Positions 1-64,000 of a DNA stretch of 64,000 nucleotides are shown here, piece after piece. How positions within the stretch are numbered: position 1 is the stretch's first letter; every line of letters begins with the position of its first letter. A program made the translations under genes and the position numbers. The notes beneath the pieces are model-generated. The model was not told the DNA's origin, ran no database searches, and was given only the letters and a program-made list of their open reading frames with translations. The DNA is from Rubrobacter aplysinae (GTDB lineage: Bacteria; Actinomycetota; Rubrobacteria; Rubrobacterales; Rubrobacteraceae), in the NCBI RefSeq assembly GCF_001029505.1, contig NZ_LEKH01000007.1, positions 62,001-126,000 of the forward strand. The letters are read 5' to 3'.

Positions 1-804
1 CGCCGTCATTTCTTGCTCATTTATCATTGCCTCCGATATGGAGTTACTCAAGTTTGCTATCAGGCTGATGATCTCCGGCATGAAGGCTATACCGGCCATG
101 ACGGTCACTATCTTGGGGATACCGGTCTGTACGGCGTAGGCGGTGTCGTAGTTGGCCCCGCGCAACGTCATCGAGAGCCCGAGCAGCAGAAGCAGGGCTA
201 TGGCTACCGGCTTTACCCAGTTGGCCGTATCTCGGTAAATCTCGGTAAGACCACTGGAAGGCGGGTCGATCTGATAGCGTCCGTCGGTGATCTGGTCGGT
301 CAGGTTCTCGGTACGCCTCTGGGCCTCAGCCTCTAAGATCTGCTGTATGCTGTCCTTGATCCAGCCGGTGAGCTCCTTGAACATGTCGACGACTATGCCT
401 CCCAGAAACCCACTATCGTCGCCGCCTGATTCCTCACTGCCGGATTCTTCAGAGGAGCCTTCTCCCGAGTCCTCACCCCCGGATTCCTCACCTCCGTCAC
501 CGGATTCCTCCTCGGAGTCTGACGGCTGATCCTCTTGGATTGGCTGGGTGGAACCAGGAGCAATCTGTGCTCCAGCTGGCGGCGCCGCCGCACTCAAAAT
601 CATGAAACAACAGATCACGACGCTCGTTACCGCAAAGAGCCGCTGGAGCGGTGTCGAGGTATGGTGCGGCCTCTTCCCCCGCACGACGGGTGAGCGGTTG
701 GCCTCCAGCGTGTCGTCTAACCCTGCGCTAGGGGCGTAATTCGCCCTTTCGGGTGTGGATTGTCCGTTTATAAACTGGTCGCTTATGCCGTCGGCCCACT
801 GCAT
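1..804 (-). CDS. VirB6/TrbL-like conjugation membrane protein (3' end outside window)
   Basis: Open frame read from an ATG at 804 that continues off the left edge, so only the first 268 residues are visible. After a basic N-terminus there is a hydrophobic helix (about residues 57-75) ending in a signal-peptidase-like AGAQ, then an acidic Ser/Glu/Gly linker, an amphipathic stretch, and two strongly hydrophobic helices near the edge. This order (secreted start, linker, polytopic C-terminal part) is typical of VirB6/TrbL-type inner-membrane channel proteins of conjugation systems. It is the last visible gene of the T4SS operon, and an AGAGGT ribosome site precedes the ATG. The family call rests on topology and context; no signature motif is visible. 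Confidence 0.7.
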   Translation of the reverse strand, partial: MQWADGISDQFINGQSTPERANYAPSAGLDDTLEANRSPVVRGKRPHHTSTPLQRLFAVTSVVICCFMILSAAAPPAGAQIAPGSTQPIQEDQPSDSEEESGDGGEESGGEDSGEGSSEESGSEESGGDDSGFLGGIVVDMFKELTGWIKDSIQQILEAEAQRRTENLTDQITDGRYQIDPPSSGLTEIYRDTANWVKPVAIALLLLLGLSMTLRGANYDTAYAVQTGIPKIVTVMAGIAFMPEIISLIANLSNSISEAMINEQEMTA

Positions 805-835
805 CTCTGTACCTCTGGTCCCTTTGCTAGTCCAA

Positions 836-1108
836 TCAATCACTCGTCATCCAGGCGTCGAAGAGGTTGAACAAAGGCACGGCCAGGAGCGCTATGGCGA
901 GCCCCATCGCGGAGCCGCAGATCGTCTGCACGCCCGTAACGCGCTTCTCGTCGTCGGCGGGGTTCATCATTATCACCAAGGCCCCGAGGAGTATCCCGAG
1001 CGTGCTGGCTGCTCCCACGAGTATCTCCAGGAACGTAATTGCTGGGTCCCACACTCCCGCCGGACCACCCGATTCGATCTGGGCCAGCATCAGCAAATAA
1101 GACTTCAT
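836..1108 (-). CDS. Small two-helix membrane protein of the T4SS operon
   Basis: 90-residue protein with two hydrophobic segments (about residues 24-47 and 61-80) separated by a short charged loop containing DDEKR. Its ATG overlaps the stop of the upstream TcpC-like gene by four bases (ATGA), showing translational coupling, and a VirB6-like gene follows 31 bases later. Size and two-helix layout resemble VirB2/TrbC pilins or VirB3-like subunits, but there is no long cleaved leader. A membrane subunit of the secretion channel is likely; which one is not clear. Confidence 0.75.
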   Translation of the reverse strand: MKSYLLMLAQIESGGPAGVWDPAITFLEILVGAASTLGILLGALVIMMNPADDEKRVTGVQTICGSAMGLAIALLAVPLFNLFDAWMTSD

Positions 1109-2694
1109 TTAGTTAGCTTCCTTTCGTCGTCGTCTCCGGTAGGTCGTACGTCGTCTATCCCCTCCTCAGCAGCGGCCGCGCTTACCCGGTAGGAGCCTTC
1201 ATAGGGGCTGAGAGTCAAAGGCTGGCGGTAGGCGATGGGCTCGCCCTCGATGTTTGCGTAACGGTCGTAGGAGGAGCCGACCTCGAAGTAGGCGACGCCC
1301 TCTATATCCTCCCCGGACGTTCCGGTGAGCTCGAAACGCTCCATCTTGGCCGCCGCCTCCATACCCTCCTCGCCGACTCTTTTGGCATAACCGTCTATGC
1401 GATCCCCGCCGGGGCTCTCGAAGAACCTGTCGCTTACAGTGGTGCGTTCTATGGCTTCGCGGTACTCATTTTCGGAGTCTCCGGTGTAGCCGTAAGCGGC
1501 GGTTATGAAGCGATCCGCGGCCGACCTGACCTGCTCCTTTTGACCTGCGTCCAGCTCCTCCCCGGTCTCTTCTGAGTCCTCACCGGATTGGACACTCTCA
1601 TCATCGGGGCTTTCGGGATTTTCATTGGCCGAGCCCGGACAGCTCTCTCGGGGGGTGGTGTCCGAGATTAGCTCCTCTACAGAGACCGCCGCTACCTGAT
1701 AGACGCCCTCCGAGAAGCTAAGGCGGTGCTCCTGGCTAAAGCGGTGGGTCTGACCGTCGGCGTCCTCCACCGAGAAGGTCGTGAGCGCGTCGAGCCCGTC
1801 AGGACCACTGCCTATGACCTCGAACTCATCGAGAATCACGGTCGAGACCATGCCGCACTCGGGCGCTGCCTCGGAGTAGCCTTCCAGCTTCTCGCCGCCC
1901 GGGGAGCCGAAGACCTCCTCCGAGGCAGCCTCCTCTATGCCACCCAGATAATCCTCGGCGGAAGTGCCTGTGTAGCCGTAGGCGGCGGTAAGGTAGCTCT
2001 CCGAAGCCGCCTTTGCGCGGGCAAGGTCGGTATCGGTGATCGTGCCGGCCCCGACGGGCTGACCGGTACCCTCTTCCTGTTCTTCGTCTTCCGTATTTTC
2101 CGTATCTTCGCTGCCCTCCGGAGCCTGGTCGTCTCCTCCGGCGGCGTCGGTCTCGGGCGAGTAGTCTGCGGTCTGCGGGTTGCTTTGCGGGTTGGTCCGC
2201 GGGTCTGTTTGCAGGTCGGCCTGTGAGCCGGAGTCTGAACTTTCGGGAGCCGCCTCGTCCGTCTCCCCCGTGGAGCTGTCTTCTTCAAGCGGATCGAAGA
2301 CCTCGCTGGGCTGAGTACCGCCTCCCGCGGACTGTGCCGCCTGTGAGCCGCCTTCTTCGGAACCTTCGCCGCCACCTCCGAGTGTGTCGGCGGAATCGTC
2401 CGTACCGCCTTCACCGCCGGCCTCGTTCTCGCCCTGGGGCTCGTCGGCGGTAGTGTCTTCCGAGTCCGCCGGCTCCTGCGCCGTGGTAGCCGGTGCGGCC
2501 GGGCCTGCCTGCCCGGAAGCCTGCTCAGGGGCTTGACCCGAGGCTTGATCCGAAGGCGCTGCCGAGCCTACTTGTCCGAGCCAGACGATTACGAGGATCC
2601 ACAAGGCCATGAAGACCACGACGCCGGCTGCGAGCGCGATGTACTTGTTCCTTTGCGAGGTGTCGTAGGTGCGTGTGAGGCTGCTACGGTCCAT
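1105..2694 (-). CDS. TcpC/VirB8-like conjugation protein with two repeated domains
   Basis: 529 residues: short cytoplasmic start, one transmembrane helix (about 19-40), a long acidic disordered region (about 45-220), then two copies of an NTF2/VirB8-type domain. Each copy opens with the same words, TAAYGYTG, followed by a short block holding SPGG and a beta-rich part (about 225-345 and 385-510). TcpC of Gram-positive conjugation systems is a single-pass protein with two such domains and forms the extracytoplasmic core of the channel, which is the most likely role here. A related single-domain protein is encoded at 7020-7949. The acidic linker is much longer than usual and might span the thick wall. 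Confidence 0.8.
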   Translation of the reverse strand: MDRSSLTRTYDTSQRNKYIALAAGVVVFMALWILVIVWLGQVGSAAPSDQASGQAPEQASGQAGPAAPATTAQEPADSEDTTADEPQGENEAGGEGGTDDSADTLGGGGEGSEEGGSQAAQSAGGGTQPSEVFDPLEEDSSTGETDEAAPESSDSGSQADLQTDPRTNPQSNPQTADYSPETDAAGGDDQAPEGSEDTENTEDEEQEEGTGQPVGAGTITDTDLARAKAASESYLTAAYGYTGTSAEDYLGGIEEAASEEVFGSPGGEKLEGYSEAAPECGMVSTVILDEFEVIGSGPDGLDALTTFSVEDADGQTHRFSQEHRLSFSEGVYQVAAVSVEELISDTTPRESCPGSANENPESPDDESVQSGEDSEETGEELDAGQKEQVRSAADRFITAAYGYTGDSENEYREAIERTTVSDRFFESPGGDRIDGYAKRVGEEGMEAAAKMERFELTGTSGEDIEGVAYFEVGSSYDRYANIEGEPIAYRQPLTLSPYEGSYRVSAAAAEEGIDDVRPTGDDDERKLTK

Positions 2695-2863
2695 ACTCCG
2701 GCTCCCCGCCCTAGCTCCCTGGCTGCCGCCGGGCCTCGCGTACGAGCTGCGGCGGCTGGAGCCAGCCTCTTATATGACGGCTTCTCATCTTGATCCTCCC
2801 CCTTTGTTTATCCGGTCTGGTGGTCTGTAGCTCGTTCATCGTCTGCCTCTTTCATACAGGGCT

Positions 2864-2920
2864 GGAGAGAGCCTGTGCCTGGTATTGGGCCTTATAGTGG
2901 CTGAGGTGCAGGCTCTCTCC
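2864..2920. repeat. 12-bp perfect inverted repeat in the 2695-3019 gap
   Basis: The arms at 2864-2875 and 2909-2920 are exact reverse complements (GGAGAGAGCCTG), with a 33-base loop. They lie in the 325-base gap between the matrixin-like gene and the TcpC-like gene. No T-run follows on either strand, so this is not a classical terminator; RNA processing or partial termination is possible. I see no gene in the rest of this gap. Confidence 0.55.
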
Positions 2921-3019
2921 GAAACTCCCCTACTCTCTAGTTCACTTCGGTCTAGGTCCGCTTCGGTTCGCTAGTGATCTCTAGTTGAATTCCTCCTCTC
3001 CTTCGGACTCTTTGCGGTC

Positions 3020-4594
3020 CTAATCGCCGAAGAGCTCGCCGGACATCCCATCGCCGGAGAAGATCTGCTCCTCCATGGATTGCTCGGCCTTCTCCATTTG
3101 CTCCTCGGCCGATTTATTGGCTTGCTCTATCTGTTTCTCGGCCTCTTTATTAGCCTGCTCTATCTGCTTTTGGGCCTCTTTATTGGCCTTCTCTGCCTGC
3201 TTCTGGGCCTGTTTATTGGCCTGCGTTGTTTGCTGATCGGCAGTCTCGTCTCCCCCGGTGTCGGCGGTGTCCTCTGCACCTCCGCCGGAAGAGGGCTCCG
3301 AAGAGGAGTCAGAAGAGGAGTCAGAAGAGGACTGATCGCACTCGACCCGCTGCTCCAGGACCATAGTGATGCCGTCCTCGCCTTCGCCCCCGGAAGACTC
3401 CTTTTGTACGTCCCGGATGGTTTCGCAGGCTTGTTCGTTGGTCATTGCCTGGTCGTTGGTGGACCTGTTGGTTGAGCTATTAGTGGAGTTGTTAGTAGAA
3501 CTGCCAGTGGAGCCGTCCTCATCGTTGCCGGTGTGGGTGTAGCCCTGCGAGGAGCCATCCTCGCCGTCTCCAGCTCCGGGAGTTGTCGGGCCGGTATCTG
3601 GAGTACCGGAGCCTTCGTCCTCACTATCACTGCCGCTATCATTGCCGTCGTCCCCGTTGCTGGAATCCCCGGATGGGGGGCCTTCCTCGCAGAACGGGAA
3701 GCATTCCTTGGGCGTCCAGCCCTGCTCGGGGCTATCCGAGCCGTCGTTCTCCTTGGCCGAATCGGGCTGCTCTACGGTCTCGTCGTTTTCCTCTGGTTCT
3801 TGACCGCTCTCAGGGCTCTGGCCCTCGCCGGAGTCACCTTCCTCCCCGGTAGAGAATGGGTCGTCGGAGTTGGTGTCTACACCGCCTTCGTCTTCGCTCT
3901 GGGGCTGGTCGTCGCTCTGGGAGTCGTCTTGGGGGCCTTCGGGTGCGGAGCCCCACCGCTCGCGGTACTCCTGCGTGTCGTAAGAGGTGGGCTCGGAGTA
4001 GTTCGAGCTTGAGTTGGTTATTATCGGCGTCGTCATTACCGACTCGCCCTCGACGTGCCCAAAGCCAAGGGCGTGGCCCAGCTCGTGGGCGGCGGCGGTT
4101 TGTTGGGCGTTGGGCGTAGCGGAGTCCATCGACCCGGGATCAAAGGTGATTAGCCCATCGGATCTGGTATTCGCCATCGGTCCGCCGAGATAGCCGTCGG
4201 TTACAACGAGGTCGGTCTGGGACTCAGAAGGCGAGGGCTCTATGTCCACCACACCCAGCTCGTTCCAGCTAGCGACCGCGGCCTCGAAGGACTCGGAGTA
4301 GGCGCTGTCTATCTCGTATTGGAGGTCTCCGCCCTCGTCCACCAGATCCCACGAGCTTTGCACGTTGGCCGAGTGAGGCCCGCCGTGGAAGCTCCCATGA
4401 GACTCTTCTTGTTCTTCGTGGTTCTCTTGCTTTTCCTGTGGTTCTTGTAGCTGTTGCGCCCCCGCGATTCCGGGCGTAGTGCCGGTGATGAGCGCTAGCA
4501 CCGCCAGCGCGATCAAGGTTAGCCTCAGTGATCCCTTGACGACCTTTGCCGTCTTTGTCTCGGGGTTATCCAGGTTATCTAGCGGTTGCTCCAC
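3020..4594 (-). CDS. Secreted matrixin-like zinc metalloprotease with coiled-coil tail
   Basis: 524 residues. A signal peptide or anchor (about 24-46, ending AGAQQ) is followed by a protease domain containing the complete zincin motif HELGHALGFGH (about 169-179) and a downstream SVMTT that fits the Met-turn of metzincins. The segment resembles matrixins and bacterial putative collagenase-type proteases. The rest is a long acidic Ser/Gly/Asp region and then a C-terminal array of about nine-residue Gln/Lys/Glu repeats (KQIEQANKEA-like, about 450-510), predicted coiled coil. It sits in the conjugation operon and probably acts outside the cell on wall-associated proteins or on the channel itself. 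The substrate is unknown. Confidence 0.8.
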   Translation of the reverse strand: MEQPLDNLDNPETKTAKVVKGSLRLTLIALAVLALITGTTPGIAGAQQLQEPQEKQENHEEQEESHGSFHGGPHSANVQSSWDLVDEGGDLQYEIDSAYSESFEAAVASWNELGVVDIEPSPSESQTDLVVTDGYLGGPMANTRSDGLITFDPGSMDSATPNAQQTAAAHELGHALGFGHVEGESVMTTPIITNSSSNYSEPTSYDTQEYRERWGSAPEGPQDDSQSDDQPQSEDEGGVDTNSDDPFSTGEEGDSGEGQSPESGQEPEENDETVEQPDSAKENDGSDSPEQGWTPKECFPFCEEGPPSGDSSNGDDGNDSGSDSEDEGSGTPDTGPTTPGAGDGEDGSSQGYTHTGNDEDGSTGSSTNNSTNSSTNRSTNDQAMTNEQACETIRDVQKESSGGEGEDGITMVLEQRVECDQSSSDSSSDSSSEPSSGGGAEDTADTGGDETADQQTTQANKQAQKQAEKANKEAQKQIEQANKEAEKQIEQANKSAEEQMEKAEQSMEEQIFSGDGMSGELFGD

Positions 4595-4658
4595 TAGCCT
4601 CTCTCCTCTCTTTGGCGCCTGCGTAGTTGGCGTATCCGGGTTCTCTATGTTGGGACGT

Positions 4659-4686
4659 GGCAGCCCGGCATCATCCGGGCTGCCAG
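4659..4686 (-). terminator. GC-rich hairpin after the CAP-protein gene, no U-run
   Basis: Perfect 11-bp stem TGGCAGCCCGG with a six-base loop, just 3' of the CAP-domain gene (transcribed right to left) and before the matrixin gene. Strong stem but no following T-run; may act as a U-less terminator, a pause, or an mRNA-stabilising end. Confidence 0.45.
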
Positions 4687-4771
4687 TGTGCAGGTACTAT
4701 TTCAGCTAGTTCGGGAAACTCACCCAGCCTCGTACAAGGCGCAGGGATCGTGGTCTGCCGTAGGCGAAGAT

Positions 4772-6439
4772 CTATCCTCCATCATCACTGGTCATGGACT
4801 CATCACTAGTCGGCTCGCCGCCTTCGGGCTCACTACCGGGAGAGTCGGCCGTGGGCTGGCCGTCTTCGCCGCCGATGCCCGCATCAGCGAGGTGGCAATC
4901 CACCTTGGACTGGATACGCTGCTGGAGGTCAGAGCCAAAGTCGTCGCGGAACGGGTCGTTGTCGAAGCCCTCCATCGTGTCGCAGTCATCGCCGGAAGAG
5001 CCCTCGGGTCCGCCGCCGGGTTCGGATCCCGAGTACCCGGTCGGTCCGGCGTCCGGCTGATCTTGGCCGCCGTCGTTACCGTCTGTGGGCTCGGGACTGT
5101 CGTTAGAGCCCTCGTTGGAGTCTTCGTCTCCGGAGTCGTACTGATCGCCGGATGGGCTCTGAGGGTGATCCTCCGTAGGCTCGTCACCAGAAGGCTCGTC
5201 ACCAGAAGGCTCGTTACCGGAAGGCTCGTTACCGGAAGGCTCGTCACCGCCGCTCTGATTGGCCGGCCCGTTTATGGGCGTGCCTTCTCCCGAAGGAACT
5301 TCGCCGGAGCCGGGATTTTCGGGGCTGTCAGAGTCCTGTGTAGTACCCTCATCTTTAGCCTCGTCCTGGGGGCTCTGGCCTGTACCTTGGTCGGGCTCGG
5401 GCTCCGTGGCCTCCTGGTCGGGGCTCTGTTCGTCAGAGCTCTGCTCGTCGGGCTCTGTCTGCTCTTTTGCGGTGTCCTCCGGCTGCTCGTCGGTCTCCTC
5501 GTAAATGGTTACTTCGGGATTAGTCCCTTCGGGACTGGTCATGCCGGGATTGTCAGAAGATCCTCCATCTGGAAGATCCTCGTTAGACTCTTCACCCGAG
5601 TCCTCATTGGAGCTCTCGTCCCCGGATGAGCCGTACTGGTCGCCACTGGTGGAACCGTCATCGCCGTGGCCGGGCTCCTCGCCCTGTGGTGTCTCGCCCT
5701 GCGGTGTGTTCTCGGGCTCTATCTCGGAGACCTTCCGGGCACTCTCGCCCTCGACGCCGCCGAAGTCCGTGGTCCAGTAGGACCTTCCAGCGCCATCTTC
5801 TCCAGAGTCGGCGTACTCCATCCCGACGCCTATCACTTCGAGGTCCTCGTGCAGCATGATCTCGTCGTGAGCGGGTGATTCCTTCCAGCCGTCGAATACC
5901 GCCTGCGCCGAGCCGTTCGCGGCTATGTTCTCGCCGGTCGTGGTGTTATGGGCGTAGCCGGACTCCGCCAGCCGGTCACTAGAGTCAGCGCCGGTCTCGA
6001 AGTGCTCGCTCTGCTGGCTCTCGTGGTCCATGTAGCCGTACTCCGCCATGTCCGCCGAGTGGCGCTCTGCGGCCAGAGAGGCGCTGTCGGAGACCAGCAG
6101 AGGGTCGAGTCCGTTCTTTTCGCGGTGCTCGTTGATGAGCCTGACCATCTCTAGCTCGGCCTCGGTGTAGGTCACTTCCCCGATGGCCTTCTCGGTCTCT
6201 TCGGCGGCCTCTTTGCTCTGGTGCTCGGCGTTCGCACCTTCGTCCTTAGGGGTCAGCACCTGCGCGGCGGCCGGTCCCGCCGCGAACATCATCAGGATCA
6301 GTAGGGCAAGGCCCACTAGTCCCGTAAGGCCCAGCCTCGCCAGAGTCGCCAGAGGCGGCGGTAGCGGGACGGCGCTTACCGCCGTCTCTACCGGCTCCGG
6401 GCCGGGTTGGCCCAGTCTGTTGTTTTGGCTACGGTTCAA
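4772..6439 (-). CDS. Secreted CAP (SCP/PR-1) domain protein with long acidic repeats
   Basis: 555 residues. Proline-rich start, hydrophobic segment (about 35-58) ending in AAAQ, then a CAP-superfamily domain (about 90-230). Family landmarks seen are INEHREKNGLDPL, AAERHSADMA, the GENIA motif, and WTTDFGG at the domain end. The remaining 320 residues are acidic and low in complexity, with tandem EPSGNEPSGNEPSGDEPSGD units (about 400-425). Bacterial CAP proteins are extracellular and mostly of unknown function. In this operon it may bind or modify the recipient or donor envelope. Its N-terminus resembles that of the neighbouring secreted proteins. Confidence 0.8.
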   Translation of the reverse strand: MNRSQNNRLGQPGPEPVETAVSAVPLPPPLATLARLGLTGLVGLALLILMMFAAGPAAAQVLTPKDEGANAEHQSKEAAEETEKAIGEVTYTEAELEMVRLINEHREKNGLDPLLVSDSASLAAERHSADMAEYGYMDHESQQSEHFETGADSSDRLAESGYAHNTTTGENIAANGSAQAVFDGWKESPAHDEIMLHEDLEVIGVGMEYADSGEDGAGRSYWTTDFGGVEGESARKVSEIEPENTPQGETPQGEEPGHGDDGSTSGDQYGSSGDESSNEDSGEESNEDLPDGGSSDNPGMTSPEGTNPEVTIYEETDEQPEDTAKEQTEPDEQSSDEQSPDQEATEPEPDQGTGQSPQDEAKDEGTTQDSDSPENPGSGEVPSGEGTPINGPANQSGGDEPSGNEPSGNEPSGDEPSGDEPTEDHPQSPSGDQYDSGDEDSNEGSNDSPEPTDGNDGGQDQPDAGPTGYSGSEPGGGPEGSSGDDCDTMEGFDNDPFRDDFGSDLQQRIQSKVDCHLADAGIGGEDGQPTADSPGSEPEGGEPTSDESMTSDDGG

Positions 6440-6524
6440 GGATGTTTGCCTTTCTCCGTGTGAGGGTGTGTAGTTCTCTGCGTAAATTCTTCGTCTTCTT
6501 TGCCTGTCGTAACGCTCTGTAGCA

Positions 6525-6544
6525 GGTGGCCGTAGGGGGCCACC
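6525..6544 (-). terminator. Short hairpin between gene 6586-7023 and the CAP gene
   Basis: Seven-base stem GGTGGCC/GGCCACC with a six-base loop in the 146-base gap upstream of the CAP-protein gene. No T-run. Candidate U-less terminator or leader structure. Confidence 0.3.
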
Positions 6545-6585
6545 CTAGAGATCCGTCATCTTTGGCCTCCTCCGCTCTTCCCGGA

Positions 6586-7023
6586 TCATCGGGTGTCGTC
6601 TTCCGTATCGTGAGGACCGATTAGAGCCCGCACCTTTGAGTCGTTTCGTCCAACCCCGGTAAGCTCGTAGAAGACCGCCCCTGTCTCGGCCATGTAACGG
6701 CTAAATTGGGTGTGGAAAAAGGCGGGTGGCTCTGGAGCCTGACGTATGAGGCCACGTCCGGCCAAGGGTGCGAGCTCGGCCTGCAGAGCCTCCCGGCCCA
6801 GGCCGGTAACTAGCTCCAGGTACGGGGTGTCGGCCATGACTGAATGCCAGAGAGCCAATAGCACTATGCGCTGGGGCCAGCTAAAGGAGGCTGTATCGCC
6901 GGAGCATCGGGCTTGCCCCTCGTCCATAGGCAGACTTCCTGTGCCCTCTCTAGTGTCGTTTCTAGTGTCGGTAGTAGCTAGTAGCTTCACGCGCTCACAC
7001 CTCTTAATCGGCTCTGTGATCAA
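6586..7023 (-). CDS. Possible winged-helix protein of the T4SS operon, function unknown
   Basis: 145 residues, starting inside the stop of the upstream TcpC-like gene (ATGA overlap). The middle (about 47-95) has the helix-helix-helix pattern of a small winged-helix domain: WPQRIVLLALWHSVM, then LVTGLGREALQAELAPLAGRGLIRQ split over two helices. That resembles MarR/ArsR-like readers of regulatory regions. There is no signal peptide or membrane helix, so it stays in the cytoplasm. It could regulate the transfer operon or be an adaptor; I do not recognise the family. Confidence 0.6.
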   Translation of the reverse strand: MITEPIKRCERVKLLATTDTRNDTREGTGSLPMDEGQARCSGDTASFSWPQRIVLLALWHSVMADTPYLELVTGLGREALQAELAPLAGRGLIRQAPEPPAFFHTQFSRYMAETGAVFYELTGVGRNDSKVRALIGPHDTEDDTR

Positions 7024-7949
7024 TGTTCATGCCCTCCGGGACCACCGGGCTCGCCTACCTTCGGTGCGTCGGGATCCGGGCGCTCGGGAGGCTCCGTGGA
7101 CTCGGGCGCGCTTGCGGCGAGGATGATCCAGCCGGAGCCTTCCCCCCGCTTGGCGAGCAGCAGCCGCTGCTCGAGATACTTGACGTCTCCGTAGACCTTG
7201 CCGAAGCCCTCGTCTTCCGCCGGGTCGCCGTACCGGTTGCCGACGGCATAGGTAACCTCTGAAACCGACGCTGCGGGTGGGGTCTCAGCCTGCATGAGCT
7301 GTGCCGGGACGAACCCCGTGAGCTGGCCGGGAGCTATCTTCTGGCCGACGGGCTCGCCGCTCAGGATGGTGTACTCCTCGAGGACGGCGGCATTCTCCGC
7401 GCCCCCATCCTCGACGAGCGAGACGTAGTAGCTAAGGGTCTCCGCGCCTGGAGAGTCGTAGTAGGTATCCGGGTTGATCCGGCCCTCGTAGCCGGAGCGG
7501 TACTCTTCTACGTCCTTACCGGTATAGCCGTAGGCCGCGCCAACGAAGGAGCTAACGAACCCGCGCTGGCCGTTCGAGCGGCCCTCCTCGTCCTCTATCG
7601 CCACTTCTCCCTCGGGCACCCCGCCGCCCACGGGCTTCGAGAGACCATCGTTGGAGGCGTTCTGGCCTTGTACAGGACCGTCCCCAGAGCCCGTCCCGGC
7701 GTCCTCATCCTCTCCGGTACCGGAGCCGCCGGCCTCAGAATCTTCGGAGGCCCGGTCTCCCGACTTCCCTTCGGTGGTCTCCGCGCCAGAAGGCTGTCCG
7801 CCGTCCGTAGAGTCGTCCTCTCCGCCACCTCCTAGAGCGACCACCACCGCGATCCACACGCCGACCACGACCAGCGCCAGCGCGACCCACACGGCCACTT
7901 TGGCGCGACTGCTGGTGGCGCCCGCTCCGCTCATCCTGCGGCGGCTCAT
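7020..7949 (-). CDS. Single-domain TcpC/VirB8-like conjugation protein
   Basis: 309 residues with basic start, one transmembrane helix (about 17-39), an acidic Gly/Ser linker and one domain (about 130-290) carrying GAAYGYTG and DSPGAETL, matching the repeated domain of the 529-residue TcpC-like protein in the same operon. The two probably form a heteromeric extracytoplasmic ring, or one replaces a duplicated copy of the other. It overlaps the downstream winged-helix gene by four bases. The C-terminal tail is rich in Pro, Glu and Asp. Confidence 0.75.
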   Translation of the reverse strand: MSRRRMSGAGATSSRAKVAVWVALALVVVGVWIAVVVALGGGGEDDSTDGGQPSGAETTEGKSGDRASEDSEAGGSGTGEDEDAGTGSGDGPVQGQNASNDGLSKPVGGGVPEGEVAIEDEEGRSNGQRGFVSSFVGAAYGYTGKDVEEYRSGYEGRINPDTYYDSPGAETLSYYVSLVEDGGAENAAVLEEYTILSGEPVGQKIAPGQLTGFVPAQLMQAETPPAASVSEVTYAVGNRYGDPAEDEGFGKVYGDVKYLEQRLLLAKRGEGSGWIILAASAPESTEPPERPDPDAPKVGEPGGPGGHEH

Positions 7950-8013
7950 GGCCGGACCTCCGTCACGGGGCTCATGGCGGGGCTCATGTCGGGGCTCAGT
8001 ATGTGTCCGGTCC

Positions 8014-9309
8014 TCACGACCACGGCCAGAAGCTCATCTTGCACTGCTCGCTGACCTCTTCTTCGCCGTAGTTGGCCGAAGGGTCGGTGTTCGCCGGCGA
8101 GCCCTGCCCGCCCCAGGTCTCCTTGTAGATCCCGACGTCTAGCTCCGTGGGCACGTCTGTTTGGAGGTTCTGGTTCATCACCGATTCCTTGTCGTTCTGG
8201 TGCTCGAAGCCGAGGGCATGACCGATCTCGTGGACCATTAGGGACTTGCGGTTTGTCTCCGAGCCCGTCTCGACCTCCTGTTCCTTTATGACTATCTCGC
8301 CCTTGGTCGCCGCCGGGTCGGTGGAGTCGGTGTAGCCCCAGGCCCAGTTGTATTGCCACTCGCTGTTGGGTACGTCTCTGAAGACGAGGTTCGCCTCGGC
8401 CTCCGATTCGGCGGGCTGGATGTCCACTCCGCCCAGGGAGTTCCACTCCTCTACCGCCGCCTCTATGTAGGAGTCGAAGCGGGAGTCTGACCAGTAGGTC
8501 ATGGTCTTGTCCTGCTCGACCAGGGACCAGCCCGCCGGAGTATCCGAGACCCCGTAGGCGTAGGCTTTGTCCATGAGGCTCGGTAACTGCGGAAGTTGCG
8601 GGAACCGCGGAAGCTGCCCCAGGGTCGGTAGCGGCGGGATAATGCCGGCACTTGTGGTCTCGCCACCGGGGCCTTCGCCGCCGGACTCCTCTGAACTTTC
8701 CCTGGCTGCGCCCCGGTAGGCTTCGGCCTGGGCCATTACCTCGTTTGCGTAGTCGGCGTTCGCGTCGCCGCAAGCGCCGTAGTAGCTGCATAACGCCCCC
8801 CTCGGGTCGTCCCCGGCCCCGAGGTTTGAGAGGTAGCTGGCTCCGGAGGCTATGGCGTCCTCGGTGTCGCAAGGGTTCTTGGTGCCGTCGCCGTTTCCGT
8901 CCACCCCTTCGGAAGACCAGGTGGAGGGCTGAAACTGCATCGGCCCGCGCGCCCCGGTGGAAGAGGTCGCGCAACCCGACTCTGCCCGGCCGTGGTTGGT
9001 CTCCTGGCTGCCAACCGCGGCGAGTAAGGCCCAGTCGATACCATACTGCTCTGCATACTGGCGGTAGAGCTTTAAGAAGTCCTCCGGGATGTCCGAAAGC
9101 GCCTCCTCGCTTGGGTCCGACGATGGGATATCCGAGGAGAGGTTCTGGACCTGCTCCTTGCAGTCGGTGAAGACCGAGGCGACCGCGCCGGCCATCGTCA
9201 CGATGAGCAGTAGCATGAGCGCGGCGATGGCGGTCACCGCCAACAGGAGTAGACGCCGGCCCTTTTTTGAGCGCACCATCGTAGCCGCAATGCGTAAGCC
9301 CCAGCTCAC
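8014..9309 (-). CDS. Lytic transglycosylase fused to a matrixin-like metalloprotease
   Basis: 431 residues. An N-terminal membrane anchor (about 20-48) is followed by a lysozyme-like transglycosylase domain (about 70-190). That domain shows the catalytic-Glu context AAVGSQETNHG and the family motif GARGPMQFQPSTW. The role expected of a VirB1-like enzyme is to open peptidoglycan for the transfer channel. The C-terminal half (about 245-425) is a second enzyme with zincin motif HEIGHALGFEH (about 359-369) and a SVMNQ Met-turn, related to the separate protease at 3020-4594. An overlapping longer frame in the same DNA is Arg-rich and looks like a shadow. Combining both hydrolases in one protein is unusual. 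Confidence 0.85.
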   Translation of the reverse strand: MSWGLRIAATMVRSKKGRRLLLLAVTAIAALMLLLIVTMAGAVASVFTDCKEQVQNLSSDIPSSDPSEEALSDIPEDFLKLYRQYAEQYGIDWALLAAVGSQETNHGRAESGCATSSTGARGPMQFQPSTWSSEGVDGNGDGTKNPCDTEDAIASGASYLSNLGAGDDPRGALCSYYGACGDANADYANEVMAQAEAYRGAARESSEESGGEGPGGETTSAGIIPPLPTLGQLPRFPQLPQLPSLMDKAYAYGVSDTPAGWSLVEQDKTMTYWSDSRFDSYIEAAVEEWNSLGGVDIQPAESEAEANLVFRDVPNSEWQYNWAWGYTDSTDPAATKGEIVIKEQEVETGSETNRKSLMVHEIGHALGFEHQNDKESVMNQNLQTDVPTELDVGIYKETWGGQGSPANTDPSANYGEEEVSEQCKMSFWPWS

Positions 9310-9403
9310 CGGCGACGGCCAGCCTTCCGGCTAGCAGTATATGGTCCTTCCTGAGTCTCACCGCGAATCACCCCGCCGGCACTTACCTGCGCTGCCTTCT
9401 TAC

Positions 9404-9619
9404 CTACAGAATCAGCGCGACGACGAATGCGACCATCAGCACGGCGCACAGGACACTCAAGGCGACCACGATCCGTCCCTGAGTGCCGCTGGCAACCTCG
9501 CGTACGCTGTCTTTGCGCGGAACGTGGCCCCGGCCCGTTGAGGAGGTGGTGTAGGTCGCCGCGGGCAGCACCTCCTCTATGGTCTCGCCCTCGCGCTCTA
9601 TGGGTTGTGAGTCGTACAT
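9404..9619 (-). CDS. Small tail-anchored membrane protein of the T4SS operon
   Basis: 71 residues with one C-terminal hydrophobic helix ending in VVALIL and a polar N-terminus. I place the start at the ATG at 9619, preceded by GGAAAGGAG at good spacing. A longer frame would begin at 9679 inside the upstream gene without a ribosome site. Four bases separate it from the stop of the MinD-like gene. Function unknown; possibly a membrane adaptor for the ATPases. Confidence 0.65.
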   Translation of the reverse strand: MYDSQPIEREGETIEEVLPAATYTTSSTGRGHVPRKDSVREVASGTQGRIVVALSVLCAVLMVAFVVALIL

Positions 9620-9623
9620 GGCT

Positions 9624-11339
9624 CTAGGCTCCTTTCCTGTTGTGGCTTGACCCATTGGCACGGCTGAGGGCTCCTCCACGCAGCCCTTCCAGGCACGAAG
9701 CGGCCGTGGTCAACACCCCGAGACGGGTCTCCAGTGAGAGCGCGTCCATCGAGAACGCCCGCCGGTTCAGGAGCTGGCTGAAGGCGGCGTCGTAAGGTAT
9801 CTCGGTAACGCGCCTGAGGCTCTTTGCGTGCTCGCCCTTGACCAGGCCCGTGGTTGCAGACTCGTCGGTGGGCGGCAGGCGGTGGCTTATTGCGAGCGTG
9901 GTGTCATTGAGACCGAACTCAAGGCCCTGCACGTAGCTAAGGGCGTCGGCGAAGATGTCGTTCGGGACCACCTCGGAGTCCCCGACCAGTAAGAGCTCGT
10001 CGGAGAGCGAGAGGACCTTCTGAATCTGGGGGTGTGAGAATCCTATGCCCATGTCGTAGATCACGAGGTCGTAGAAGCGGCTTAGTGCGGTGTCTATGCG
10101 CTCGTAGGCCGTGGGCAAATCTCCCATGCGCGTCTTCTGCACCATCTCTGGGGGGTTCAGGACCACGTCCAGGCGCATCCGCTCGTTCTGTGCGACGTAG
10201 CTTCGGATATCGGAAAGACGCTGGAGGCTATTGGCATCGCGGGCGAGCTCGACTACTGAGCTCTGCACGGGCCGGGGCACGAGGCTTCGGGTCGCGCCAA
10301 ACTCGGGGTCCGCGTCAACGAGGCACACCCGGATGTTGGTGCCGTCGGCGATGGCGCAGCCTATGGCGTAGGCAAGCGAGGACTTGCCCACGCCACCCTT
10401 TGGAGAGCCCACGGCGAGCTTGGCGTAACCGTCTATGGAGGTCTCTCTGAGTGCCAGCGTCAGGCGCTCTTGCACCTCCTGCGGGGAGGGCTTTTCGGCT
10501 ATGGCCTGTTCATCGGCCACCAGCGTACCGGCGAGCCTTTGGCGGACAGCCCGATCTTCCCTGACGGGCTCTTCCCTGGCGGGCTTTTCCCTGACACGCT
10601 CTGGTTCGGTGCGTCCCGGCCGTGACGGTTGTGATACTCGTGAACGCGGGCGGAAAAGCTTGCCAACAGCCGGCAGTTCCCGCAGAGATGCGGCTACCGA
10701 CCTGCGGAGCCGGCTCGCGCCGTAGGCGCCGTAGGTAGCCTGCTCCCGGGCGGACTCGCTGTCTGTGGCTTCCGGCTCTTCTTGATCCGACTCGTCGCCG
10801 AGCGGCCCTCCCCGGCGCATTCTGTCGGCGGTTTTGGAATCCGCGTCGGGATCGAAAGCACGCTCCAGAGGCTCCTCTGTACTCTGTTCGGCCACCGGGC
10901 TTGACCGCGCAGTAGCGCCGGAATTCGCCTGCGCGGCGGGAGCGGGCTCCGGCTCTGGCGAGGCGAAATTCGAGGTCGGATCGTCCCGCGTGAAGCCCGG
11001 CTCGTTACCGGTTTCAGTCTCGGGGCCGAACTCCTCTATGTCCTCGGGATCGTCGAAGGAAGCGGTCTGGGTGTCCGTTCCTCCAGAGATCTCCTCTCTG
11101 TCTTCTGGGTCGGTATCGTACGTTTGCTCTTTACTTTGCTGCTCTGTACCTTCCTCTGATGAGGCTTCCTCCGTACCGGTGTACACCCGGCGGCTCTCGG
11201 GCGCGGCCTCTTCGTTCGTGTTCTCTTCGGTTGCGAACTCTTCGGCTTCTTCGTAAGCGCCGGTATCCGGCTCCACGGTGGCGGTGTCCGAGTTAGTGGC
11301 GGGAGCCGCCGGTCCCCAGCCGTTTTTGCTCTGCGTCAT
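9624..11339 (-). CDS. MinD/ParA-like ATPase with long acidic N-terminus
   Basis: 571 residues. The first 270 or so are acidic and disordered, rich in Glu, Thr and Ser, followed by a basic stretch. The C-terminal 270 residues form a MinD/ParA-type P-loop ATPase: deviant Walker A GSPKGGVGKSS (about 310), CLVDADPEFG (switch I region) and YDLVIYDMG (Walker B). Such proteins place machines at the membrane or pole; VirC1 plays that role in Agrobacterium transfer. It lies next to VirB4, whose own C-terminus resembles a degenerate copy of this fold, so the two may work as a pair. An AAAGGAG site precedes the ATG. Confidence 0.85.
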   Translation of the reverse strand: MTQSKNGWGPAAPATNSDTATVEPDTGAYEEAEEFATEENTNEEAAPESRRVYTGTEEASSEEGTEQQSKEQTYDTDPEDREEISGGTDTQTASFDDPEDIEEFGPETETGNEPGFTRDDPTSNFASPEPEPAPAAQANSGATARSSPVAEQSTEEPLERAFDPDADSKTADRMRRGGPLGDESDQEEPEATDSESAREQATYGAYGASRLRRSVAASLRELPAVGKLFRPRSRVSQPSRPGRTEPERVREKPAREEPVREDRAVRQRLAGTLVADEQAIAEKPSPQEVQERLTLALRETSIDGYAKLAVGSPKGGVGKSSLAYAIGCAIADGTNIRVCLVDADPEFGATRSLVPRPVQSSVVELARDANSLQRLSDIRSYVAQNERMRLDVVLNPPEMVQKTRMGDLPTAYERIDTALSRFYDLVIYDMGIGFSHPQIQKVLSLSDELLLVGDSEVVPNDIFADALSYVQGLEFGLNDTTLAISHRLPPTDESATTGLVKGEHAKSLRRVTEIPYDAAFSQLLNRRAFSMDALSLETRLGVLTTAASCLEGLRGGALSRANGSSHNRKGA

Positions 11340-11475
11340 GGTTATCCGCTCCTTTCGGGGTTGCTCGTACGGGGCTGCTCTTTATTCGTCATGGCTCTCA
11401 TCGGTTCACTCTCTGGTTCGCTGCTCTGTTCACTCCTCTGTTCACCTATCGGACCGTTCATCGGATTCACGTGAT

Positions 11476-14400
11476 TCATCTGATCAACCTCTGCGCCAGC
11501 CGGGCGAAGCCTCCGGCCTCTTCGGGCTCCTCGACTGGCAAAAAGACTCCCTGACCCATCGCCCCGGCAAGCTCGTCGGCGGGCGGCAAGGTGAGCGTGT
11601 CCCTCGCGAGCTCCTTTCCAGGCTTGCTTCCGTTCCCGCCGGTCGTGAGCGCGAGCAGCGGCGAGGTATTGAAGTCGCCGAGATCCTCGAAGCCGGCTAC
11701 CGCCTTCGTAAGCGCCTCGGCGCTCGAGGCGGCTGCCCCCACGGCAGACGCCGAGAGCACCCAGTCACGGGCGTAGACGGGCCAGCGGTGGCCGCCACCG
11801 TTACCGCCGGGTCTTTTGGAGACGGCGACGATCACGGCGTCGAAATGGCGGCCGAGATAGTCGGCAAGCCCCTCCGCCTCTATGGAGTCGTCCTGGGGGT
11901 AGCGCAAGACGCAAAGACCGCTTTCGTGGTCGCGGATCAGGTAGTCCTCGAGCTCCAGAGCCCGCTCCACGCCTCCATCTCCGTTCCCCGAAGCCGTGGA
12001 TTTGCGGGCGGCCTTGTGATTGGCCGCGCCCGGGTTGACGTCTTCGATGAGCCAGTCCGTGGGCGGCAGCTCGATCCCAGCGAATAGCGCGGTCGTACTA
12101 AGCGTCTTCGCGGCGTCCACGAAAAGCACCCTGCCTCCGGTCTCGTGGCGGGTTGCGGCCACGGCTAGCATCCCCGAAAGGGCGAAGCCGACCTGCGTGG
12201 CCGACGGACCGCCTATTGCATATATCCCGCCGTCCCGCAGGTCATCCCCGGCGCGGGCTCCCGGAGGCGTGGAGGCGTGAGGCGCAATCTCCCGCAGCGA
12301 GGGCGGCTCGTCCTTCTTGCGCGCCGGTGTCCGTGTGGCTGTCGGTTCGTCCGGCGTCTTCCGCGACGGTCCCCCGGCCGCCGCAGTCGTGACAGTCGAT
12401 TTACCGTCACCGCCGTTATCGGGGCCATTGCCAGGGCCTTCCCCAGAGCCGTTTCCAGAACCGTTGGTGGAACCAGCGTCGTCCGGCGCGGCCAGCTCCG
12501 CAGCGGAGCCTCCGCTACCGGAGAGGGCGGCGGCGTCGGTGTGGAATATCTCTTTCTCGTGCTCCGAGATGTTTATGTCCAGGCGCATTTGTCGCTGGCC
12601 CGCTATGAGCAGCGCCTCCCCGCGCGAGAACCGCTGCACCCGCTTGCGCGTGGCCTCGTCTATCTCGACGTACTCTCCGATGCGCTCGACGAACTTCTTG
12701 TTCTGCCCAAGCAGGACGTAGGTCTGGGACTGGTTCATAATGGTCTCGACGTGCTCTGAGGTGGTGAACTCCTCGATGTCCTGGGTGATGCCGACCATCG
12801 AGGTGCCCGATGCCCGAGAGGCCCGCCACAGCCGGCTCAGGTGCTCGGCTGCCATCGGGTACCGGAGCAGGCTCCAGAACTCGTCCAGCCAGCAGGTAAT
12901 CGCCTCCCTGGGGTCGGCGAGCCTGCCACTGAGGTAGTCGAGCAGGACGAACTGGAGCGGTGCGGTCTCCGCGCCGTACTTGTTCGTAGAGGTCCTTATG
13001 ACCAGATACTTAGAGCGCAGATCGACGTTCGTCTGGCCGGAGAAGATGTGCCTGAGCCCTCCGGTGTGCCAGGAGTACAGCCGCTTGTACAGACCGGCGA
13101 GTTCCTCATCCTCGGCGGCGTAGGTGGCGAGCTTCTCGAAGAACTCCGGCATGGTCGGCGGCGTGTTGTGGTGGGTCTCCGGGTCTTCGGTGATCCCGGC
13201 CTCGGCGTAGGCCTCGGCGATCACTCTTTCTACTGGACCGCGCAAGCTGGCGTCTAACCCGGCGGTTGTGGACGCGGCGCCTTCGGCGGTGGACATGATG
13301 CCTATGAGCGTCACGATCGTGTCCACCTTTGAGGTAAACGCTCCAGCGCGGGCCTCGTTGAGTACCTGGTCGGGGTCCTCGCCGTCCTCTATCTCGTCGG
13401 CCAGTAGCGAGAGATCCGGGTAATCCGCGCCGAGATCGAACGGGTTGATCCGGCTCTTGCCGCCCTTGCCGAGCTTTACGAACTGCCCGCCGATCTCGCG
13501 GGCGACCGCCTCGTAGCGGGTGTTTCCCTCCGGGTCTATGAGGATCTGCGTCTCGCCCCGGATGCGCGAGCGGGTAGAGATGGATTTGACGAGCACGGTC
13601 TTTCCCATGCCAGAGGCGCCCCAGATGAGCATGTGGCGGTTGTTCGCCTTTCGCCTGTCGTAGCGGACCAGGGCGTTTGTGGACTGGTCGGTGCCGAAGA
13701 GCACGCCTTCGTCGTGGTTTATCTCCACTGAAGAGAAGGTCGCAAAGCACGAGAGAGGCTTCGTGAGTATTCCAGAGGAGCAGTACTTCTCGAGGAGGTG
13801 GTTCTCCCCGAGTGGCAGGCAAGAGACGTAGCCCTCCCACATCTCCTCCAGGGCAAGCCGGTTGGCCGCGTACCGGGCGTCCAGGGTGTCCCGCACGGTA
13901 TCGGTGAGCTCGTCTAGCTCCGCTTTCGAGTCGGCCTCGAGATGAATCAAGACGGCGAGCTGGTGGTAGCTCTGCCGGAGGCCCTGTACCTCCTCGTGGG
14001 CGTAGTTTGCCGACTTCCGGGCCTGCTCCTTGTAGAGCCTATCGAGGACATTCCCTTCGGAGGTCGTCTTCTCGGCTGCGAGTAGCTGGCTCTTTTTCTT
14101 GCCGATAAACTTGAGCGCCTCGTTTGTCGGCACCTTGCGGATGAACTTGACCACCTTGATGCGGCGCTTCAAGTCGGCCAGGGGCTGGAGGAAGCCGTTG
14201 CGCACGGACTCCGGCAGGTCGTAGATGTAGAGCGTGCGGTGGTAGCTGGTGCCGACCACGAGATGGTCGGAGTGGATCTGCACCGCGTCTGGAGCTATCC
14301 GGTCGTTGACCGAAAGCTCGCCGAGGCCAACGACCGGCGGCGAGTTACCGTCCTCCCCGTCCCGGACCTCCTCGGCGGCGTCTATGCGCTTTGCTATGGC

Positions 14401-15531
14401 CTTGCGGGAGAGGCCCTTGAAGGCGTCGTCGGTGAGGGTGGTGGTGAGCCCTATCCGCATCGGTGTGCGGCTCTCGGCATTGCCGCCGGTCTCCGAGCGC
14501 ACGCCCTGGAGGTTAGAGCCGCCGGCCTCCTCTCTTAGGAACTCGAGCGCCTCCTTTTCGCCGAGCGGGCGGAGGATCAAGCCGCGCCGACCGTAGTAGT
14601 GGACGGCGTCGCCCACGCGGTGCTGCAGGGTACGCCAGGCGAGGTCGGCCTCCACCTGGGCCTTTTTCGTCTCTTTTTTGGAAGCCCGCTTCTTTTTCAG
14701 GAACGGCAGCGCCGAGGCGAAGAGGCCCTTCATCTGCTGTACGGGGCTCTCCGTGGAGACCTCTTCGCGGGAAGGGTTGTAGGTAATGATGATGTAGGAC
14801 TTGTGCTCGTAGGCCTCGGACTCGGATACGAGTTCCTTGAGATGCTCTACGTGGTCGTCGGCGAAGGCGCGGACCTTTATTGCCTCCTCCTCGGAGATCC
14901 CGGGCCGTCCAACCTCTCGGGCCACCTCGTCCTGCAGGCGCGCAAGATAAGTCCCCATCGCACTAGGCCTGGAGCGGGTGATCTCAGTGATGTCGAAGTC
15001 CATCGCTATGTAGCCGTCGGCTAGCTGGGCGCGGTTGTTCTCCTGCTCCTCCTCTGAAGCCAGGCCGAGCGAGGCCTCCTCGACTTCTATGATGCGTAGG
15101 TAGGTGCCGTTGTTGGTCTTGAGCATCTCCCAGACCGGCTCCTCGGCCGGCAGGTAGCGCTGGACGGAGTCCCTCAGCCACATCACCGAGCCCGGCGGCT
15201 TGCCGCGCCAGACGAGCGTCGTGTTACGCACGAGGCCCCGGAGCCTCTTTGCGGCGATGAACGAAAGATCCCTCCCTTCCCACTTTAGAAAGGCGAAGGC
15301 GAGCCCGAGCAGGACGAATGGGGCGATCACCGCGGTCACCTGCGCCGGGGTAAGGTTAAACATGGCGAACACCTCCAGGCGGTAGATGATTGCGATGGGG
15401 GCGAGCATCCCGGCCAGGATCATGAACTGCCGCTTCTCGAGGTCCATCCCGAGAAAGCGGAACTCCTTGTGGGGGTTCGAGAGCTCCTTCACTATCTGGT
15501 GCTCATTGGATTCGGCCGATTGCTCGCTCAT
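11476..15531 (-). CDS. virB4: VirB4-type T4SS ATPase with PrgI-like N-terminus and degenerate MinD-like C-terminus
   Basis: 1351 residues, far longer than the usual 600-850. Residues 1-100 hold two membrane helices in a PrgI/VirB3-like arrangement. The VirB4 core follows, with Walker A GASGMGKT (about 640), LIDPEGNTRYEA, and Walker B CWLDEFWSLL (about 880). After a Gly/Ser/Asn linker (about 1020-1080) comes an extra domain (about 1090-1350). It has the spacing of a MinD/ParA fold (GGIYAIGG, GGRVLFVDAAKTLSTTALFAG, FDAVIVAVSKRP), but its P-loop position reads GGPSATQVGFAL and has lost the lysines. VirB4 powers pilus or substrate handling at the inner membrane. The end domain probably binds rather than hydrolyses nucleotide. 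Confidence 0.9.
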   Translation of the reverse strand: MSEQSAESNEHQIVKELSNPHKEFRFLGMDLEKRQFMILAGMLAPIAIIYRLEVFAMFNLTPAQVTAVIAPFVLLGLAFAFLKWEGRDLSFIAAKRLRGLVRNTTLVWRGKPPGSVMWLRDSVQRYLPAEEPVWEMLKTNNGTYLRIIEVEEASLGLASEEEQENNRAQLADGYIAMDFDITEITRSRPSAMGTYLARLQDEVAREVGRPGISEEEAIKVRAFADDHVEHLKELVSESEAYEHKSYIIITYNPSREEVSTESPVQQMKGLFASALPFLKKKRASKKETKKAQVEADLAWRTLQHRVGDAVHYYGRRGLILRPLGEKEALEFLREEAGGSNLQGVRSETGGNAESRTPMRIGLTTTLTDDAFKGLSRKAIAKRIDAAEEVRDGEDGNSPPVVGLGELSVNDRIAPDAVQIHSDHLVVGTSYHRTLYIYDLPESVRNGFLQPLADLKRRIKVVKFIRKVPTNEALKFIGKKKSQLLAAEKTTSEGNVLDRLYKEQARKSANYAHEEVQGLRQSYHQLAVLIHLEADSKAELDELTDTVRDTLDARYAANRLALEEMWEGYVSCLPLGENHLLEKYCSSGILTKPLSCFATFSSVEINHDEGVLFGTDQSTNALVRYDRRKANNRHMLIWGASGMGKTVLVKSISTRSRIRGETQILIDPEGNTRYEAVAREIGGQFVKLGKGGKSRINPFDLGADYPDLSLLADEIEDGEDPDQVLNEARAGAFTSKVDTIVTLIGIMSTAEGAASTTAGLDASLRGPVERVIAEAYAEAGITEDPETHHNTPPTMPEFFEKLATYAAEDEELAGLYKRLYSWHTGGLRHIFSGQTNVDLRSKYLVIRTSTNKYGAETAPLQFVLLDYLSGRLADPREAITCWLDEFWSLLRYPMAAEHLSRLWRASRASGTSMVGITQDIEEFTTSEHVETIMNQSQTYVLLGQNKKFVERIGEYVEIDEATRKRVQRFSRGEALLIAGQRQMRLDINISEHEKEIFHTDAAALSGSGGSAAELAAPDDAGSTNGSGNGSGEGPGNGPDNGGDGKSTVTTAAAGGPSRKTPDEPTATRTPARKKDEPPSLREIAPHASTPPGARAGDDLRDGGIYAIGGPSATQVGFALSGMLAVAATRHETGGRVLFVDAAKTLSTTALFAGIELPPTDWLIEDVNPGAANHKAARKSTASGNGDGGVERALELEDYLIRDHESGLCVLRYPQDDSIEAEGLADYLGRHFDAVIVAVSKRPGGNGGGHRWPVYARDWVLSASAVGAAASSAEALTKAVAGFEDLGDFNTSPLLALTTGGNGSKPGKELARDTLTLPPADELAGAMGQGVFLPVEEPEEAGGFARLAQRLIR

Positions 15532-15592
15532 CTCTTTTGCTCCATCCTTGCTTTAGAGATCTTCGGGCAGTCCCTACTGCCGGCAGTGGTGG

Positions 15593-15622
15593 CCGGGAGC
15601 GGCGCTCTTACGCCGCTCCCGG
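15593..15622 (-). terminator. 12-bp perfect hairpin between VirB2-like and VirB4 genes
   Basis: Perfect stem CCGGGAGCGGCG with a six-base loop, in the 124-base gap between the pilin-like gene and virB4. No T-run on the minus strand. It could protect the upstream message (high pilin, lower ATPase) or act as a weak U-less terminator. Confidence 0.5.
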
Positions 15623-15655
15623 TACCGTTTGACGCCGGACGGCTCAAGGCTCCGA

Positions 15656-16159
15656 TCAGCCTCCGCCACCGGTCCAGTCCTGGATCAGCGTCACGAGCGA
15701 GGGCGCCAGGAAAGCCACGGCGATTGCTATGCCGCAGCTCGCCACCCAGCCGGTTGCCTTCTCCCGGCGCCGCTCGTTTGAGCCGGAGAAGATCCAGAAC
15801 ACCGAGGCGACCAGAAGCCCGAGGGTCCCCACCACGACGATGATGTTCGAGAGCCAGTCGACGGCGCTCTGGAGCGCGCCTTCTACCGCTCCCCCGCCGC
15901 CACCGCCGCTGCCCTGGGCGAGGGCGTTGTCGGCGCTCATGAGCATGAGCACCACCGAGGTATAGAGGGCGACGGAGATGATGAACATCCGCTCGCCGAC
16001 GGCTCCGGTGAGCGACGTTCCCCGGGCTCCGATGGTTGCTGCTAGCCGAGGGACTATTCCGGTAGACCCCGGAAGGGCTCCATCCGCTGATTCCGTGTTG
16101 TCCGCTAGATCCGGCCGATCCGCTGGAGGGCTGGCCGCGTGCTCTAGTTTGTCCCGCAT
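15656..16159 (-). CDS. VirB2/TrbC-like pilin candidate
   Basis: 167 residues. A long N-terminal part ends in a hydrophobic helix with an ADNALAQG sequence that fits a signal-peptidase site. After it come a Gly-rich stretch and two further hydrophobic helices joined by a short basic loop with NERRREK. This pattern (long leader, cleavage, two helices with a charged turn) is that of VirB2/TrbC pilin-type subunits. The gene lies between the VirD4-linked small membrane gene and virB4, the usual neighbourhood of such subunits. GAGAGGAG precedes the ATG. Confidence 0.75.
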   Translation of the reverse strand: MRDKLEHAASPPADRPDLADNTESADGALPGSTGIVPRLAATIGARGTSLTGAVGERMFIISVALYTSVVLMLMSADNALAQGSGGGGGGAVEGALQSAVDWLSNIIVVVGTLGLLVASVFWIFSGSNERRREKATGWVASCGIAIAVAFLAPSLVTLIQDWTGGGG

Positions 16160-16244
16160 TGGTTTTCTCCTCTCTTTAGGGGTGTTTAGGGTGCGGGCGC
16201 ATCGTTTCTGGTGGTTCGAGTGATCCCTCCGGGTATGTAGCGCA

Positions 16245-16266
16245 GCCCGGACGTCGCACTCCGGGC
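16245..16266 (-). terminator. Hairpin in the 16160-16360 gap
   Basis: Stem GCCCGGA/TCCGGGC with an eight-base loop, followed by more self-complementary GC blocks up to about 16280. Lies between the small membrane gene and the pilin-like gene. No T-run; possible processing or partial termination structure. Confidence 0.3.
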
Positions 16267-16360
16267 GGGCTCCGGCCCGGCGCGCAGTGCAGCGCGTTCC
16301 CTATGTGCTCTCCTTTCATGGGTCCTCCACAAGATCCACCAGAGCTCTCTTCAGAAGTGA

Positions 16361-16762
16361 TCAAAATGGGCTCCAGCCGCCGAGTTGGGCGGCGAGCGCG
16401 ATCTGGCAGACGAGCCCTACGCCGGCGAAGACCGCACAGCCTGCGACGGCCCGGCCGAGAAACGTAGGCAGGGGCTCCTCTGAACCTTCCTGCACCGGGT
16501 AGTCGCGGTAGCCGCCGATTAGTAGCAGAGCGATGAGCGCCACTAGCGCAACCGGAGAGCCCGCGAGCACCGCCACCCGCGCGGCGTTCCGGGCGACGCA
16601 ATAGAAGGCGGCCAGTACGGCGTCGGCCCCGGATGGGGAGCCTTCGAGAGTCGCGGTTAGCGTCAGGGAGATCCCGAGAGCCACAGCCGCGAGTGCGCCC
16701 GCCGGTAGGGCTATGAACAAAAGCCTCGCCCACAGGGGCCAGCTGCGGGTTCCGCCGTACAT
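16361..16762 (-). CDS. Three-helix membrane protein coupled to VirD4
   Basis: 133 residues with three hydrophobic segments (about 12-35, 55-82, 106-125) and a short polar loop containing YRDYPVQEGSEEP. The start overlaps the stop of the VirD4 gene (GTGATG); I prefer the ATG because of the GGAGGGCGGGG upstream, with GTG at 16765 as alternative. No known motif. Its tight coupling to VirD4 suggests a membrane partner of the coupling protein or a channel subunit. Confidence 0.7.
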   Translation of the reverse strand: MYGGTRSWPLWARLLFIALPAGALAAVALGISLTLTATLEGSPSGADAVLAAFYCVARNAARVAVLAGSPVALVALIALLLIGGYRDYPVQEGSEEPLPTFLGRAVAGCAVFAGVGLVCQIALAAQLGGWSPF

Positions 16763-18552
16763 CACAGCCCCGCCCTCCGGCGCTGCTCGCGCCCCGCCTC
16801 GCGCTCCCTGCGGCGCGCCTGCCGGGCCTGCTCTTTTTGAGCACTGGCCCGCTGCCGCTCTTCGGCGCGCTCGGCCGCCGCCTCCTCTTTGGCTTCGGCC
16901 CGCTCGCGCAGCTTGCCGTAATAGTCGGGTTCCGGTGCGCGGCGGGTGTAGAGCTTTCGGGGCAGTTCGTCGGCGTGGTCTTTTACGCCGAGGTAGGTCG
17001 CCTCCCCGATCTTCGGGTACTTCACCTCGTCGAAGGAGAGACGCTTTTTCTCCTGGGTGCGCTTGCCTTCGGAGTAGGTCTTGCCGGAGCGCGAGTAGGA
17101 GGTCCTTGAGTCCTCAACCTCGGCCTCGACGATGCCGGCGCTTTTTCGGATGTACTCGACCTCATCTGCCGAACAGCCCGGGAATACCAGAAAGACGCGG
17201 CAAGTAGCGTCCAGGGCGTCGAGCAGTATGCGGGGCATCAGCGCGTGGCCCTGGAATATTAGGTGCGGGGCCACGTTCTTGTCCCTTACGAGCGTCAGCC
17301 ATCCCGCGAGCTCGTGCTGGGTCTCCTCTCCGGCCCTGCCCATGAGCTTTGGCACCTCGTCTATGTAGACCGAGAGAGGCTTCACGTGCTTGGCGGGCGC
17401 TGCGCGTTCCTGGGTGGCGTCGATCACCGTCTTCAGGCCCAGATACCCTACGGTCCTGGCGGCGGAGTCGTTCATCCCGCGCTCTCCGACCGGTGCGCGG
17501 AGGATGATCAGGCGCCCGAGGCCGCGGGTGAACTGCGAGTCTCCGCGCGCCGGGCGGGGCTGGTTTATCTCCTCGAAGAGGTCGAGCCTTTCACGTCCGT
17601 CCGAGCCTATTAGCAGGTGTTTGGCGGCCCGGGAGTTGTCCAACCTCTCGAAGAGGTTCGCCACGTTCTGGCGGTAGTCCCGGCGCTTATCTTCCGAGAG
17701 CGCGAGGAACTCGCCGTCGAACCACGCCCTGGTACGGGGTGTGAGCCACTTCGCGCCCACGATGTAGCGGTTGTGCGAGGATTTGTTCTTGCCGTCGGAG
17801 GTCGTGGTCCCGAGTATCTCGTGCAGGAAGCCGGCGTCGGTGATGAGGCGGCTGAGTAGGTCCCAGCCGGCCTCCGAGGGGTCTACTTTTTCGCAGAACT
17901 CCATGTACTCGCGGGCGAGTTTTACGAAGTTCCTTACGATGGACTCGCCCATCGGACCATAGAAGCCGTGGTAGAAGAGCGAGGAGGAGATCGCCGCCGA
18001 GAGGCGGTTAGCTACGTCCTCGGTATCCTCTCCCGCGAGAGGGTTCCAGTAGCGACCGTATATCTCGGAGGCGTCGGCGCTCAGGATGTCCACTCCAAGG
18101 GCGGCTGCCCGGTGCCTAACCTCGGTGCCGAGGTCGCCGTAGGTCTCCAGGATAAGTACGTCGCGCCCGGCGAGCAGGTCGTCTATTGCAAAGGGGGTGG
18201 TGCCAGTGGTCTTGCCTGAGCCGGTCGGTCCTATCACCCTCATTCCGGTGCGGCGGTCGAGCCAGCCGAGCCTTACCGGCAGCCGGCCGGCGAACGTGCC
18301 CCCGTCCCGGTCCCCGACGTACAGGTCCGAAGGGTCCGAGAAGGCGGCGGACGTGGCCTTACGTAGCACCCTCGGGCCGCCTATGGCGGTGCTTACGAGG
18401 CCGGCGGCGCATACGCCTAGGACAGCCATCATTCCGGGGTTTGAGAGCGCCGCTTCGGGCAGTCCACGAACGGTATCCGCCCACTCTGGGATCTTCTCCG
18501 CGAGCGTCGTTCCCCACTCCGAGCGGGACTCGAAATCTAGCGGGTTGGACAA
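16762..18552 (-). CDS. virD4: VirD4/TraG-type type IV coupling ATPase
   Basis: About 596 residues. An N-terminal hydrophobic helix (about 35-50) precedes the ATPase with Walker A VIGPTGSGKTTG, a LILETYGDL strand, and Walker B-like VYIDEVPKL (about 395). After it come the family's AGWLTLVRDKNVAPHLIFQG region and a basic Glu/Arg-rich tail. The coupling protein recruits the relaxosome to the channel and pumps DNA. I favour the TTG at 18552 because AGGAGG lies just before it; a longer start at 18588 lacks a ribosome site. Only one N-terminal membrane helix is apparent, fewer than in classical VirD4. Confidence 0.9.
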   Translation of the reverse strand: MSNPLDFESRSEWGTTLAEKIPEWADTVRGLPEAALSNPGMMAVLGVCAAGLVSTAIGGPRVLRKATSAAFSDPSDLYVGDRDGGTFAGRLPVRLGWLDRRTGMRVIGPTGSGKTTGTTPFAIDDLLAGRDVLILETYGDLGTEVRHRAAALGVDILSADASEIYGRYWNPLAGEDTEDVANRLSAAISSSLFYHGFYGPMGESIVRNFVKLAREYMEFCEKVDPSEAGWDLLSRLITDAGFLHEILGTTTSDGKNKSSHNRYIVGAKWLTPRTRAWFDGEFLALSEDKRRDYRQNVANLFERLDNSRAAKHLLIGSDGRERLDLFEEINQPRPARGDSQFTRGLGRLIILRAPVGERGMNDSAARTVGYLGLKTVIDATQERAAPAKHVKPLSVYIDEVPKLMGRAGEETQHELAGWLTLVRDKNVAPHLIFQGHALMPRILLDALDATCRVFLVFPGCSADEVEYIRKSAGIVEAEVEDSRTSYSRSGKTYSEGKRTQEKKRLSFDEVKYPKIGEATYLGVKDHADELPRKLYTRRAPEPDYYGKLRERAEAKEEAAAERAEERQRASAQKEQARQARRREREAGREQRRRAGL

Positions 18553-18642
18553 TTCCTCCTCACCTCCTACTTTGCCTGTACCGATCACTGTTCCGTGTCA
18601 GCGGTGCGTATGCCACGTCTTCACCCAAGACACCCAAAAGGC

Positions 18643-18795
18643 CTACCTCCGCCTGTGTTGGTGATGTTCCGGCTGGTCGTAGCTCTCATCGGTGGCTGAG
18701 GTGGAGAGAACGAGATACCAAGCGCAACCCACGATTCCGGCGGAGCCAAGCCCAATCAGCAGGACTCTCAGAATCTCCATGAGGGGCTGGATCAT
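18643..18795 (-). CDS. Very small single-helix membrane protein
   Basis: 50 residues: MIQPLMEILR, then one hydrophobic helix (about 10-30) and a polar His-rich end. The ATG at 18795 overlaps the stop of the upstream gene (ATGA) and follows GGGAGGTG, which makes this short start more credible than an in-frame one at 18867. Located immediately before virD4. Role unknown. Confidence 0.6.
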   Translation of the reverse strand: MIQPLMEILRVLLIGLGSAGIVGCAWYLVLSTSATDESYDQPEHHQHRRR

Positions 18796-19067
18796 CTGGA
18801 GCACCTCCCTGGCTGGTGACGGGTGATGTGTGCAGAGAGCGCGTTTGCAAGGAGTCGTTGCAGCCAACCAGCGAGCGTTGCGCGATCTGAATTCAGAAAC
18901 CGGGAGCTCTTCTCGTCGCCTTCCCGGTGCCGTCTGGCTGCTCGCTCTATCTCTTCGGGATCCGCTGCCCCGGCGATAAATCGGGCCACTATCTGTCCCT
19001 CAGGGTCTATAAGGGTCCACAGGTCCGGGTCGGTCCAGTCTAGCCGATAGCCTCCGGGCAGCTTCAT
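18792..19067 (-). CDS. Small soluble protein, first gene of the T4SS operon, unknown function
   Basis: About 91 residues if started at the ATG at 19067. The segment YRLDWTDPDLWTLIDPEGQI is protein-like and is followed by a charged helix. An in-frame ATG at 19265 would add 66 low-quality residues across a palindromic leader, so I prefer the shorter start, although no strong ribosome site is visible before it. It is coupled by an ATGA overlap to the next small membrane gene. No family recognised. Confidence 0.5.
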   Translation of the reverse strand: MKLPGGYRLDWTDPDLWTLIDPEGQIVARFIAGAADPEEIERAARRHREGDEKSSRFLNSDRATLAGWLQRLLANALSAHITRHQPGRCSR

Positions 19068-19214
19068 CTGGTGCGCTGAAAGCGGGCCGTCCCGGCCCTG
19101 GGGGAAGCACTGTGAGGTGGAGGACCGGGACGGGGCCGCAAGGCACAGCCCACGCCGGCCGAGGGGGCCACCGGGGGACTGAGAGCTGATCAGGGTTGTG
19201 AGAGCTGTAAGAGC

Positions 19215-19255
19215 GGCCTTAGCTTTAAGGCCGGGTGTTATGCTGGTAGCATGAC
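19215..19255. promoter_or_regulatory. Two adjacent palindromes upstream of the T4SS operon
   Basis: GGCCTTA-GCTT-TAAGGCC (19215-19232) is a perfect hairpin. Immediately beside it GTTATGCTGGTAGCATGAC (19237-19255) is a 19-bp dyad (GTnATGCT, GGT, AGCATnAC). The position just before the first gene of the transfer operon suggests an operator for one of the nearby regulators. The binding protein is not known. Confidence 0.45.
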
Positions 19256-19354
19256 TTATAGACACGGGTTAACCCCCTGTCGAGTCTGCCGAGGCGGTCC
19301 GTTAAAGTTGGTAGCTTTGTGGGCGGGCCGCCCCGGACTTATTGCTTCAGGTAG

Positions 19355-19399
19355 TTAGGCATTGGATACTACGTTCGCGTGGCGTGCGGGTATGATCAC
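19355..19399 (-). CDS. Possible 14-codon leader peptide
   Basis: On the minus strand an AAGGAGGTAGAGGAG ribosome site leads into GTG and a 14-codon frame (VIIPARHANVVSNA) ending in TAA, upstream of the first T4SS gene. It stands in the 419-base gap 19266-19684, which otherwise shows no gene and becomes AT-rich toward 19500-19680. It may be a translated leader or a chance frame. Confidence 0.3.
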   Translation of the reverse strand: MIIPARHANVVSNA

Positions 19400-19684
19400 C
19401 TCCTCTACCTCCTTAGGGGGCCTTTCACTAGCGAATGCTACTCTGCAAAAAGAGTCATTGCCGGTTACAAGTTGTTGATATTTGGCTGTAGCAATTCGTT
19501 ACATTGCCATCAAAGTAACAACGGCAAAAAGGCTGATAAGTATCGGAAGCGTGACCGCAGAATTTGCCCTGTCAAGGGTGCGGTTGATGAAATTTCTGAT
19601 GAGTTTTGGCACAAACATGCTACAAAAGTGACTACTCGACCAGGTCATCATCGTCGTGGCTATAACCCGCTGTGGAGCATGTTC

Positions 19685-20893
19685 TTATTTGTTGGTCAAG
19701 TAGGAGGCAGCCATTCTGCTCCAGGCCTTGAGTAAGCCACCTACAAGGTTCGCGCTATCGCTAATACCGGCCTTCTTCAGTATTCCAGATGGATTGCCGC
19801 GCAGCGTAGCCTTGAACTCTTGATCGGAGAACTCTTTGCCCCGGAGGGTGCCGAACAATTTGTCGAGTTCTTGATCGCTTAGGTACCGGAAAGATCCTAT
19901 GCCAAGACCTAGCGCGGCCCATTCCGCCAGCGCCTTCTTGCGCCAAGATCTCTGGTATTCGTTCAGGCTGCGGGCCGAGAAATCCGCCTCACGCGCGGCC
20001 CGCGCCGCCGTCTTGCCCGCTAAAAGGCCCGACCAGGCTCCGTTTTCGAGCCCACCCTGACCGGCGGCGGCTCCCGATGCCATGACGCCGTCGGAGGCGA
20101 TGGTGTCCGGTCTCACGAACGCTGGGTCGGCGCCGCGGGCTTCCTGGAGCACGTGCGCGTTTTCTGCGGTGGGGAAAAGCCTGCGGGCGCGCTGTGCGAG
20201 CTCGTCCAGCTCGTCCTGGTTCCCTCCGCGGCGAAAGGTCCAAAGGTTTGCTTGGTCTCCACCGAGGGGATTGAGCTGCGCCCGCCAACCAGGCGCGAAG
20301 CTACCGAAGCGGACGTGGAAATAAGGAGAGTCGCCGATACCGGGCGCCTCGAGGAGCTGGTCCAGGCCCCACGAGACGTCCTTTGGATTTTTCATGGTAT
20401 TCATTATGTTTTGTACGGCGGATCCAGCGCCATCTGCGAAGATTACACAAGGCGCTCTCAAGGTCTCCACCTCGGTGTGGACCTCGACGTGGCCGTTGCT
20501 CTCTGGTGGGGTCACGTCCTGGACGCGCACGTCCGCCCTGATCTCGGCGCCGGCATCCTGGGCCATCTGAGCAAAGAGGGAGTCAAAGTTAGGACGGTCA
20601 AGATGTACGGATCTGAAGTTGAAGACAGGGCCTTTACCCGAAGGTCCCCCTACCTCGATGCCTCGATACTCCCGCGTTACGGTGCTGTCGGGTATAGGGA
20701 AGTGCTGGGTGGGCCACAGGGGCTCCATTACCACGTTGGCGGGATTAACCCGTATCCCGATCTCGGGCGCCGCCTCTATCAACAGGGTGCGCGCTCCGCC
20801 TTTCGCCGCTTCTTGCGCGGCCACCAAGCCAGCAAGAGAAGCGCCTACAACCAGCACTTGCGTGTCGTTAGTCTTCGTATCCATCGTTGGCAC
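19685..20893 (-). CDS. FAD-dependent oxidoreductase, geranylgeranyl-reductase-like
   Basis: 402 residues. The N-terminal Rossmann motif VLVVGASLAGLVAAQEAAKGG and the acidic LLIEA strand end bind FAD; VIFADGAGSAVQ and the later GDGxxP-like region SDGVMASGAAAGQG fit the group of flavoprotein monooxygenases and geranylgeranyl reductases. Such enzymes reduce or oxidise prenyl lipids or small aromatic compounds. It is encoded in the same direction and 38 bases downstream of the seven-helix membrane protein, so a linked role, such as making or removing a lipophilic signal, is possible. The substrate cannot be told from sequence. Confidence 0.75.
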   Translation of the reverse strand: MPTMDTKTNDTQVLVVGASLAGLVAAQEAAKGGARTLLIEAAPEIGIRVNPANVVMEPLWPTQHFPIPDSTVTREYRGIEVGGPSGKGPVFNFRSVHLDRPNFDSLFAQMAQDAGAEIRADVRVQDVTPPESNGHVEVHTEVETLRAPCVIFADGAGSAVQNIMNTMKNPKDVSWGLDQLLEAPGIGDSPYFHVRFGSFAPGWRAQLNPLGGDQANLWTFRRGGNQDELDELAQRARRLFPTAENAHVLQEARGADPAFVRPDTIASDGVMASGAAAGQGGLENGAWSGLLAGKTAARAAREADFSARSLNEYQRSWRKKALAEWAALGLGIGSFRYLSDQELDKLFGTLRGKEFSDQEFKATLRGNPSGILKKAGISDSANLVGGLLKAWSRMAASYLTNK

Positions 20894-20931
20894 TCCCTCC
20901 GAAGATAATGGTTTCTAGCTAAAGTTGGTTC

Positions 20932-22350
20932 CTAGTTCAGGTTCCCCCGAGTGTTCCGCAGTTGTAACCGAGCTAGTTGGTATGCGTTTTGTACTGAAGG
21001 GTAGATTTCGTCGTCGGCCAGTATCTCTCTGCTGCGGCTCTCTGGTAAGGCACCGGCTTTCGCCAAGGCCAGCCCGGCAAGATGCGCCCAATCGGGCGCA
21101 TCGCGGAGCGGATCTTCGGCCTCGGGGTTCGCGAGTCCGTAGGCGAAAGAGATGGGGGTGGATAAGCGGTGTCCCTTATCCTGAAACATCCTGTGGCCCG
21201 TAGCGGAGTGGGTTTTGGTACTGGACAGCCAGCCCGCGAGATCCTCGTCAAGCTCGTAGCGATCACAGGATTCGGCTAACGCAAGCAGATCGTCCTTGTC
21301 AACGGCAATTCTATCTTCGATCTGTGGATGGCGTTCGGCGCACATTAGTACGCCGGCGCGGAAGGCGTCTTCGAGACTGAGGATGTCGGCTTTGGACAAG
21401 TTCAGATTCTGCTGGTTCGCGGCCAATCCCATGCAGTGGTATGGGGCGTTCAGAGGATAGTCGTAGATCGGCACGGTCGCCAGAAGTTGGGTAACGTCAC
21501 ACAATGGTTCTAGCAGGGTCGACAACGGCCCCAGTACCTGGTCGTGTTCATCCTTTCTAAAGTGGACGGCGAGTCCTATCGTGGCGGTGGCGCCGGCCAG
21601 AACTATGAAGATGAGCTGGAACACGCTCATATTGTCGCTCAGCGTCGTAAGGGCTTGCGGCGAGGAAACCGCCCGTTGCGTATACCATATGCCCGTTACG
21701 GTAGCGAGCAATCCGAGGGAGATAGATAGCAGCGCACCGCAGCAGTTTTGTATCTTGCGCCGAGCCCATTGGCGGGGTGATAGCGACGGCGGCTGGCTCC
21801 GGAGTGCGGTGGAGAAAACGTATGCGTTAAGGGCTGAAGATATTATCAGTGCCGCGATGAACGGCCCATTGTATGCAGCGACCCACCAGGCGATGGGTTC
21901 GTCGACCGAGAGCACCAGCGGGCGGAATATAAAGTCGCAGCCCATCGAGAGCAGGAAGGTACCGCCTATAACGTAAGGTGCCAGGGTAAGCGTGGTGTTT
22001 AGCCAACCTCTGGGATGCAGCCGATTTGTGCCTTGTTGTCTCGGCCGCGCGCGACGGTAACGCCGGGCCTGCATAAAGCATATGTAACCGACTATGAGGG
22101 ATATAGGCAGGTCTCTTACGTATTTGACGAGTATGTCGAACGCGCGCTGTTCGGACCCGGGCGGCCCGGAAGCGGCGATCTCGGCCAGCCAGAAAGAGCC
22201 CGTGGTAAGTACTGCGAGGAAAAACGCATAGTAGATCACCGGTGAAGTAGGATCGCGGCGTCTGGTGACCCACATGAGCAGCATGAAACACAGGCCTATA
22301 GCCACGTATGTTAGTGCGACCCAGAGCTGGACGGATTGGTACTGGTGCAT
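20932..22350 (-). CDS. Seven-helix membrane protein with cytoplasmic C-terminal domain (MAB_1171c-like)
   Basis: 472 residues. About seven hydrophobic helices occupy the first 275 residues (starting VALTYVAIGLCFMLLMW), with a basic Arg-rich loop near 95. They are followed by a roughly 195-residue soluble part that is helical and acidic. The layout, and the company of an XRE regulator and an ImmA/IrrE-type protease, recalls the actinobacterial MAB_1171c putative transporter group; this is from memory and should be confirmed. It may sense or export a signal. GC content and codon use are slightly lower than in the T4SS genes. Confidence 0.65.
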   Translation of the reverse strand: MHQYQSVQLWVALTYVAIGLCFMLLMWVTRRRDPTSPVIYYAFFLAVLTTGSFWLAEIAASGPPGSEQRAFDILVKYVRDLPISLIVGYICFMQARRYRRARPRQQGTNRLHPRGWLNTTLTLAPYVIGGTFLLSMGCDFIFRPLVLSVDEPIAWWVAAYNGPFIAALIISSALNAYVFSTALRSQPPSLSPRQWARRKIQNCCGALLSISLGLLATVTGIWYTQRAVSSPQALTTLSDNMSVFQLIFIVLAGATATIGLAVHFRKDEHDQVLGPLSTLLEPLCDVTQLLATVPIYDYPLNAPYHCMGLAANQQNLNLSKADILSLEDAFRAGVLMCAERHPQIEDRIAVDKDDLLALAESCDRYELDEDLAGWLSSTKTHSATGHRMFQDKGHRLSTPISFAYGLANPEAEDPLRDAPDWAHLAGLALAKAGALPESRSREILADDEIYPSVQNAYQLARLQLRNTRGNLN

Positions 22351-22403
22351 TTTGCTTTCCCCTCCTCACCCTTAGGCGCCTGTGTTGGCGGCGCCGGAGG
22401 TTG

Positions 22404-23135
22404 TCAGACTACGCGGTCCGTCCCGTGCCCTTCGAAAACCTCTGGTACGAGAGTAGCCAGGAGCAGGGCCTTCGCACGTTTACGAGCCTCGATTTCATAT
22501 GGACTCTCGAGCTCGCTCGCATCCGGGGCACTGGACGCGTCAAGCTTCAATATCGAGGCATCGAGGTAGTGCTCCGGTATCCGGAGGTGGTGCATGGCTA
22601 AGAGGTGGGCTACCTCGTGGAGGATACTTAACTCATAGGCCGGCCACGGCCTGTATTGGAGGCTTTCGCGAACTTGGATGTACGCTTCGTTGAGATCTGA
22701 TTTCCACCTGAGCCTTGCGAGCTGATTAGGTTTAAGCTTATTATCCTCCTCTGGCAGCACTCCGCGCGACAGGTCGGGGTATAGGTAGACCTTGATGTCG
22801 ATGCCGAGCCAGGACTTCACGGCGCTGATAATTTGCTCTAGGGAAAATCCATGTCCGAGGAGCCCCAGCTTGGACAGCTCCAGTCGGATGTCCTCGTAAC
22901 TTACCTCGGTACCAGGGTTATACCCTGCGGTCTCGCGTAGATGTCGGGTAAGCGTCCGGATGGCGGCGCGAGCTTCGCGCATCCAGTGCTGGGGGAGGTT
23001 GACGCACGCCATGACCTTTGCTTTGTCTATAACCCTAGCCATAGAGATCCGATCTAAAATATGTTGATGAAGGGGCACCGAGGCTTTGCTGGGAGACGCT
23101 ACTGTGCGCGCCAGCGTGACCCGGTAAACGTGCAT
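22404..23135 (-). CDS. ImmA/IrrE-type zinc metalloprotease
   Basis: 243 residues from an ATG at 23135, one base after the XRE gene's stop. The key motif is ELSILHEVAHLLAMHH (HExxH at about 173-177), preceded by a helical N-terminal half and followed by an acidic downstream segment. In ICEBs1, ImmA cuts the repressor ImmR and releases conjugation. The same gene order here (regulator then protease, next to a transfer operon) suggests that the neighbouring XRE protein is its target. A longer start at 23231 would overlap the regulator. No membrane segment is visible. Confidence 0.8.
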   Translation of the reverse strand: MHVYRVTLARTVASPSKASVPLHQHILDRISMARVIDKAKVMACVNLPQHWMREARAAIRTLTRHLRETAGYNPGTEVSYEDIRLELSKLGLLGHGFSLEQIISAVKSWLGIDIKVYLYPDLSRGVLPEEDNKLKPNQLARLRWKSDLNEAYIQVRESLQYRPWPAYELSILHEVAHLLAMHHLRIPEHYLDASILKLDASSAPDASELESPYEIEARKRAKALLLATLVPEVFEGHGTDRVV

Positions 23136-23136
23136 T

Positions 23137-23877
23137 TTATTCGTGCTCCGTCCCGTCGGTGCTTGTCCGCTTCTTCTGCTGCTTGAGATAGTCGGATAGA
23201 CCGCGGAGCAACCCCCTGCTCTCTTTGTCAAGGCCGACGGAGTTGTTGAAGGTCACGTATGAGTCCTGGTCATCCTCGCTTTCAAGCGGCCTGGGTGCGC
23301 CCGGAATCCAGGCGGTATCGGACCCGTTGAAGTAGGAGAATCCGACGCCGAAAATCTCCGATAAGGCTAGCAGCTGTTCCCACGTGGGATCTGCGAGGTC
23401 GCCTGACCTCAGAGCTAGCACGTCTTCGAGGGATAGAACTCTCTGCGAGCGAGCAGCTACCTCTTGGTTGGTGAATGCCTGTCCCGTGTCGGTATTGAGG
23501 CGTCTCTCAAAGAGCTTGTTGACCAGGACAGCCATTCGTTTGTCTCTGTCCGAGTTACCGACTGAGCCACGGAGCTCATTATTTATGGGTCTACCGCTCT
23601 CCCATTGCCTGTGCAGATCCTCCCACCAGGAAAGGTCCTTGAACCACAGCTCGGTAGGGAAGCCCATGGCTACCGCGATTGCCTCGACCTTATCCGCCCT
23701 CGGGATGTCAATGGCTCCGTCCCTTAGTGAAACAAAGTAGGATGAGCCTACTACTCTCCCGGTAGCCTGCTTCATCTTGGTGCCGGTCCAGTACCCGCCC
23801 TCGGGGTGCGGGATAATGTCGAGCATGACTCTGAATTTCCTACTGTAGGTGCCGAGTTGTTTCTGGTCCTCGCCCAT
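23137..23877 (-). CDS. XRE-family regulator with two tandem HTH domains
   Basis: 246 residues. The first HTH (about 8-85) has WTGTKMKQATGRVVGSSYF and a GFPTELWFKD end. The second (about 120-205) reads FTNQEVAARSQRVLS, then LRSGDLADPTWEQLLALSE, then FGVGFSYF, an EspR-like pattern. The first domain is clearly related to the 81-residue protein encoded divergently at 24455. It is cotranscribed with the ImmA/IrrE-like protease and probably represses the module or the transfer operon until cleaved. ATG start; the DNA between the divergent genes is long and AT-rich. Confidence 0.8.
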   Translation of the reverse strand: MGEDQKQLGTYSRKFRVMLDIIPHPEGGYWTGTKMKQATGRVVGSSYFVSLRDGAIDIPRADKVEAIAVAMGFPTELWFKDLSWWEDLHRQWESGRPINNELRGSVGNSDRDKRMAVLVNKLFERRLNTDTGQAFTNQEVAARSQRVLSLEDVLALRSGDLADPTWEQLLALSEIFGVGFSYFNGSDTAWIPGAPRPLESEDDQDSYVTFNNSVGLDKESRGLLRGLSDYLKQQKKRTSTDGTEHE

Positions 23878-24454
23878 GTATTCGGGGCTCCTCCAATAAT
23901 AGTGCCTTACAGATGATCCTCGTTGGCAGTTACGTTAGGTGGTGATCACTAGCGGCAATGTAGTCGCGACCTCTCCTGGAAATGGCGCCGGAGTGATGTA
24001 CCGTCACCGAGGTTTTGTTCAGGGGCGTAGTGTTGGGAGTACATAACCATCTTTCTTACGTTCTCTACCGTCAGTCGACCCTTCAAGGTCAGATCAGATG
24101 ACTGCTTGTGACCTTCATCCTACAATTCAAGGCATGTTCTGTAAATTGAAAATCGAAGAAAATATTTTGATTTCTTGCAAGTGCGAAACGTGTGGATTAC
24201 CCTCCCGCTGGTATAGGCGATTATACTTGCGCTGTGAGAGGGGGATAGCGGAGGTCAATGAGTATAGAGAACTGGACCCGGAGGGCCATCGCCGCGCACG
24301 TATCTTTAGCGGCGGCGTTTGCTCCCTATGTAGCTGCCATAAATAATAGTGTATCCTGGCATGATATGAAGAAAAATCGCAAATACATAGATTTTTCTCT
24401 AGATCGCCGCTTGTTATTGGAGCGTTTGCAGAATTTGCTATTCAATACCCCTAA
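23878..24454. promoter_or_regulatory. 577-bp AT-rich divergent control region
   Basis: Separates the two related XRE genes. AT content rises strongly from about 24100 to 24450. One plus-strand frame from ATG 24258 has a good GGAGGT site but overlaps the small XRE gene out of frame, and another from 24098 is Cys-rich; I could not accept either as a gene. A TTGGAG/TATTCA pair (24417-24444) ends ten bases before the XRE ATG at 24455, which fits a leaderless promoter. Confidence 0.4.
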
Positions 24455-24700
24455 ATGGAGGACTGGGGACGTAGGTTCGAGCTACTGCGAGACAAGTACC
24501 GCCGCGAGGACGGGTCCAAGTGGAGTGGGGCTGCAATCGAGCGTGCGACAGGTGGGGCGGTTAGCGGCCACTTTGTCAGCGCGTTGGCTCGGGGCAAGCT
24601 ACAGGACCCGGGCATCGGCAAAATGTACGCTCTCAGCGAGGTTATGGGGATACCACTGGAGGAGTGGTTTGAGGAAAAACACGGTGAAAGCTGGGAGTGA
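24455..24700 (+). CDS. Small XRE-type HTH protein, paralogue of the 23137 regulator's first domain
   Basis: 81 residues consisting almost only of one HTH: KWSGAAIERATGG, FVSALARGKLQDPGIGKMYA, then MGIPLEEWFEE. It aligns position by position with the N-terminal domain of the divergently encoded two-domain regulator (W-S/T-G, ATG, FVS, P, K, A, MG-P-E-WF). Such a one-domain version could compete for the same operators or pair with the larger protein. No ribosome site precedes the ATG; a promoter-like -10 lies just upstream, so it may be translated from a leaderless message. Confidence 0.75.
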   Translation: MEDWGRRFELLRDKYRREDGSKWSGAAIERATGGAVSGHFVSALARGKLQDPGIGKMYALSEVMGIPLEEWFEEKHGESWE

Positions 24701-24800
24701 TCTAGTCGTGTAGAGCAGAGCTGGGTGGTCCGCGTTAGCGGCCAAACTAATACTCGGACCACCAGGCTCTAGAACAAAAGCAAGGAGTTAGGTAGTTCCC

Positions 24801-25208
24801 TTGCAGCCAATTGAGCTTAGCAGATCTAGCAGCCAAGTGGAACAACCCGGTCACGTTGAGGAAGCGGTTCGCTTCCTCAGTAGTGTCACCAACGGTGACC
24901 TTAGCGAGGTGCCAGCCGAAGAGCGGCTTTTGTCCGTGCTAAGGGCGGTGCAGATGTTAATTGAAGCCGCCCAGGCATCAGAAATACGCTCCCATTTGGT
25001 CCCGAGTACCGAAAAGCGAGGGTTATCGGAGCGGCCCTACGAAGTCCTGCAAATGCGGCACCTCGGCAAGTCCACCCGTGAGATCCAGCGCGAATTGTGG
25101 ATAAGCGAAGCTACGGTCCGATCACACGACCGGACAATTACCGCCTGGTATGGAGCGAAAACATACTCGGAGGCTGTTGCGGTAGCAAGGCAAAGAGGGG
25201 ATGTGTGA
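24801..25208 (+). CDS. LuxR/GerE-type HTH protein
   Basis: 135 residues starting with TTG, with AAGGAG about a dozen bases upstream. The C-terminal 60 residues are a LuxR-type HTH: LSERPYEVLQMRHLGKSTRE, then IQRELWISEATVRSHDRTI and a final SEAVAVARQ. The N-terminal half is helical and acidic with no receiver or PAS motif, so it is a compact regulator without a recognised sensing domain. It lies directly before the replication origin and behind the small XRE gene, perhaps in one operon, and may control replication or transfer genes. Confidence 0.75.
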   Translation: MQPIELSRSSSQVEQPGHVEEAVRFLSSVTNGDLSEVPAEERLLSVLRAVQMLIEAAQASEIRSHLVPSTEKRGLSERPYEVLQMRHLGKSTREIQRELWISEATVRSHDRTITAWYGAKTYSEAVAVARQRGDV

Positions 25209-25243
25209 GTCAAGAAAGCCATGACTCCGGTAGCAAATAAAAA

Positions 25244-25335
25244 GCGGTGGCTCGCATGAATCAAGGAAGCTCACCACCGCCCGGCGACATCCGGGAAGGT
25301 GTCAAATCGCCGGGCTTCATTATACGAGCCACCGC
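25244..25335. promoter_or_regulatory. Nested, mutually exclusive inverted repeats upstream of the iterons
   Basis: GCGGTGGCTCG (25244-25254) is exactly complementary to CGAGCCACCGC (25325-25335). Between them GCCCGGCGA (25279-25287) pairs with TCGCCGGGC (25307-25315). In addition CCACCGC at 25274-25280 could pair with the same left arm. Two alternative folds are therefore possible, as in attenuators or antisense-controlled leaders. It could equally be a terminator for the LuxR gene. Confidence 0.5.
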
Positions 25336-25405
25336 GGGACCTTGGAAGGAGTTACTGTGGCCCAGGTAAATCTGGCTTCAGCTAGCAAATCTCACAGTAT
25401 TAGGG

Positions 25406-25464
25406 TGCGTACCTGCGGGGAAATGGTGCGTACCTGCGGGGAAGGAACTGCGTACCTGCGAGGA
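25406..25464 (+). repeat. Iteron cluster A (three copies)
   Basis: Copies of TGCGTACCTGCGGGGA begin at 25406, 25427 and 25449; the third has CGAGGA in place of CGGGGA. The 21-22 bp period is two helical turns, placing all copies on one DNA face, as expected of Rep-binding iterons. Confidence 0.9.
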
Positions 25465-25585
25465 AAACCTCTATGTTCAGGAATCGGTGTCTCGTGGACG
25501 TGTGTCCAGCATATTGTCTATATCTAAGCCGTTTATCAGTTCTCCCGAAGCACATACAAGAGCATTCCTAACCCAAAAAGGTTCA

Positions 25586-25710
25586 TGCGTACCTGCGGGG
25601 AAGAGGTGCGTACCTGCGGGGAAGGAAGTGCGTACCTGCGGGGATAAATCTGCGTACCTGCGGGGGAAGAAACGCGTACCTGCGGGGATAAATCTGCGTA
25701 CCTGCGGGGA
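25586..25710 (+). repeat. Iteron cluster B (six copies)
   Basis: TGCGTACCTGCGGGGA begins at 25586, 25607, 25629, 25651, 25673 (first base C) and 25695, mostly 22 bp apart. The 121 bases between clusters A and B contain no full copy. This is not a CRISPR array because the gaps are only 5-6 bases. Confidence 0.92.
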
Positions 25711-25869
25711 AATCGATAATAAATTTTTCCTGCAAATCGGGAGATTTTGTCGGCTTTTCGCTGTCTCCTTTGTTTATGTTGTGTTTCCTGTTTGTATGTA
25801 TTGTCAACAGGAGCAGTTTTCGAATAAGTCCTGGGTACAGACGTCACTCGGGTGGGGGGAGGTACACAC
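25711..25869 (+). other. Probable replication origin core (AT-rich segment)
   Basis: AT-rich DNA (AATCGATAATAAATTTTT onward) lies directly after the last iteron and before rep, the usual position of the unwinding element. TTGTCAACA at 25801 is a weak match to a DnaA box (two mismatches from TTATCCACA). The initiator gene begins at the end of this stretch. Confidence 0.65.
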
Positions 25870-27432
25870 GTGAGCTTCAAGAAGGACGGCAGAGATAAGG
25901 GTGATCATCTTCGTTCCGGTGAGAGCAAGGATCAGAAGACTCTTTTCGACACCTTCAGTCTCCAGCTGGATCCACAAGACCTTGTACCTGTCTTCGCGGA
26001 AGGCAACTTCGAAGAGCATCCCCTGTTCCGCATGAGTTCTCAGGAGCGCACCGTTCGAGCCTACAGCTACGAATGGGCGTATAACGCTGAAGACGGGTTA
26101 CTGCTAAGAAAGAGATGGACCGTAGTCCCGTCTGGACAGTACGGCGCGCCCGGGCCGGCCGACCAGGATGTGTTTGTCGCTGTTATGGAACTTGTAGCCA
26201 GGCGTGGCGGATTGCCAGAGAGTGGCGAGATCGAGTTCTCCCTAAACGAATTGCTTAAAGTACTCCGCAAGTCTCGGGGAGGTAAGTCTTATGAGGCGTT
26301 AAAGGAATCCCTGCTCCGCATAGCGTTCACCGGTATAGAGAGCCACAATTCCTTCTACTCCGCCTCTATGAAAAGCTACATAGAGGATACCTTCCGGATA
26401 TGGGATGTCAGGTTCGCAGACTACGAGCCTTCCGGGGGTACGAGCACCAGCCGCCACACGTTGAAGTTCCATGACGTGTTCGTCAACAACTACTTCGCCC
26501 ATTACTTGAAGAACTTGGATACTAATCTCTACTGGTCCCTGAAATCCCCTATAGCCAAACGTCTGTACAGGCTGATAGACCAGAAAAGAGGTCAGGGTAG
26601 GTTCTGGGGGCAAGAGTTTTTCGAGCTTGCGCGCCAGATACCTCTCACCGGCTCATACAAGTACTCCTCGAAGATAAAGGAGAAGTTGAAGTCTCCGCAC
26701 GTAGAACTTGAGCGTGTGGGGTTTCTCCAATCCGTAAGCTATCAGGGCGGCCGGGTGGTGTATGAGGTCACGGAGGAGTACTCGCGTCAGAGAGTGGTGC
26801 GGGAGAGCTACCGTAGCAGTCCTGAGCATATCTTCGCGGTTGAACGACTAATCTCCGAAAACGTTCGTGGAGATGTTGCCCAGTCCTTGGTCGAGGAATA
26901 CGGCGTCGAGCACTGCCTGTACTATGCAGAAGCGCTCGTCGTGCAGCAGAATCTGTCAAACCCTGCCGGCTGGCTGATAGAGGCCATACGCAAGGGCTAT
27001 GCCCTAGTCGATCGCGGGGGTGAGAATTCGACAACCCAAGTCATTGGTGAAGACCCAGAACAGGTCAGTAGCTTGGATAGTGGCGAAGCGGTTGTGGACG
27101 AAGGTGGTTATGCGACTACTCGTGGTAGTTTGCCGGACACCGACCCGGAGGCGCTGGAGGTTTGGGAGAAGGTCCTTGAAGATGTTTCAGAGGAGATCAA
27201 TGCTCCCTCCCTGCGAGTCTGGTTCGAAGGCACGGTCCCGGTAGCGTTATCTGCGGAAACCCTGACAATTTCCGTGCCGAACGGTTTTGCTAGGGACTAC
27301 ATCGAAGAACGGTTCAAGGACCTCCTCGAAGCAGCCCTCACGAACCACCTCTCCCCCACCTCAGGCCTGGAGATCGTGGTCGGGGTAGAGGATCCTACAC
27401 ATAATACAGATAAACGAGGAGACGCCGGATGA
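25870..27432 (+). CDS. rep: Plasmid replication initiator (Rep) with a DnaA-domain-I-like C-terminus
   Basis: 520 residues from GTG at 25870, which follows GGGAGG at proper spacing; a GTG at 25852 lacks a site. The first 330 residues form the double winged-helix initiator expected to bind the iterons (WTVVPSGQYGAPGPADQDVF, a Lys-rich segment, SPIAKRLYRLIDQKRG). A linker follows, then residues about 430-500 read like DnaA domain I (LEVWEKVLEDVSEEI, LRVWFEGTVPV, TLTISVPNGFARDYIEERF). In DnaA this domain contacts DnaB helicase and DnaA itself, so the fusion may load the helicase directly. Next gene overlaps by ATGA. Confidence 0.9.
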   Translation: MSFKKDGRDKGDHLRSGESKDQKTLFDTFSLQLDPQDLVPVFAEGNFEEHPLFRMSSQERTVRAYSYEWAYNAEDGLLLRKRWTVVPSGQYGAPGPADQDVFVAVMELVARRGGLPESGEIEFSLNELLKVLRKSRGGKSYEALKESLLRIAFTGIESHNSFYSASMKSYIEDTFRIWDVRFADYEPSGGTSTSRHTLKFHDVFVNNYFAHYLKNLDTNLYWSLKSPIAKRLYRLIDQKRGQGRFWGQEFFELARQIPLTGSYKYSSKIKEKLKSPHVELERVGFLQSVSYQGGRVVYEVTEEYSRQRVVRESYRSSPEHIFAVERLISENVRGDVAQSLVEEYGVEHCLYYAEALVVQQNLSNPAGWLIEAIRKGYALVDRGGENSTTQVIGEDPEQVSSLDSGEAVVDEGGYATTRGSLPDTDPEALEVWEKVLEDVSEEINAPSLRVWFEGTVPVALSAETLTISVPNGFARDYIEERFKDLLEAALTNHLSPTSGLEIVVGVEDPTHNTDKRGDAG

Positions 27433-28205
27433 CTCGGATTGGAGGCATACCGGAAGACTTCGAGGCTGCATACGGAGGGCTTGTCGAAATCGTAGAGAGC
27501 ATTGGTAGTGGCGAAGTCTCAGAAGAGCTCGTCCCGGAGAAGGCGGACGAGTACAGGCGGGTGAACTGCCGGGGATCGGCCGCGCTGGCCGGTTCGGCGC
27601 TGCGGGCGCTGAGTTACGAGCTCTCCAGCAGGGGTCTACAAGAGGGAGCAACTAGCTACCCGCAAGAGTTGCAGGCCGTGGCGCTTGTCGAGGCTGTCCT
27701 GGAACCCGCACTGGTTACGCACGCAGCGGGGAACGAGACCTCCGAGATCGTTGAGGTTGCTCTACCCGAGCAGCTCCGAGAGATCACGCCTAACGGCAGA
27801 GGCTTCGTGATGGGCGAGCTTCAGATGACTTTTGAGCCTTGTCATTTCGCCCGAGGAGCTGGTCGGTTGATTTCTCCTGAGTTCCACTTCTTAGAGGAAC
27901 GGGTTGCGAGCCCCGATCCTACCGTTTGCGGTGAAGGAAGAAGTATTATGTGTCTCTATCAACCCCTCCCCCACCTCATGGCCCCTAACACAGGCAACAA
28001 CGGGCATCCTACTTCGCGCGAGGAGGCCGAATTTCGTCGCACACGGCCCGTCCTTACCCTCTCCAGTGGTCGTGGCCGTAAGAAACTCTCTCGGAAGCTC
28101 CTGGCGCTGCACAGCGGCTCTAGCGGGCTAGAGGTCGCCGGGACTGATCCTCTAGCAGTCTACTACCTACCCCGTGCCTTCCAAGGGTTGGAGGGTGAGC
28201 CATGA
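27429..28205 (+). CDS. Protein of unknown function coupled to rep
   Basis: 258 residues; its ATG overlaps the rep stop by four bases, so the two are coexpressed. The N-terminal third is acidic and helical, the middle contains FEPCHFARGAGRLISPEFHF, and the end is richer in Arg, Ser and Leu. No membrane helix, signal or known motif. A role in copy control or as an accessory replication protein is only suggested by position. Confidence 0.6.
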   Translation: MTRIGGIPEDFEAAYGGLVEIVESIGSGEVSEELVPEKADEYRRVNCRGSAALAGSALRALSYELSSRGLQEGATSYPQELQAVALVEAVLEPALVTHAAGNETSEIVEVALPEQLREITPNGRGFVMGELQMTFEPCHFARGAGRLISPEFHFLEERVASPDPTVCGEGRSIMCLYQPLPHLMAPNTGNNGHPTSREEAEFRRTRPVLTLSSGRGRKKLSRKLLALHSGSSGLEVAGTDPLAVYYLPRAFQGLEGEP

Positions 28206-28287
28206 ACTGATCACTAGCGAGCGTCACAACACGTCACAACACGCACCCTGCAAACAGACTAGCGAAGGAGATCAAAGGGAGAACACT

Positions 28288-29007
28288 ATGGGAAGACGCA
28301 GAGACAATGAACAAAGGACTCGCCAGATGAGGACCACCCGCCGCAATGGCGGCGGTTACCCGGGGCGCGGCTATGGCGGACATGAAGGTCCCCGAGGTGG
28401 CAGACCCCGGGATGATGGCCGAGGCTATGACCTCCGCGACTACCCGGCCGAGGCCCGTTACGGTCCCTACTTTGATAGGGGTGGAAGCCGCTACTACGAG
28501 GATGAGGCGGGAAACAGATATTACGCCGAAGACTACGAGGGACGCTACGACTCCCGCGACCGGGACAACGAGCGCGAGTATTACTGGCGCGAGCAGCAGT
28601 CTCGCCAGGAGACCCGCCGCATCGCTTACCTGGTCCTCGGCGGGGTGTTCGTGGCCGTGATAGCCCTGCTCGCAGTCTTCGCTCTTAGCGGGGACGACTC
28701 TCCACAGACCGCCCAGCAGGTTCCCGGACAAGCACCACAGCAGGCAGCTCCACAAGCTCCCCAGCAGGCTCCCGCTCCAGGGCAAGCCCCACAAGCGCCG
28801 CAGCCAGCTCCACAGCAGCAACCGCAGGCTCCGGCGGCACCCGCTCCGTCACAGAACCCGGCTAGCGCCGAACAGGTAGAAGGACTCAGGGCAGACATAG
28901 ATCGACAGCTCGCCGAGATCCGGCAGTCCATAAACGATCTAAGGCTGGAGATCATGAGCTGGTTCTCTAACTCCTCCAGCCAGGAGGGTCAGGAGAACTC
29001 GCCGTGA
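28288..29007 (+). CDS. Single-pass membrane protein with Gln/Pro/Ala repeats and coiled coil
   Basis: 239 residues from ATG 28288, after an AAAGGGAG site. Residues 1-110 are Arg/Gly/Tyr/Asp-rich (GGYPGRGYGGHEGPRGGRP), followed by one membrane helix (about 112-132), a long APQQAP-type repeat (about 140-190) and a short C-terminal heptad segment with LRADIDRQLAEIRQSINDL. The layout resembles bitopic envelope proteins that anchor or cross-bridge complexes. An earlier in-frame start at 28174 would overlap the previous gene. It overlaps the next gene by GTGA. Confidence 0.65.
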   Translation: MGRRRDNEQRTRQMRTTRRNGGGYPGRGYGGHEGPRGGRPRDDGRGYDLRDYPAEARYGPYFDRGGSRYYEDEAGNRYYAEDYEGRYDSRDRDNEREYYWREQQSRQETRRIAYLVLGGVFVAVIALLAVFALSGDDSPQTAQQVPGQAPQQAAPQAPQQAPAPGQAPQAPQPAPQQQPQAPAAPAPSQNPASAEQVEGLRADIDRQLAEIRQSINDLRLEIMSWFSNSSSQEGQENSP

Positions 29008-29702
29008 GAGGCCGCAAAGAGTCTACCCAGAGGCTAGCCATCTCCGGAATGCTTGAGCGGCTACTCGACAAGGCCGGATCAGCGGGCGAGACCGATACGG
29101 CGAGCGGAACCGAAGAGCCCTCGGACAGGATTGCGTCTTTCAGAATGTCGGCGCAGAGGCCGCTACAGAAGACCCACGACTACGACTACGAGTACGCCGG
29201 GTTCCATCTTGGCGCGGAGGCTAGCTGCCGGGTACGGATCTATCAGGACTCTGACTCGGCAGACCAGGGCGGGCAGCGGCCGGTTATCGTGCTCTCGCAG
29301 AAGTTGCCGCCGGGCGGTACCTCGATCACTAACCTCATCGAGGCGGTTACCGCCGAGGTGGTGCTGGCCGAGCTGCCCGAGAAGCTGCCGCGAAGTTGGC
29401 GAGAGAATCGCAAGGCTCTGCGCGAGTCCCCTTTCCATGTGGTGGAGCACTACAGCGAGGGAAACTCATTCGGCGGGTCAAACCCTGGTGATAAAGAGGA
29501 CGAGAGCACCTCTATCGTCACCTTCTCCGACTACCGGATTCAGGGTCCTCTGGGAGTGCCCGAAATCGAGCACGGCGACGTTGACGGAGAAGAGGTAACG
29601 ATAGTTCACGGCAACCACACCGAGCGGCCGCGCTTCGGTCAACCCGACTGGCATCACGAGGGCAGGGAAGCTATCGAGCGCCTGCTCGGAGGCCAGCTAT
29701 GA
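29004..29702 (+). CDS. Protein of unknown function between rep and sigma genes
   Basis: 232 residues, GTG start overlapping the preceding stop. Mixed alpha/beta character: YEYAGFHLGAEASCRVRIYQD and RPVIVLSQKLPPGGTSITNL look like beta-rich globular protein, and the end contains EVTIVHGNHTERPRFGQPDW. No membrane helix or signal. It is followed by the YdjM-like gene with an ATGATG overlap, so these genes form one operon. Family not recognised. Confidence 0.6.
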   Translation: MRGRKESTQRLAISGMLERLLDKAGSAGETDTASGTEEPSDRIASFRMSAQRPLQKTHDYDYEYAGFHLGAEASCRVRIYQDSDSADQGGQRPVIVLSQKLPPGGTSITNLIEAVTAEVVLAELPEKLPRSWRENRKALRESPFHVVEHYSEGNSFGGSNPGDKEDESTSIVTFSDYRIQGPLGVPEIEHGDVDGEEVTIVHGNHTERPRFGQPDWHHEGREAIERLLGGQL

Positions 29703-30259
29703 TGGGCCATACGCACGTCGTGGGAGGCGCCGCAGCCGGTCTTGCGGTCTCCTGGGCCGCAGGCCTCGGAGTCGAGGGAGCCGTAGCGCTGACCGCCGGG
29801 GCGGTGGCGACCTCGAAGCTGCCCGACGTGGACGCCAAGATCAACAGATCGCCGGACCACCGTTCGTTTCCGCACACCTTGATCGTCGGCGGCGGAGTCG
29901 CCGTGGTCGTGGCCTGTATCGCCTACGTGTGGCTGTGGGCCAACGCCTCGAGCTTCGCCGTGGGGCCTCTATCGGCGGGCGAGGTAGCTCTGATAGCTCC
30001 GGGCGGGGCTATCGGGTACCTCACCCACCTGGCGCTCGACGCGGCGACCAGTAGCGGGATCTGGCTGCTAGTGCCAAAGCACCGGCGGATTGGGTTGCCG
30101 CGCAAGTACGCCATAACAACCGGAGGACTCGGGGAGCTGGCGGTACTCGGAGTAATGCTGGCCGGAGCTTTTACGCTCGGATTCGGGGTACTCGGCGGCG
30201 CCGAGCTAGCTTCCGTGTCCAGTTCGCCTCTGGAAGGGATGGTGATCCGGGGTGGGTGA
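29699..30259 (+). CDS. YdjM-like (DUF457) membrane-bound metal-dependent hydrolase
   Basis: 186 residues. It begins MGHTHVVGGAAAGL, continues with an SKLPDVDAKI metal-site motif, DHRSFPHT, and GYLTHLALDA, which are the His/Asp signatures of the YdjM/DUF457 family. Four or so hydrophobic helices lie between them. Members sit in the inner membrane; the substrate is unclear, and the Escherichia coli relative is under LexA control. Placed between two plasmid genes of unknown function and the sigma factor. Confidence 0.8.
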   Translation: MMGHTHVVGGAAAGLAVSWAAGLGVEGAVALTAGAVATSKLPDVDAKINRSPDHRSFPHTLIVGGGVAVVVACIAYVWLWANASSFAVGPLSAGEVALIAPGGAIGYLTHLALDAATSSGIWLLVPKHRRIGLPRKYAITTGGLGELAVLGVMLAGAFTLGFGVLGGAELASVSSSPLEGMVIRGG

Positions 30260-31256
30260 GACCGGAACCAAGCATGAGTTGGTCGGCGCCGTGCGTAGTC
30301 CCGTACGGCATCTGCAGGCCAAGGAGAGGATCCACGGTGGCGAAAGCCGTCTCCGGGACCCGGCGACACCGGCGGGAGATAACGGTAGCCCGGCGGGTGG
30401 CGGCTATGCCCAGAGCCTCTCGGCCTACCTCGACACCATAAGCCGCAAGCCGCTTCTCTCGGCCGCCGGGGAAAGACTCTTGAGCCGGCGGGTGCGGACG
30501 GGCTGTCCCCGGGCAAAGCGCGAGCTCGTCGAGAGAAACCTGAGGCTCGTGGTGCATACCGTAAAGCGCTACCGGGGCCTTGGGGTGGACTTCGAGGAGC
30601 TCGTTCAGGAGGGCACTCTCGGCCTTATCCGGGCCGCCGAGAAGTTCGACCACACCAGGGGCCACAAGTTCTCCACCTATGCGACCTGGTGGGTGCGCCA
30701 GGCCGCCGGCCGTGCCGTGACCAATAAGGCCCGCGGCGTGCGCATCCCGGTCCACTACCAAGAGCAGCTCCGGGCGCTAAGAGAGGCCGAGAAGAAGCTG
30801 TCGGCGTCTATGGGACGAGAGCCTTCCGAGGAGGAAGTGGCCGCAGAGCTTGCGGTAAGCCCGCAGAAGGTCGCCCAGATGAAACGGGTCCGGCTGCCGG
30901 TGGCGAGCCTGGAAGCGCCGCTTGGGGGGATGTACGAGGGTGGCGAATCGGAGCCGGATTCGCCCGCACTGTCTTCGGTACTCGCCGACGAGGGTCCGGG
31001 GGTAAACCCCGAAGAGGAGTCTTTGGATTCCTCCGAGCGAGAACATGTAGGGTGCCTTTTGGAGCTCTTACCCCCCACCGAACGTCACGTCCTGCGCCGA
31101 CGTTACGGCCTAGACGGCGGGCGGGTGTGGACCCTCAGGGAGCTAGCAGAGGAGTCCGGCGCCCAGAGGGAGTTCGTGCGCCAGCAACAGAAGCGGGCAG
31201 AGCGGCGTTTGAGGAGCATGCTCGCCGCGGACTGGGATGAGCGAAAGACCGGGTAG
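30252..31256 (+). CDS. Sigma-70 family RNA polymerase sigma factor
   Basis: 334 residues, GTG start overlapping the previous gene by eight bases. Region 1.2/2.1 begins at SLSAYLDTISRKPLLSAAGE. Region 2 is complete (RNLRLVVHTVKRYRG, DFEELVQEGTLGLIRAAEKF, KFSTYATWWVRQA). Region 3 has the expected IPVHYQEQ, and region 4 the ERHVLRRRYGL and WTLRELAEE helices. It resembles group 2 (non-essential primary-like) sigma factors rather than extracytoplasmic ones. A plasmid-borne primary-type sigma may read promoters specific to the element. No anti-sigma gene is adjacent. Confidence 0.9.
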   Translation: MGETGTKHELVGAVRSPVRHLQAKERIHGGESRLRDPATPAGDNGSPAGGGYAQSLSAYLDTISRKPLLSAAGERLLSRRVRTGCPRAKRELVERNLRLVVHTVKRYRGLGVDFEELVQEGTLGLIRAAEKFDHTRGHKFSTYATWWVRQAAGRAVTNKARGVRIPVHYQEQLRALREAEKKLSASMGREPSEEEVAAELAVSPQKVAQMKRVRLPVASLEAPLGGMYEGGESEPDSPALSSVLADEGPGVNPEEESLDSSEREHVGCLLELLPPTERHVLRRRYGLDGGRVWTLRELAEESGAQREFVRQQQKRAERRLRSMLAADWDERKTG

Positions 31257-31464
31257 GAAATTACCGTGCCAAGATCCCGAACTGTACTGGTAATCCCTCC
31301 CCCACTGGTTCTTCGCCCGATTCTCCTTGCAAGCTTTTCCTACACTGTTCCTACACTGTGGATGCGCCACATTCCCGGCTACGTTTGGCACCGCCCGCGC
31401 CGGCGAACTTATCTAAACATTGCCCCAATGAACATGATCTATCGTAAAGAAGGAGGAAGATTCC

Positions 31465-32358
31465 ATGACAAGACCCGGAGCGGATGCCCGGCGGACCACG
31501 ATGCTAGACAAGCTCCTCGAAGCGGGCGCTGGGGGCTTTGGCACCGGCCCCGGTCTCGCCAGCGTCCTGGAGAGCGCGATCCCCATTGAAGCCAGCGAGC
31601 CCTTTAGCTACCTGCGCGAACGCACCCAGCACGTCCACGAGGAAGGCCCGGGAGGAGATCTCTCGGCGGCCGACTTCCCGGACTGTCACCCTGAGGGTTT
31701 GGCCGTTTTGGCAGAACTCGCCGGAGGGCGGCACATGGACGCGATTCCGCCCGTGTTCTTCGAGGGCTCCTTTCCAGCCGATAGGGCCACCGCCTTCGAT
31801 CCGCGTCCTGGCGAGACCGCTGGGATGGTCAGCACCGACCTCGAAAGCGTGAATGCCGGGGTGCTCGTGTTTTGCGGCGAGGACTTGCCAGAGAGGGTTG
31901 GCATCTCGCTACCCGATCAGACGCGCTACGTGTTGCGCGTAGTGCCTTACGTCGACATTGGAGCCGGCGCCACGAACATACACGGGCCGCCGATAATGTG
32001 GCTGATCCCGGTATCGGAGCACGGCGAGGTACTGGTGGAGCCAATAGACAAGGACATTGCTATCTTCGTCTACCCAACCCCCGAAGGCTCTGACTGGGAC
32101 CAGGATCAGGGTGCGCGTATTGTCCACCAGAGCCTGCGGTCAATGCTCTACGGCGTGCTGTTCGCAATGTGCTGCGCAAATTCCACAGCCAATTCGACAA
32201 CCGAGTGCGTCACGGCCGGATCACCGTCTTCGGCCGGGATCGGCACGCTGCACATTTCGGCACTTACCCAAAAGCTCGACCGGGAAGGGAAAGCTAAAGA
32301 GCTTGGCCTGGGCCACGCCCTTACGGTATGCCGTGAGGCATTCGGGCCTCTAGGCTGA
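31465..32358 (+). CDS. Protein of unknown function after the sigma gene
   Basis: 297 residues with an excellent GAAGGAGGAAG site before the ATG. The first 150 residues are acidic. Next comes a beta-rich stretch (RYVLRVVPYVDIGAGATNIH, MWLIPVSEHGEVLVEPID) and a final helix with Cys-Cys and Asn/Ser/Thr runs (FAMCCANSTANSTTEC). No signal or membrane helix. Two tandem copies of TTCCTACACTG lie about 110 bases upstream and could be part of its promoter. No family recognised. Confidence 0.65.
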   Translation: MTRPGADARRTTMLDKLLEAGAGGFGTGPGLASVLESAIPIEASEPFSYLRERTQHVHEEGPGGDLSAADFPDCHPEGLAVLAELAGGRHMDAIPPVFFEGSFPADRATAFDPRPGETAGMVSTDLESVNAGVLVFCGEDLPERVGISLPDQTRYVLRVVPYVDIGAGATNIHGPPIMWLIPVSEHGEVLVEPIDKDIAIFVYPTPEGSDWDQDQGARIVHQSLRSMLYGVLFAMCCANSTANSTTECVTAGSPSSAGIGTLHISALTQKLDREGKAKELGLGHALTVCREAFGPLG

Positions 32359-32368
32359 GAGGCTAGGC

Positions 32369-32871
32369 ACACGCGGATCGCGCCGGGCTACTGAACCTGA
32401 TCTCCGACTACCCTTTGCCCAGGGTGATCCTGGTGCACGGCAAAGGTGGCGCGCGGGTAACCCTTTAGAGTCCCTACACAAGGACCGCAAGGTGGTGCAG
32501 GCGATCAACGGGTCAGTGGTGGACCTCGCAAGCCGCCGTAGTACGGCAAGGCCGCACGCGGCAATGCGCACCACCTCGCTAACGTGGGCGATTTTGAGCA
32601 CGCTGCGGGAGAAAACCAGCCCTCGGAATATAAAGACAAATGTTTGCATTTTCAAACAAATGTCCGGCCTTCCTCTTCCCCGCACAAGGTTAGCAGGTTT
32701 AACACCCATGCAGAAGTGTGGGTGGAAGACGGGTTGGTGCTGATGAAGTTCCCGGACGAGGTGGACGTCGAACATCTTTTTCACAGGGGGCGCTACCGGA
32801 TGGAGCTAAGGCGGAGTATGGATGCAGATCAACAAGATTTGCGAGTGGAGATCCTCAGAGGTCCATCCTGA
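32369..32871 (+). pseudogene. Possible decayed coding region
   Basis: The DNA between the unknown gene and the partition locus contains protein-like pieces in different frames: LISDYPLPRVILVHGKGGAR ending in TAG near 32467, VVQAINGSVVDLASRR, and from about 32700 HAEVWVEDGLVLMKFPDEVD. No single long frame with a ribosome site joins them. The first piece faintly recalls the end of DnaE-type polymerases, but this is weak. The third piece could alternatively be a small real gene starting at 32584. Confidence 0.3.
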
Positions 32872-32890
32872 TCGAAATCCGCCTGCTGAT

Positions 32891-32985
32891 TAACTAAATT
32901 ATCAGTAAACTAAAAAATCAATTAACTGAATAATGAGTTTGCTGATTAGTTGATTAATCAATTAATCGCGCGTATCCTATAAACC
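32891..32985. repeat. AT-rich centromere-like repeats upstream of parA
   Basis: Several overlapping copies of TGATTAA/CAATTAA-type words in both orientations, including the palindrome TTGATTAATCAATTAA. Similar words recur after the partner gene at 34047-34082. Such repeats at a parA promoter usually bind the partition adaptor. Confidence 0.6.
32950..32978 (+). promoter_or_regulatory. parA promoter, probably leaderless
   Basis: TTGATT (32950-32955), 17 bases, TATCCT (32973-32978), then seven bases to the ATG at 32986. No ribosome site is present, so the transcript likely begins at the ATG. The promoter overlaps the repeats, which would allow autoregulation. Confidence 0.6.
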
Positions 32986-33606
32986 ATGATAATCACGGTC
33001 ACTAGCCATAAGGGAGGAGTGGGCAAGACTGTTACGGCTGTACACCTTGCCGCTTATCTCAGTTGGCATACGGGTATGAGTAATGAGGCGTCAACCCTGC
33101 TAGTGGATGCAGATCCAAACCACAATGCCCTGCGCTGGCAGCAGCGTGGAGCGCTGCCCTTCAGTGTCGTAGCCGAAGAACAGGCGGCGGAACACGCCCC
33201 AAAGCACCAGCATATAGTCATAGATACACAAGGCCGTCCAGGTAAAGATGATTTAGAAGCGTTGGTACAGGGCTGTGATCTACTGGTGATCCCTTCTATG
33301 CCGGATGCACTCTCGCTGGACACCTTGATGCTAACTATCGGGGAGCTCGAAGAGCTAGGTCGAAAAGACGGGTATCGGGTACTTTTGACTTCGGTGCCGC
33401 CTTGGCCTATACGATCCGGCAGCAAAGCGAGAAGGACCCTAGAAGATCTCGGAGTACCACTATTCGACGCCGAAATACGTCGTAGGGAGGCATTTCAGAA
33501 AGCAGCCATTATGGGCGTGCCTGTATATGATGCTAAAGACAGACGGGCTACAGACGGCTGGAATGACTATTGCCGGGTAGCGGAGGAGATCACCACACAA
33601 ACATGA
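32986..33606 (+). CDS. parA: ParA-type partition ATPase
   Basis: 206 residues, a small (type Ib) ParA without an N-terminal HTH. It has deviant Walker A SHKGGVGKTV, LLVDADPNHNALRW and the IVIDTQGRPG Walker B strand, then the DLLVIPSMPDALSLDT segment. ParA proteins oscillate or form gradients over the nucleoid to move plasmid copies. The next gene overlaps its stop (ATGA). Base composition is lower in GC than the surrounding genes, suggesting a different origin for this cassette. Confidence 0.92.
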   Translation: MIITVTSHKGGVGKTVTAVHLAAYLSWHTGMSNEASTLLVDADPNHNALRWQQRGALPFSVVAEEQAAEHAPKHQHIVIDTQGRPGKDDLEALVQGCDLLVIPSMPDALSLDTLMLTIGELEELGRKDGYRVLLTSVPPWPIRSGSKARRTLEDLGVPLFDAEIRRREAFQKAAIMGVPVYDAKDRRATDGWNDYCRVAEEITTQT

Positions 33607-34040
33607 GTACCGACCGAACTAGTAGCACAGGATTTGACTGGCTAACAAAAAGGAATTCCGATAGCGAAACCGACACGAGAGCTCCTTCGAGCGTGCCGGA
33701 GAAGGAGAATGAAGGTCCAAGCGAAAAGGACTCCTCTAAATCCTCTAAAGAGCCCCCCCGTCCTTCGCAGAGGGGTAACGCAAAAAGAAGTAACACACCG
33801 CGAGGGAAAACGGGATCGGCGCCAAAAAAGGGAAAGGCATCCAAGAGCAGAAATCCAGATTATGATCTTATGGGGGTTTATATCCGGAAGGAAGTCCGAA
33901 GACAGATTGATCGAGCGATAGCTGCTCGGAAGGCATCCGAAGAGAAGGTGCAATACAGTGATCTCGTTGAGGGGCTAATAGTCGAGTGGTTAGATAAGCA
34001 AGGATTTCCGCCAGAGTCAGAGGAGTCCGAAAATCAGTGA
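33603..34040 (+). CDS. parB: Small ParB-like/centromere-binding protein (probable ribbon-helix-helix)
   Basis: 145 residues. The first 85 are charged and disordered (Ser, Lys, Glu, Pro). The end LMGVYIRKEVRRQIDRAIAA, then YSDLVEGLIVEWLDKQG, has the strand-helix-helix pattern of ribbon-helix-helix DNA-binding proteins used as partition adaptors with small ParAs. The ATG overlaps the parA stop. I start at 33603, not at an in-frame codon within parA. Likely binds the repeats on both sides of the locus and represses the promoter. Confidence 0.8.
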   Translation: MSTDRTSSTGFDWLTKRNSDSETDTRAPSSVPEKENEGPSEKDSSKSSKEPPRPSQRGNAKRSNTPRGKTGSAPKKGKASKSRNPDYDLMGVYIRKEVRRQIDRAIAARKASEEKVQYSDLVEGLIVEWLDKQGFPPESEESENQ

Positions 34041-34046
34041 TTTTAG

Positions 34047-34082
34047 TTAACTGATTAAGCAATTGTCTGATTAATCAGTTAA
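34047..34082. repeat. Inverted repeat downstream of the partition genes
   Basis: TTAACTGATTA (34047-34057) is an exact inverted copy of TAATCAGTTAA (34072-34082), with a 14-base spacer. The words match those upstream of parA. Candidate second centromere site; it could also be a weak AT-rich terminator. Confidence 0.5.
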
Positions 34083-34203
34083 TGGGCACTGGATAGAGCA
34101 AGCCACACATGTTTGCTTTGGGTACTGGTCCTGAACATCGCATGCACGCGTCTTGAGTCTGCAGAAGACCAGGAAGTAGGGGAGAGGAACAAGCCTAGAT
34201 GCT

Positions 34204-34938
34204 TCATCCGACCGCCCGGACCCTTTGTGCCACGGGACCGCGCGAGCTCGAAGCGGGCTCGTAGAGGACGTACTCGCCGGACTCCAGCTCCCGGTCGTCC
34301 CGGATCTCGGAGCGGTGGAAGAATACGTCGCCGCCGCCGGGCCGTACTATAAACCCGAAACCTTTCTCGGAGTCGAAAAATTTAACTTTTCCCGGCTCGC
34401 CGGTGGCGCCGGCTGCGTGTGTGCCGTGATCGACTTGCCAGCCAGTACCCGCGGCCTTTTCCGGTCCTCCAGTCGCTGCATCCGCTGCGTCATTGCCGCC
34501 GAAGATCGAGAAAAGATCCGGGCTCTGTGCAGTATCTCCTGCGGGAGCTGGTTTGAGGATGATCCGGCAGGGCTCTATGACTACCCGGACATCACTCACA
34601 CCGTCGAACCCTTCGCGGAAGCGGGGATCGTCGGCGACCGCCGGGTCCAGCCACAACCCGTAGCCCTCCTCGCCCTGGTCCAGCACTCCCTCGAAGACAC
34701 TCACCGGCTTATCCAGTGTCTCGGCTTCGCCGGACGGGGTGGAGGGGGCCTCCCCGCCTCTGGGGCGCATGATCCGGTTGCGCGAGCGGAAAGACTGTAC
34801 CGAGGAGGACGTGGTGCCGAGAGCGGTCCCTATCCACTCGTCCGAACGGCCCTGTGAAACCCACTGCTCTATCTCGGTGCGGTGCTTCGAAAGCGAAATA
34901 CGCCTACGCTTACCGCCGGCGTGCTGAGAGTGTTGCAT
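34204..34938 (-). CDS. Cold-shock domain protein with N-terminal HTH
   Basis: 244 residues. Residues about 15-60 form an HTH-like unit (EIEQWVSQGRSDEWIGTALG, TTSSSVQSFRSRN). The middle is acidic with DPRFREGFDGVSDVRVVIEP. The C-terminus is a cold-shock domain with RNP1-type GKVKFFDSEKGFGFI and DVFFHRSEI. A good GGAGGTC site precedes the ATG. Usual cold-shock proteins are about 70 residues, so this is a fusion, perhaps a regulator that binds both duplex DNA and single strands. It is convergent with the partition genes and divergent from the helicase. Confidence 0.8.
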   Translation of the reverse strand: MQHSQHAGGKRRRISLSKHRTEIEQWVSQGRSDEWIGTALGTTSSSVQSFRSRNRIMRPRGGEAPSTPSGEAETLDKPVSVFEGVLDQGEEGYGLWLDPAVADDPRFREGFDGVSDVRVVIEPCRIILKPAPAGDTAQSPDLFSIFGGNDAADAATGGPEKAAGTGWQVDHGTHAAGATGEPGKVKFFDSEKGFGFIVRPGGGDVFFHRSEIRDDRELESGEYVLYEPASSSRGPVAQRVRAVG

Positions 34939-35080
34939 TAGACCTCCGCGTTGGCGCCCAAATGATTGCCCGATAAATACTCGTCAATAATACTCGCCAG
35001 TACATAGTAACGTACAGGACTGATACTGGACTGCACGGATGGCGAAACTATCCTTGAAAATCGCCATATAACCGGCATTA

Positions 35081-35128
35081 GCAAGGGTAGACCGTGGTGG
35101 ATAAGCAAGGGTAGACCGTGGTGGATAA
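35081..35128 (+). repeat. 24-bp tandem duplication spanning the helicase start codon
   Basis: GCAAGGGTAGACCGTGGTGG plus ATAA occurs at 35081-35104 and again exactly at 35105-35128. The second copy contains the GTG start of the helicase gene; the first contains an equivalent GTG that runs six codons in the same frame and stops at TAG (35112). Confidence 0.9.
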
Positions 35129-37217
35129 GCCCAACACTACCCGCAGCCTCGACGATACCTTAGAGGCCGTAGACGCTCTCTTCGCCGCCGATGGACCTCT
35201 CGCGGAGATCAAGGACGGCTACAGTCCGAGACCTGAACAGATCCAGCTCGCCAAGGAGACTGCGAGAGCCGTCCACGGCGCGGACACCCTGCTCGGGGAT
35301 TGCCCCACGGGTGTAGGAAAGGGACTTGGCTACCTTGCGGGTGGAGTGCTAGCCGGAGGTAAGCTGGTGGTCTCCACGGCCACTCTCGCGCTCCAAGCGC
35401 AGCTCCTTAACCAGGACCTGCCGCTACTGCGTAAGGCGGTATGTAGGCTCTACGGCTACCCGGAGGAGGAGGGCTTCTCGTTCGCCGTGATGAAGGGTAG
35501 ATCTAACTATCTCTGCATCAACCGCTACGAGAGCACCCTGCAGCAGCCCGGTATGCTCGACGGAAACACCCTCCAGGACCTCATAGACTTCCGCGAGTCC
35601 ACCGAAACTGGCGACAGGGAGGACCTCCATAAACCCGTACCCGCCAGCCGGTGGCTCGAGGTAGCGTCAGATGGCGAAGACTGCGCTCCAAATGCGTGCA
35701 GTTTCCGAGAACAATGCTTCTACTATGCTCACCGCGACAAGGCCGCATCAGCGGACGTGATCGTGGTCAACCACGCTTTGCTTCTTGCGAATGCCGCCTC
35801 CTACGGCAATATCTTCGACGTCGGAGGCCGTCACCTAGTCGCGGACGAGGCGCACCGTCTCGAGGAGGTTATGGGGGAGGCCTTCGGCCTCAAGGTGTCA
35901 AACTGGCGCATCAAGTACGCCATGCGCCAGGCGCTCAAGAAAAACGAGGATCTGAAAGAGTACACCGACCGGGCCGAGTCCGCCGGTGACTTATTCTTCG
36001 AGGGGCTGCGTGAAAACGTCGAGCTTGGCTCCGAGGAAGCCGCCCCATCCTCTTACTCCACGCTCTACGATTCGCTTCAGTCGGTAGAGAGGCTTCTAAG
36101 GAACGACCCGCGCGAGGAGGCGAACAACCTCTCGTTCATGGTCATGCGGGTGCGAAAGGATCTCAAGGCGTTCTACTCCGATCCTCTCGCAAGCCACACT
36201 TACTCGGTGGTTGCCGGCAGATCGACAGATCCCAGGCGCAAGCCATACCCGGAGCTGCGTTCGTGGCTGATCGAGACCGGGGAGGTTTTCCGCGACGAGG
36301 TGCTCGGTCTGTTCGCCGATAAGGGCAAGGTCCTGGTCTCTGCGACCTTGGCCTCCTCGCGCAAAAAGGGCAGTGGGGGAGAATCCAGGGGCTCTTTCAG
36401 ATACGCCCGCGAGCGGCTCGGCCTAAGAGAGGAGGACCTCGAGGCGGCTCTGAATGCCGAGAATGCCGAGCTGGACGAGGACGGGTTGCCGGCCGGAGCG
36501 TGCCCGGCCGGTGAGATAAGGGAGCTGGCATCGCCGGAGATCTTCGACTACTCCCGGCGCGCGCTGATCTACACGGAGCCCGCCAGCAACAATACGGATA
36601 AGCCAGCAGCCGACCTCGACACCGTACGCCGCACCGAGGAGCTCGTAGAGATCGCGGGCGGCAACACTCTCGTCTTGCTCTCTACCTCGCGCGCGGTGCG
36701 GGCTTTCCAGGAGAACTTCGAGACCGATTATCCGGTCAGATTCCAGGGAGAGGACTCCCCTGGAAGACTGGTGAAGTGGCTGCGCGAGACCGAAGGCGGA
36801 GTGCTAGTGGGCACGCGAATGTTCTGGGAGGGTTGTGACGTCTCGGGTGAGGCTCTTGGCTGCGTGGTCATTGATAAGGTACCTTTTGCTGCCCCGGACG
36901 ATCCGGTAATAGCCGCCCTGGTATCCCGAGCGGGCAAGGATTGGTTCCGCTCTGTTACTCTGCCGAAGGCTCAGGTCGCGCTCAGGCAGGGCGCGGGAAG
37001 GCTAATGCGGACGGCCACGGACAGAGGCGTGATAGCCCTGCTGGATCCCAGGATAAACACCAAACCCTGGGGCAAGGCGGTGATGAACAGCCTGCCCGGT
37101 GCGCCGATTACCGACTCCATCGAGGACGTGCGCCGACTCTCGGGTACGTACTTCGGCCACAGAGGATCAGCCGGCCCGGAGCCTACGGATCGCCGGGACG
37201 ACCGCCGCCGGGCGTGA
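35118..37217 (+). CDS. DinG/XPD-like DNA helicase
   Basis: 699 residues. Motif I is LLGDCPTGVGKGLGYLAGG and motif II VADEAHRLEEV (about 241). Four cysteines between them (one after SNY-L, then C-x4-C-x5-C around EDCAPNACSFREQC) fit the iron-sulphur cluster of DinG/XPD helicases. Later motifs FWEGCDVSGEALGCVVIDKVPF and QGAGRLMR-type near the end complete superfamily 2. DinG unwinds D-loops, R-loops and damaged structures. The start lies inside a tandem duplication (35081-35128), with only a weak AAGGG site. Confidence 0.88.
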   Translation: MVDKPNTTRSLDDTLEAVDALFAADGPLAEIKDGYSPRPEQIQLAKETARAVHGADTLLGDCPTGVGKGLGYLAGGVLAGGKLVVSTATLALQAQLLNQDLPLLRKAVCRLYGYPEEEGFSFAVMKGRSNYLCINRYESTLQQPGMLDGNTLQDLIDFRESTETGDREDLHKPVPASRWLEVASDGEDCAPNACSFREQCFYYAHRDKAASADVIVVNHALLLANAASYGNIFDVGGRHLVADEAHRLEEVMGEAFGLKVSNWRIKYAMRQALKKNEDLKEYTDRAESAGDLFFEGLRENVELGSEEAAPSSYSTLYDSLQSVERLLRNDPREEANNLSFMVMRVRKDLKAFYSDPLASHTYSVVAGRSTDPRRKPYPELRSWLIETGEVFRDEVLGLFADKGKVLVSATLASSRKKGSGGESRGSFRYARERLGLREEDLEAALNAENAELDEDGLPAGACPAGEIRELASPEIFDYSRRALIYTEPASNNTDKPAADLDTVRRTEELVEIAGGNTLVLLSTSRAVRAFQENFETDYPVRFQGEDSPGRLVKWLRETEGGVLVGTRMFWEGCDVSGEALGCVVIDKVPFAAPDDPVIAALVSRAGKDWFRSVTLPKAQVALRQGAGRLMRTATDRGVIALLDPRINTKPWGKAVMNSLPGAPITDSIEDVRRLSGTYFGHRGSAGPEPTDRRDDRRRA

Positions 37218-37410
37218 AGTAGCGCCGGAACACCTCAAGGGCCAGTGCTGCCCACACCCCGAGTAGCACCAGCGCGCCCGCAAGCCACGTGATAAGAGTG
37301 GTTACGGAGCCTGACGCAGGTGCAGTGAGCCCCATTAGCAACAGCGCCGCCGACATCAACAATAAGGCAAGGGCCAGCCTGTTTGCCGAGAGGTGTTTAA
37401 TACCGGGCAT
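37183..37410 (-). CDS. Two-helix small membrane protein
   Basis: 75 residues with two hydrophobic helices (about 12-30 and 37-58) and a Pro/Gly/Arg-rich tail. Its 3' end overlaps the end of the convergent helicase gene by 35 bases. No motif. It is downstream of the gene at 37449 and may be its operon partner. Confidence 0.55.
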   Translation of the reverse strand: MPGIKHLSANRLALALLLMSAALLLMGLTAPASGSVTTLITWLAGALVLLGVWAALALEVFRRYFTPGGGRPGDP

Positions 37411-37448
37411 CTCGATGCTCCACTTCTCTATTCTTATGCCACAGGCGC

Positions 37449-38135
37449 TTACAGATAGCGCACCTCGTCCTCGGGCATGTACTGTGGCTCCTCAATCTCC
37501 TCCTCGACCGCGCGGCTGTTCTCCCAGATCGCCAGCTTCTCGTCGTGGGTGAGCTTGCGCGGCGGATCATCGAAGGTCCAGTGCTCGGCGGCCATGAACT
37601 CCTCGAAGGTCTCTTCGGGCTGCTCTTCGTCCTCGCCGGTTAGCCGCTCGAGCTCCTCGTCGATATCCTCCTTTACGTGGTGCTCTCTCGGCGTAAGTCT
37701 CTCTACCTCGTGGGGAGGGAGACGGCTGGCGTGAAAGCCACCCTCTCCGGCCGGGTACAGCGCCCAGGTGCGGATCTCCTCGACCATCTTCGGCACGTGG
37801 TACTCGGGAGCGGTCTCGGAGACAGTGTTGGTCAGCACGACATGCGCCACGTCGCCCGTCTCGGCCACAGCCCCTGATAGCTTGCGGTACAAGAGCCTAG
37901 CCATCACCCGCTCGGCCTCGTCGTCCTGGCGAGAATAGTCGACCTGGCCGGTCCTCTCGTTACGCAGCATCATCGTGGACCAGCCACCACGGGACAGCCT
38001 GTCGGAGCGGATCTCTATGTGGCCCACGCCGGTCACGCACTCCTCGGCGGCCTCTATCATCCCGGTGATGGACCGGGTCCTCGCCCGCTTGCGCGCGCTC
38101 TCTTTTTCTCTATCTTCTGTCATGCTGGTATTCAT
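37449..38135 (-). CDS. Acidic protein of unknown function
   Basis: 228 residues from ATG 38135, which follows AAAGGAG; an in-frame start at 38204 lacks a site. Central beta-like segment GVGHIEIRSDRLSRGGWSTM and AHVVLTNTVSETAPEY, then a highly acidic helical end (EDIDEELERLTGEDEEQPEE). Soluble, no membrane helix. Family not recognised. Confidence 0.65.
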   Translation of the reverse strand: MNTSMTEDREKESARKRARTRSITGMIEAAEECVTGVGHIEIRSDRLSRGGWSTMMLRNERTGQVDYSRQDDEAERVMARLLYRKLSGAVAETGDVAHVVLTNTVSETAPEYHVPKMVEEIRTWALYPAGEGGFHASRLPPHEVERLTPREHHVKEDIDEELERLTGEDEEQPEETFEEFMAAEHWTFDDPPRKLTHDEKLAIWENSRAVEEEIEEPQYMPEDEVRYL

Positions 38136-38245
38136 TGTAGCGGCTCCTTTCTCGTGATCTTGAACGTTCTTATGGACTCGGCTCACGGTCGACCTGGAAG
38201 TCACAGAGCGGGGTAGCGCAGGTACTGCATGTTCGCAACCGGATA

Positions 38246-38309
38246 GGCCCCGGCGGTCCAGCTTTGGCTACCACATGGTAGGCCGGGAGCTATCCATACC
38301 GCCGGGGCC
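38246..38309 (-). terminator. 12-bp perfect hairpin upstream of the 37449-38135 gene
   Basis: GGCCCCGGCGGT (38246-38257) and ACCGCCGGGGCC (38298-38309) are exact complements. The 40-base loop has a smaller TACC-acat-GGTA dyad. It lies in the 369-base gap 38136-38504, which otherwise shows no gene. Either the end of the upstream message or a leader element; no T-run. Confidence 0.45.
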
Positions 38310-38504
38310 GGTCTCAATGGCAGGTGAACAGTTGTCCCAACGAGGCTTCGCCGTGGGAGGTCCTTTATCCTTCACCAGCTCGCGCACGGAGCCGGAGTTC
38401 ACGTCGGCGGAGCGCGCCCTGGCTGGAGGTGAGTCCGTGGTAAGCATGTCGTTTGTCCCTAGATGTAGCTCTCGTGCTCCTCGCCTAGCTTCTCGCTGTG
38501 TCTA

Positions 38505-38756
38505 TCAGTGGTCTTTTTCATTCGAACTGCCGGTATGCAGCGGGATAACCACCCGCAATATAGTAAGAATCGCAAACGGCATGCTCAGCACAAGTAGGAC
38601 CCACATTAACTCTGTTGCCCAACTCTCGAAGAGTCCGTTACCAAAGAACCTCCCCGCAACGAGGTACACACCACCTACCATTACAAGCCCCGCCGCGCCT
38701 ACCGCCAAAATGGTGCCAAAGAACGCGAGCACACCTTTCAGAGCTTTGTGCTGCAT
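38505..38756 (-). CDS. Small membrane protein with two helices
   Basis: 83 residues from ATG 38756 after a strong GGAAAGGAG site; a longer frame to 38855 overlaps the neighbouring gene. Two hydrophobic helices (about 8-30 and 42-68) and a short polar tail. Unknown role. Confidence 0.6.
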   Translation of the reverse strand: MQHKALKGVLAFFGTILAVGAAGLVMVGGVYLVAGRFFGNGLFESWATELMWVLLVLSMPFAILTILRVVIPLHTGSSNEKDH

Positions 38757-38820
38757 AGTTATCTCCTTTCCTCCTTTTCCGCTCCGCTCGACGTTTACTG
38801 GGCTGCTAATCACAGACCAT

Positions 38821-39174
38821 CTAGTCCAGGAGACTCGCGTTGCCTTCAGCAGCAAGCCTCAATAGTGTCTGCCCGTGACAGATCTCCGGGCTATAGAGCG
38901 TGAGTGGTGTGCCGTCCTTTGGCGCGCACCAACAGGCCAGTACCGGACTAGGATGCCAGAGGAAAAGCCGGAGCGTTTCCAAGTCGATATTCTCCCGGGC
39001 ATGTAGCTCGTAGAGCTCGAGTACTTTTGGAAGGTCGCCGTCGCGGCCCACCTTGTACGGGTTAGCGTAGGGGCTTTCAGGTAAGTGGTAGCGAGGCATT
39101 GCACGCCCGACATACAACTCGTAGGGGACTTCCGAGAGTACGTATACGACGCTCCCGGTTTGTTCCTTAGCCAC
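38821..39174 (-). CDS. DUF4326-type protein
   Basis: 117 residues. VVYVLSEVPYELYVGR, SPYANPYKVGRDGD, then LACWCAP and CHGQTLLRLA are the typical words of DUF4326 (YVGR, NPF, CWC, CHG). The domain is common in phages and plasmids and its activity is unproven. The paired Cys and CHG may bind a metal. The start overlaps the upstream nuclease-like gene by eight bases, so it belongs to the same operon. Confidence 0.8.
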   Translation of the reverse strand: MAKEQTGSVVYVLSEVPYELYVGRAMPRYHLPESPYANPYKVGRDGDLPKVLELYELHARENIDLETLRLFLWHPSPVLACWCAPKDGTPLTLYSPEICHGQTLLRLAAEGNASLLD

Positions 39175-40327
39175 CCTTCACCTCCCGCAAGGACTCCGAG
39201 TAGGTCTCTGAGATAGCCCCGGCCTCCCTGAAGGCGGCGATCACGTCGGCCTGACCGTCCTTACCAAGTCCGCTGGAGAGCGAGGTCTTGGTCACGGTGA
39301 CCACCTGGGCCATGGTCTCCTCGGGCAGATGCTCGAGGAGTATGGCGTATGCTTTTGCGGAGTCTATGTTCTCCCGGCGGGTCTCTACCACCTTTAGCAC
39401 CTTGCCCTCGGTGGTGGATACCTCTCTGGCGTAGACGTAATCTTGCAACGCCTGGCGCGTCTTTTTTGCCGCCGCTTCCACCGCCTGTAGCTGCTCCCAC
39501 ATCCTTGCGGCGCGCCGGTCGGTTAGCTCTTCGGGCGGGCCGTCCATTATGGCCTGTGCAGCACCTGCGATTGCCGGGCAATGAGGAAGTGCGAGGCAAT
39601 GTTTACAATGGCTTCCCTCACGGTACACCGGCTCACCCTGCCGGGCCTTCTCTACCCGGCCGGCTATACGGGCGAGCTCCCGGTCGGCTGCTTCGAGATC
39701 CTCGCGCTCTAGGGTGTGGGCGTGCAGATCCACGGAGCCGTCAGTACCGATACGTCCTATCTGTATCACTGCTTCGTCCCGGCTGAAGGCCCTGGCTGCG
39801 GCGAGTCCCAGAAACCGGAGCTGGTGGTTGTCAGCGGGGTGGGGGACCTCGCCCCGGCCCGTTTTCCAGTCCGTCACCACCACGCGGGTATCCTCGACGG
39901 CAACCACGTCGGCTGTACCGGGTATCGAGCCTTCGGGAGCGCCCGAGTAGTCGCGGTGGTGCTCGCCTTCCAGTAGCCCAGCCTCTCCGGGTACTCCCGC
40001 TAGGGAAGCGGGGGAGAGGTAGAGCCCTAGCTCGGTGTAGAGGGTGCTGTAGACGTTCGGGCGGGACGTGTCCATTATCTTTCGGGGGTCCAGCTTGCGG
40101 CAGACGGCCGCGGCCTCGTGGTCTGAGGGAAGTAAGCATTCCTCTTTCTGTAGCAGTGCGGCGATGTACTCGTGGACGGCCGTGCCGCGTTCGGCGGCTT
40201 CACCGGTGGTCTGTACGTGTTTGTGGGCCTGGGAACCCGGACATGTGTCCGCGAGCTCCAGGCGGCTGGCTGTAAGCTGTGGCTGGCTCATGGCACTATT
40301 CATGGTGCTGTTCATGTTGTTCTTCAT
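39167..40327 (-). CDS. PD-(D/E)XK nuclease (DUF2800/RecB-like)
   Basis: 386 residues from ATG 40327, with AAGGAG upstream. The nuclease core is seen as RGTAVHEYIAALL (motif with His and downstream acid), GTADVVAVEDTRVVVTDWKTG (D and DWK of the PD-(D/E)XK site) and a HCKHCLALPHCPAI cysteine cluster that may hold an Fe-S or zinc site, as in Cas4/AddB-type enzymes. The C-terminus has a helical linker and a small end domain. Such proteins work in phage or plasmid recombination, often beside a single-strand annealing protein like the one suggested at 41771. Confidence 0.82.
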   Translation of the reverse strand: MKNNMNSTMNSAMSQPQLTASRLELADTCPGSQAHKHVQTTGEAAERGTAVHEYIAALLQKEECLLPSDHEAAAVCRKLDPRKIMDTSRPNVYSTLYTELGLYLSPASLAGVPGEAGLLEGEHHRDYSGAPEGSIPGTADVVAVEDTRVVVTDWKTGRGEVPHPADNHQLRFLGLAAARAFSRDEAVIQIGRIGTDGSVDLHAHTLEREDLEAADRELARIAGRVEKARQGEPVYREGSHCKHCLALPHCPAIAGAAQAIMDGPPEELTDRRAARMWEQLQAVEAAAKKTRQALQDYVYAREVSTTEGKVLKVVETRRENIDSAKAYAILLEHLPEETMAQVVTVTKTSLSSGLGKDGQADVIAAFREAGAISETYSESLREVKGG

Positions 40328-40413
40328 GGCACTCTCCTTATGATGGTGGGTCTTATGAATCCGGTATATGGACGGTGAGGATGGTGCGAGTTGCAGGGAT
40401 ACGCCCGACACGG

Positions 40414-40950
40414 TTAGCAGCCCGGTGAGCCAGCGCCCACGCCATTGCCTCTATCGGTCAGGGCGCACTGCTGCGGCCCAGACAGGCCCCAGATCCCGAC
40501 GCCCCGGCTGCGAGCTTGTTGCTGGATGGACTCGAAGAGGGGCCTGTCCGCCGTGTTTGGCTCATAGAAGAGATCTTGAGATAGGCCGAGCTCCAGCAAC
40601 AGTTCTGCGTGGAGCCTCTCTCGTCCGGGAGCGGAGACGTTGCCAAGGAGCCTCCCGTAAGGATCAACCATCTCCTTTCCGAGCGTGAGCCGTACTTGCT
40701 TTCCTTCTAGCTCTCTACTGGTGAAGTTCGTAGCTTGTGCTGACAGAGGCTGTGAGCTATCCGTTTCCGGCGCGTCCACGCCTATTAGCCTCAGATCACT
40801 CTTACCGTCTATGGCGGGCTGTATCTCCACCGTGTCGCCATCCAGAACCCTGGTGACGGTTACGGTGCGGCTACCGCCCGGTTGGCCGGACGCACCGGTG
40901 TCACCGGCCGACTGGGCGATCTTCTCTGCCTCTGTCTTGCCCCGCTCCAC
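40414..40950 (-). CDS. Thermonuclease (SNase)-like domain protein, probably truncated by an amber codon
   Basis: 178 residues from GTG 40950. VTRVLDGDTVEIQ, LRLIGVDAPETD and YGRLLGNV are the calcium and active-site motifs of staphylococcal-nuclease-type enzymes, which cut DNA and RNA, usually outside the cell. The GTG is preceded two codons earlier by an in-frame TAG, and before that the same frame encodes a lipoprotein signal peptide (40954-41130). The natural product is therefore probably a 238-residue lipoprotein nuclease, interrupted here or read through. The C-terminal part ends with a Cys-containing Gly/Ser tail. Confidence 0.8.
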   Translation of the reverse strand: MERGKTEAEKIAQSAGDTGASGQPGGSRTVTVTRVLDGDTVEIQPAIDGKSDLRLIGVDAPETDSSQPLSAQATNFTSRELEGKQVRLTLGKEMVDPYGRLLGNVSAPGRERLHAELLLELGLSQDLFYEPNTADRPLFESIQQQARSRGVGIWGLSGPQQCALTDRGNGVGAGSPGC

Positions 40951-40953
40951 GGC

Positions 40954-41130
40954 CTACTGGACCCCATCCTGGGCCTCTTCTATGCCGCCGGAGCATCCGG
41001 TGGCTAACACAATGAAGATGCCTAGTAGCAGGTACGGGAGGACCCGCCAGATTTTAGGGTGTCCCGACCGGGTTTTTACCGAGGCGCTGACCCTACAGCG
41101 TCGATTCGGGGTTTCATCATTTTGTCTCAT
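40954..41130 (-). other. Lipoprotein signal peptide frame cut off by amber stop from the nuclease
   Basis: ATG at 41130, preceded by GAGGAG, gives 58 codons ending in TAG (40954-40956). The peptide contains a basic start, the hydrophobic LPYLLLGIFIVLATGC lipobox and a short SGGIEEAQDGVQ stretch. Reading straight on in the same frame leads into the nuclease (AVERGKTEAEK). A CAG to TAG change would explain it. Confidence 0.75.
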
Positions 41131-41190
41131 CGGGTTCAGCTCCTCTCCTAGATTCGCGGGGCGTGCCTCATGGGGCTCATGCCAGGAGTT

Positions 41191-41721
41191 TCATGTCAGA
41201 AGGCTCTGCTGGAGGGGCTCGCCGGAGTGTCTGCCGTGGTCCTCCTCGGGAGCGGCAGGGCTCTCATCGGCCGGAGTCTCGTGAATAGACCGTGTTCCGG
41301 CGTCAGGTTCGGAGTTCCCGTCCCGGATCTCCTGCTCGCGGACTGTCTCATAAAGGGCGAGGGCCGACCTCGACCACTGGCGCATCGTGCGCTTGAAGTC
41401 GTCCACGGTCTGCTCTTCCAAAGCGTCCGAGATCTCCTGATGCTCCACGGACATGCTCTCGAACACGGTGATGGCCGCCGGGATGGAGGGAAGGTGTCGG
41501 GTGGCTGTACCCTCCCTCGCGGCGATCCTCCCGGCTACGAAGCGGACTAGCTCGCGCAGGAGCTCCTTTTTCAAGAGGAGATCGTGGTTATCTGCTACGG
41601 CTTCAGCGAGTTCCGGGGCTAACTCCGCTGCCGGCTCGCAGTGCAACCGGTCCCGGTCCTCGGAGAGCGCCAGATATATCCCGGCCTCCCTGAGCGCGAA
41701 GTAGGTCTCGTAAGAGTCCAC
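41191..41721 (-). CDS. Protein of unknown function with TubC-like N-terminus
   Basis: 176 residues, GTG start with AGGAGG upstream. The first 60 residues (LREAGIYLALSEDRDRLHCE, then LAEAVADNHDLLLKKELL) have the spacing of the TubC_N docking fold, often found at the start of plasmid primase- or replication-linked proteins. The rest is helical, then a disordered acidic tail. No catalytic motif is visible. It is encoded near the nuclease and the annealing candidate and may be an adaptor. Confidence 0.55.
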   Translation of the reverse strand: MDSYETYFALREAGIYLALSEDRDRLHCEPAAELAPELAEAVADNHDLLLKKELLRELVRFVAGRIAAREGTATRHLPSIPAAITVFESMSVEHQEISDALEEQTVDDFKRTMRQWSRSALALYETVREQEIRDGNSEPDAGTRSIHETPADESPAAPEEDHGRHSGEPLQQSLLT

Positions 41722-41770
41722 CTGGCGAACCTCCTAGACTTCGCTAGCTTGCCTAACCTTTCTGGCTTCC

Positions 41771-42514
41771 CTACTCGGCCGCCCGCTCCTCACCGCCCGA
41801 GTCCTTCGGGGTGAGGCGGTCTATCCACTCTTCCGCCTCGCTGCGACTCAGTTGGGAGAGGGACTTGCCGATGCGTTGCTCTAGCCTTTCAACACCGTTC
41901 TGGCCCCTCCACTCCTCGGCGAGGGTCTTTATGAAGTCGATCTGACTCTTCGGAGCCTTCGACTGCTCCCGGTTTTTCGAGACCTGGGAGCTGCTTTCCT
42001 CGTCGTCGTTGCGTTGACCGTCAGAGGTCTGTCCGCCGGCACTCTGGCGGGGCAGGTCCCGTACGTTGCTCGAATTACGCGCCGATTGATCTTTATGTTG
42101 CGCGGAGGTTTGACTGCTGTTACTCTGTCCCTGGTTACCTGATGAGCCAGGCTGTCCTTCTTCGCTATCGACCACCTCCTCCAGGGCAGCCGCCGAGACG
42201 TTGACCGCATCCCTCAAAGCGCGCGCCTTAGCCCGCGTCTCCGACATCCTGATCAGGTGCGGTACTATGTTCCGGGAGACGTTTTGCGGACTGGCGTCCC
42301 CGATCCCCGAGTAGGTCTTTAGCTCGCCGGAGCCCGGGTTCTCCTCGATCTGGACGGTCGCCTTGACTATGGCTACCTGACCGTTTGAGTCCTCGGGCAC
42401 CTGTATAAGCTCGGTGTCTATTCCGACCAGGCCGCGGCTGTGAGCCTCATTCAAGAGCCCGGCGAACAAAACGAACTGCTTGCCCTGACGTTGAATCATG
42501 AACTCTTCACGCAT
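41771..42514 (-). CDS. Possible single-strand annealing/recombination protein
   Basis: 247 residues, ATG after GAGGAGG. The first 120 residues contain GKQFVLFAGLLNEAHSRGLV, VAIVKATVQIEE, YSGIGDAS and IRMSETRAKARALRDAVNV, a pattern seen in Rad52-like/ERF-like annealing proteins of phages and plasmids. The middle is a Ser/Gln/Asn-rich linker, and the end is a helical acidic domain (LAEEWRGQNGVERLEQRIG). It lies close to a PD-(D/E)XK nuclease, the usual partner. The assignment is by pattern memory and remains tentative. Confidence 0.55.
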   Translation of the reverse strand: MREEFMIQRQGKQFVLFAGLLNEAHSRGLVGIDTELIQVPEDSNGQVAIVKATVQIEENPGSGELKTYSGIGDASPQNVSRNIVPHLIRMSETRAKARALRDAVNVSAAALEEVVDSEEGQPGSSGNQGQSNSSQTSAQHKDQSARNSSNVRDLPRQSAGGQTSDGQRNDDEESSSQVSKNREQSKAPKSQIDFIKTLAEEWRGQNGVERLEQRIGKSLSQLSRSEAEEWIDRLTPKDSGGEERAAE

Positions 42515-42558
42515 CGGATCATCCTCCTCGTATATGGGGGAAGGTACAACGAAAGCGG

Positions 42559-42598
42559 CGGGTTGACCCCGCTCATCTATTAGAGGCGGGTCAACCCG
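42559..42598 (-). terminator. 11-bp hairpin between the Cys-rich gene and the annealing candidate
   Basis: CGGGTTGACCC (42559-42569) is exactly complementary to GGGTCAACCCG (42588-42598), with an 18-base loop. Lies in the gap after the 42622-42915 gene. No T-run. Confidence 0.45.
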
Positions 42599-42621
42599 GC
42601 CGGTGTAAGCTAGAGGTACTC

Positions 42622-42915
42622 CTATCCGGGAAACCGGACCCGGATCTCCTGTACCTTCCGCACCCGTGTAGTCTCCTCGGGCTCTTCACCTCGATCTCCG
42701 TAGATCCGCTCCAGAAGCCGCTGGCCCTGCTTTACGGGGCAGTCCTCCCTGTGATCTGGCCTTGACTTGGGTAGTTCATGCGTCTCTCGAATAGCCCACC
42801 CGCGCCTGCCGCAGTACACACAGTACGTGCCATGGCAGTCCTCGGCCACCGCGGCCAGCGTATTTGGCCGGTCTTCCGGCCGTTCATGAACCGCAAGCCG
42901 GGCTAGAAGGTCCAT
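42622..42915 (-). CDS. Small Cys/His-containing protein, possible zinc binder
   Basis: 97 residues. CHGTYCVYCGRRGW followed by HELPKSRPDHREDCP places six Cys/His suitable for one metal site. The rest is charged. Soluble; unknown role. Confidence 0.55.
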   Translation of the reverse strand: MDLLARLAVHERPEDRPNTLAAVAEDCHGTYCVYCGRRGWAIRETHELPKSRPDHREDCPVKQGQRLLERIYGDRGEEPEETTRVRKVQEIRVRFPG

Positions 42916-42947
42916 AGCCTGTCGCTCTCTAGAGTTTGTCAGACGGA

Positions 42948-43529
42948 TCAGGACGCGTCGCGAGGAGTTCCAGAGTGCCTCTCCCTATAGGAACGCATCT
43001 TTACCCTCGATCCGCAGATCTCCATGACGCACCAGCTACCCGAACGGTTCTTCGAGGCGTCATAGAAGATCCACTGACACTCCTTATTGGCGCAAGCCTT
43101 TAGCCGCTGCCAAGTTCCTTCATAGCCCGCCCTAATCGCCGCGATCAGCATGTCTTCGACAGCCTTCTCCGTGCCGGTAAATGGAGAGCACAAAAGTGGC
43201 CGTCCCGCCGAATCGAAGCTGACGCCGAGCCCAGTAGTACTGACCAGGTCATTAAGTCTCGAAGAAGCCTTCGTAACCTCTAGCGATGTCCCGAGGTTGT
43301 GTGAGAGCAGTATGTCTCGTAGCCCCTCTCGCAACTCACGCAGGCGTGCGAGTTCAGTATCTCCAACTGAGTCTACCGGGCTGTAGCCCGATTCTTCGAG
43401 CCACCTCCTGGCCTCCTTGGAGCTTTCGAGATGGTCGTAGCCTCGCATCCGATTTCTCGTGTTTACGAACCGTTGCACGCGGTCAAGTGTTTCCGGGGCT
43501 TGCTTCGTCTGTGCTGCCTTTTCTGACAT
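42948..43529 (-). CDS. CGNR zinc-finger/ABATE-type regulator
   Basis: 193 residues. The N-terminal part (RVQRFVNTRNRM, then ARRWLEESG) resembles the ABATE stress-sensing domain. The end LKACANKECQWIFYDASKNR, then WCVMEICGSR is a CGNR-type zinc finger with four cysteines. These proteins are DNA-binding regulators in actinobacteria. It is divergent from the MFS exporter, and the intergenic promoter contains overlapping dyads, so it likely represses the exporter and itself. Confidence 0.82.
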   Translation of the reverse strand: MSEKAAQTKQAPETLDRVQRFVNTRNRMRGYDHLESSKEARRWLEESGYSPVDSVGDTELARLRELREGLRDILLSHNLGTSLEVTKASSRLNDLVSTTGLGVSFDSAGRPLLCSPFTGTEKAVEDMLIAAIRAGYEGTWQRLKACANKECQWIFYDASKNRSGSWCVMEICGSRVKMRSYRERHSGTPRDAS

Positions 43530-43592
43530 GGTTTCCTTAACCGGTCTCTTCCGAACCTGGAATATCTAGTCCCATGTTACCGCCTATACGCT

Positions 43593-43621
43593 TTGACTGG
43601 TTCGGCCCGCTGGTGTAAGTT
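43593..43621 (+). promoter_or_regulatory. Promoter of the MFS transporter gene
   Basis: TTGACT (43593-43598), 17 bases, TAAGTT (43616-43621). The -10 lies inside the dyad repeats 43613-43650, so binding there would block the polymerase. Confidence 0.6.
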
Positions 43622-43650
43622 ACTGTCTTACACGTTTTGACGGTAACTTA
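43613..43650. promoter_or_regulatory. Overlapping operator dyads between the CGNR regulator and MFS genes
   Basis: GTGTAAG (43613) pairs with CTTACAC (43627-43633), and TAAGTTAC (43616-43623) pairs with GTAACTTA (43643-43650). Two intertwined perfect inverted repeats over the MFS -10 and leader are consistent with a repressor site. Confidence 0.6.
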
Positions 43651-43665
43651 GAGAGAGGCGGTACC

Positions 43666-44889
43666 GTGAGTAAGACGACTAGACTGGCACTGGCGGGGCT
43701 GGCCGCGATTGCGGTGGCCTATGGGTTCGCCCGCTATGGTTACGGCCTGTTCGTACCTGCCTTCCGGGAGGAGTTCGGGCTCTCTACCGCGACGGTGGGG
43801 CTTATCTCGAGCGCCGGTTACGCTGCCTATCTCTCAGCGATGGTCTTGACCGGGTTCCTTGCCGGAAGGACGGGACCGAGGCTTCCGGTGGTCACGGGCA
43901 CCGTGTGCGCCGGTACGGGGATGCTCCTGATCGCCACCGCGCAGAGTGCCTTGCCGCTCGTTGTTGGGGTGGTGCTGGCGGGGTCTAGCCCAGGCTTCTG
44001 CTGGGCGCCGTTCTCCGATGCCGTCGCCATGCTGGTGGAGGGGGAGCGCCAGGGCCGCGTGCTCTCTGTAGTTAGCACCGGCACCACCTTCGGGCTGGCG
44101 GTGGCCGGCCCTGTGGTACTTCTGACCGCGACCGGAAGCTTCAGTGATGGTTTGGGATGGCGTTATGCCTGGGCTGCATTCGCCGTAGCCGCCTTGCTGG
44201 TGGCCCTCTGGAACGCGAGGCTCCTGCCAGGGGAACCATACCGTAAGGCGTCCGTGGAGACCGGGAACGGGGAAGGCGTGAGTAGAACCGGCATCGGCTG
44301 GTTTCTATGCCGTAGATCGGCTCCACTGCTAGGCCAGGCTTTCACTTACGGGTTGATCGCCGCCTTCTACTACACCTACGCTGTAGACCTCGTGCGCCGG
44401 TCGGGGCTCGCAGAAGCGTGGGGGCCGGTACTGTGGAGCCTCGTGGGTGTCGCTGGGGTGACCGGCGTACTCTCTGGTGACGCCGTCTCGCGGTTTGGCC
44501 TCAAGAATTGTCTCACTGCCTGCCTCGGCGTACTCGCCGTCTCAATCGGTGCTCTGAGCCTTACGGAAGATTCCGGGCTACTCGTAATTGTTTGTGCCTT
44601 AGTGTTCGGAGCGAGCTACATGCCGATCTCCGCTCTGCTGGTGGTCTGGAGCGGTAACGTCTTCCACGAAAGGCCAGCCACCGGCTTCAGCGCAGTCCTG
44701 TTTTCTCTGGCTTTAGGCTCCATCGTCGGGCCGGCTATCCTTGGCGCGGTAGCGGGGATCTTCGATCTACGAGTAGCATTTTGGTGCGCTGCTGCGTTGA
44801 CGGCGGTAAGCATCGCGCTCAGCCCGAGTTCCGACATTCGCGGCACAGCGCCAAAGGTACCAGCCGACAGTACAGAACCCGCGGCTTAG
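43666..44889 (+). CDS. Major facilitator superfamily transporter
   Basis: 407 residues, GTG start after GAGAGGCGG. Twelve hydrophobic helices are apparent, with the MFS loop 2-3 motif GFLAGRTGPR and a second-half counterpart GDAVSRFGLK. It begins AYGFARYGYGLFVPAFREEF, typical of the YbfB-like/DHA-type exporters. Likely exports a small organic molecule and is induced through the CGNR regulator encoded divergently. It is chromosomal-type cargo rather than plasmid backbone. Confidence 0.88.
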   Translation: MSKTTRLALAGLAAIAVAYGFARYGYGLFVPAFREEFGLSTATVGLISSAGYAAYLSAMVLTGFLAGRTGPRLPVVTGTVCAGTGMLLIATAQSALPLVVGVVLAGSSPGFCWAPFSDAVAMLVEGERQGRVLSVVSTGTTFGLAVAGPVVLLTATGSFSDGLGWRYAWAAFAVAALLVALWNARLLPGEPYRKASVETGNGEGVSRTGIGWFLCRRSAPLLGQAFTYGLIAAFYYTYAVDLVRRSGLAEAWGPVLWSLVGVAGVTGVLSGDAVSRFGLKNCLTACLGVLAVSIGALSLTEDSGLLVIVCALVFGASYMPISALLVVWSGNVFHERPATGFSAVLFSLALGSIVGPAILGAVAGIFDLRVAFWCAAALTAVSIALSPSSDIRGTAPKVPADSTEPAA

Positions 44890-44896
44890 GCAGGCT

Positions 44897-45154
44897 ATGA
44901 TGGAGAGGAAGATGAGTAGCCAAAGGGCTGAGCGCCAAGGGAGCGAACGGCCACGGCTCCGCGCCTCACGACCCGGTAGGAAGCCAAAGTTTGATCGCGA
45001 ATCTTACGCCTGGCGCAAGGTGGTTGAGCGATGTGTGAACAAGCTCAAGCAGTGACGATGCCACGCCACGCGCTACGAGAAGAGGGCTGTCAACTACCGG
45101 GCTGCTGTTGTGATCGCTGCGTTGTTTATTTGGCTGACTTCACGATCCATTAGA
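44897..45154 (+). pseudogene. IS5-type transposase C-terminal remnant
   Basis: One frame reads RASRPGRKPKFDRESY, then WRKVVERCVNKLKQ, a TGA stop (45053-45055), and then RCHATRYEKRAVNYRAAVV. These match the final part of IS5-family DDE transposases, where a Trp codon would stand at the stop (TGG to TGA). The first two thirds of the gene and any terminal repeats are missing. Confidence 0.75.
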
Positions 45155-45160
45155 CCCGCC

Positions 45161-45631
45161 CTAGAACCACGATGCCCTGAAGAGGGGAGCGTCCGTAGCT
45201 CTCCAAAACGCTAACATTCTCCTCCAGAGCCACTCCGGCACTAGCCTCGGTGAGGACATCTCCCAGTCCACGTCCAGCCGCCAGCCGCCGACGCGCCGCA
45301 CGTAGCCGCTCTCCAAGAGATACTCCCGGTGCGTGTCGCACTCGACCCACACTAGCCTTCGCTCCAAGGTCCGCGCGAGCTCCCCTGCGCCCCCGTACAA
45401 AAGCACCGCGAACCGGTATTCCTCTACCTGGGGATCGGCAACTGCCCTATCTAGCATCAGCCCGCCACGTGCCTTGCGGTAACGCGCCACCGCCAGCACT
45501 TGACCCCGTTCCTCGGCTACAAGAAAGCGTTCCTTGAGGATGTTCGGCCCTCCTACACCAGCGCGGTGCCGGATACTTGCCACGGCATTCGCGTCGTCGG
45601 CTGTAGCCCGGCGAATCTCCATGTCCCTCAT
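45161..45631 (-). CDS. GNAT-like acetyltransferase
   Basis: 156 residues from ATG 45631 after TTAGGAG; a longer frame to 45736 has poor content. IRRATADDANAVASIRHRAG is a classic GNAT start, and FLVAEERGQVLAVARYRKA is the central beta strands; the acetyl-CoA loop is weakly kept (LLYGGAGELARTLERR). Possibly modifies an amine on a small molecule or protein. Its 3' end abuts the transposase remnant. Confidence 0.7.
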   Translation of the reverse strand: MRDMEIRRATADDANAVASIRHRAGVGGPNILKERFLVAEERGQVLAVARYRKARGGLMLDRAVADPQVEEYRFAVLLYGGAGELARTLERRLVWVECDTHREYLLESGYVRRVGGWRLDVDWEMSSPRLVPEWLWRRMLAFWRATDAPLFRASWF

Positions 45632-45771
45632 AGCCTCTCCTAACCCCGGTCCGACTAGGCCATAGGCAACTACTCCAGTAGCCACGTTCGTTGCCGTTGA
45701 CCGGTAGTAGCAACGCGATTCTTTGCCAAGCCTCATCTATTGGTCCACTTAATCTCCAAGCTGAGTTCCTT

Positions 45772-46194
45772 TTACTTCGTATCCGAGTCGGGCTGAAGCT
45801 TCAGGAGAGCGCCGAACCTCTGGGAGGCCGTGAGGAAGCAGACCAAGGCGCAAAGCTCGGCTATCTCCGCCTCGACAAAGTGTTCTCTAAGGTCAGTAAA
45901 CACCTGGTCTTCGACAGCCAGATGATCCTCTACTACCTGCCGAGCGAAGTCCACTGCTAGCCGCTGCCTACGGTCGAGATGCTCCTCGGCCGGCATTCCT
46001 TTGACCATGCAGTACTCGCAGCGGTTGCCAAAGGCCAGGGTCCGGCGGACTTGCTCTTTTAGTTCGGCACCCAATCTGCTCGGTCCAAGTAGGGTATCTT
46101 CGAGTTCACTCCAGCGAGCGAGGATCTGTGGGTTATGGCCCATTAGGCGCTCGAAGGGTGTCGCTCCTTCTCTGACAAAAAGGATCCTGGGCAT
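45772..46194 (-). CDS. Carboxymuconolactone decarboxylase/AhpD-like protein
   Basis: 140 residues. The AhpD-type CxxC motif CEYCMVKG and the following helical bundle (VEDHLAVEDQVFTDLREHF, EIAELCALVCFLTASQRFGA) identify the family. Members are peroxidase-associated reductants or decarboxylases. The Lrp-type regulator gene is divergent, with a palindrome between them, so it is probably its target. Confidence 0.8.
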   Translation of the reverse strand: MPRILFVREGATPFERLMGHNPQILARWSELEDTLLGPSRLGAELKEQVRRTLAFGNRCEYCMVKGMPAEEHLDRRQRLAVDFARQVVEDHLAVEDQVFTDLREHFVEAEIAELCALVCFLTASQRFGALLKLQPDSDTK

Positions 46195-46238
46195 CTCTTC
46201 ACGCTCCTTACTATTCTGCTTCTGGACAGTGACTACGT

Positions 46239-46253
46239 CACTTTAATAAAGTG
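46239..46253. promoter_or_regulatory. Palindrome between the AhpD-like and Lrp genes
   Basis: CACTTTAATAAAGTG is a perfect dyad in the divergent promoter region (46195-46316). AT-centred short palindromes of this kind fit Lrp/AsnC operators. Confidence 0.5.
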
Positions 46254-46316
46254 TCTACTTACTTTGAATGGACAATAAAAGCAAAACTGGTTTCAGTACT
46301 TTGCTTATATTGGTAA

Positions 46317-46805
46317 ATGGCGGAGGTAGGTTTGAATAACGAAAAAGCGCTCGATAACGTTGGATGGGCTATCCTTGGAGAGCTTCAAAGCAACGCTCGC
46401 CTTTCCCTGAACGAGATCGGGCGCCGGGTGAATCTCTCTGCCCCGGCAGTAGCCGATAGGATAGAAAAGATGGAGACGGCGGGCATCATCACTGGCTACC
46501 ATGCTGCGGTAGATGCTGCCAAGGTGGGCTTACCCATGAGCGCCTTCATCCAGGCCGATTCGGCGGGTAGCTCTTACGCCAAACTTGTCGAAATGGCCCA
46601 GACTCTACCGGAAGTAGCCGAATGTTACCGCGTGACCGGTCAGGAATGTCTAATCATTAAAGTGAGGGTCTCCTCAATCGAACACTTACAGGGAGTGATA
46701 GATAGGTTCGCCACCCTTGGCCCGGTCAACACTTCGGTTGTCCTATCCAGCGTGATCGAGTGGCGACCTCTGAAACGGAACGAAGACGCAACAGAAGCGT
46801 CCTAA
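46317..46805 (+). CDS. Lrp/AsnC family transcription regulator
   Basis: 162 residues. N-terminal HTH (ILGELQSNARLSLNEIGRRV, LSAPAVADRIEKM, GIITGYHAAVD) and the RAM ligand domain (LPEVAECYRVTGQECLIIKV) are both complete. The ATG at 46317 follows a TATATT -10 by five bases and could be leaderless; TTG at 46332 has GGAGG before it and is an alternative. Likely controls the divergent AhpD-like gene in response to an amino acid or related ligand. Confidence 0.88.
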   Translation: MAEVGLNNEKALDNVGWAILGELQSNARLSLNEIGRRVNLSAPAVADRIEKMETAGIITGYHAAVDAAKVGLPMSAFIQADSAGSSYAKLVEMAQTLPEVAECYRVTGQECLIIKVRVSSIEHLQGVIDRFATLGPVNTSVVLSSVIEWRPLKRNEDATEAS

Positions 46806-46823
46806 TGATTCACCAGACAGGCC

Positions 46824-47180
46824 CTAGTGCTCATCTCCGTCCTCTCGATTCGAGAGGTCTGAGACGCCGTGCAAAAGCTCCACCGGCGACTCGGTGCCGG
46901 TCTCGCGTTCCCACCAACTCGTAAAGGCGGCGAGAAAGGTGGACTGGTACGGGCGCTCGTGGATCTGCTCTCTCGTAGCCGCGTCGAAGATCCGGCCCTC
47001 GTATACCGTCCGGCCGTCCCCCTCGATGGTCTCTATGACCTCATAGACGAGACCGGGGACGTGGGTGAGGCCCCCGAGGGTCGTGTAGTAGTCGTGGCCC
47101 TCGGCGTAGTGGAAGGCGAGCAGCCTTGGCAGCTCTGGGTTCTCGGGACGCGCGTTGTACGTGGAGTTATTCGTGGTCAT
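46824..47180 (-). CDS. Protein of unknown function downstream of the PRTRC-like genes
   Basis: About 118 residues. AGGAG precedes the ATG at 47180 at better spacing than the one at 47186. Segments RLLAFHYAEGHDYYTTLGGL and YEGRIFDAATREQIHERPYQ look like a compact beta-rich protein. No known motif. Same direction as and close after the ThiF-like gene, so possibly the last gene of that operon. Confidence 0.6.
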   Translation of the reverse strand: MTTNNSTYNARPENPELPRLLAFHYAEGHDYYTTLGGLTHVPGLVYEVIETIEGDGRTVYEGRIFDAATREQIHERPYQSTFLAAFTSWWERETGTESPVELLHGVSDLSNREDGDEH

Positions 47181-47225
47181 GGTCATTCTCCTGGTAGCGT
47201 AGCCTGCCGGGTCTTACAGATAAGC

Positions 47226-48113
47226 TTACGAAGCGGCGAGCTCGTCCATCTCGTCCACCGCCGGGGTGCTACGCACGTAGCCCTGCCGGGCGTCGAAAAG
47301 AGAGCGGCAGTTGAGGACTGTACCTTCGGTAAGAAGTGTGGTGAGGTAGGTGAGCACGACGTTCGCGGCCACGAGATTGGTGGTCATTCTCTGTGGCGCG
47401 CTCACCGTGAGCTCGTTGCACGGGATCTCGTCGGGATGCCTATCGTCGGCGTCTTCTACCTCTATTAGAGTGGGGAACGTGTCAGCCGGGAACGGCAGTA
47501 CTGTCTCGCCGTCCTTTCGCGCCCCGCACACCACCTGACCGTCCCAGCCGGACTCTCTAAGGGAAATCCTCTCCTGCTTGCCTATCTGCGCATCCGGCAC
47601 GGGCATCGGTACCGCCCCGTTGCCGGAGTCCAGGTAGACGATGTTCTCCGCCCCATACAGTTTCTCGTGTAGTAGCCGCCGGGTAGCAGCATTGTCTACG
47701 CAGCCGACTACCACCGCCCCGTCGCAGACCAGGTTCGCTATATCCGTGCTCTCGTCGAGGTAGTTGGGGTAGGCGTTCACCGCCATACCGTACGCCGCGC
47801 CGTAGCGCTCGCTGAGTACCAGCGCCTTGTTCCTCCCGGCGTCCTGGGGAAGATAGCCTTGCCTCAAGATGTTCCTATCCGAGACCTCCCCGCCTTCTAC
47901 CAATAGGACCTCCGGTATCTGCTGTGGCAGAGAGCCGCCAGCTAGCGCGGTGGTCTCCCGGTTTGCCTGCCGGATGCTATAGAGCAGTCTTAGCACCGAC
48001 TGGGTGACGTAGGCTCCCGTACCGCCGACGCCGAAGATCACGACACGGGTCCTGGCCGGATTCATCACCTTTACCGGCTTCGCCTTGTTGGTCGTGGTAG
48101 TTCTTACGCTCAC
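47226..48113 (-). CDS. PRTRC-type ThiF/E1-like adenylyltransferase
   Basis: 295 residues. VVIFGVGGTGAYVTQSVLRL is the nucleotide-binding glycine motif of E1/ThiF enzymes; LVEGGEVSDRNILRQGYLPQ, KALVLSERY and VVVGCVDNAATRRLL follow in the E1 order. These enzymes adenylate the C-terminus of a ubiquitin-like protein. It matches the ThiF member of PRTRC cassettes in size and motifs. Its GTG or ATG start overlaps the JAB gene, so both are translated together. The cysteines at VVCGA and IPCNEL could be the catalytic thiol; which one is not clear. Confidence 0.85.
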   Translation of the reverse strand: MSVRTTTTNKAKPVKVMNPARTRVVIFGVGGTGAYVTQSVLRLLYSIRQANRETTALAGGSLPQQIPEVLLVEGGEVSDRNILRQGYLPQDAGRNKALVLSERYGAAYGMAVNAYPNYLDESTDIANLVCDGAVVVGCVDNAATRRLLHEKLYGAENIVYLDSGNGAVPMPVPDAQIGKQERISLRESGWDGQVVCGARKDGETVLPFPADTFPTLIEVEDADDRHPDEIPCNELTVSAPQRMTTNLVAANVVLTYLTTLLTEGTVLNCRSLFDARQGYVRSTPAVDEMDELAAS

Positions 48114-49288
48114 AGCAGCCCTCCCGCCTCGGGCCTCCTCACGGTGGCCGCGACCACCGAGGGGTCGTCGAAGAGGTCCTCAGCGAGCAGCTCTCTGAAC
48201 TGGCCGCCGCAAGAGTAGCGGAAGCGGGCCTCGGGGAGCTTGTCCGTGATGCGCCCGACCACGCCGTAGACTCCGGTCGGCTTCTCGCTGTGATCGTCCT
48301 TCGCAGAGAAGAATGAGTGCATCTTGTGGTGGGAGTGGATCTCGGCGTAGAGCACGAAGTTGTCGTCGTCTGGCAGCGGCTGGTACTCGACCTCTCCGGC
48401 ACTCGCCCGCTTCTGGTTCCAGACCAGGCAAAATGTCTCGTTCCGGCGGTCGTAGACGATGTCTATGAGGGCCTCCGTATCGGGCCTTTCGGCGAAGATG
48501 CGTACCACCTCTGCCAGCAGTGTTGCCGGGGCCTTCGGGACACTCGGGTAGTAGCCCTCCGCGAGAGTGAGGCCGCTCTCCAGCCGGACCACGTAGGTGC
48601 CCGAGAGGTTGTTTCTCACTTCGTACACGCCATCGGCGCACAAGAGCCGGTAGACCGGCGGGCGAGGATTGTCCTCGCCCGGGTCAGTACCCGGAGGCAG
48701 CGTGTTCACCTGGAGGGTGCTCCTGGCCCCCGAGCCCTTCTTCTGAGCCTCGGGTATGGGGACCAGCCGGCCCTTGTTCTGGTCGTAGCGCAAGGTGAAC
48801 CGGCCCTTTTCGATCTCCGGGAAGTCGTCCGCCACCCACTCGAAGATCTTCGACTCGCTCATCTCCTCTTCGAGTATCTTCGAGTGCCCGCTATACCGGA
48901 ATTCAGTACCAGCCGGATACACCTTCTGAGAGCCGGTCTGCTTCGCGGTCTCTTGCCGCTTCTTTTTCTCGGCCTCCTCGGCCTCCTTCTTTTTCTGCTC
49001 CTCGCTCTTCATACCCTCCATCTCGTCTGAGCCGAACAGTGTAGAGGGCGAGGTGGTTCCAGCCGGAGGGTCCTGGGACTCTTCCTGAGTCTGCTGCGAG
49101 CCTTGCTCAGAGTTCTGCTGCTCGGGCTCCCGGCGGTTCTGCTCGCGCTGATCCTGGTCTTGCTGCTCCTGATGCTGGCCGGCGGTGTTCTGCTGGTCCT
49201 GATTCTGCTCGTGGTTTTGCTCCTGGTCGTGCTGTTCCTGGTTTTGCTGTTGGTGCTGCTCTTGGTTGTGCTCGCTATGCTCGCTCAT
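48110..49288 (-). CDS. PRTRC-A-like JAB/MPN peptidase with fused ubiquitin-like domain
   Basis: 392 residues. The first 115 are Gln/Glu/His/Asn-rich. Residues about 125-185 (EFRYSGHSKILEEEMSESKI, FEWVADDFPEIEKGRFTLRY) resemble PRTRC protein C, a beta-grasp/ubiquitin-like protein usually encoded by its own gene. The C-terminal half carries the JAMM zinc-peptidase site EIHSHHKMHSFFSAKDDH (about 315-333), as in PRTRC protein A. A JAB enzyme would release or trim the ubiquitin-like tail. Having both in one chain suggests self-processing. It overlaps the ThiF gene and follows the PRTRC-B-like gene by two bases. Confidence 0.82.
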   Translation of the reverse strand: MSEHSEHNQEQHQQQNQEQHDQEQNHEQNQDQQNTAGQHQEQQDQDQREQNRREPEQQNSEQGSQQTQEESQDPPAGTTSPSTLFGSDEMEGMKSEEQKKKEAEEAEKKKRQETAKQTGSQKVYPAGTEFRYSGHSKILEEEMSESKIFEWVADDFPEIEKGRFTLRYDQNKGRLVPIPEAQKKGSGARSTLQVNTLPPGTDPGEDNPRPPVYRLLCADGVYEVRNNLSGTYVVRLESGLTLAEGYYPSVPKAPATLLAEVVRIFAERPDTEALIDIVYDRRNETFCLVWNQKRASAGEVEYQPLPDDDNFVLYAEIHSHHKMHSFFSAKDDHSEKPTGVYGVVGRITDKLPEARFRYSCGGQFRELLAEDLFDDPSVVAATVRRPEAGGLL

Positions 49289-49290
49289 CT

Positions 49291-50232
49291 CTACGCTCCT
49301 CTCTGTTGGTCGTGCAGTCCCTGTACGGTCATCTCCGTGGGGATCAGGTACTCCTCGGGCAAGCCCTCGCTTTCAAGGTGCTCCAAAAACTCGCGGTAGC
49401 CCTTCTGGGGACCGTTATGAGAGAAGCCCCGGCCGTACAAGTCCATGTTGTTCGGCAGCTCCAAAAATGCCCTCACAGCCTTGCTCGGCACCTCCTTTAG
49501 AGACATCTGAATGCGGTCCATCGTCGGCCAGCAGACTCCCTCTAGCGCGCCCCGGTATGCGTGGTAGACATTCGATGCCGGGTAACGGTAGAGGGGGGTG
49601 TCCGGTCCTGGCGGTGTCCAGCGTTTCGTCGCAGAGCTCTCGCCTTCGGAGCCCTCTTGCTCCTGCGGGCCTTCATCGTTAGAGAGGCCCGCAGGAGAAG
49701 CCTCGCTCTCCTCTAACTGTCCCATCCTCGGGTAGCCTCTTTCGGGGGAGCACAGCGTCAGCGAGAACCGCGAGACCGTCCGGCTGGCCTCCTCGTACAC
49801 GATGCTCCAGACGAGGTAGGGGAGAAGCACCTCGAAGGTGACCGTATAGCCTTCTCTATTGCTCTCCAGGCAGAACAGGTAGGTGTCCGGCTCGGTGTAT
49901 CCGGTAACCGTGTAGGAGCGGCCCGCCGGAGACTCGTTCACGTCTACGAGCAGCGTGTTATCCGGCACGACGGGTAGCTTAGTGGTCCTGGTACTCTCGT
50001 CGGAGAGCGACTCGACCACCGAGGAGTCGTCGAGGGCTCCGAGGAGATCAGGGTAGGTTATGGACTTGCTCGCCACGACTCCGTGCGAGTTGGTGAACTG
50101 CACCATCGGCAGCCTGTCGTCGCGGATCAGTACGACCACACTTCCGGGCAGCTCGCCACCAGAGGCGCGCCGGATCTCGGTAGCCAGCCCGTCCTTCAAA
50201 AGGGCGAGCTCGTTCTCGGGGGCGTCCATCAA
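49291..50232 (-). CDS. PRTRC-B-like protein
   Basis: 313 residues. Beta-rich beginning (GSVVVLIRDDRLPMVQFTNS, YPDLLGALDD), a linker of Glu/Ser, and PLYRYPASNVYHAYRGALEG, then VCWPTM, matching the conserved middle of PRTRC protein B (YPASNVY...G.iCW). This family is present in every such cassette and has been suggested to be E2-like; I rate that as inference. The single Cys in GVCWPT could be the thiol carrier. The gene overlaps the upstream 293-residue gene by four bases. Confidence 0.75.
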   Translation of the reverse strand: MMDAPENELALLKDGLATEIRRASGGELPGSVVVLIRDDRLPMVQFTNSHGVVASKSITYPDLLGALDDSSVVESLSDESTRTTKLPVVPDNTLLVDVNESPAGRSYTVTGYTEPDTYLFCLESNREGYTVTFEVLLPYLVWSIVYEEASRTVSRFSLTLCSPERGYPRMGQLEESEASPAGLSNDEGPQEQEGSEGESSATKRWTPPGPDTPLYRYPASNVYHAYRGALEGVCWPTMDRIQMSLKEVPSKAVRAFLELPNNMDLYGRGFSHNGPQKGYREFLEHLESEGLPEEYLIPTEMTVQGLHDQQRGA

Positions 50233-51110
50233 CGTATCCTTTCGTCTAATTCGTCAAGGGATTCACGTCTCACCTCGCGTTTCATGACGCTCCAGGCGGC
50301 CAGGAAGCGGGCGAAGAGCACGTCCTGGAACATCGAGCGCAGGTCGAAATACTCGAAGCCTATGAGAAGGATCACCGCGCTCCGGGGCGGGTCGGCCTGC
50401 CGGAGCATCCGGTCGGCGGCCGTACCGGTCTTCCAGTGATAAAGCCTCACCGTCTCGCCTTCGCCGCATCCGGCAAGCATGCAGCGGGTGAACCGCTCGA
50501 CCCCCTCGGGGTCCCCATTTATCTCTACGCCGATAACGTCCTCGAAGTCGCCGGTAGGCTCGCCCTTTACGCGGTAGCCCAGAGAGCCGAGCCTGCCGGT
50601 GCCGATGCTCGCCACGCCCTCGCCGGGGTATTCATGGCGGCGTTGCGTGCCTCCGTTACCTCTGGTACGGGACTGTTCGATGTGCTCCCCTATAGAGCGC
50701 GGGGAGACGGGGGCTATGGTCTCCGCCTCTACGGGGCCTCCATCGAGGGCCGCGATGTCCGAGAGGATCTCGTCTTCTTCCATGGCGACGGCGGCGTGGT
50801 AGACGGCGACACCGAGCCGGTCTTCACCCGGTTCCTGGTCATGGGACCCGAACAGGGTGTGGACCACGGCCTTTAACTGGGAGTCGAACACTTCCATGAG
50901 GTCGCCACCCATGTAGGTCGGGTCTCCGTAGCCCCAGCCCGTCTCGTCGAAGCGGGCGCGCTCTGCGCTGCCGTCTGGTCCGACCACACGCAGGAAGTCC
51001 CTGGCGTAGCGGATGTCCTGGAGGCCGTCGAAGAGGTTGTGGTGCTCCTCCTCGCCCATCAAGAGCGGCTGCTGCTCGCGCAAGCGCCTCACTTGCCTCA
51101 AGGTAGTCAC
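50229..51110 (-). CDS. Protein of unknown function heading the PRTRC-like operon
   Basis: 293 residues, ATG start, overlapping the PRTRC-B-like gene. Helical first half (GLQDIRYARDFLRVVGPDG, DLMEVFDSQLKAVVHTLFG), a Gly/Arg linker near 150, and a second half with VILLIGFEYFDLRSMFQDVL. No membrane helix or metal site. Perhaps a cassette-specific partner taking the place of a standard PRTRC member (D, E or F), none of which I could recognise. Confidence 0.6.
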   Translation of the reverse strand: MTTLRQVRRLREQQPLLMGEEEHHNLFDGLQDIRYARDFLRVVGPDGSAERARFDETGWGYGDPTYMGGDLMEVFDSQLKAVVHTLFGSHDQEPGEDRLGVAVYHAAVAMEEDEILSDIAALDGGPVEAETIAPVSPRSIGEHIEQSRTRGNGGTQRRHEYPGEGVASIGTGRLGSLGYRVKGEPTGDFEDVIGVEINGDPEGVERFTRCMLAGCGEGETVRLYHWKTGTAADRMLRQADPPRSAVILLIGFEYFDLRSMFQDVLFARFLAAWSVMKREVRRESLDELDERIR

Positions 51111-51178
51111 CTCCTGTGTGTTCCTCTGTATTTCTCTGTATGGATCTGGTGTGCGGTTGGTTAGATGAGCTAGGTAAG

Positions 51179-51709
51179 CTAGATAAACTCCGGAGCCACG
51201 GATCGCCCTATCGCTGCTGGAGCCTTCGATAGCGCGCTCCGGGCTACGGATGGTCCCTCGTTGCCGAGCTCGGTGAGTGCCAGCCTAAGCTCCGGGCATA
51301 GTCCTTCCTGGCGGTCCTCCCCTACGTTAGCCATGTAGTAGTCGTCGGCGTAGGTGTATGCCGCCTCCAGAAGATCCTCGGCGGCTCGTAGCGCCTCGTC
51401 TGTAATGGCGGCGAGCTGCTCCGATACCTCGGCCTCCTCACCGACTCCGGGTGTGGCCCGGCCAAAGCTGGCGTCCGGGGGTCCTGCGAGCCCCATGATG
51501 AGGTCCACCCCGGCCAGATACCGGGCGAGTCTCTCGTGGTCGAGCCCGGGCATTGACTCAAGCCGCTCCATGAAAGCGGTGAAATCCACGGTCAGCCGCC
51601 GGGCGGGGGAGAGGGGACCGTCAACCACCCGCCTCAAACACGTGTTTGAAGAAGGTGACGTGCTTGGTATCGGTTCTGCCTCTCCGGAAATCTCTTGCGA
51701 CGTCTGCAT
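51179..51709 (-). CDS. Helical protein of unknown function
   Basis: 176 residues from ATG 51709 with GGGAGG at good spacing (a GTG two codons earlier is too close). Mostly helical: LARYLAGVDLIMGLAGPPD, AITDEALRAAEDLLEAAYTY. Ends with an Ala/Ser/Pro tail. No motif recognised. Confidence 0.55.
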   Translation of the reverse strand: MQTSQEISGEAEPIPSTSPSSNTCLRRVVDGPLSPARRLTVDFTAFMERLESMPGLDHERLARYLAGVDLIMGLAGPPDASFGRATPGVGEEAEVSEQLAAITDEALRAAEDLLEAAYTYADDYYMANVGEDRQEGLCPELRLALTELGNEGPSVARSALSKAPAAIGRSVAPEFI

Positions 51710-51801
51710 GCTCACCTCCCTTGCTTACTCTCTTGATCAAGGTCTCGGGTAGCGTCCGGGCGCTGTCGGTCTTTACCGAGCGCTCGGACGACCCGGACGC
51801 T

Positions 51802-52035
51802 CTAGGCCGCACTATCGTGGGTGAGAGCCGTAAGTTTCCTGGCGTCCACACGTTCCAGCACCCTGTCACCGCGCTTTATGAGCACCTCTGCTTCGGGATG
51901 CTTTAGAGCGTGATCGGCGGCTATCCGCGAAGCTTGCTTTACGCTGCCGCGCACCAGCCCGACGAGGCTGTCCGGCTCGTTTTTCTCTCCCTCGACGAGG
52001 ACCTTTATCGTGTTCCTGCTGGATATCTTGATGAT
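51802..52035 (-). CDS. Small basic protein, apparently starting at a non-ATG codon (ATC)
   Basis: A clean 77-codon frame ends at TAG (51802). It encodes IIKISSRNTIKVLVEGEKNE, then SLVGLVRGSVKQASRIAADH, KHPEAEVLIKRGDRVLERVD and a short tail, which reads as a real compact protein. An AGGAG ribosome site in the overlapping stop of the upstream DUF6573 gene stands six bases before ATC ATC AAG ATA; no ATG, GTG or TTG lies near it. The only GTG in frame is 27 codons inside. Either a rare ATC/ATA start is used or the upstream amber is read through. A competing Arg-rich frame is a shadow. Confidence 0.6.
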   Translation of the reverse strand: MIKISSRNTIKVLVEGEKNEPDSLVGLVRGSVKQASRIAADHALKHPEAEVLIKRGDRVLERVDARKLTALTHDSAA

Positions 52036-52041
52036 CCGCTC

Positions 52042-52743
52042 CTAGTCCTCGTCCGTGCGCATCAGCGTAAGGACCGGGTCTTCGTCGTCTCCCGGTCCGA
52101 TCACGGCCTTCACCTCGTACAGTTTCTTGTCTCCTACGGGCATGTGAAGCGTGTAGGCGAGTGCCGGCAGGCCGCTCTTGTGCGCGGCGAGGTGGCCGGT
52201 AACTAGCACGTCCCACAGCCGCCCCTTGTGAGATTCCCCGCCATCAAGTAGAGGGCTAGATAGGTCCGAGATGTCGGCGTCGAGGGCGGCGGTGATCGCG
52301 GTGTCCACCTTGAAACCGGCTTCTCTCGCGGTGCCGGTGACGTCGACGAGCACGCCGTCTTGCTTCGCCTCTTCGCGGGTGTAGACGTGGATCGGATCCC
52401 CGAAAAACTCGCTCACTCCATTCATTCGATTCGCCTGCATACCTGCCTCCTCCATATAGACTCTCTCGAGGGCTTCGGTAAGCCTGCGGCTGAACCTCCG
52501 CGCCTCGTCCGGGTGCTCGAAACGGGCCGCGGGGCTGCGCTCCATGCCCGGTACCTGTGCCGCTACCAGCGCGCGGCCGCCGATCAACGGCGCTTCGGTA
52601 ATGGCGACTATCTCCGATAGCTCACACTCGCCGTCGCCAAGGCGATCGAAGGTGTAGAGGCGGACCGGACTGATCCTGGCCCTCAGTTCCGAGTCGTCCT
52701 TACCGCCATAGAAGTACTGCTCTTGTCTATGCCCGCGGATCAT
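52042..52743 (-). CDS. DUF6573-like protein
   Basis: 233 residues. VYTREEAKQDGVLVDVTGTA, REAGFKVDTAITAALDADI, GRLWDVLVTGHLAAHKSG and LYEVKAVIGPGDDEDPVLTL are the sequence words I associate with DUF6573 proteins of actinobacterial and other plasmids. The first 95 residues are extra and acidic. Its ATG overlaps the upstream small gene. It ends with TAG, and the same frame continues into the small protein at 51802. Confidence 0.7.
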   Translation of the reverse strand: MIRGHRQEQYFYGGKDDSELRARISPVRLYTFDRLGDGECELSEIVAITEAPLIGGRALVAAQVPGMERSPAARFEHPDEARRFSRRLTEALERVYMEEAGMQANRMNGVSEFFGDPIHVYTREEAKQDGVLVDVTGTAREAGFKVDTAITAALDADISDLSSPLLDGGESHKGRLWDVLVTGHLAAHKSGLPALAYTLHMPVGDKKLYEVKAVIGPGDDEDPVLTLMRTDED

Positions 52744-52982
52744 GGGCCTCCCCTTGAGACGTCTTCTCCCGGCGAGGATCTCGTGAACAGGCCGTCCTGG
52801 GCCGGGGCGAACACTTCATCCGGCTGGCAGTGGGTCTGCCGTCCCGTGGATAGCGGCTTGTCCAGGATCACGGTGTAGTTGCCCGAGCTGAAGGCACGTT
52901 TTACGTAGCCGTCGCGGACGATGCCGCACTTCATCCGTACCTGGATCCGCTCGCCTTTCTCGAAATGCCCGCGGCCATTCAC
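52740..52982 (-). CDS. Small beta-rich protein of unknown function
   Basis: 80 residues from GTG 52982, overlapping the upstream zinc-finger gene (GTGA) with AGAGGAAGCC before it. FEKGERIQVRMKCGIVRDGY and VKRAFSSGNYTVILDKPLST suggest an SH3/KOW-like barrel. A longer frame to 53090 would overlap the zinc-finger gene and looks like a shadow. Confidence 0.6.
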   Translation of the reverse strand: MNGRGHFEKGERIQVRMKCGIVRDGYVKRAFSSGNYTVILDKPLSTGRQTHCQPDEVFAPAQDGLFTRSSPGEDVSRGGP

Positions 52983-53173
52983 GGCTTCCTCTTGGCTGGA
53001 GTTCCGTACACGAATATGCTCGCCTCTCCAACGCCTTCGCAGCGAGAGCAGGTAACGGTCTCCGGACGGTCGTGAGGGCCGTTGCCACACTCGGTCGTGA
53101 TCCCGGCGCCGCCGCAGCCGGTGCAGTAGCGCATCTCGTAGCCGGGGGACCGGGACTGGGTTGCCTTAGCCAT
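52979..53173 (-). CDS. DnaJ-type CxxCxGxG mini zinc-finger protein
   Basis: 64 residues. CTGCGGAG and CSRCEGVG are two CxxCxGxG repeats, the unit used in the DnaJ cysteine-rich domain, here on their own with little else. It would bind one zinc ion and may serve as a protein-binding module. Overlaps the next gene by GTGA. Confidence 0.75.
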   Translation of the reverse strand: MAKATQSRSPGYEMRYCTGCGGAGITTECGNGPHDRPETVTCSRCEGVGEASIFVYGTPAKRKP

Positions 53174-53176
53174 CTT

Positions 53177-53680
53177 CTACGCCACCTCCCCTAGTCCATG
53201 CTTTGGGACGCACACCCCGCACAGGTAGTCGTCGGCGTAGAAGGTAAGGTGTCCCTCCCCGGCCTCCTTCAGGTGGCGGGTGAGGTATCGGCCCTTGCAC
53301 GCGGCGCACTCGGCGCTCCTTGCCTTCCAAAGCCGGGCGGCGAAGTAATGTTTGCAAAAGAAGGTCTCGTTGCCCTCCTCGTCCTTCTCATGGTGCTTGG
53401 CGTAGTCGGGGCACGAGCAGCATTCCTCGCCCTCTTTCATGTAGACGAGGTAGATGCCCTTGCCGGACTGGGAGGGTACGAGGTAGGTGTGGGGCGCGCT
53501 GCGCCGGATCTTTTCGGCGTACCTCTTGTAGAGGGCGATTCCGCGCTTGCAGCGGAAGTTCGCCGTGCTCACGGTGTTCGTCTCCGGGCGGCGCGATGCT
53601 CGCTCAGAGTCCCGGGTGTCCGCCGTCCGGGATTCGGTGTTGCCGGCGGCCGGGTTTTCGGTTATATTCGCAGTCACCAC
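53177..53680 (-). CDS. SWIM zinc-finger protein
   Basis: 167 residues. YLVYMKEGEECCSCPDYAKH followed by ETFFCKHYFAARLW fits the SWIM motif CxC...CxH, and two further Cys pairs (CAACKGRY and CGVC) add a second possible zinc site. SWIM domains bind DNA or protein. It lies directly upstream of the mini zinc-finger gene and with it begins the operon toward DUF6573. Confidence 0.78.
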   Translation of the reverse strand: MVTANITENPAAGNTESRTADTRDSERASRRPETNTVSTANFRCKRGIALYKRYAEKIRRSAPHTYLVPSQSGKGIYLVYMKEGEECCSCPDYAKHHEKDEEGNETFFCKHYFAARLWKARSAECAACKGRYLTRHLKEAGEGHLTFYADDYLCGVCVPKHGLGEVA

Positions 53681-53703
53681 TCTTCCCTTTTCTATAGTGG
53701 TAA

Positions 53704-53736
53704 GAAAGCCCCGGAGGCTCTATCTTCGGGGCTTTC
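53704..53736 (-). terminator. Hairpin terminator candidate after the 53765-54046 gene
   Basis: GAAAGCCCCG and CGGGGCTTTC form a ten-base stem with a 13-base loop, followed on the minus strand by CTTTCTTACC. The T-rich end makes this the best classical terminator in the window. It separates the small helical gene from the SWIM gene. Confidence 0.6.
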
Positions 53737-53764
53737 GTTCGTGTGGGGTTCTTAGTGCGTGCTC

Positions 53765-54046
53765 CTAGGACGTGCGGCGTCTCCCGGTTACATACTTCCG
53801 GGAATAGTCCTTTAGCATCTTCACGGGCTTATAGCGGGCTCTGCCCTCGAGCAGACCGTAAGCCTTCACCAACTTGCCTTCCTCGGCGTCGATCCATGAT
53901 AGGACCGACTCGGCATGTTCGACGCTCTCGCCGTAAAGTGCGGCGTCCACCTCCAGAGGCGGCATATTGTGGGCCTCGGCAAGCCTGTATGCTTCGGCCT
54001 CGTCGACAACGTGGGTAGCCTGCGAGGCCGTCTGTTCGGCGCTCAA
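53765..54046 (-). CDS. Small helical protein of unknown function
   Basis: 93 residues. ATHVVDEAEAYRLAEAHNMP, VEHAESVLSWIDAEEGKLVK and a basic end RRRTS. Soluble, predicted helical; no motif. ATG at 54046 follows AGGAGG. Confidence 0.55.
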   Translation of the reverse strand: MSAEQTASQATHVVDEAEAYRLAEAHNMPPLEVDAALYGESVEHAESVLSWIDAEEGKLVKAYGLLEGRARYKPVKMLKDYSRKYVTGRRRTS

Positions 54047-54116
54047 GTCTCCTCCTTACGGGTTGCCTTCGATAATCGGAAATACTCAGAGACGATCGGA
54101 AGATCGGAGCAGGCCT

Positions 54117-54152
54117 CGGTGGGACTGCTCACCTCTGGGGGCAGTCCCACCG
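54117..54152 (-). terminator. 12-bp perfect hairpin upstream of the 53765-54046 gene
   Basis: CGGTGGGACTGC (54117-54128) pairs exactly with GCAGTCCCACCG (54141-54152), loop 12 bases. In the 302-base gap 54047-54348, which shows nothing else. Possibly leader or end of an upstream message; no T-run. Confidence 0.45.
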
Positions 54153-54348
54153 GGGACGCTGTTCAGAGGGAATCAGAGGGAACGCCGGAGACCTCATCAC
54201 CAATTATCCGGCGTATAGTAAGAGTCCGGATGACGAGCAATCGCTAAGGAGGAAGCTCTGAAAGCCAACACACTGGGACGAAGTGCCTTCGCAGTAGCGC
54301 TCAGCGGTATCGTAACGCCTGTCGCCTAATCGGTACGCGATAGAGAGA

Positions 54349-54777
54349 ATGGTACGGTTCAGCTTCGATCGCTTGAGCGCGGGTGACTATGAGACCCTGC
54401 TAAAAGCTTGCGCTCCTAATGTAGAGCATGTCTTCCCTGGAGAGCACCCACTAGGAGGTACCCGCAACACCAAAGAGGGGCTTGGGCGTTGGTTTGAGCG
54501 TCTGTACAGACTGTTTCCAGGACTGGACTTCGAGGTTCAGAGGGTGCTGGTACGCGGCGGACCGTGGCAGACGGTGGCGACGGTTGAGTGGGTGGATCGG
54601 GCACGTCCAGCCGATGGGAGCCCCTATGAGAACGAAGGTATGCACGTCCTACGCTTTTCATGGGGCCGGGTGGTCGGCATCCGCGCTTACCTCGATACGC
54701 AAAAGGTTGGGGAGCTCTGCGAGCGCCTCGCCAGAGAAGGTGTCGAAGAGGCCTCCGCGCCGCCAATCATTACATAG
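54349..54777 (+). CDS. SnoaL/NTF2-like protein
   Basis: 142 residues. FSFDRLSAGDYETLLKACAP, VEHVFPGEHPLGGTRNTKEG, LGRWFERLYRLFPGLDFEVQ and a GMHVLRFSWGRVVGIRAYLD end are typical of the SnoaL-like cone fold. Such proteins are small-molecule isomerases, hydrolases or binding proteins. No good ribosome site; an N-terminal part may be missing upstream. It stands alone on the plus strand among minus-strand genes and looks like transferred cargo. Confidence 0.75.
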   Translation: MVRFSFDRLSAGDYETLLKACAPNVEHVFPGEHPLGGTRNTKEGLGRWFERLYRLFPGLDFEVQRVLVRGGPWQTVATVEWVDRARPADGSPYENEGMHVLRFSWGRVVGIRAYLDTQKVGELCERLAREGVEEASAPPIIT

Positions 54778-54903
54778 CGTTACATAAATGGGAATAACCA
54801 GAAGAGATGGTAACAGACTCTCCATAACTGGCGCTCCCGCTATACGCCGGGCATCTAATGATGAGGTCTGAACGCCGGGCGGAAATCGTTTATCTATTCA
54901 CCA

Positions 54904-55209
54904 CTACCTACTCTCGTAGGTCAGGGTGACCCGCGCTGGTCCGGACTCGTAATCGGTGAGCAGAAACGAGGCGTACCCATCGCCGGTCTGTACGTTGCGC
55001 ACATCCTTAAAGGTAGTGCCTGGGTCGCCCACGAGTTCGATCATGGATACGATCAGTTCCCCGAGCACCAGGCCCTCGGGATGGTCCCTCAGAGTCTCCC
55101 TGAGCTCCATGAGGTCTTCTATATTCTGCATCTCCGAGCCCGGTACCTTGTTGCCTTTCGGGTCGATCCAGTAGCCACTCTTCTTTGGCTCCTCTGGTTG
55201 TTCTGTCAT
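54904..55209 (-). CDS. Small acidic protein of unknown function
   Basis: 101 residues from ATG 55209, with AAGGAGAG before it (an ATG at 55224 overlaps this site). KSGYWIDPKGNKVPGSEMQN at the start and FKDVRNVQTGDGYASFLLTD near the end. Mixed alpha/beta; no known motif. Confidence 0.55.
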   Translation of the reverse strand: MTEQPEEPKKSGYWIDPKGNKVPGSEMQNIEDLMELRETLRDHPEGLVLGELIVSMIELVGDPGTTFKDVRNVQTGDGYASFLLTDYESGPARVTLTYESR

Positions 55210-55247
55210 GTTGCTCTCCTTCATGGCCGTCGCATGCCGGAGACTTC

Positions 55248-55811
55248 TCAGACTCCGGCTTCGGGGTCCGTCCCGGCCTTTCGTACCGTGTTAGCCCTAT
55301 CGGCTTCGGCCAGCCACTCCAGGTACTCCCAGATCCGGTCGGCGCGAGCCAGCCTGCTCTCGGCGTCATTGGCCTCTATGAACCTCTCAACGTACTCCGG
55401 CATCCTGTCCGCTACCGGTATGCGGTGGCTGGGTCCGAGTCGGTCCAGGACCACGAGCGCCGATCTCTCATCTGCCTCCAGCCGCTTGCGGAGCGAGCGT
55501 AGCCCGGCCTCGTGCGTAGCCGTTTCACCCGGCATCCTGGCCGGGTCTATGCCGAGGATGTCGGCGAGCCTTCTCAGGGCGATCTCCGCGCCCTCGGCGG
55601 TGCTGATCTCTTCCTGCTCGTCACGGTCGCCGCCGTCGGGATGGGTCACCCCTTCCCAGTAGAGCCGCTCGGCTCTCCAGTAGACAAGCCCTTCACTGAG
55701 CAGCGGGGCAAGGACACGGTTCGCCGCGAGCGTGAACAGCGTTCCTAGCCCGCGTGGCACGTGCTCCAGCATCGCTCGGGATGGTGAGCTTACTGAGTTC
55801 AGTGGAGTCAT
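55248..55811 (-). CDS. Helical protein of unknown function
   Basis: 187 residues. Begins with a mildly hydrophobic LGTLFTLAANRVLAPLLSEG, followed by charged helical segments (LRRLADILGIDPARM, LRKRLEADERSALVVLDRLG). ATG after GAAAGGAAGG-type site. Lies upstream of the 54904 gene and downstream of the large methylase-helicase, probably the same transcript. Family not recognised. Confidence 0.55.
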   Translation of the reverse strand: MTPLNSVSSPSRAMLEHVPRGLGTLFTLAANRVLAPLLSEGLVYWRAERLYWEGVTHPDGGDRDEQEEISTAEGAEIALRRLADILGIDPARMPGETATHEAGLRSLRKRLEADERSALVVLDRLGPSHRIPVADRMPEYVERFIEANDAESRLARADRIWEYLEWLAEADRANTVRKAGTDPEAGV

Positions 55812-55878
55812 TTGTAGCCTTCCTTTCTCTTGTGCGCGGTGGTGTGGACGGGCATTGATCCGGGCCGGAGCCTGCTAG

Positions 55879-55915
55879 CCAGGCCCGCCTCCCGGTGCTC
55901 TGGAGGCGGGCCTGG
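55879..55915 (-). terminator. 13-bp perfect hairpin after the methylase-helicase gene
   Basis: CCAGGCCCGCCTC (55879-55891) and GAGGCGGGCCTGG (55903-55915) pair perfectly with an 11-base loop, 22 bases beyond the stop at 55937. No T-run. Strong candidate for a U-less transcript end. Confidence 0.5.
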
Positions 55916-55936
55916 GAAGTGTCGTGTTAGAAGACC

Positions 55937-58900
55937 TTAGAACAGCGCCGGCTGCTCGTAGGAGTGGGGGTTCTCTATGTGCCCGGCGTGTGAGAACCCG
56001 ACCAGCTCGGGAGTTCGCCGTTTTCTCTCGGGCTCCGGTGTCTCCGTAGTCCCCGGGGTCGCGGATGGTTGAGGAGCGAGTGGGGCTATAGCCCGCCACG
56101 CGGCCTCGACGTCCTCTTCTGCCACGGTCTCTCCCTCTGGATCGGCCTCGCCGTCCTCGCCGAGAGCCCGGATGCCGCGCTCTTGCATCTCCTTTAGGAC
56201 CTTCGACCAGTCCGTGGCCTGCTCGGGCTGGACCTGGAGCTCGCCGTCGAACGCGAGGTCCGAGGCTGCCCCTTTGTTCGACAGGAGCTCGTACTTACGC
56301 TCGGCAAGAGACCCTTTCGGGATCACCGAGTACACCGAGACCGGCTTTTTCGAGGTCAGCCGGTGTACGCGGGCTATGAACTGGTCCATCACCGAGAAGG
56401 AGTAGGGAAGGCCGTGGACTATGACGGTCGAGGATACGTCGAGGTTGTGGCCGAGCTTGACGGCCGCCACGCCGGCGCACAACACCTGGGCGTCGCCCTC
56501 TACGAACTGCTCGATCTCACGGCTACGCTTACGGGGGTTCTTGGTCGAGATCGCGCCGTTTGCGGCTTCCTCGGTGATATGTACGGCCTTTATACCCTTC
56601 TCCTGCAAGCGGTCGGCGATCCACTTGCCGGTCATGATCAGGTCTGAGCCCACAAGCACCTTCTCGCCGCGCTCGACGTGCTCCATTACTAGCTCGAGGA
56701 CCTTCAGGGTGGCCGGGGTAAAGTTCGAGAGCTCACCGAGCTCCTCTCGCGCCTCGGGCCACTCTCTGGAGGGTTCGTCCGAAGCCGGAAGTGTGGCCGC
56801 GGTCTCGAGGCGCCAGAGCTGGCCGAGAGCGGCGGCCCACTTATCCACCAGGCCCTTCTCGACCATCGGATGATTCGGGAACTTCCACTCGAAGTAAGAA
56901 CCGAACCGGGAGAGCCAGAACCGATTAGCCCGCTTCTGGGCCGCGCCCATCGGCACCCTGACGGGATGGTAGGTCCGCTCGACCAGGGGCTCGCCGGTCT
57001 GCTCCTTGCGGCACCGGCTTATGGCGGGCTGTGCCAGGCGCCAGAACTGGGAGACGTTGGCAACCTGGGGCAGTATCTTGCGCCGCTTGCGCTGGTTCGC
57101 CTCGCCGTCTTCGGCGCGGCCCATCATGTGCTCGGTGACGCAGAAGTCGTCCTCGAACTTTGCCTTACCGCCGTGGTAGTCGTACGGGAATGCAGGGGTT
57201 GCATTACCGAGGCATATGTAGAGCCCCCAAAATGCGTCGGCCAGAAAGTTTGATAGCGGGGTGCCGGTTGCGCCATAGATGTGGGGGCCACGAGCCAGAG
57301 CGCGCAGTGACTTGCTCCTCAGCGAGTCGTCGCCGCGGACCTCGGAGATCTCGTCTATGCACCTGACACCCTGCTTGAAGGCGGTCGTCAGGTGAGTGTA
57401 GGCAGCCTTCCGATAGACGGAGCGGTGGACGTAGCCGCAGCCGGGGTTATAGCCGTAGCTGTCACCCCTGCACACCTCACCGTCCCAGCCGGAATCCGTG
57501 TCCGCGCCGCAAGAGGGGCAAGCGTCGGCGGTCGTCGCGGTGTTCGCTCCACCAAGGAGCCCCGGGATGGTAGTAGGACTGCCCTTGGAGAGCTTGTAGC
57601 GGTACAGGCGGCCCCCCAGGGCCGCCCGGTGGTCCACGTACTCCTCCGGGAGTACCTCCTTCTTGCGGCCCACGATTGACAGGCATTCGTAGTAGGTTAT
57701 GAACCAGCCCTCCTCGCCGGCCTCCATCCGCTTCGCCACTTCGCGGGCCTTGGCCGGGGTGCGGATCTCCTCTAGCTCGCCCCCGGCATACCGCTCGGCG
57801 TCGGCCTTGTAGCGGGCCAGGACGTTCTCCCGCACCTCTTCCGGGGTGTGGACCCTGGAGCCGAAGAACTTCTTGTACTCCCGGCCCCACTGCCTGAGAA
57901 GATCCTGCGGGGCGACAAAGAGCACCTGGTTCTTCGCGCCGAGCCTGACCGTGGCCTCGGCGAGCACCATGAGCTGCAAGGACTTTCCGAGTCCCTGCTC
58001 ATGTGCCAGGACTCCCCGGCGCTTGGTGAGTAGCCGGGAGAGGTGGTCTATCTGGAACTCTTTGAGCGTGAAGCCGTTCTCGTCGGCTATCTCTTCGAGT
58101 AGGCGGCGGTACTCACCGACCTCCTCGGGGAACTTCTCGGCGACCGAGCCGGGGTCGGGGATCTCGAAGTGCTCGATGAGGTAGGCGATGTTCTCCGGCC
58201 CCTCGTCGAAGGACTGCTGCTCTGAGCCCCTGCCGATCTTCACCTCCAGAAGCCGACGCTCGGTCTGGAACTGCCTGAGCTCCGGCACGCCGTCCTTGTC
58301 CTCGACCACACGGCTCTCGGTCTGCTGGTCGATCTTGGAGTTGGTGGAGAGCGCGTAGTTCTCGCCGGCCTCGAAGCCGCGCTCGGGGTCGGTCTTCTTG
58401 CAGCGGATGAAGTCGAGGTCGGTAAGCCAGCCAAGGCGCATCTGGGGCTTTAAGGTGAAAAGCGGCGTGGAGACCTTTTCAGCCTCGGCGAGCGCCTTAT
58501 CCGCGGCCTCTTCCAGAGCCGGGTCCAGGGTAAGCGCCTCCTCGTCCCGTAGCTCGCGCAGTTGGCGGAGGGTCCTCGGGTTCTGGCCGAAGTAGGAGAC
58601 GTGCTGGCCTCCGAGGAGCTCGATCTCGCGCACGGTGCGCGAGCCTTTCGTGTTCGCCAGGGCGAGCTTTGAGAACGCCGAGATGCCAACCGAGACCTTC
58701 GAGCCCTTCAGGGTAAGGTCGTAACGGTTGGCACGGGCTTTGCTCCGTGCCGTTTTCTCCCGGCTCTGGTACTCGCGGCGCACCGCCCTAAAGCCGGACG
58801 CAAGCGCCTCCTCATTCGGGGAGTAGGGCATGACGTGCGGTGTGTGCCGCCGGCGCGCGGCCACGACCTCTTCGGCTAGCTCCGGCAGCTCCTCACGTCG

Positions 58901-59719
58901 GGCCGAGAGCCGCGCCGGCCTCTCGCCGGGGGCGCGGTTAGTGTTGGCCGGGCTCACGTAGAAGGCGATGGAGGAGGGAAGCTGCACTCCCTCAAACAGC
59001 GGGCCTTCGACATCGACCACGGCGTAGACGCCCGCCGCCACCTCGCGGGAGAGGACAGCTGTTGCGAGCCGGTCGGTGCCGCAGACCATCGCCCCCTGCC
59101 CGAAACGCTCCATCAGGTCCAGCGACCACAGAAAGGCGAGCACGGTGGAGTTGATGTTCGACTTGCTCTTGCCAGCGTCGCGCCAGTCCAGTCCAAAGGG
59201 CGGGTTCAGAGCGAGTGCCGGGAAGCGGGTGCCACCTGCCCGGAGCATGGGCACGACCTTCTGGGAGTCGCCTTGGATCGCGGTGTACGGATACTCGGGA
59301 GCGCCAGCATGGTCGCCGTCTATCTCTATGCCGTAGCGGGCCGCTTCGTTAAAGGCGGCCAAAAGAGAGCCGGATCCGGCCGTGGGATCGAGCACGGGAG
59401 TCCTCTCGCCAAGGACCTCGGCTATTAGCCGTGAGGCCTGTATCGGCGCAAAATACTGCTGAAGACCTATGAAGGCGGCCTTGTTGCCGCGGGCATTGGT
59501 GAGCACCCGGCGGCTCGAAGAGAGCGCCTCATCGGTGGCCGCGCCGCCGCGCAGCTTCCCGCGCTTGGCGTCGCTACGGCTAGCGGTTCTTGACTGTGGC
59601 ACGGGTGTACCAACCTCATCTCCGTCCTCGTCCGGGATAGCCGGAGCATCGAGGATCGGGGGCGTGGTCAGGGTCCCGGTCGCCGGGGTGGACGTTCTAC
59701 TGAGGTGATCCACGGCCAC
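55937..59719 (-). CDS. DNA adenine methyltransferase-SNF2 helicase fusion (DarB-like)
   Basis: 1260 residues from GTG 59719, which follows AAGGAGG; an in-frame 59803 start lacks a site. The N-terminal half is an N6-adenine methyltransferase with motif I VLDPTAGSGSLLAAF (about 110) and motif IV LALNPPFGLDW (about 173). The second half is a SNF2-type helicase with P-loop LAHEQGLGKSLQLM (about 575), IDEISEVRG, GATGTPLSNF and a complete C-terminal lobe (VHGLPYSFSVMDQFIARVHR). A four-cysteine insert (CPSCGADTDSGW, then CRGD and CGY, about 735) may bind zinc. P1 DarB and other plasmid methylase-helicases protect incoming DNA from restriction. Confidence 0.88.
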   Translation of the reverse strand: MAVDHLSRTSTPATGTLTTPPILDAPAIPDEDGDEVGTPVPQSRTASRSDAKRGKLRGGAATDEALSSSRRVLTNARGNKAAFIGLQQYFAPIQASRLIAEVLGERTPVLDPTAGSGSLLAAFNEAARYGIEIDGDHAGAPEYPYTAIQGDSQKVVPMLRAGGTRFPALALNPPFGLDWRDAGKSKSNINSTVLAFLWSLDLMERFGQGAMVCGTDRLATAVLSREVAAGVYAVVDVEGPLFEGVQLPSSIAFYVSPANTNRAPGERPARLSARREELPELAEEVVAARRRHTPHVMPYSPNEEALASGFRAVRREYQSREKTARSKARANRYDLTLKGSKVSVGISAFSKLALANTKGSRTVREIELLGGQHVSYFGQNPRTLRQLRELRDEEALTLDPALEEAADKALAEAEKVSTPLFTLKPQMRLGWLTDLDFIRCKKTDPERGFEAGENYALSTNSKIDQQTESRVVEDKDGVPELRQFQTERRLLEVKIGRGSEQQSFDEGPENIAYLIEHFEIPDPGSVAEKFPEEVGEYRRLLEEIADENGFTLKEFQIDHLSRLLTKRRGVLAHEQGLGKSLQLMVLAEATVRLGAKNQVLFVAPQDLLRQWGREYKKFFGSRVHTPEEVRENVLARYKADAERYAGGELEEIRTPAKAREVAKRMEAGEEGWFITYYECLSIVGRKKEVLPEEYVDHRAALGGRLYRYKLSKGSPTTIPGLLGGANTATTADACPSCGADTDSGWDGEVCRGDSYGYNPGCGYVHRSVYRKAAYTHLTTAFKQGVRCIDEISEVRGDDSLRSKSLRALARGPHIYGATGTPLSNFLADAFWGLYICLGNATPAFPYDYHGGKAKFEDDFCVTEHMMGRAEDGEANQRKRRKILPQVANVSQFWRLAQPAISRCRKEQTGEPLVERTYHPVRVPMGAAQKRANRFWLSRFGSYFEWKFPNHPMVEKGLVDKWAAALGQLWRLETAATLPASDEPSREWPEAREELGELSNFTPATLKVLELVMEHVERGEKVLVGSDLIMTGKWIADRLQEKGIKAVHITEEAANGAISTKNPRKRSREIEQFVEGDAQVLCAGVAAVKLGHNLDVSSTVIVHGLPYSFSVMDQFIARVHRLTSKKPVSVYSVIPKGSLAERKYELLSNKGAASDLAFDGELQVQPEQATDWSKVLKEMQERGIRALGEDGEADPEGETVAEEDVEAAWRAIAPLAPQPSATPGTTETPEPERKRRTPELVGFSHAGHIENPHSYEQPALF

Positions 59720-59768
59720 GACACCTCCTTCTATGGTTCGGTTTGATAACTCCCTATACACGCAGAGC

Positions 59769-59809
59769 CGCCTCGTGCGGCCCGCATCCATTCGGGGCCG
59801 CACGAGGCG
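59769..59809 (-). terminator. 15-bp perfect hairpin before the methylase-helicase gene
   Basis: CGCCTCGTGCGGCCC (59769-59783) pairs with GGGCCGCACGAGGCG (59795-59809), an 11-base loop. It lies between the end of the 59845 gene and the ribosome site of the big gene. One of the longest stems in the window. Confidence 0.5.
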
Positions 59810-59844
59810 TCCGGGCGAGAGGCGGTTGGGGACCGCCAGGGTAG

Positions 59845-60156
59845 TTAGAACAGCATCCGGGCTATCTTGGCCTCGGTGAAGCCGATAGGTATCGTCTTGC
59901 CGGTGTCGGCCGCTACTCCGGCTTCTTCGAGAGCGGCCATCATCCCCTCGCCCTCGCTGTAATCCTTGATAAGCACGGCGCCTATACCTAGCTGGGGATT
60001 TGCCTCGGGGACGTTCACGGTAGCCGTTGCAACCGGTTTATCGTCGCGGATGTCCGTAAGGTAGATGGCCGTAGCCCCGCCTTCGGGATAGCGGTCGCGG
60101 TAGGCGTTGCAGGTGTAGCCGCCAAAGCTGACGGTAACGGGTAGCTTCTCGGGCAT
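59845..60156 (-). CDS. Small protein of unknown function
   Basis: 103 residues from ATG 60156 with GAGGAG before it. PVTVSFGGYTCNAYRDRYPE, GATAIYLTDIRDDKPVATAT then a Met/Glu-rich helix and a GFTEAKIARML end. Compact alpha/beta; likely soluble. No motif recognised; placed between ArdC-like and methylase-helicase genes. Confidence 0.6.
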   Translation of the reverse strand: MPEKLPVTVSFGGYTCNAYRDRYPEGGATAIYLTDIRDDKPVATATVNVPEANPQLGIGAVLIKDYSEGEGMMAALEEAGVAADTGKTIPIGFTEAKIARMLF

Positions 60157-60229
60157 GCTTGTCTCCTCTGTAGGGTGCTGCATGGACGGTTCCTACGATT
60201 GTGGAAGCACCGGTGGGCAAGTTGTGAAA

Positions 60230-60271
60230 GCCGGTAGGCGGTCCGCATCTTTTGCGGGACCGCCTGCCGGC
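60230..60271 (-). terminator. 15-bp hairpin after the ArdC-like gene
   Basis: GCCGGTAGGCGGTCC (60230-60244) pairs with GGACCGCCTGCCGGC (60257-60271) with one G-T pair and a 12-base loop, 30 bases beyond the ArdC-like stop. No T-run. Confidence 0.5.
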
Positions 60272-60300
60272 TCTCGGAGGAGCGGGGTTCTCTAGGTTCT

Positions 60301-61218
60301 CTAGGCGGCTACCGAGCTCTCTCCGGAGTCCGGGATTTCGGCCGCTTCGTGAACTCCGTAGTCGAGGACCTTGCCGACCACCTCGTGGATTCGACCTATA
60401 ACGCCCTGCAGAGTCTTCGGATCCTCGGCGTGACGGGCGATGTACGGGAAGCTAAACGCCTCCGTGTCTATGCCGAAGTGCCCGCAGATCGCGTAGGAGG
60501 CGCCTTCGGCCTCGGTCTCCTTGGTTCCCGTGTCCTCGGTAAGGCTGACGTGCAGCGGGTGCAGGAAGTAGTGGCAGAGCTCGTGAGCCAGGGTGGTAGC
60601 CTTACTCACCTCCGGTATGGCACTGGAGATCACGATCCGCCCGCTCCTCGGGTCGTGATAGCCGTAGTGTCCGGGTCCGAGCTCAGCCTCGGTAACGGGT
60701 ACGCCCTCGGCCTCGCAGACGCGAGAGAGCGCCGAGTACAGGCGTTCGGCGGAGCTTGCGTCAGCCTCTACCCTCCCGGTCATTGGCGGCGCAGGTAGAG
60801 GTTCTCCTTCAGTCGATTCGTAGGCGAAGACGTTGGCGTCGCGGAATCCGACCATTTTCTTGACCATCTCGCCGGTCTCCTCATCCTCTACCTTGCGGAG
60901 TACCGGGGCAAGGACCTTGATCGCTTTCTCGCCCTTTTTGACCTGCCGGCCGTGCTCCTGCCACTTCCGGTACCCGGCCACCATCGTCGCGTCGGGGCGC
61001 TGGAGGAAGATAAGCATGGTGTTGTTCGGTGAATACTTCCGAAATGACCGGGTGAACGAGAGGTATCGCTTGAATTCCTCGCTCGTGGTGATCCGGGTGA
61101 TGCCCTCTTTGAGGAGCTCCATCGCCTTCGAGGTCTTCTCGGTACCGGCTGTACCCTTTGTCTCAGTGCCTCGGATCGCATCGGCACGCTTTCGGGCACG
61201 GGGCTCCGCGGTCTGCAT
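60301..61218 (-). CDS. ArdC-like antirestriction protein (ssDNA-binding plus zincin domain)
   Basis: 305 residues. N-terminal ssDNA-binding domain: LKEGITRITTSEEFKRYLSF, YSPNNTMLIFLQRPDATMVA, GYRKWQEHGRQVKKGEKAIK. C-terminal zinc peptidase with TLAHELCHYFLH (about 208) and a downstream acidic motif ETEAEGASYAICGHFG. ArdC proteins protect plasmid DNA from restriction after transfer. It is flanked by hairpins and near the methylase-helicase, making this a protection cluster. AAAGGATG precedes the ATG. Confidence 0.9.
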   Translation of the reverse strand: MQTAEPRARKRADAIRGTETKGTAGTEKTSKAMELLKEGITRITTSEEFKRYLSFTRSFRKYSPNNTMLIFLQRPDATMVAGYRKWQEHGRQVKKGEKAIKVLAPVLRKVEDEETGEMVKKMVGFRDANVFAYESTEGEPLPAPPMTGRVEADASSAERLYSALSRVCEAEGVPVTEAELGPGHYGYHDPRSGRIVISSAIPEVSKATTLAHELCHYFLHPLHVSLTEDTGTKETEAEGASYAICGHFGIDTEAFSFPYIARHAEDPKTLQGVIGRIHEVVGKVLDYGVHEAAEIPDSGESSVAA

Positions 61219-61329
61219 GTCGCATCCTTTCTAGAGGGTATATAAGGGTTTTTAAGGATTGATGTACAGGAGAGGTAGACCGGCTCCGGAAGGTGGGGAA
61301 AGGAAGGGAAAGGAGAAAGGAGCCCGGAG

Positions 61330-61367
61330 CCGGTCAGCCCTCTCGACCCCTGGCGAGGGCTGACCGG
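61330..61367 (-). terminator. 13-bp perfect hairpin upstream of the ArdC-like gene
   Basis: CCGGTCAGCCCTC (61330-61342) pairs with GAGGGCTGACCGG (61355-61367), a 12-base loop, in the 191-base gap between the 61410 gene and the ArdC-like gene. No T-run. Confidence 0.5.
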
Positions 61368-61409
61368 GCCGGGTATACAAGGAGAGATGGTAATGCAGTT
61401 CTAGAGGTT

Positions 61410-61814
61410 CTAGAGGTCCGCCTGGTCGAAGTCGGGCTCCGGCGGGTCCTCCAGTAGCTCGTCGCGGTACTCACCGCGAGCGGTCTGGACGCTGATGTGG
61501 TGCGAGATCGACCGGTGTGCCCTGCTCGCCCGCTTGCGCGCGGCGACCTCCCGGTAATAAAGGTGCTCGAGCTCCACCGCCACCCGGGAGAGCTTATCCG
61601 CATGATCCATCACGGAGCGCCCGTGCTCGAAGTACTCGGGATCGTCGTAGGTCAGCGGATACTGGGCGAGCCAGGAGGCGTTTGAGGCGCAGCCCTGTAC
61701 CGTGAGCTCGGCGTCGTGCATCCTGTCCTCCAGCCTGCGGGCCTTGCGGCATGTCTCGAATCCTTCGGAACCTTCGAAGCAGCCGCAGCCGTAGAGTCGT
61801 ACCGTATCGCTCAT
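61410..61814 (-). CDS. Protein of unknown function with Cys-rich start
   Basis: 134 residues from ATG 61814, with AAAGGAGG just upstream. VRLYGCGCFEGSEGFETCRK holds three cysteines, and another appears at VQGCASN. The rest is helical and charged, with a His/Arg-rich middle. Soluble; no known family. Confidence 0.55.
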   Translation of the reverse strand: MSDTVRLYGCGCFEGSEGFETCRKARRLEDRMHDAELTVQGCASNASWLAQYPLTYDDPEYFEHGRSVMDHADKLSRVAVELEHLYYREVAARKRASRAHRSISHHISVQTARGEYRDELLEDPPEPDFDQADL

Positions 61815-61903
61815 CACTACCTCCTTTCCCGAGATCTTTCTGCCTCTTTGTTATCGAGCTCTGGCGTGAGTTCTTGCATGATGATCTCCTTGGTTTCTCG
61901 TTA

Positions 61904-62716
61904 TCAGGCCGCCTCACACAGACCTGGCTCTGCCCCGGCCTGCTCCGGGCTCTGATGTCGTGGAGCTTCCTCCGCTGCCTCCTCGGACGGCTCGCCAGCG
62001 CTGGCCAGCTGTCCCCGGACGGCGGGTTCGGAGTAGAAGGCGAGTACGAGGCTCTTGGCGTCTGCCTCATAAGAGGCGTTGACTGGTCTCCAGCCCCCGG
62101 TACCGGTGCTCACGAACCGCTTCAAGCACCACGTGGTCTGACTTACCTCACCGGCTGCAGAGCGGACACCGATAACCACCCTGGTAGTGGGTGAGTCGGC
62201 CGCGCTCGCGTAACCCTGGCCGCATAGACCTTCATTAGCGCGGTAACGGCGCTCGGCAAGCTTCAAGCTACACACCGGATTGCCTTCGTCGTCTTCCCTT
62301 ACGGTAGCTCCGAGCATCCTAAGCAGGTTCCGCCTGCCGAGCAGCCATCTCACCCAGAAACGACTTAGGAGACGCTGTAGAGCGAGCACGCTGCTTTCGG
62401 CCCGGCCTATCACGCCCCGCTGCTCGGTAACTTTTTTTCGGGCTTGGTTCAAGAACACCCGCGCCAGCCAGGCGAAGAGTAGGGCGATCAGGGAGCGGAG
62501 CAGCTCCGTAGCGGCGGCCTTCAGGCGCGCTCGGGCACGGGCGGTGGTCTTTGCGAGGTGGTCCACCTCCGAAGGGTCTTCGAGGGCCACTCTCATGGCT
62601 AGCTCTGTAGCCTCTTCCTCGTCTCTGAACTCGCGCCGGGAGGAGGCTACGAGGTCCCTGGGGTCCGGCTCTACCTTCGGGTTGTAGATGGTGATCTTGG
62701 TCTGATTGGCGGGCAC
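61904..62716 (-). CDS. Possible membrane-associated protein of unknown function
   Basis: 270 residues from GTG 62716, with GGAGGAG before it. The longer frame to 62854 would run across a large hairpin. Residues about 70-110 form an Ala/Arg-rich helix and one hydrophobic segment (SLIALLFAWLARVFL). The end has RTRVV-type beta words (SPTTRVVIGVRSAAGEVSQT) and an acidic tail. Unknown role. A strong leader hairpin (62735-62772) suggests control of its translation. Confidence 0.5.
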   Translation of the reverse strand: MPANQTKITIYNPKVEPDPRDLVASSRREFRDEEEATELAMRVALEDPSEVDHLAKTTARARARLKAAATELLRSLIALLFAWLARVFLNQARKKVTEQRGVIGRAESSVLALQRLLSRFWVRWLLGRRNLLRMLGATVREDDEGNPVCSLKLAERRYRANEGLCGQGYASAADSPTTRVVIGVRSAAGEVSQTTWCLKRFVSTGTGGWRPVNASYEADAKSLVLAFYSEPAVRGQLASAGEPSEEAAEEAPRHQSPEQAGAEPGLCEAA

Positions 62717-62734
62717 CGCACTCTCCTCCGGGTA

Positions 62735-62772
62735 GCCTTCTGCTGCTTGCACCCCTGAAAGCAGCAGAAGGC
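62735..62772 (-). promoter_or_regulatory. 14-bp perfect leader hairpin
   Basis: GCCTTCTGCTGCTT (62735-62748) pairs with AAGCAGCAGAAGGC (62759-62772), a 10-base loop. It ends a few bases before the GGAGGAG site of the gene starting at 62716. Candidate translational control or processing element. Confidence 0.55.
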
Positions 62773-62858
62773 GGCATATCTTACGTAGGCTGGCCTGGTG
62801 GAGATCAGCTACTCTCTTACGTGACTTTATGTAACTGTATGCAGCTGTATGCAACTAG

Positions 62859-64000
62859 CTAGCCTGCCCGGGTACGCTCGCCTCTATCTTCAGCGGTGAT
62901 TCTGCCGGCATTGGTGGAAGGCTTTGAGACTTCGAGCCCGGCGCCCGAGTCCACCCTGGCGGGGGCTGTCTGGCGCGTATCGGGTAGCAGCCGGCCGAGC
63001 TCGTCTATCCGCTCGACCACGAATGAGAAGCCGCGCCTCTCATCCTGCTCGACGACTCCTTCGAGGAGAAAAGAGGCGGCACCGTAGAGATTGTGACCGT
63101 ACCTCTGGTAGGTATCACTGAATATGGTGGCCTGCAAGAGCCCCGTCTCGTCTTCTATAAGCAGGAAGTAGACGGGCTTGCCGCTCTTGGTGGGCGGGCT
63201 CTGTAGACACTCCAAGATCCCGGCGGCCCGGACGCGGGAGCCGTGGGGCATCTCCCGTACCTTCCTCGCCGGCGTTACCCGGAGCTCCTTCAGAGCCTGG
63301 CGGTACCTTCGTAGAGGGTGTTCCACGACGTCCAGCGAGAGTACCTCGCGCTGCATCCTCGCCTCCTCGCTGGGCGGGAATGGTAGGCTCGCTATTCGTC
63401 CGGCACCCGGACGTTCGTACCACCAGCCATCTTCCACGGAGCTTCCGAGCCCGGTGATCACGGCTGCGGATAGCTCTCTCTGATTATCTCCGCACCGTTT
63501 CCTGGGGAGTCTTTCAGCTTCCTCAAGAAGCTCCCTGCGGCCGCCAGTCTTCTCACGACTCAGCGCGTCGAGGAAGCCGCCTCTTATAAGGTTCGCCAGC
63601 GCCCGGCTGTCTACCGGGGTGCGATGGTAGAGATCGGCTGCTGAGGAGAAAGGGCGCTCCTCCCGCTCCGCGAGTATCCCGTCGATACTCCGCTGTGAGA
63701 GCCCCTTGCAGTAGGAGAGCCCGACGCGAACGGCGGTTCCGTTTTCCGCAGAGTGCTCCACGGTACACCCCTCCCCGGATAGATGTATGTCGGGCGGGAG
63801 TATGGAGATCTCTATCCTCCGGGCCTCGTTGAGGAGCACCCTCGGGGAGTAGAATCCCATGGGCTGTGAATTGAGAAGTGCCGTGAAGTAGGGGGCGGGA
63901 TACTCGCACCGCATGTAGGCCGAGGCGTAGGAGAGCTCGGCGAAGGAGGCGGCATGGGCGGCCGAGAAGCCGTAGGCGGCGAAGCCAATCATCCAGTCCA
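62859..64000 (-). CDS. DnaE-type DNA polymerase III alpha subunit, C-terminal part (5' end outside window)
   Basis: About 380 visible residues; the frame is open to the right edge. MIGFAAYGFSAAHAASFAEL, then YASAYMRCEYPAPYFTALLN and FYSPRVLLNEARR are the standard C-terminal part of the DnaE finger/palm end, particularly the DnaE2/ImuC subgroup. Further on come the helix-hairpin part and an OB-fold (VRAAGILECLQSPPTKSGKP). The tail after about residue 340 is disordered. It may be the polymerase for mutagenic repair or plasmid replication; the neighbours needed to decide (ImuA, ImuB) are not visible. Confidence 0.85.
   Translation of the reverse strand, partial: DWMIGFAAYGFSAAHAASFAELSYASAYMRCEYPAPYFTALLNSQPMGFYSPRVLLNEARRIEISILPPDIHLSGEGCTVEHSAENGTAVRVGLSYCKGLSQRSIDGILAEREERPFSSAADLYHRTPVDSRALANLIRGGFLDALSREKTGGRRELLEEAERLPRKRCGDNQRELSAAVITGLGSSVEDGWWYERPGAGRIASLPFPPSEEARMQREVLSLDVVEHPLRRYRQALKELRVTPARKVREMPHGSRVRAAGILECLQSPPTKSGKPVYFLLIEDETGLLQATIFSDTYQRYGHNLYGAASFLLEGVVEQDERRGFSFVVERIDELGRLLPDTRQTAPARVDSGAGLEVSKPSTNAGRITAEDRGERTRAG

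Follow-up and report, generated by a model that had tools for sequence, protein, structure and literature searches.

Gene content of the locus

The window, that is, the whole stretch of 64,000 nucleotides analysed, spans bases 62001–126000 of contig C7 in a genome of 3.19 Mb whose nearest relatives are Rubrobacter. The window is plasmid-like, as shown by its T4SS-type ATPases, its ArdC protein and an initiator of the RepA type that has a DnaA_N domain. Four consecutive genes occupy positions 47226–51110 of the reverse strand, with overlaps of 4 bp or gaps of ~2 bp; unless stated otherwise, the window features given below lie on this strand. The gene at 47226–48113 encodes an E1-like protein of the PRTRC_ThiF type, with a G-x-G-G-x-G loop and a conserved Cys in IPCNELTVSAPQ. 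It matched TIGR03736 (PRTRC_ThiF) at 1.8e-23 and 83 bits, below the cut-off of 144.75, and the ThiF profile aligned with canonical ThiF at 100% (1.6e-38). The fused modifier-peptidase gene (48110–49288) follows. The gene at 49291–50232 encodes an E2 candidate resembling PRTRC-B and Prok-E2_D, with a conserved Cys in EGVCWPT. Taken alone, this protein matched weakly (TIGR03737, 0.14; Prok-E2_D, 0.18) and, like the ubiquitin-like domain described below, lay under the curated family cut-offs. By profile, it reached 96.6% with the B proteins of Bacillota, which in turn reached 98.8% with canonical B; the direct comparison gave 80.1%. The cluster of an E1/ThiF-like enzyme, a PRTRC-B-like protein and a JAB peptidase named in the original prediction was borne out by the TIGR03736 match, a TIGR03735 match of the peptidase and, for B, the profile comparison.

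The gene at 50229–51110 sits in the PRTRC-F position, has no family match and is kept in Rubrobacter cassettes. Next to it, the gene in the PRTRC-E position (51179–51715) has relatives in Rubrobacter and a C-terminus reading -EFI. Profile comparison detected no homology of either gene to canonical PRTRC-E or PRTRC-F, and no protein in the genome matched these two families. For the PRTRC ParB, there was only a sub-cut-off match on another contig, of a kind that most control genomes also give. Measured against the PRTRC reference (TIGR03734–03742, and the type 6d operon of Iyer et al. 2006, PMC1779556), the locus therefore has ThiF, PRTRC-A, PRTRC-B with its Cys, and PRTRC-C as a fused domain with an internal KG. 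The proposed likeness to PRTRC systems thus held for the E1, the E2-like protein, the JAB peptidase and the ubiquitin-like modifier, and not for ParB, E and F. Since the latter three were searched for and not found, we file the locus as a divergent PRTRC-like (Iyer type 6d) branch and not as a strict PRTRC system.

Several other features of these loci were recorded. The C-terminus of the E-position gene (-EFI, -DFI or -FF) is conserved in most lineages and is reminiscent of SSB-type tails (the window and loci L009, L011, L024–L027, L034, L035, L037, L039, L040 and L042). A DUF6573 protein lies near the cassette both in the window (52042–52743) and on a Brevibacillus plasmid (L036, 15402–15821). 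At the window edge (61904–63992), a DnaE-like C-terminal region, with HHH_6 and OB domains in 62859–63992, apparently continues in a second ORF. The RepA-type initiator (25852–27432, forward strand) has QKTLF at residue 28, and a 1288 aa SNF2/helicase-like protein (55937–59803) has a terminal, clamp-binding-like QPALF at residue 1284.

A modifier and a JAMM peptidase in one chain

The 392 aa product of the fused gene starts with a Gln/Glu-rich tail, disordered as judged from its sequence (residues 1–120; 48929–49288). The tail is followed by a ubiquitin-like β-grasp domain, recognised with AF2, VIA-align and hhalign (residues 121–185; 48734–48928), and by the JAB/JAMM domain (residues 252–366; 48191–48535). 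No family model matched the ubiquitin-like domain in direct Pfam, NCBIfam and PHROGs scans, and intermediates were needed. Prok_Ub matched a fused Alicyclobacillus homologue (5.7e-4) and, weakly, the free B. licheniformis homologue (0.028), and ThiS matched the free B. velezensis homologue (4.4e-4). In hhalign, the profile of 18 fused C domains aligned with canonical PRTRC-C at 82.5% (1e-5; reversed control 0.1%) and with the C proteins of split loci at 99.6%. The original prediction had called for a model of residues 120–200; AF2 folded residues 121–185 as β-β-α-β-β with pLDDT 88. VIA-align ranked ubiquitin first (Z 4.8, 53 residues, 2.4 Å), and the top matches, which included ISG15, CsUb and MoaD, fell within Z 4.4–4.8, a moderate range below 5, with GB1-type folds close behind. 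Foldseek on the model of this domain alone gave no significant match. The domain thus has the β-β-α-β-β fold and the C-terminal Gly tail of ubiquitin-like β-grasp proteins, at a Z below 5. No independent PRTRC-C gene, which would have spoken against the predicted arrangement, was found in the genome, using a search model that is insensitive to this divergent branch. The C-A fusion in the window protein is real: as had been proposed, the PRTRC-C part is not separate and precedes the JAB domain behind the Gln/Glu-rich tail.

The peptidase part matched TIGR03735 (PRTRC_A) at 3.7e-13 over residues 252–366, below the curated cut-off, and the 392 aa protein matched Pfam Prok-JAB at 3e-4. The zinc site of JAMM/MPN+ enzymes, E + HxH(x7)S(x2)D, is intact as E272, H318xH320 and S328xxD331, and these residues are invariant across eight diverse homologues. 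Foldseek matched the JAB part to a bacterial Ubl-deubiquitinase (8tyx_B, 2.5e-4) and to CsRpn11 (6fju). The model of residues 121–392 is confident in parts only, and the linker has pLDDT below 50.

The β-grasp domain ends at Lys184-Gly185 (48734–48739), the predicted processing site, which equals the C-terminus of free PRTRC-C. At this position, all 18 fusions have Gly and 17 of the 18 have Lys; the residues directly after it vary. The free C proteins of B. licheniformis (GAKKG-stop), Cytobacillus and Metabacillus (both GGAKG-stop) and B. velezensis all end in KG-stop. Further C endings are GTKG-stop in Piscinibacter (a canonical C) and GPKG-stop in Pseudanabaena. In the split loci of Cytobacillus and Metabacillus, the C stop overlaps the start of the JAB (A) gene by 4 bp, and the free Cytobacillus C aligned with the fused proteins to its last residue, at up to 46%. 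Other C proteins extend past KG, with KGAL in Rossellomorea AcN35-11, KGQ in a viral contig (canonical C) and KGAYAQI in the canonical C of C. metallidurans. Because some canonical C proteins run past KG in this way (KGQ, KGAYAQI), processing past KG may be general. The C protein of Nostoc (L045, 5090–5527) has KKG and 78 further residues, which form a domain of no recognised kind; BLASTP gave no support for this extension being a fusion to the neighbouring gene.

As the junction is conserved and free C proteins end there, it is simplest to infer that processing takes place at KG and that the fused JAMM domain is the enzyme responsible. A precedent is CsRpn11, a JAMM enzyme that cuts its ubiquitin precursor to the mature form after Gly-Gly (PMC6043591). 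The opposite possibility is that the fusion is never cut, and the ubiquitin-like part serves the JAMM enzyme as an internal domain for its regulation or targeting, the enzyme acting on conjugates formed with a different modifier or on some other substrate. We consider this unlikely. UBL domains within deubiquitinases are well known, the fusion is widespread, and the genome has no separate modifier gene that we found, all of which agree with an uncut chain; such a chain, however, leaves unexplained the terminal Gly retained in 18/18 fusions, the split loci that end exactly at KG, and the adjoining, dedicated E1 and E2-like genes. The Lys-Gly kept at the junction, together with the split loci ending there, favours self-release over permanent tethering. 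On this sequence evidence, the fused protein is best read as a pro-modifier attached to the enzyme that matures it.

The partner genes also bear on what a released modifier would do. It might be a sulfur carrier like ThiS, MoaD or TtuB, with ThiF making a Gly thiocarboxylate for thiolation of DNA, RNA or a metabolite. E1-JAB-Ubl sets do transfer sulfur elsewhere (PMC1779556), and a PAPS-reductase-family gene lies near the cassettes of some relatives. Nevertheless, ThiF showed no rhodanese domain, the genome's single gene of the PAPS-reductase family is on a different contig from the window, and the conserved E2-like partner with its Cys points to conjugation, so that sulfur transfer appears quite improbable here.

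Distribution of the fusion and a clamp-binding-like peptide in its tail

By tblastn, homologues were found on plasmids of Rubrobacter marinus, Alicyclobacillus, Paenibacillus, Thermobacillus, Alkalihalophilus, Sporosarcina, Lysinibacillus, Brevibacillus, Niallia, Cytobacillus, Terribacillus, Halobacillus and Rossellomorea. A ThiF tree with 28 rows placed 22 loci in the Gram-positive branch, and 17 of these carry the fusion. The fused or split state required four changes on this tree, in which a Cytobacillus/Metabacillus pair with adjacent, split genes is nested among fused loci (support 100/99); the simplest reading would be one gain followed by losses of the fusion. Canonical PRTRC loci (78 plasmid records matched) have C as a separate small gene among the matches listed, and no C-A fusion was present in the canonical proteobacterial loci examined. 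One relative occurs on viral contigs, where two genes encode C and A. Three plasmids keep a C protein with no JAB gene in the operon, which indicates that the peptidase is dispensable in some cases. The suggested survey for C-A fusions thus showed a common architecture of Gram-positive plasmids, neither a one-off nor a feature of the canonical loci examined. Among the same loci, the ThiF genes of P. lautus (L032, 9013–11864) and Rossellomorea (L026, 7657–11525) are split by a reverse-transcriptase gene of the group II intron type, and the Planococcus CA gene (L038, 7601–8741) has an in-frame stop in its tail and is annotated from a later start.

The tails otherwise cannot be aligned, yet all 25 contain [LI]F, and 16 of them contain Qxx[LIM]F, whereas 20,000 shufflings gave 0.31 on average and never more than 4. 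The motif was present in 15/22 tails and, among the remaining ORFs at these loci, in 9/328 (Fisher 2e-15); the motif-bearing loci are related, so the counts are not independent events. Its forms, QLSLF, QLNLF, QIDLF, QFDLF, QMDLF, QTDIF and QSSLF, match the β-clamp-binding consensus QL[S/D]LF or QxxLF (PMC12309361). The window copy departs from this consensus: it has PSTLF (residues 81–85; 49034–49048), a degenerate form of QxxLF lacking the Gln, of which L84-F85 is invariant in A2. The R. marinus tail has PEALF, also without Gln; QAGLF and QEQDLF occur at two further Rubrobacter loci. A plasmid 5′-3′ exonuclease near one fused cassette (L034, 603–1496) starts with QLSLF.

We also observed replisome genes beside the cassettes. 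In R. marinus, Alicyclobacillus, C. firmus, Niallia, Planococcus, Terribacillus, R. marisflavi and Halobacillus, dnaN is located upstream of the cassette; in Sporosarcina and Lysinibacillus, dnaX and delta-prime directly follow ThiF, and in Alkalihalophilus delta-prime is near ThiF. No plasmid dnaN was found in the genome of the window, its sole dnaN being on another contig (C13). QxxLF tails on cassettes that often adjoin dnaN or clamp-loader genes suggest a clamp-docked ubiquitin-like system. There is good reason to suppose clamp docking in the family, and for the window copy it is uncertain. Among the papers searched, none linked such cassettes, clamp-binding-like tails and dnaN neighbours, and the QxxLF peptide in the tails of this modifier-peptidase family is a new observation.

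Within Actinomycetota, the fusion was present in 4/396 genomes, all Rubrobacteraceae, which fits mobile spread. This patchy distribution, the location on mobile plasmids and the shared enzyme set would also suit an anti-phage defence of the Bil or CBASS Cap2/Cap3 kind, in which the tag goes onto a protein of an invading phage or an effector and not onto a replisome protein. PADLOC, however, gave no system and weak matches only, no nucleotidyltransferase partner was seen, and the replisome neighbours and the clamp-like motif point elsewhere; we regard a defence role as very unlikely.

Proposed mechanism and comparison with known systems

We give a probability of roughly 0.6 to the locus being a plasmid-borne, PRTRC-like (type 6d) conjugation cassette, whose modifier precursor is fused to its own JAMM maturase/deconjugase. 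From the observed domains, catalytic residues, conserved junction and enriched motif, we infer cleavage, conjugation, clamp binding and a target as follows. The JAMM domain would cut after Lys184-Gly185, in cis or in trans, to yield a modifier of ~185 residues (tail and β-grasp) ending in Gly. The ThiF-like E1 would then adenylate this terminal Gly, and the E2-like B protein, through its conserved Cys, would transfer the modifier to a target, from which the freed JAMM domain could strip it off again. In most relatives, the clamp-binding-like peptide of the tail may hold the modifier or its precursor at the plasmid replisome, the probable place of the targets. We propose tentatively that the modifier's own tail docks it on the sliding clamp and that the fused protease sets it free at the replisome.

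Many large plasmids carry PRTRC systems. Thanks to the junction, maturation can be tested directly, and the clamp-binding-like peptide, together with the dnaN and clamp-loader neighbours, offers the replisome as a first specific site of action. If the proposal is true, large plasmids would use a clamp-docked modifier to manage replication, and this modifier would parallel, in bacteria, the ubiquitin/SUMO signalling that takes place at PCNA.

In Bil and in CBASS Cap2/Cap3, the modifier is separate from the peptidase, unlike in the window protein. Bil (BilABCD) has a similar set of Ubl, E1, E2 and JAMM peptidase (PMC11354881), and CBASS Cap2/Cap3 appears analogous (PMC10097602); both differ from the window in their E1/E2 families and in having a known role in defence. 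PRTRC systems share with the window ThiF/E1, the E2-like B with its Cys, JAB A with an N-terminal extension, a small Ubl ending in Gly, the plasmid location and the gene order B-A-ThiF. In the window, by contrast, ParB, E and F are not detectable and C has a long tail and is fused to A, whereas the C of PRTRC is a small gene between E and F, and type 6d was described with a stand-alone Ubl (PMC1779556). A lambdoid TAPI-JAB fusion from one E. coli prophage also joins a Ubl and a JAB domain in one chain (PMC1779556, Table 1, row 5), in a tail-assembly context and without E1 or E2, unlike the window. The CsUb precursor and CsRpn11 of Caldiarchaeum, the latter also matched by Foldseek, agree with our reading in that the ubiquitin precursor is matured by a JAMM enzyme, which cuts behind the C-terminal Gly (PMC6043591); there, two separate genes and Gly-Gly are involved, whereas in the window one chain carries both partners and the junction is Lys-Gly.
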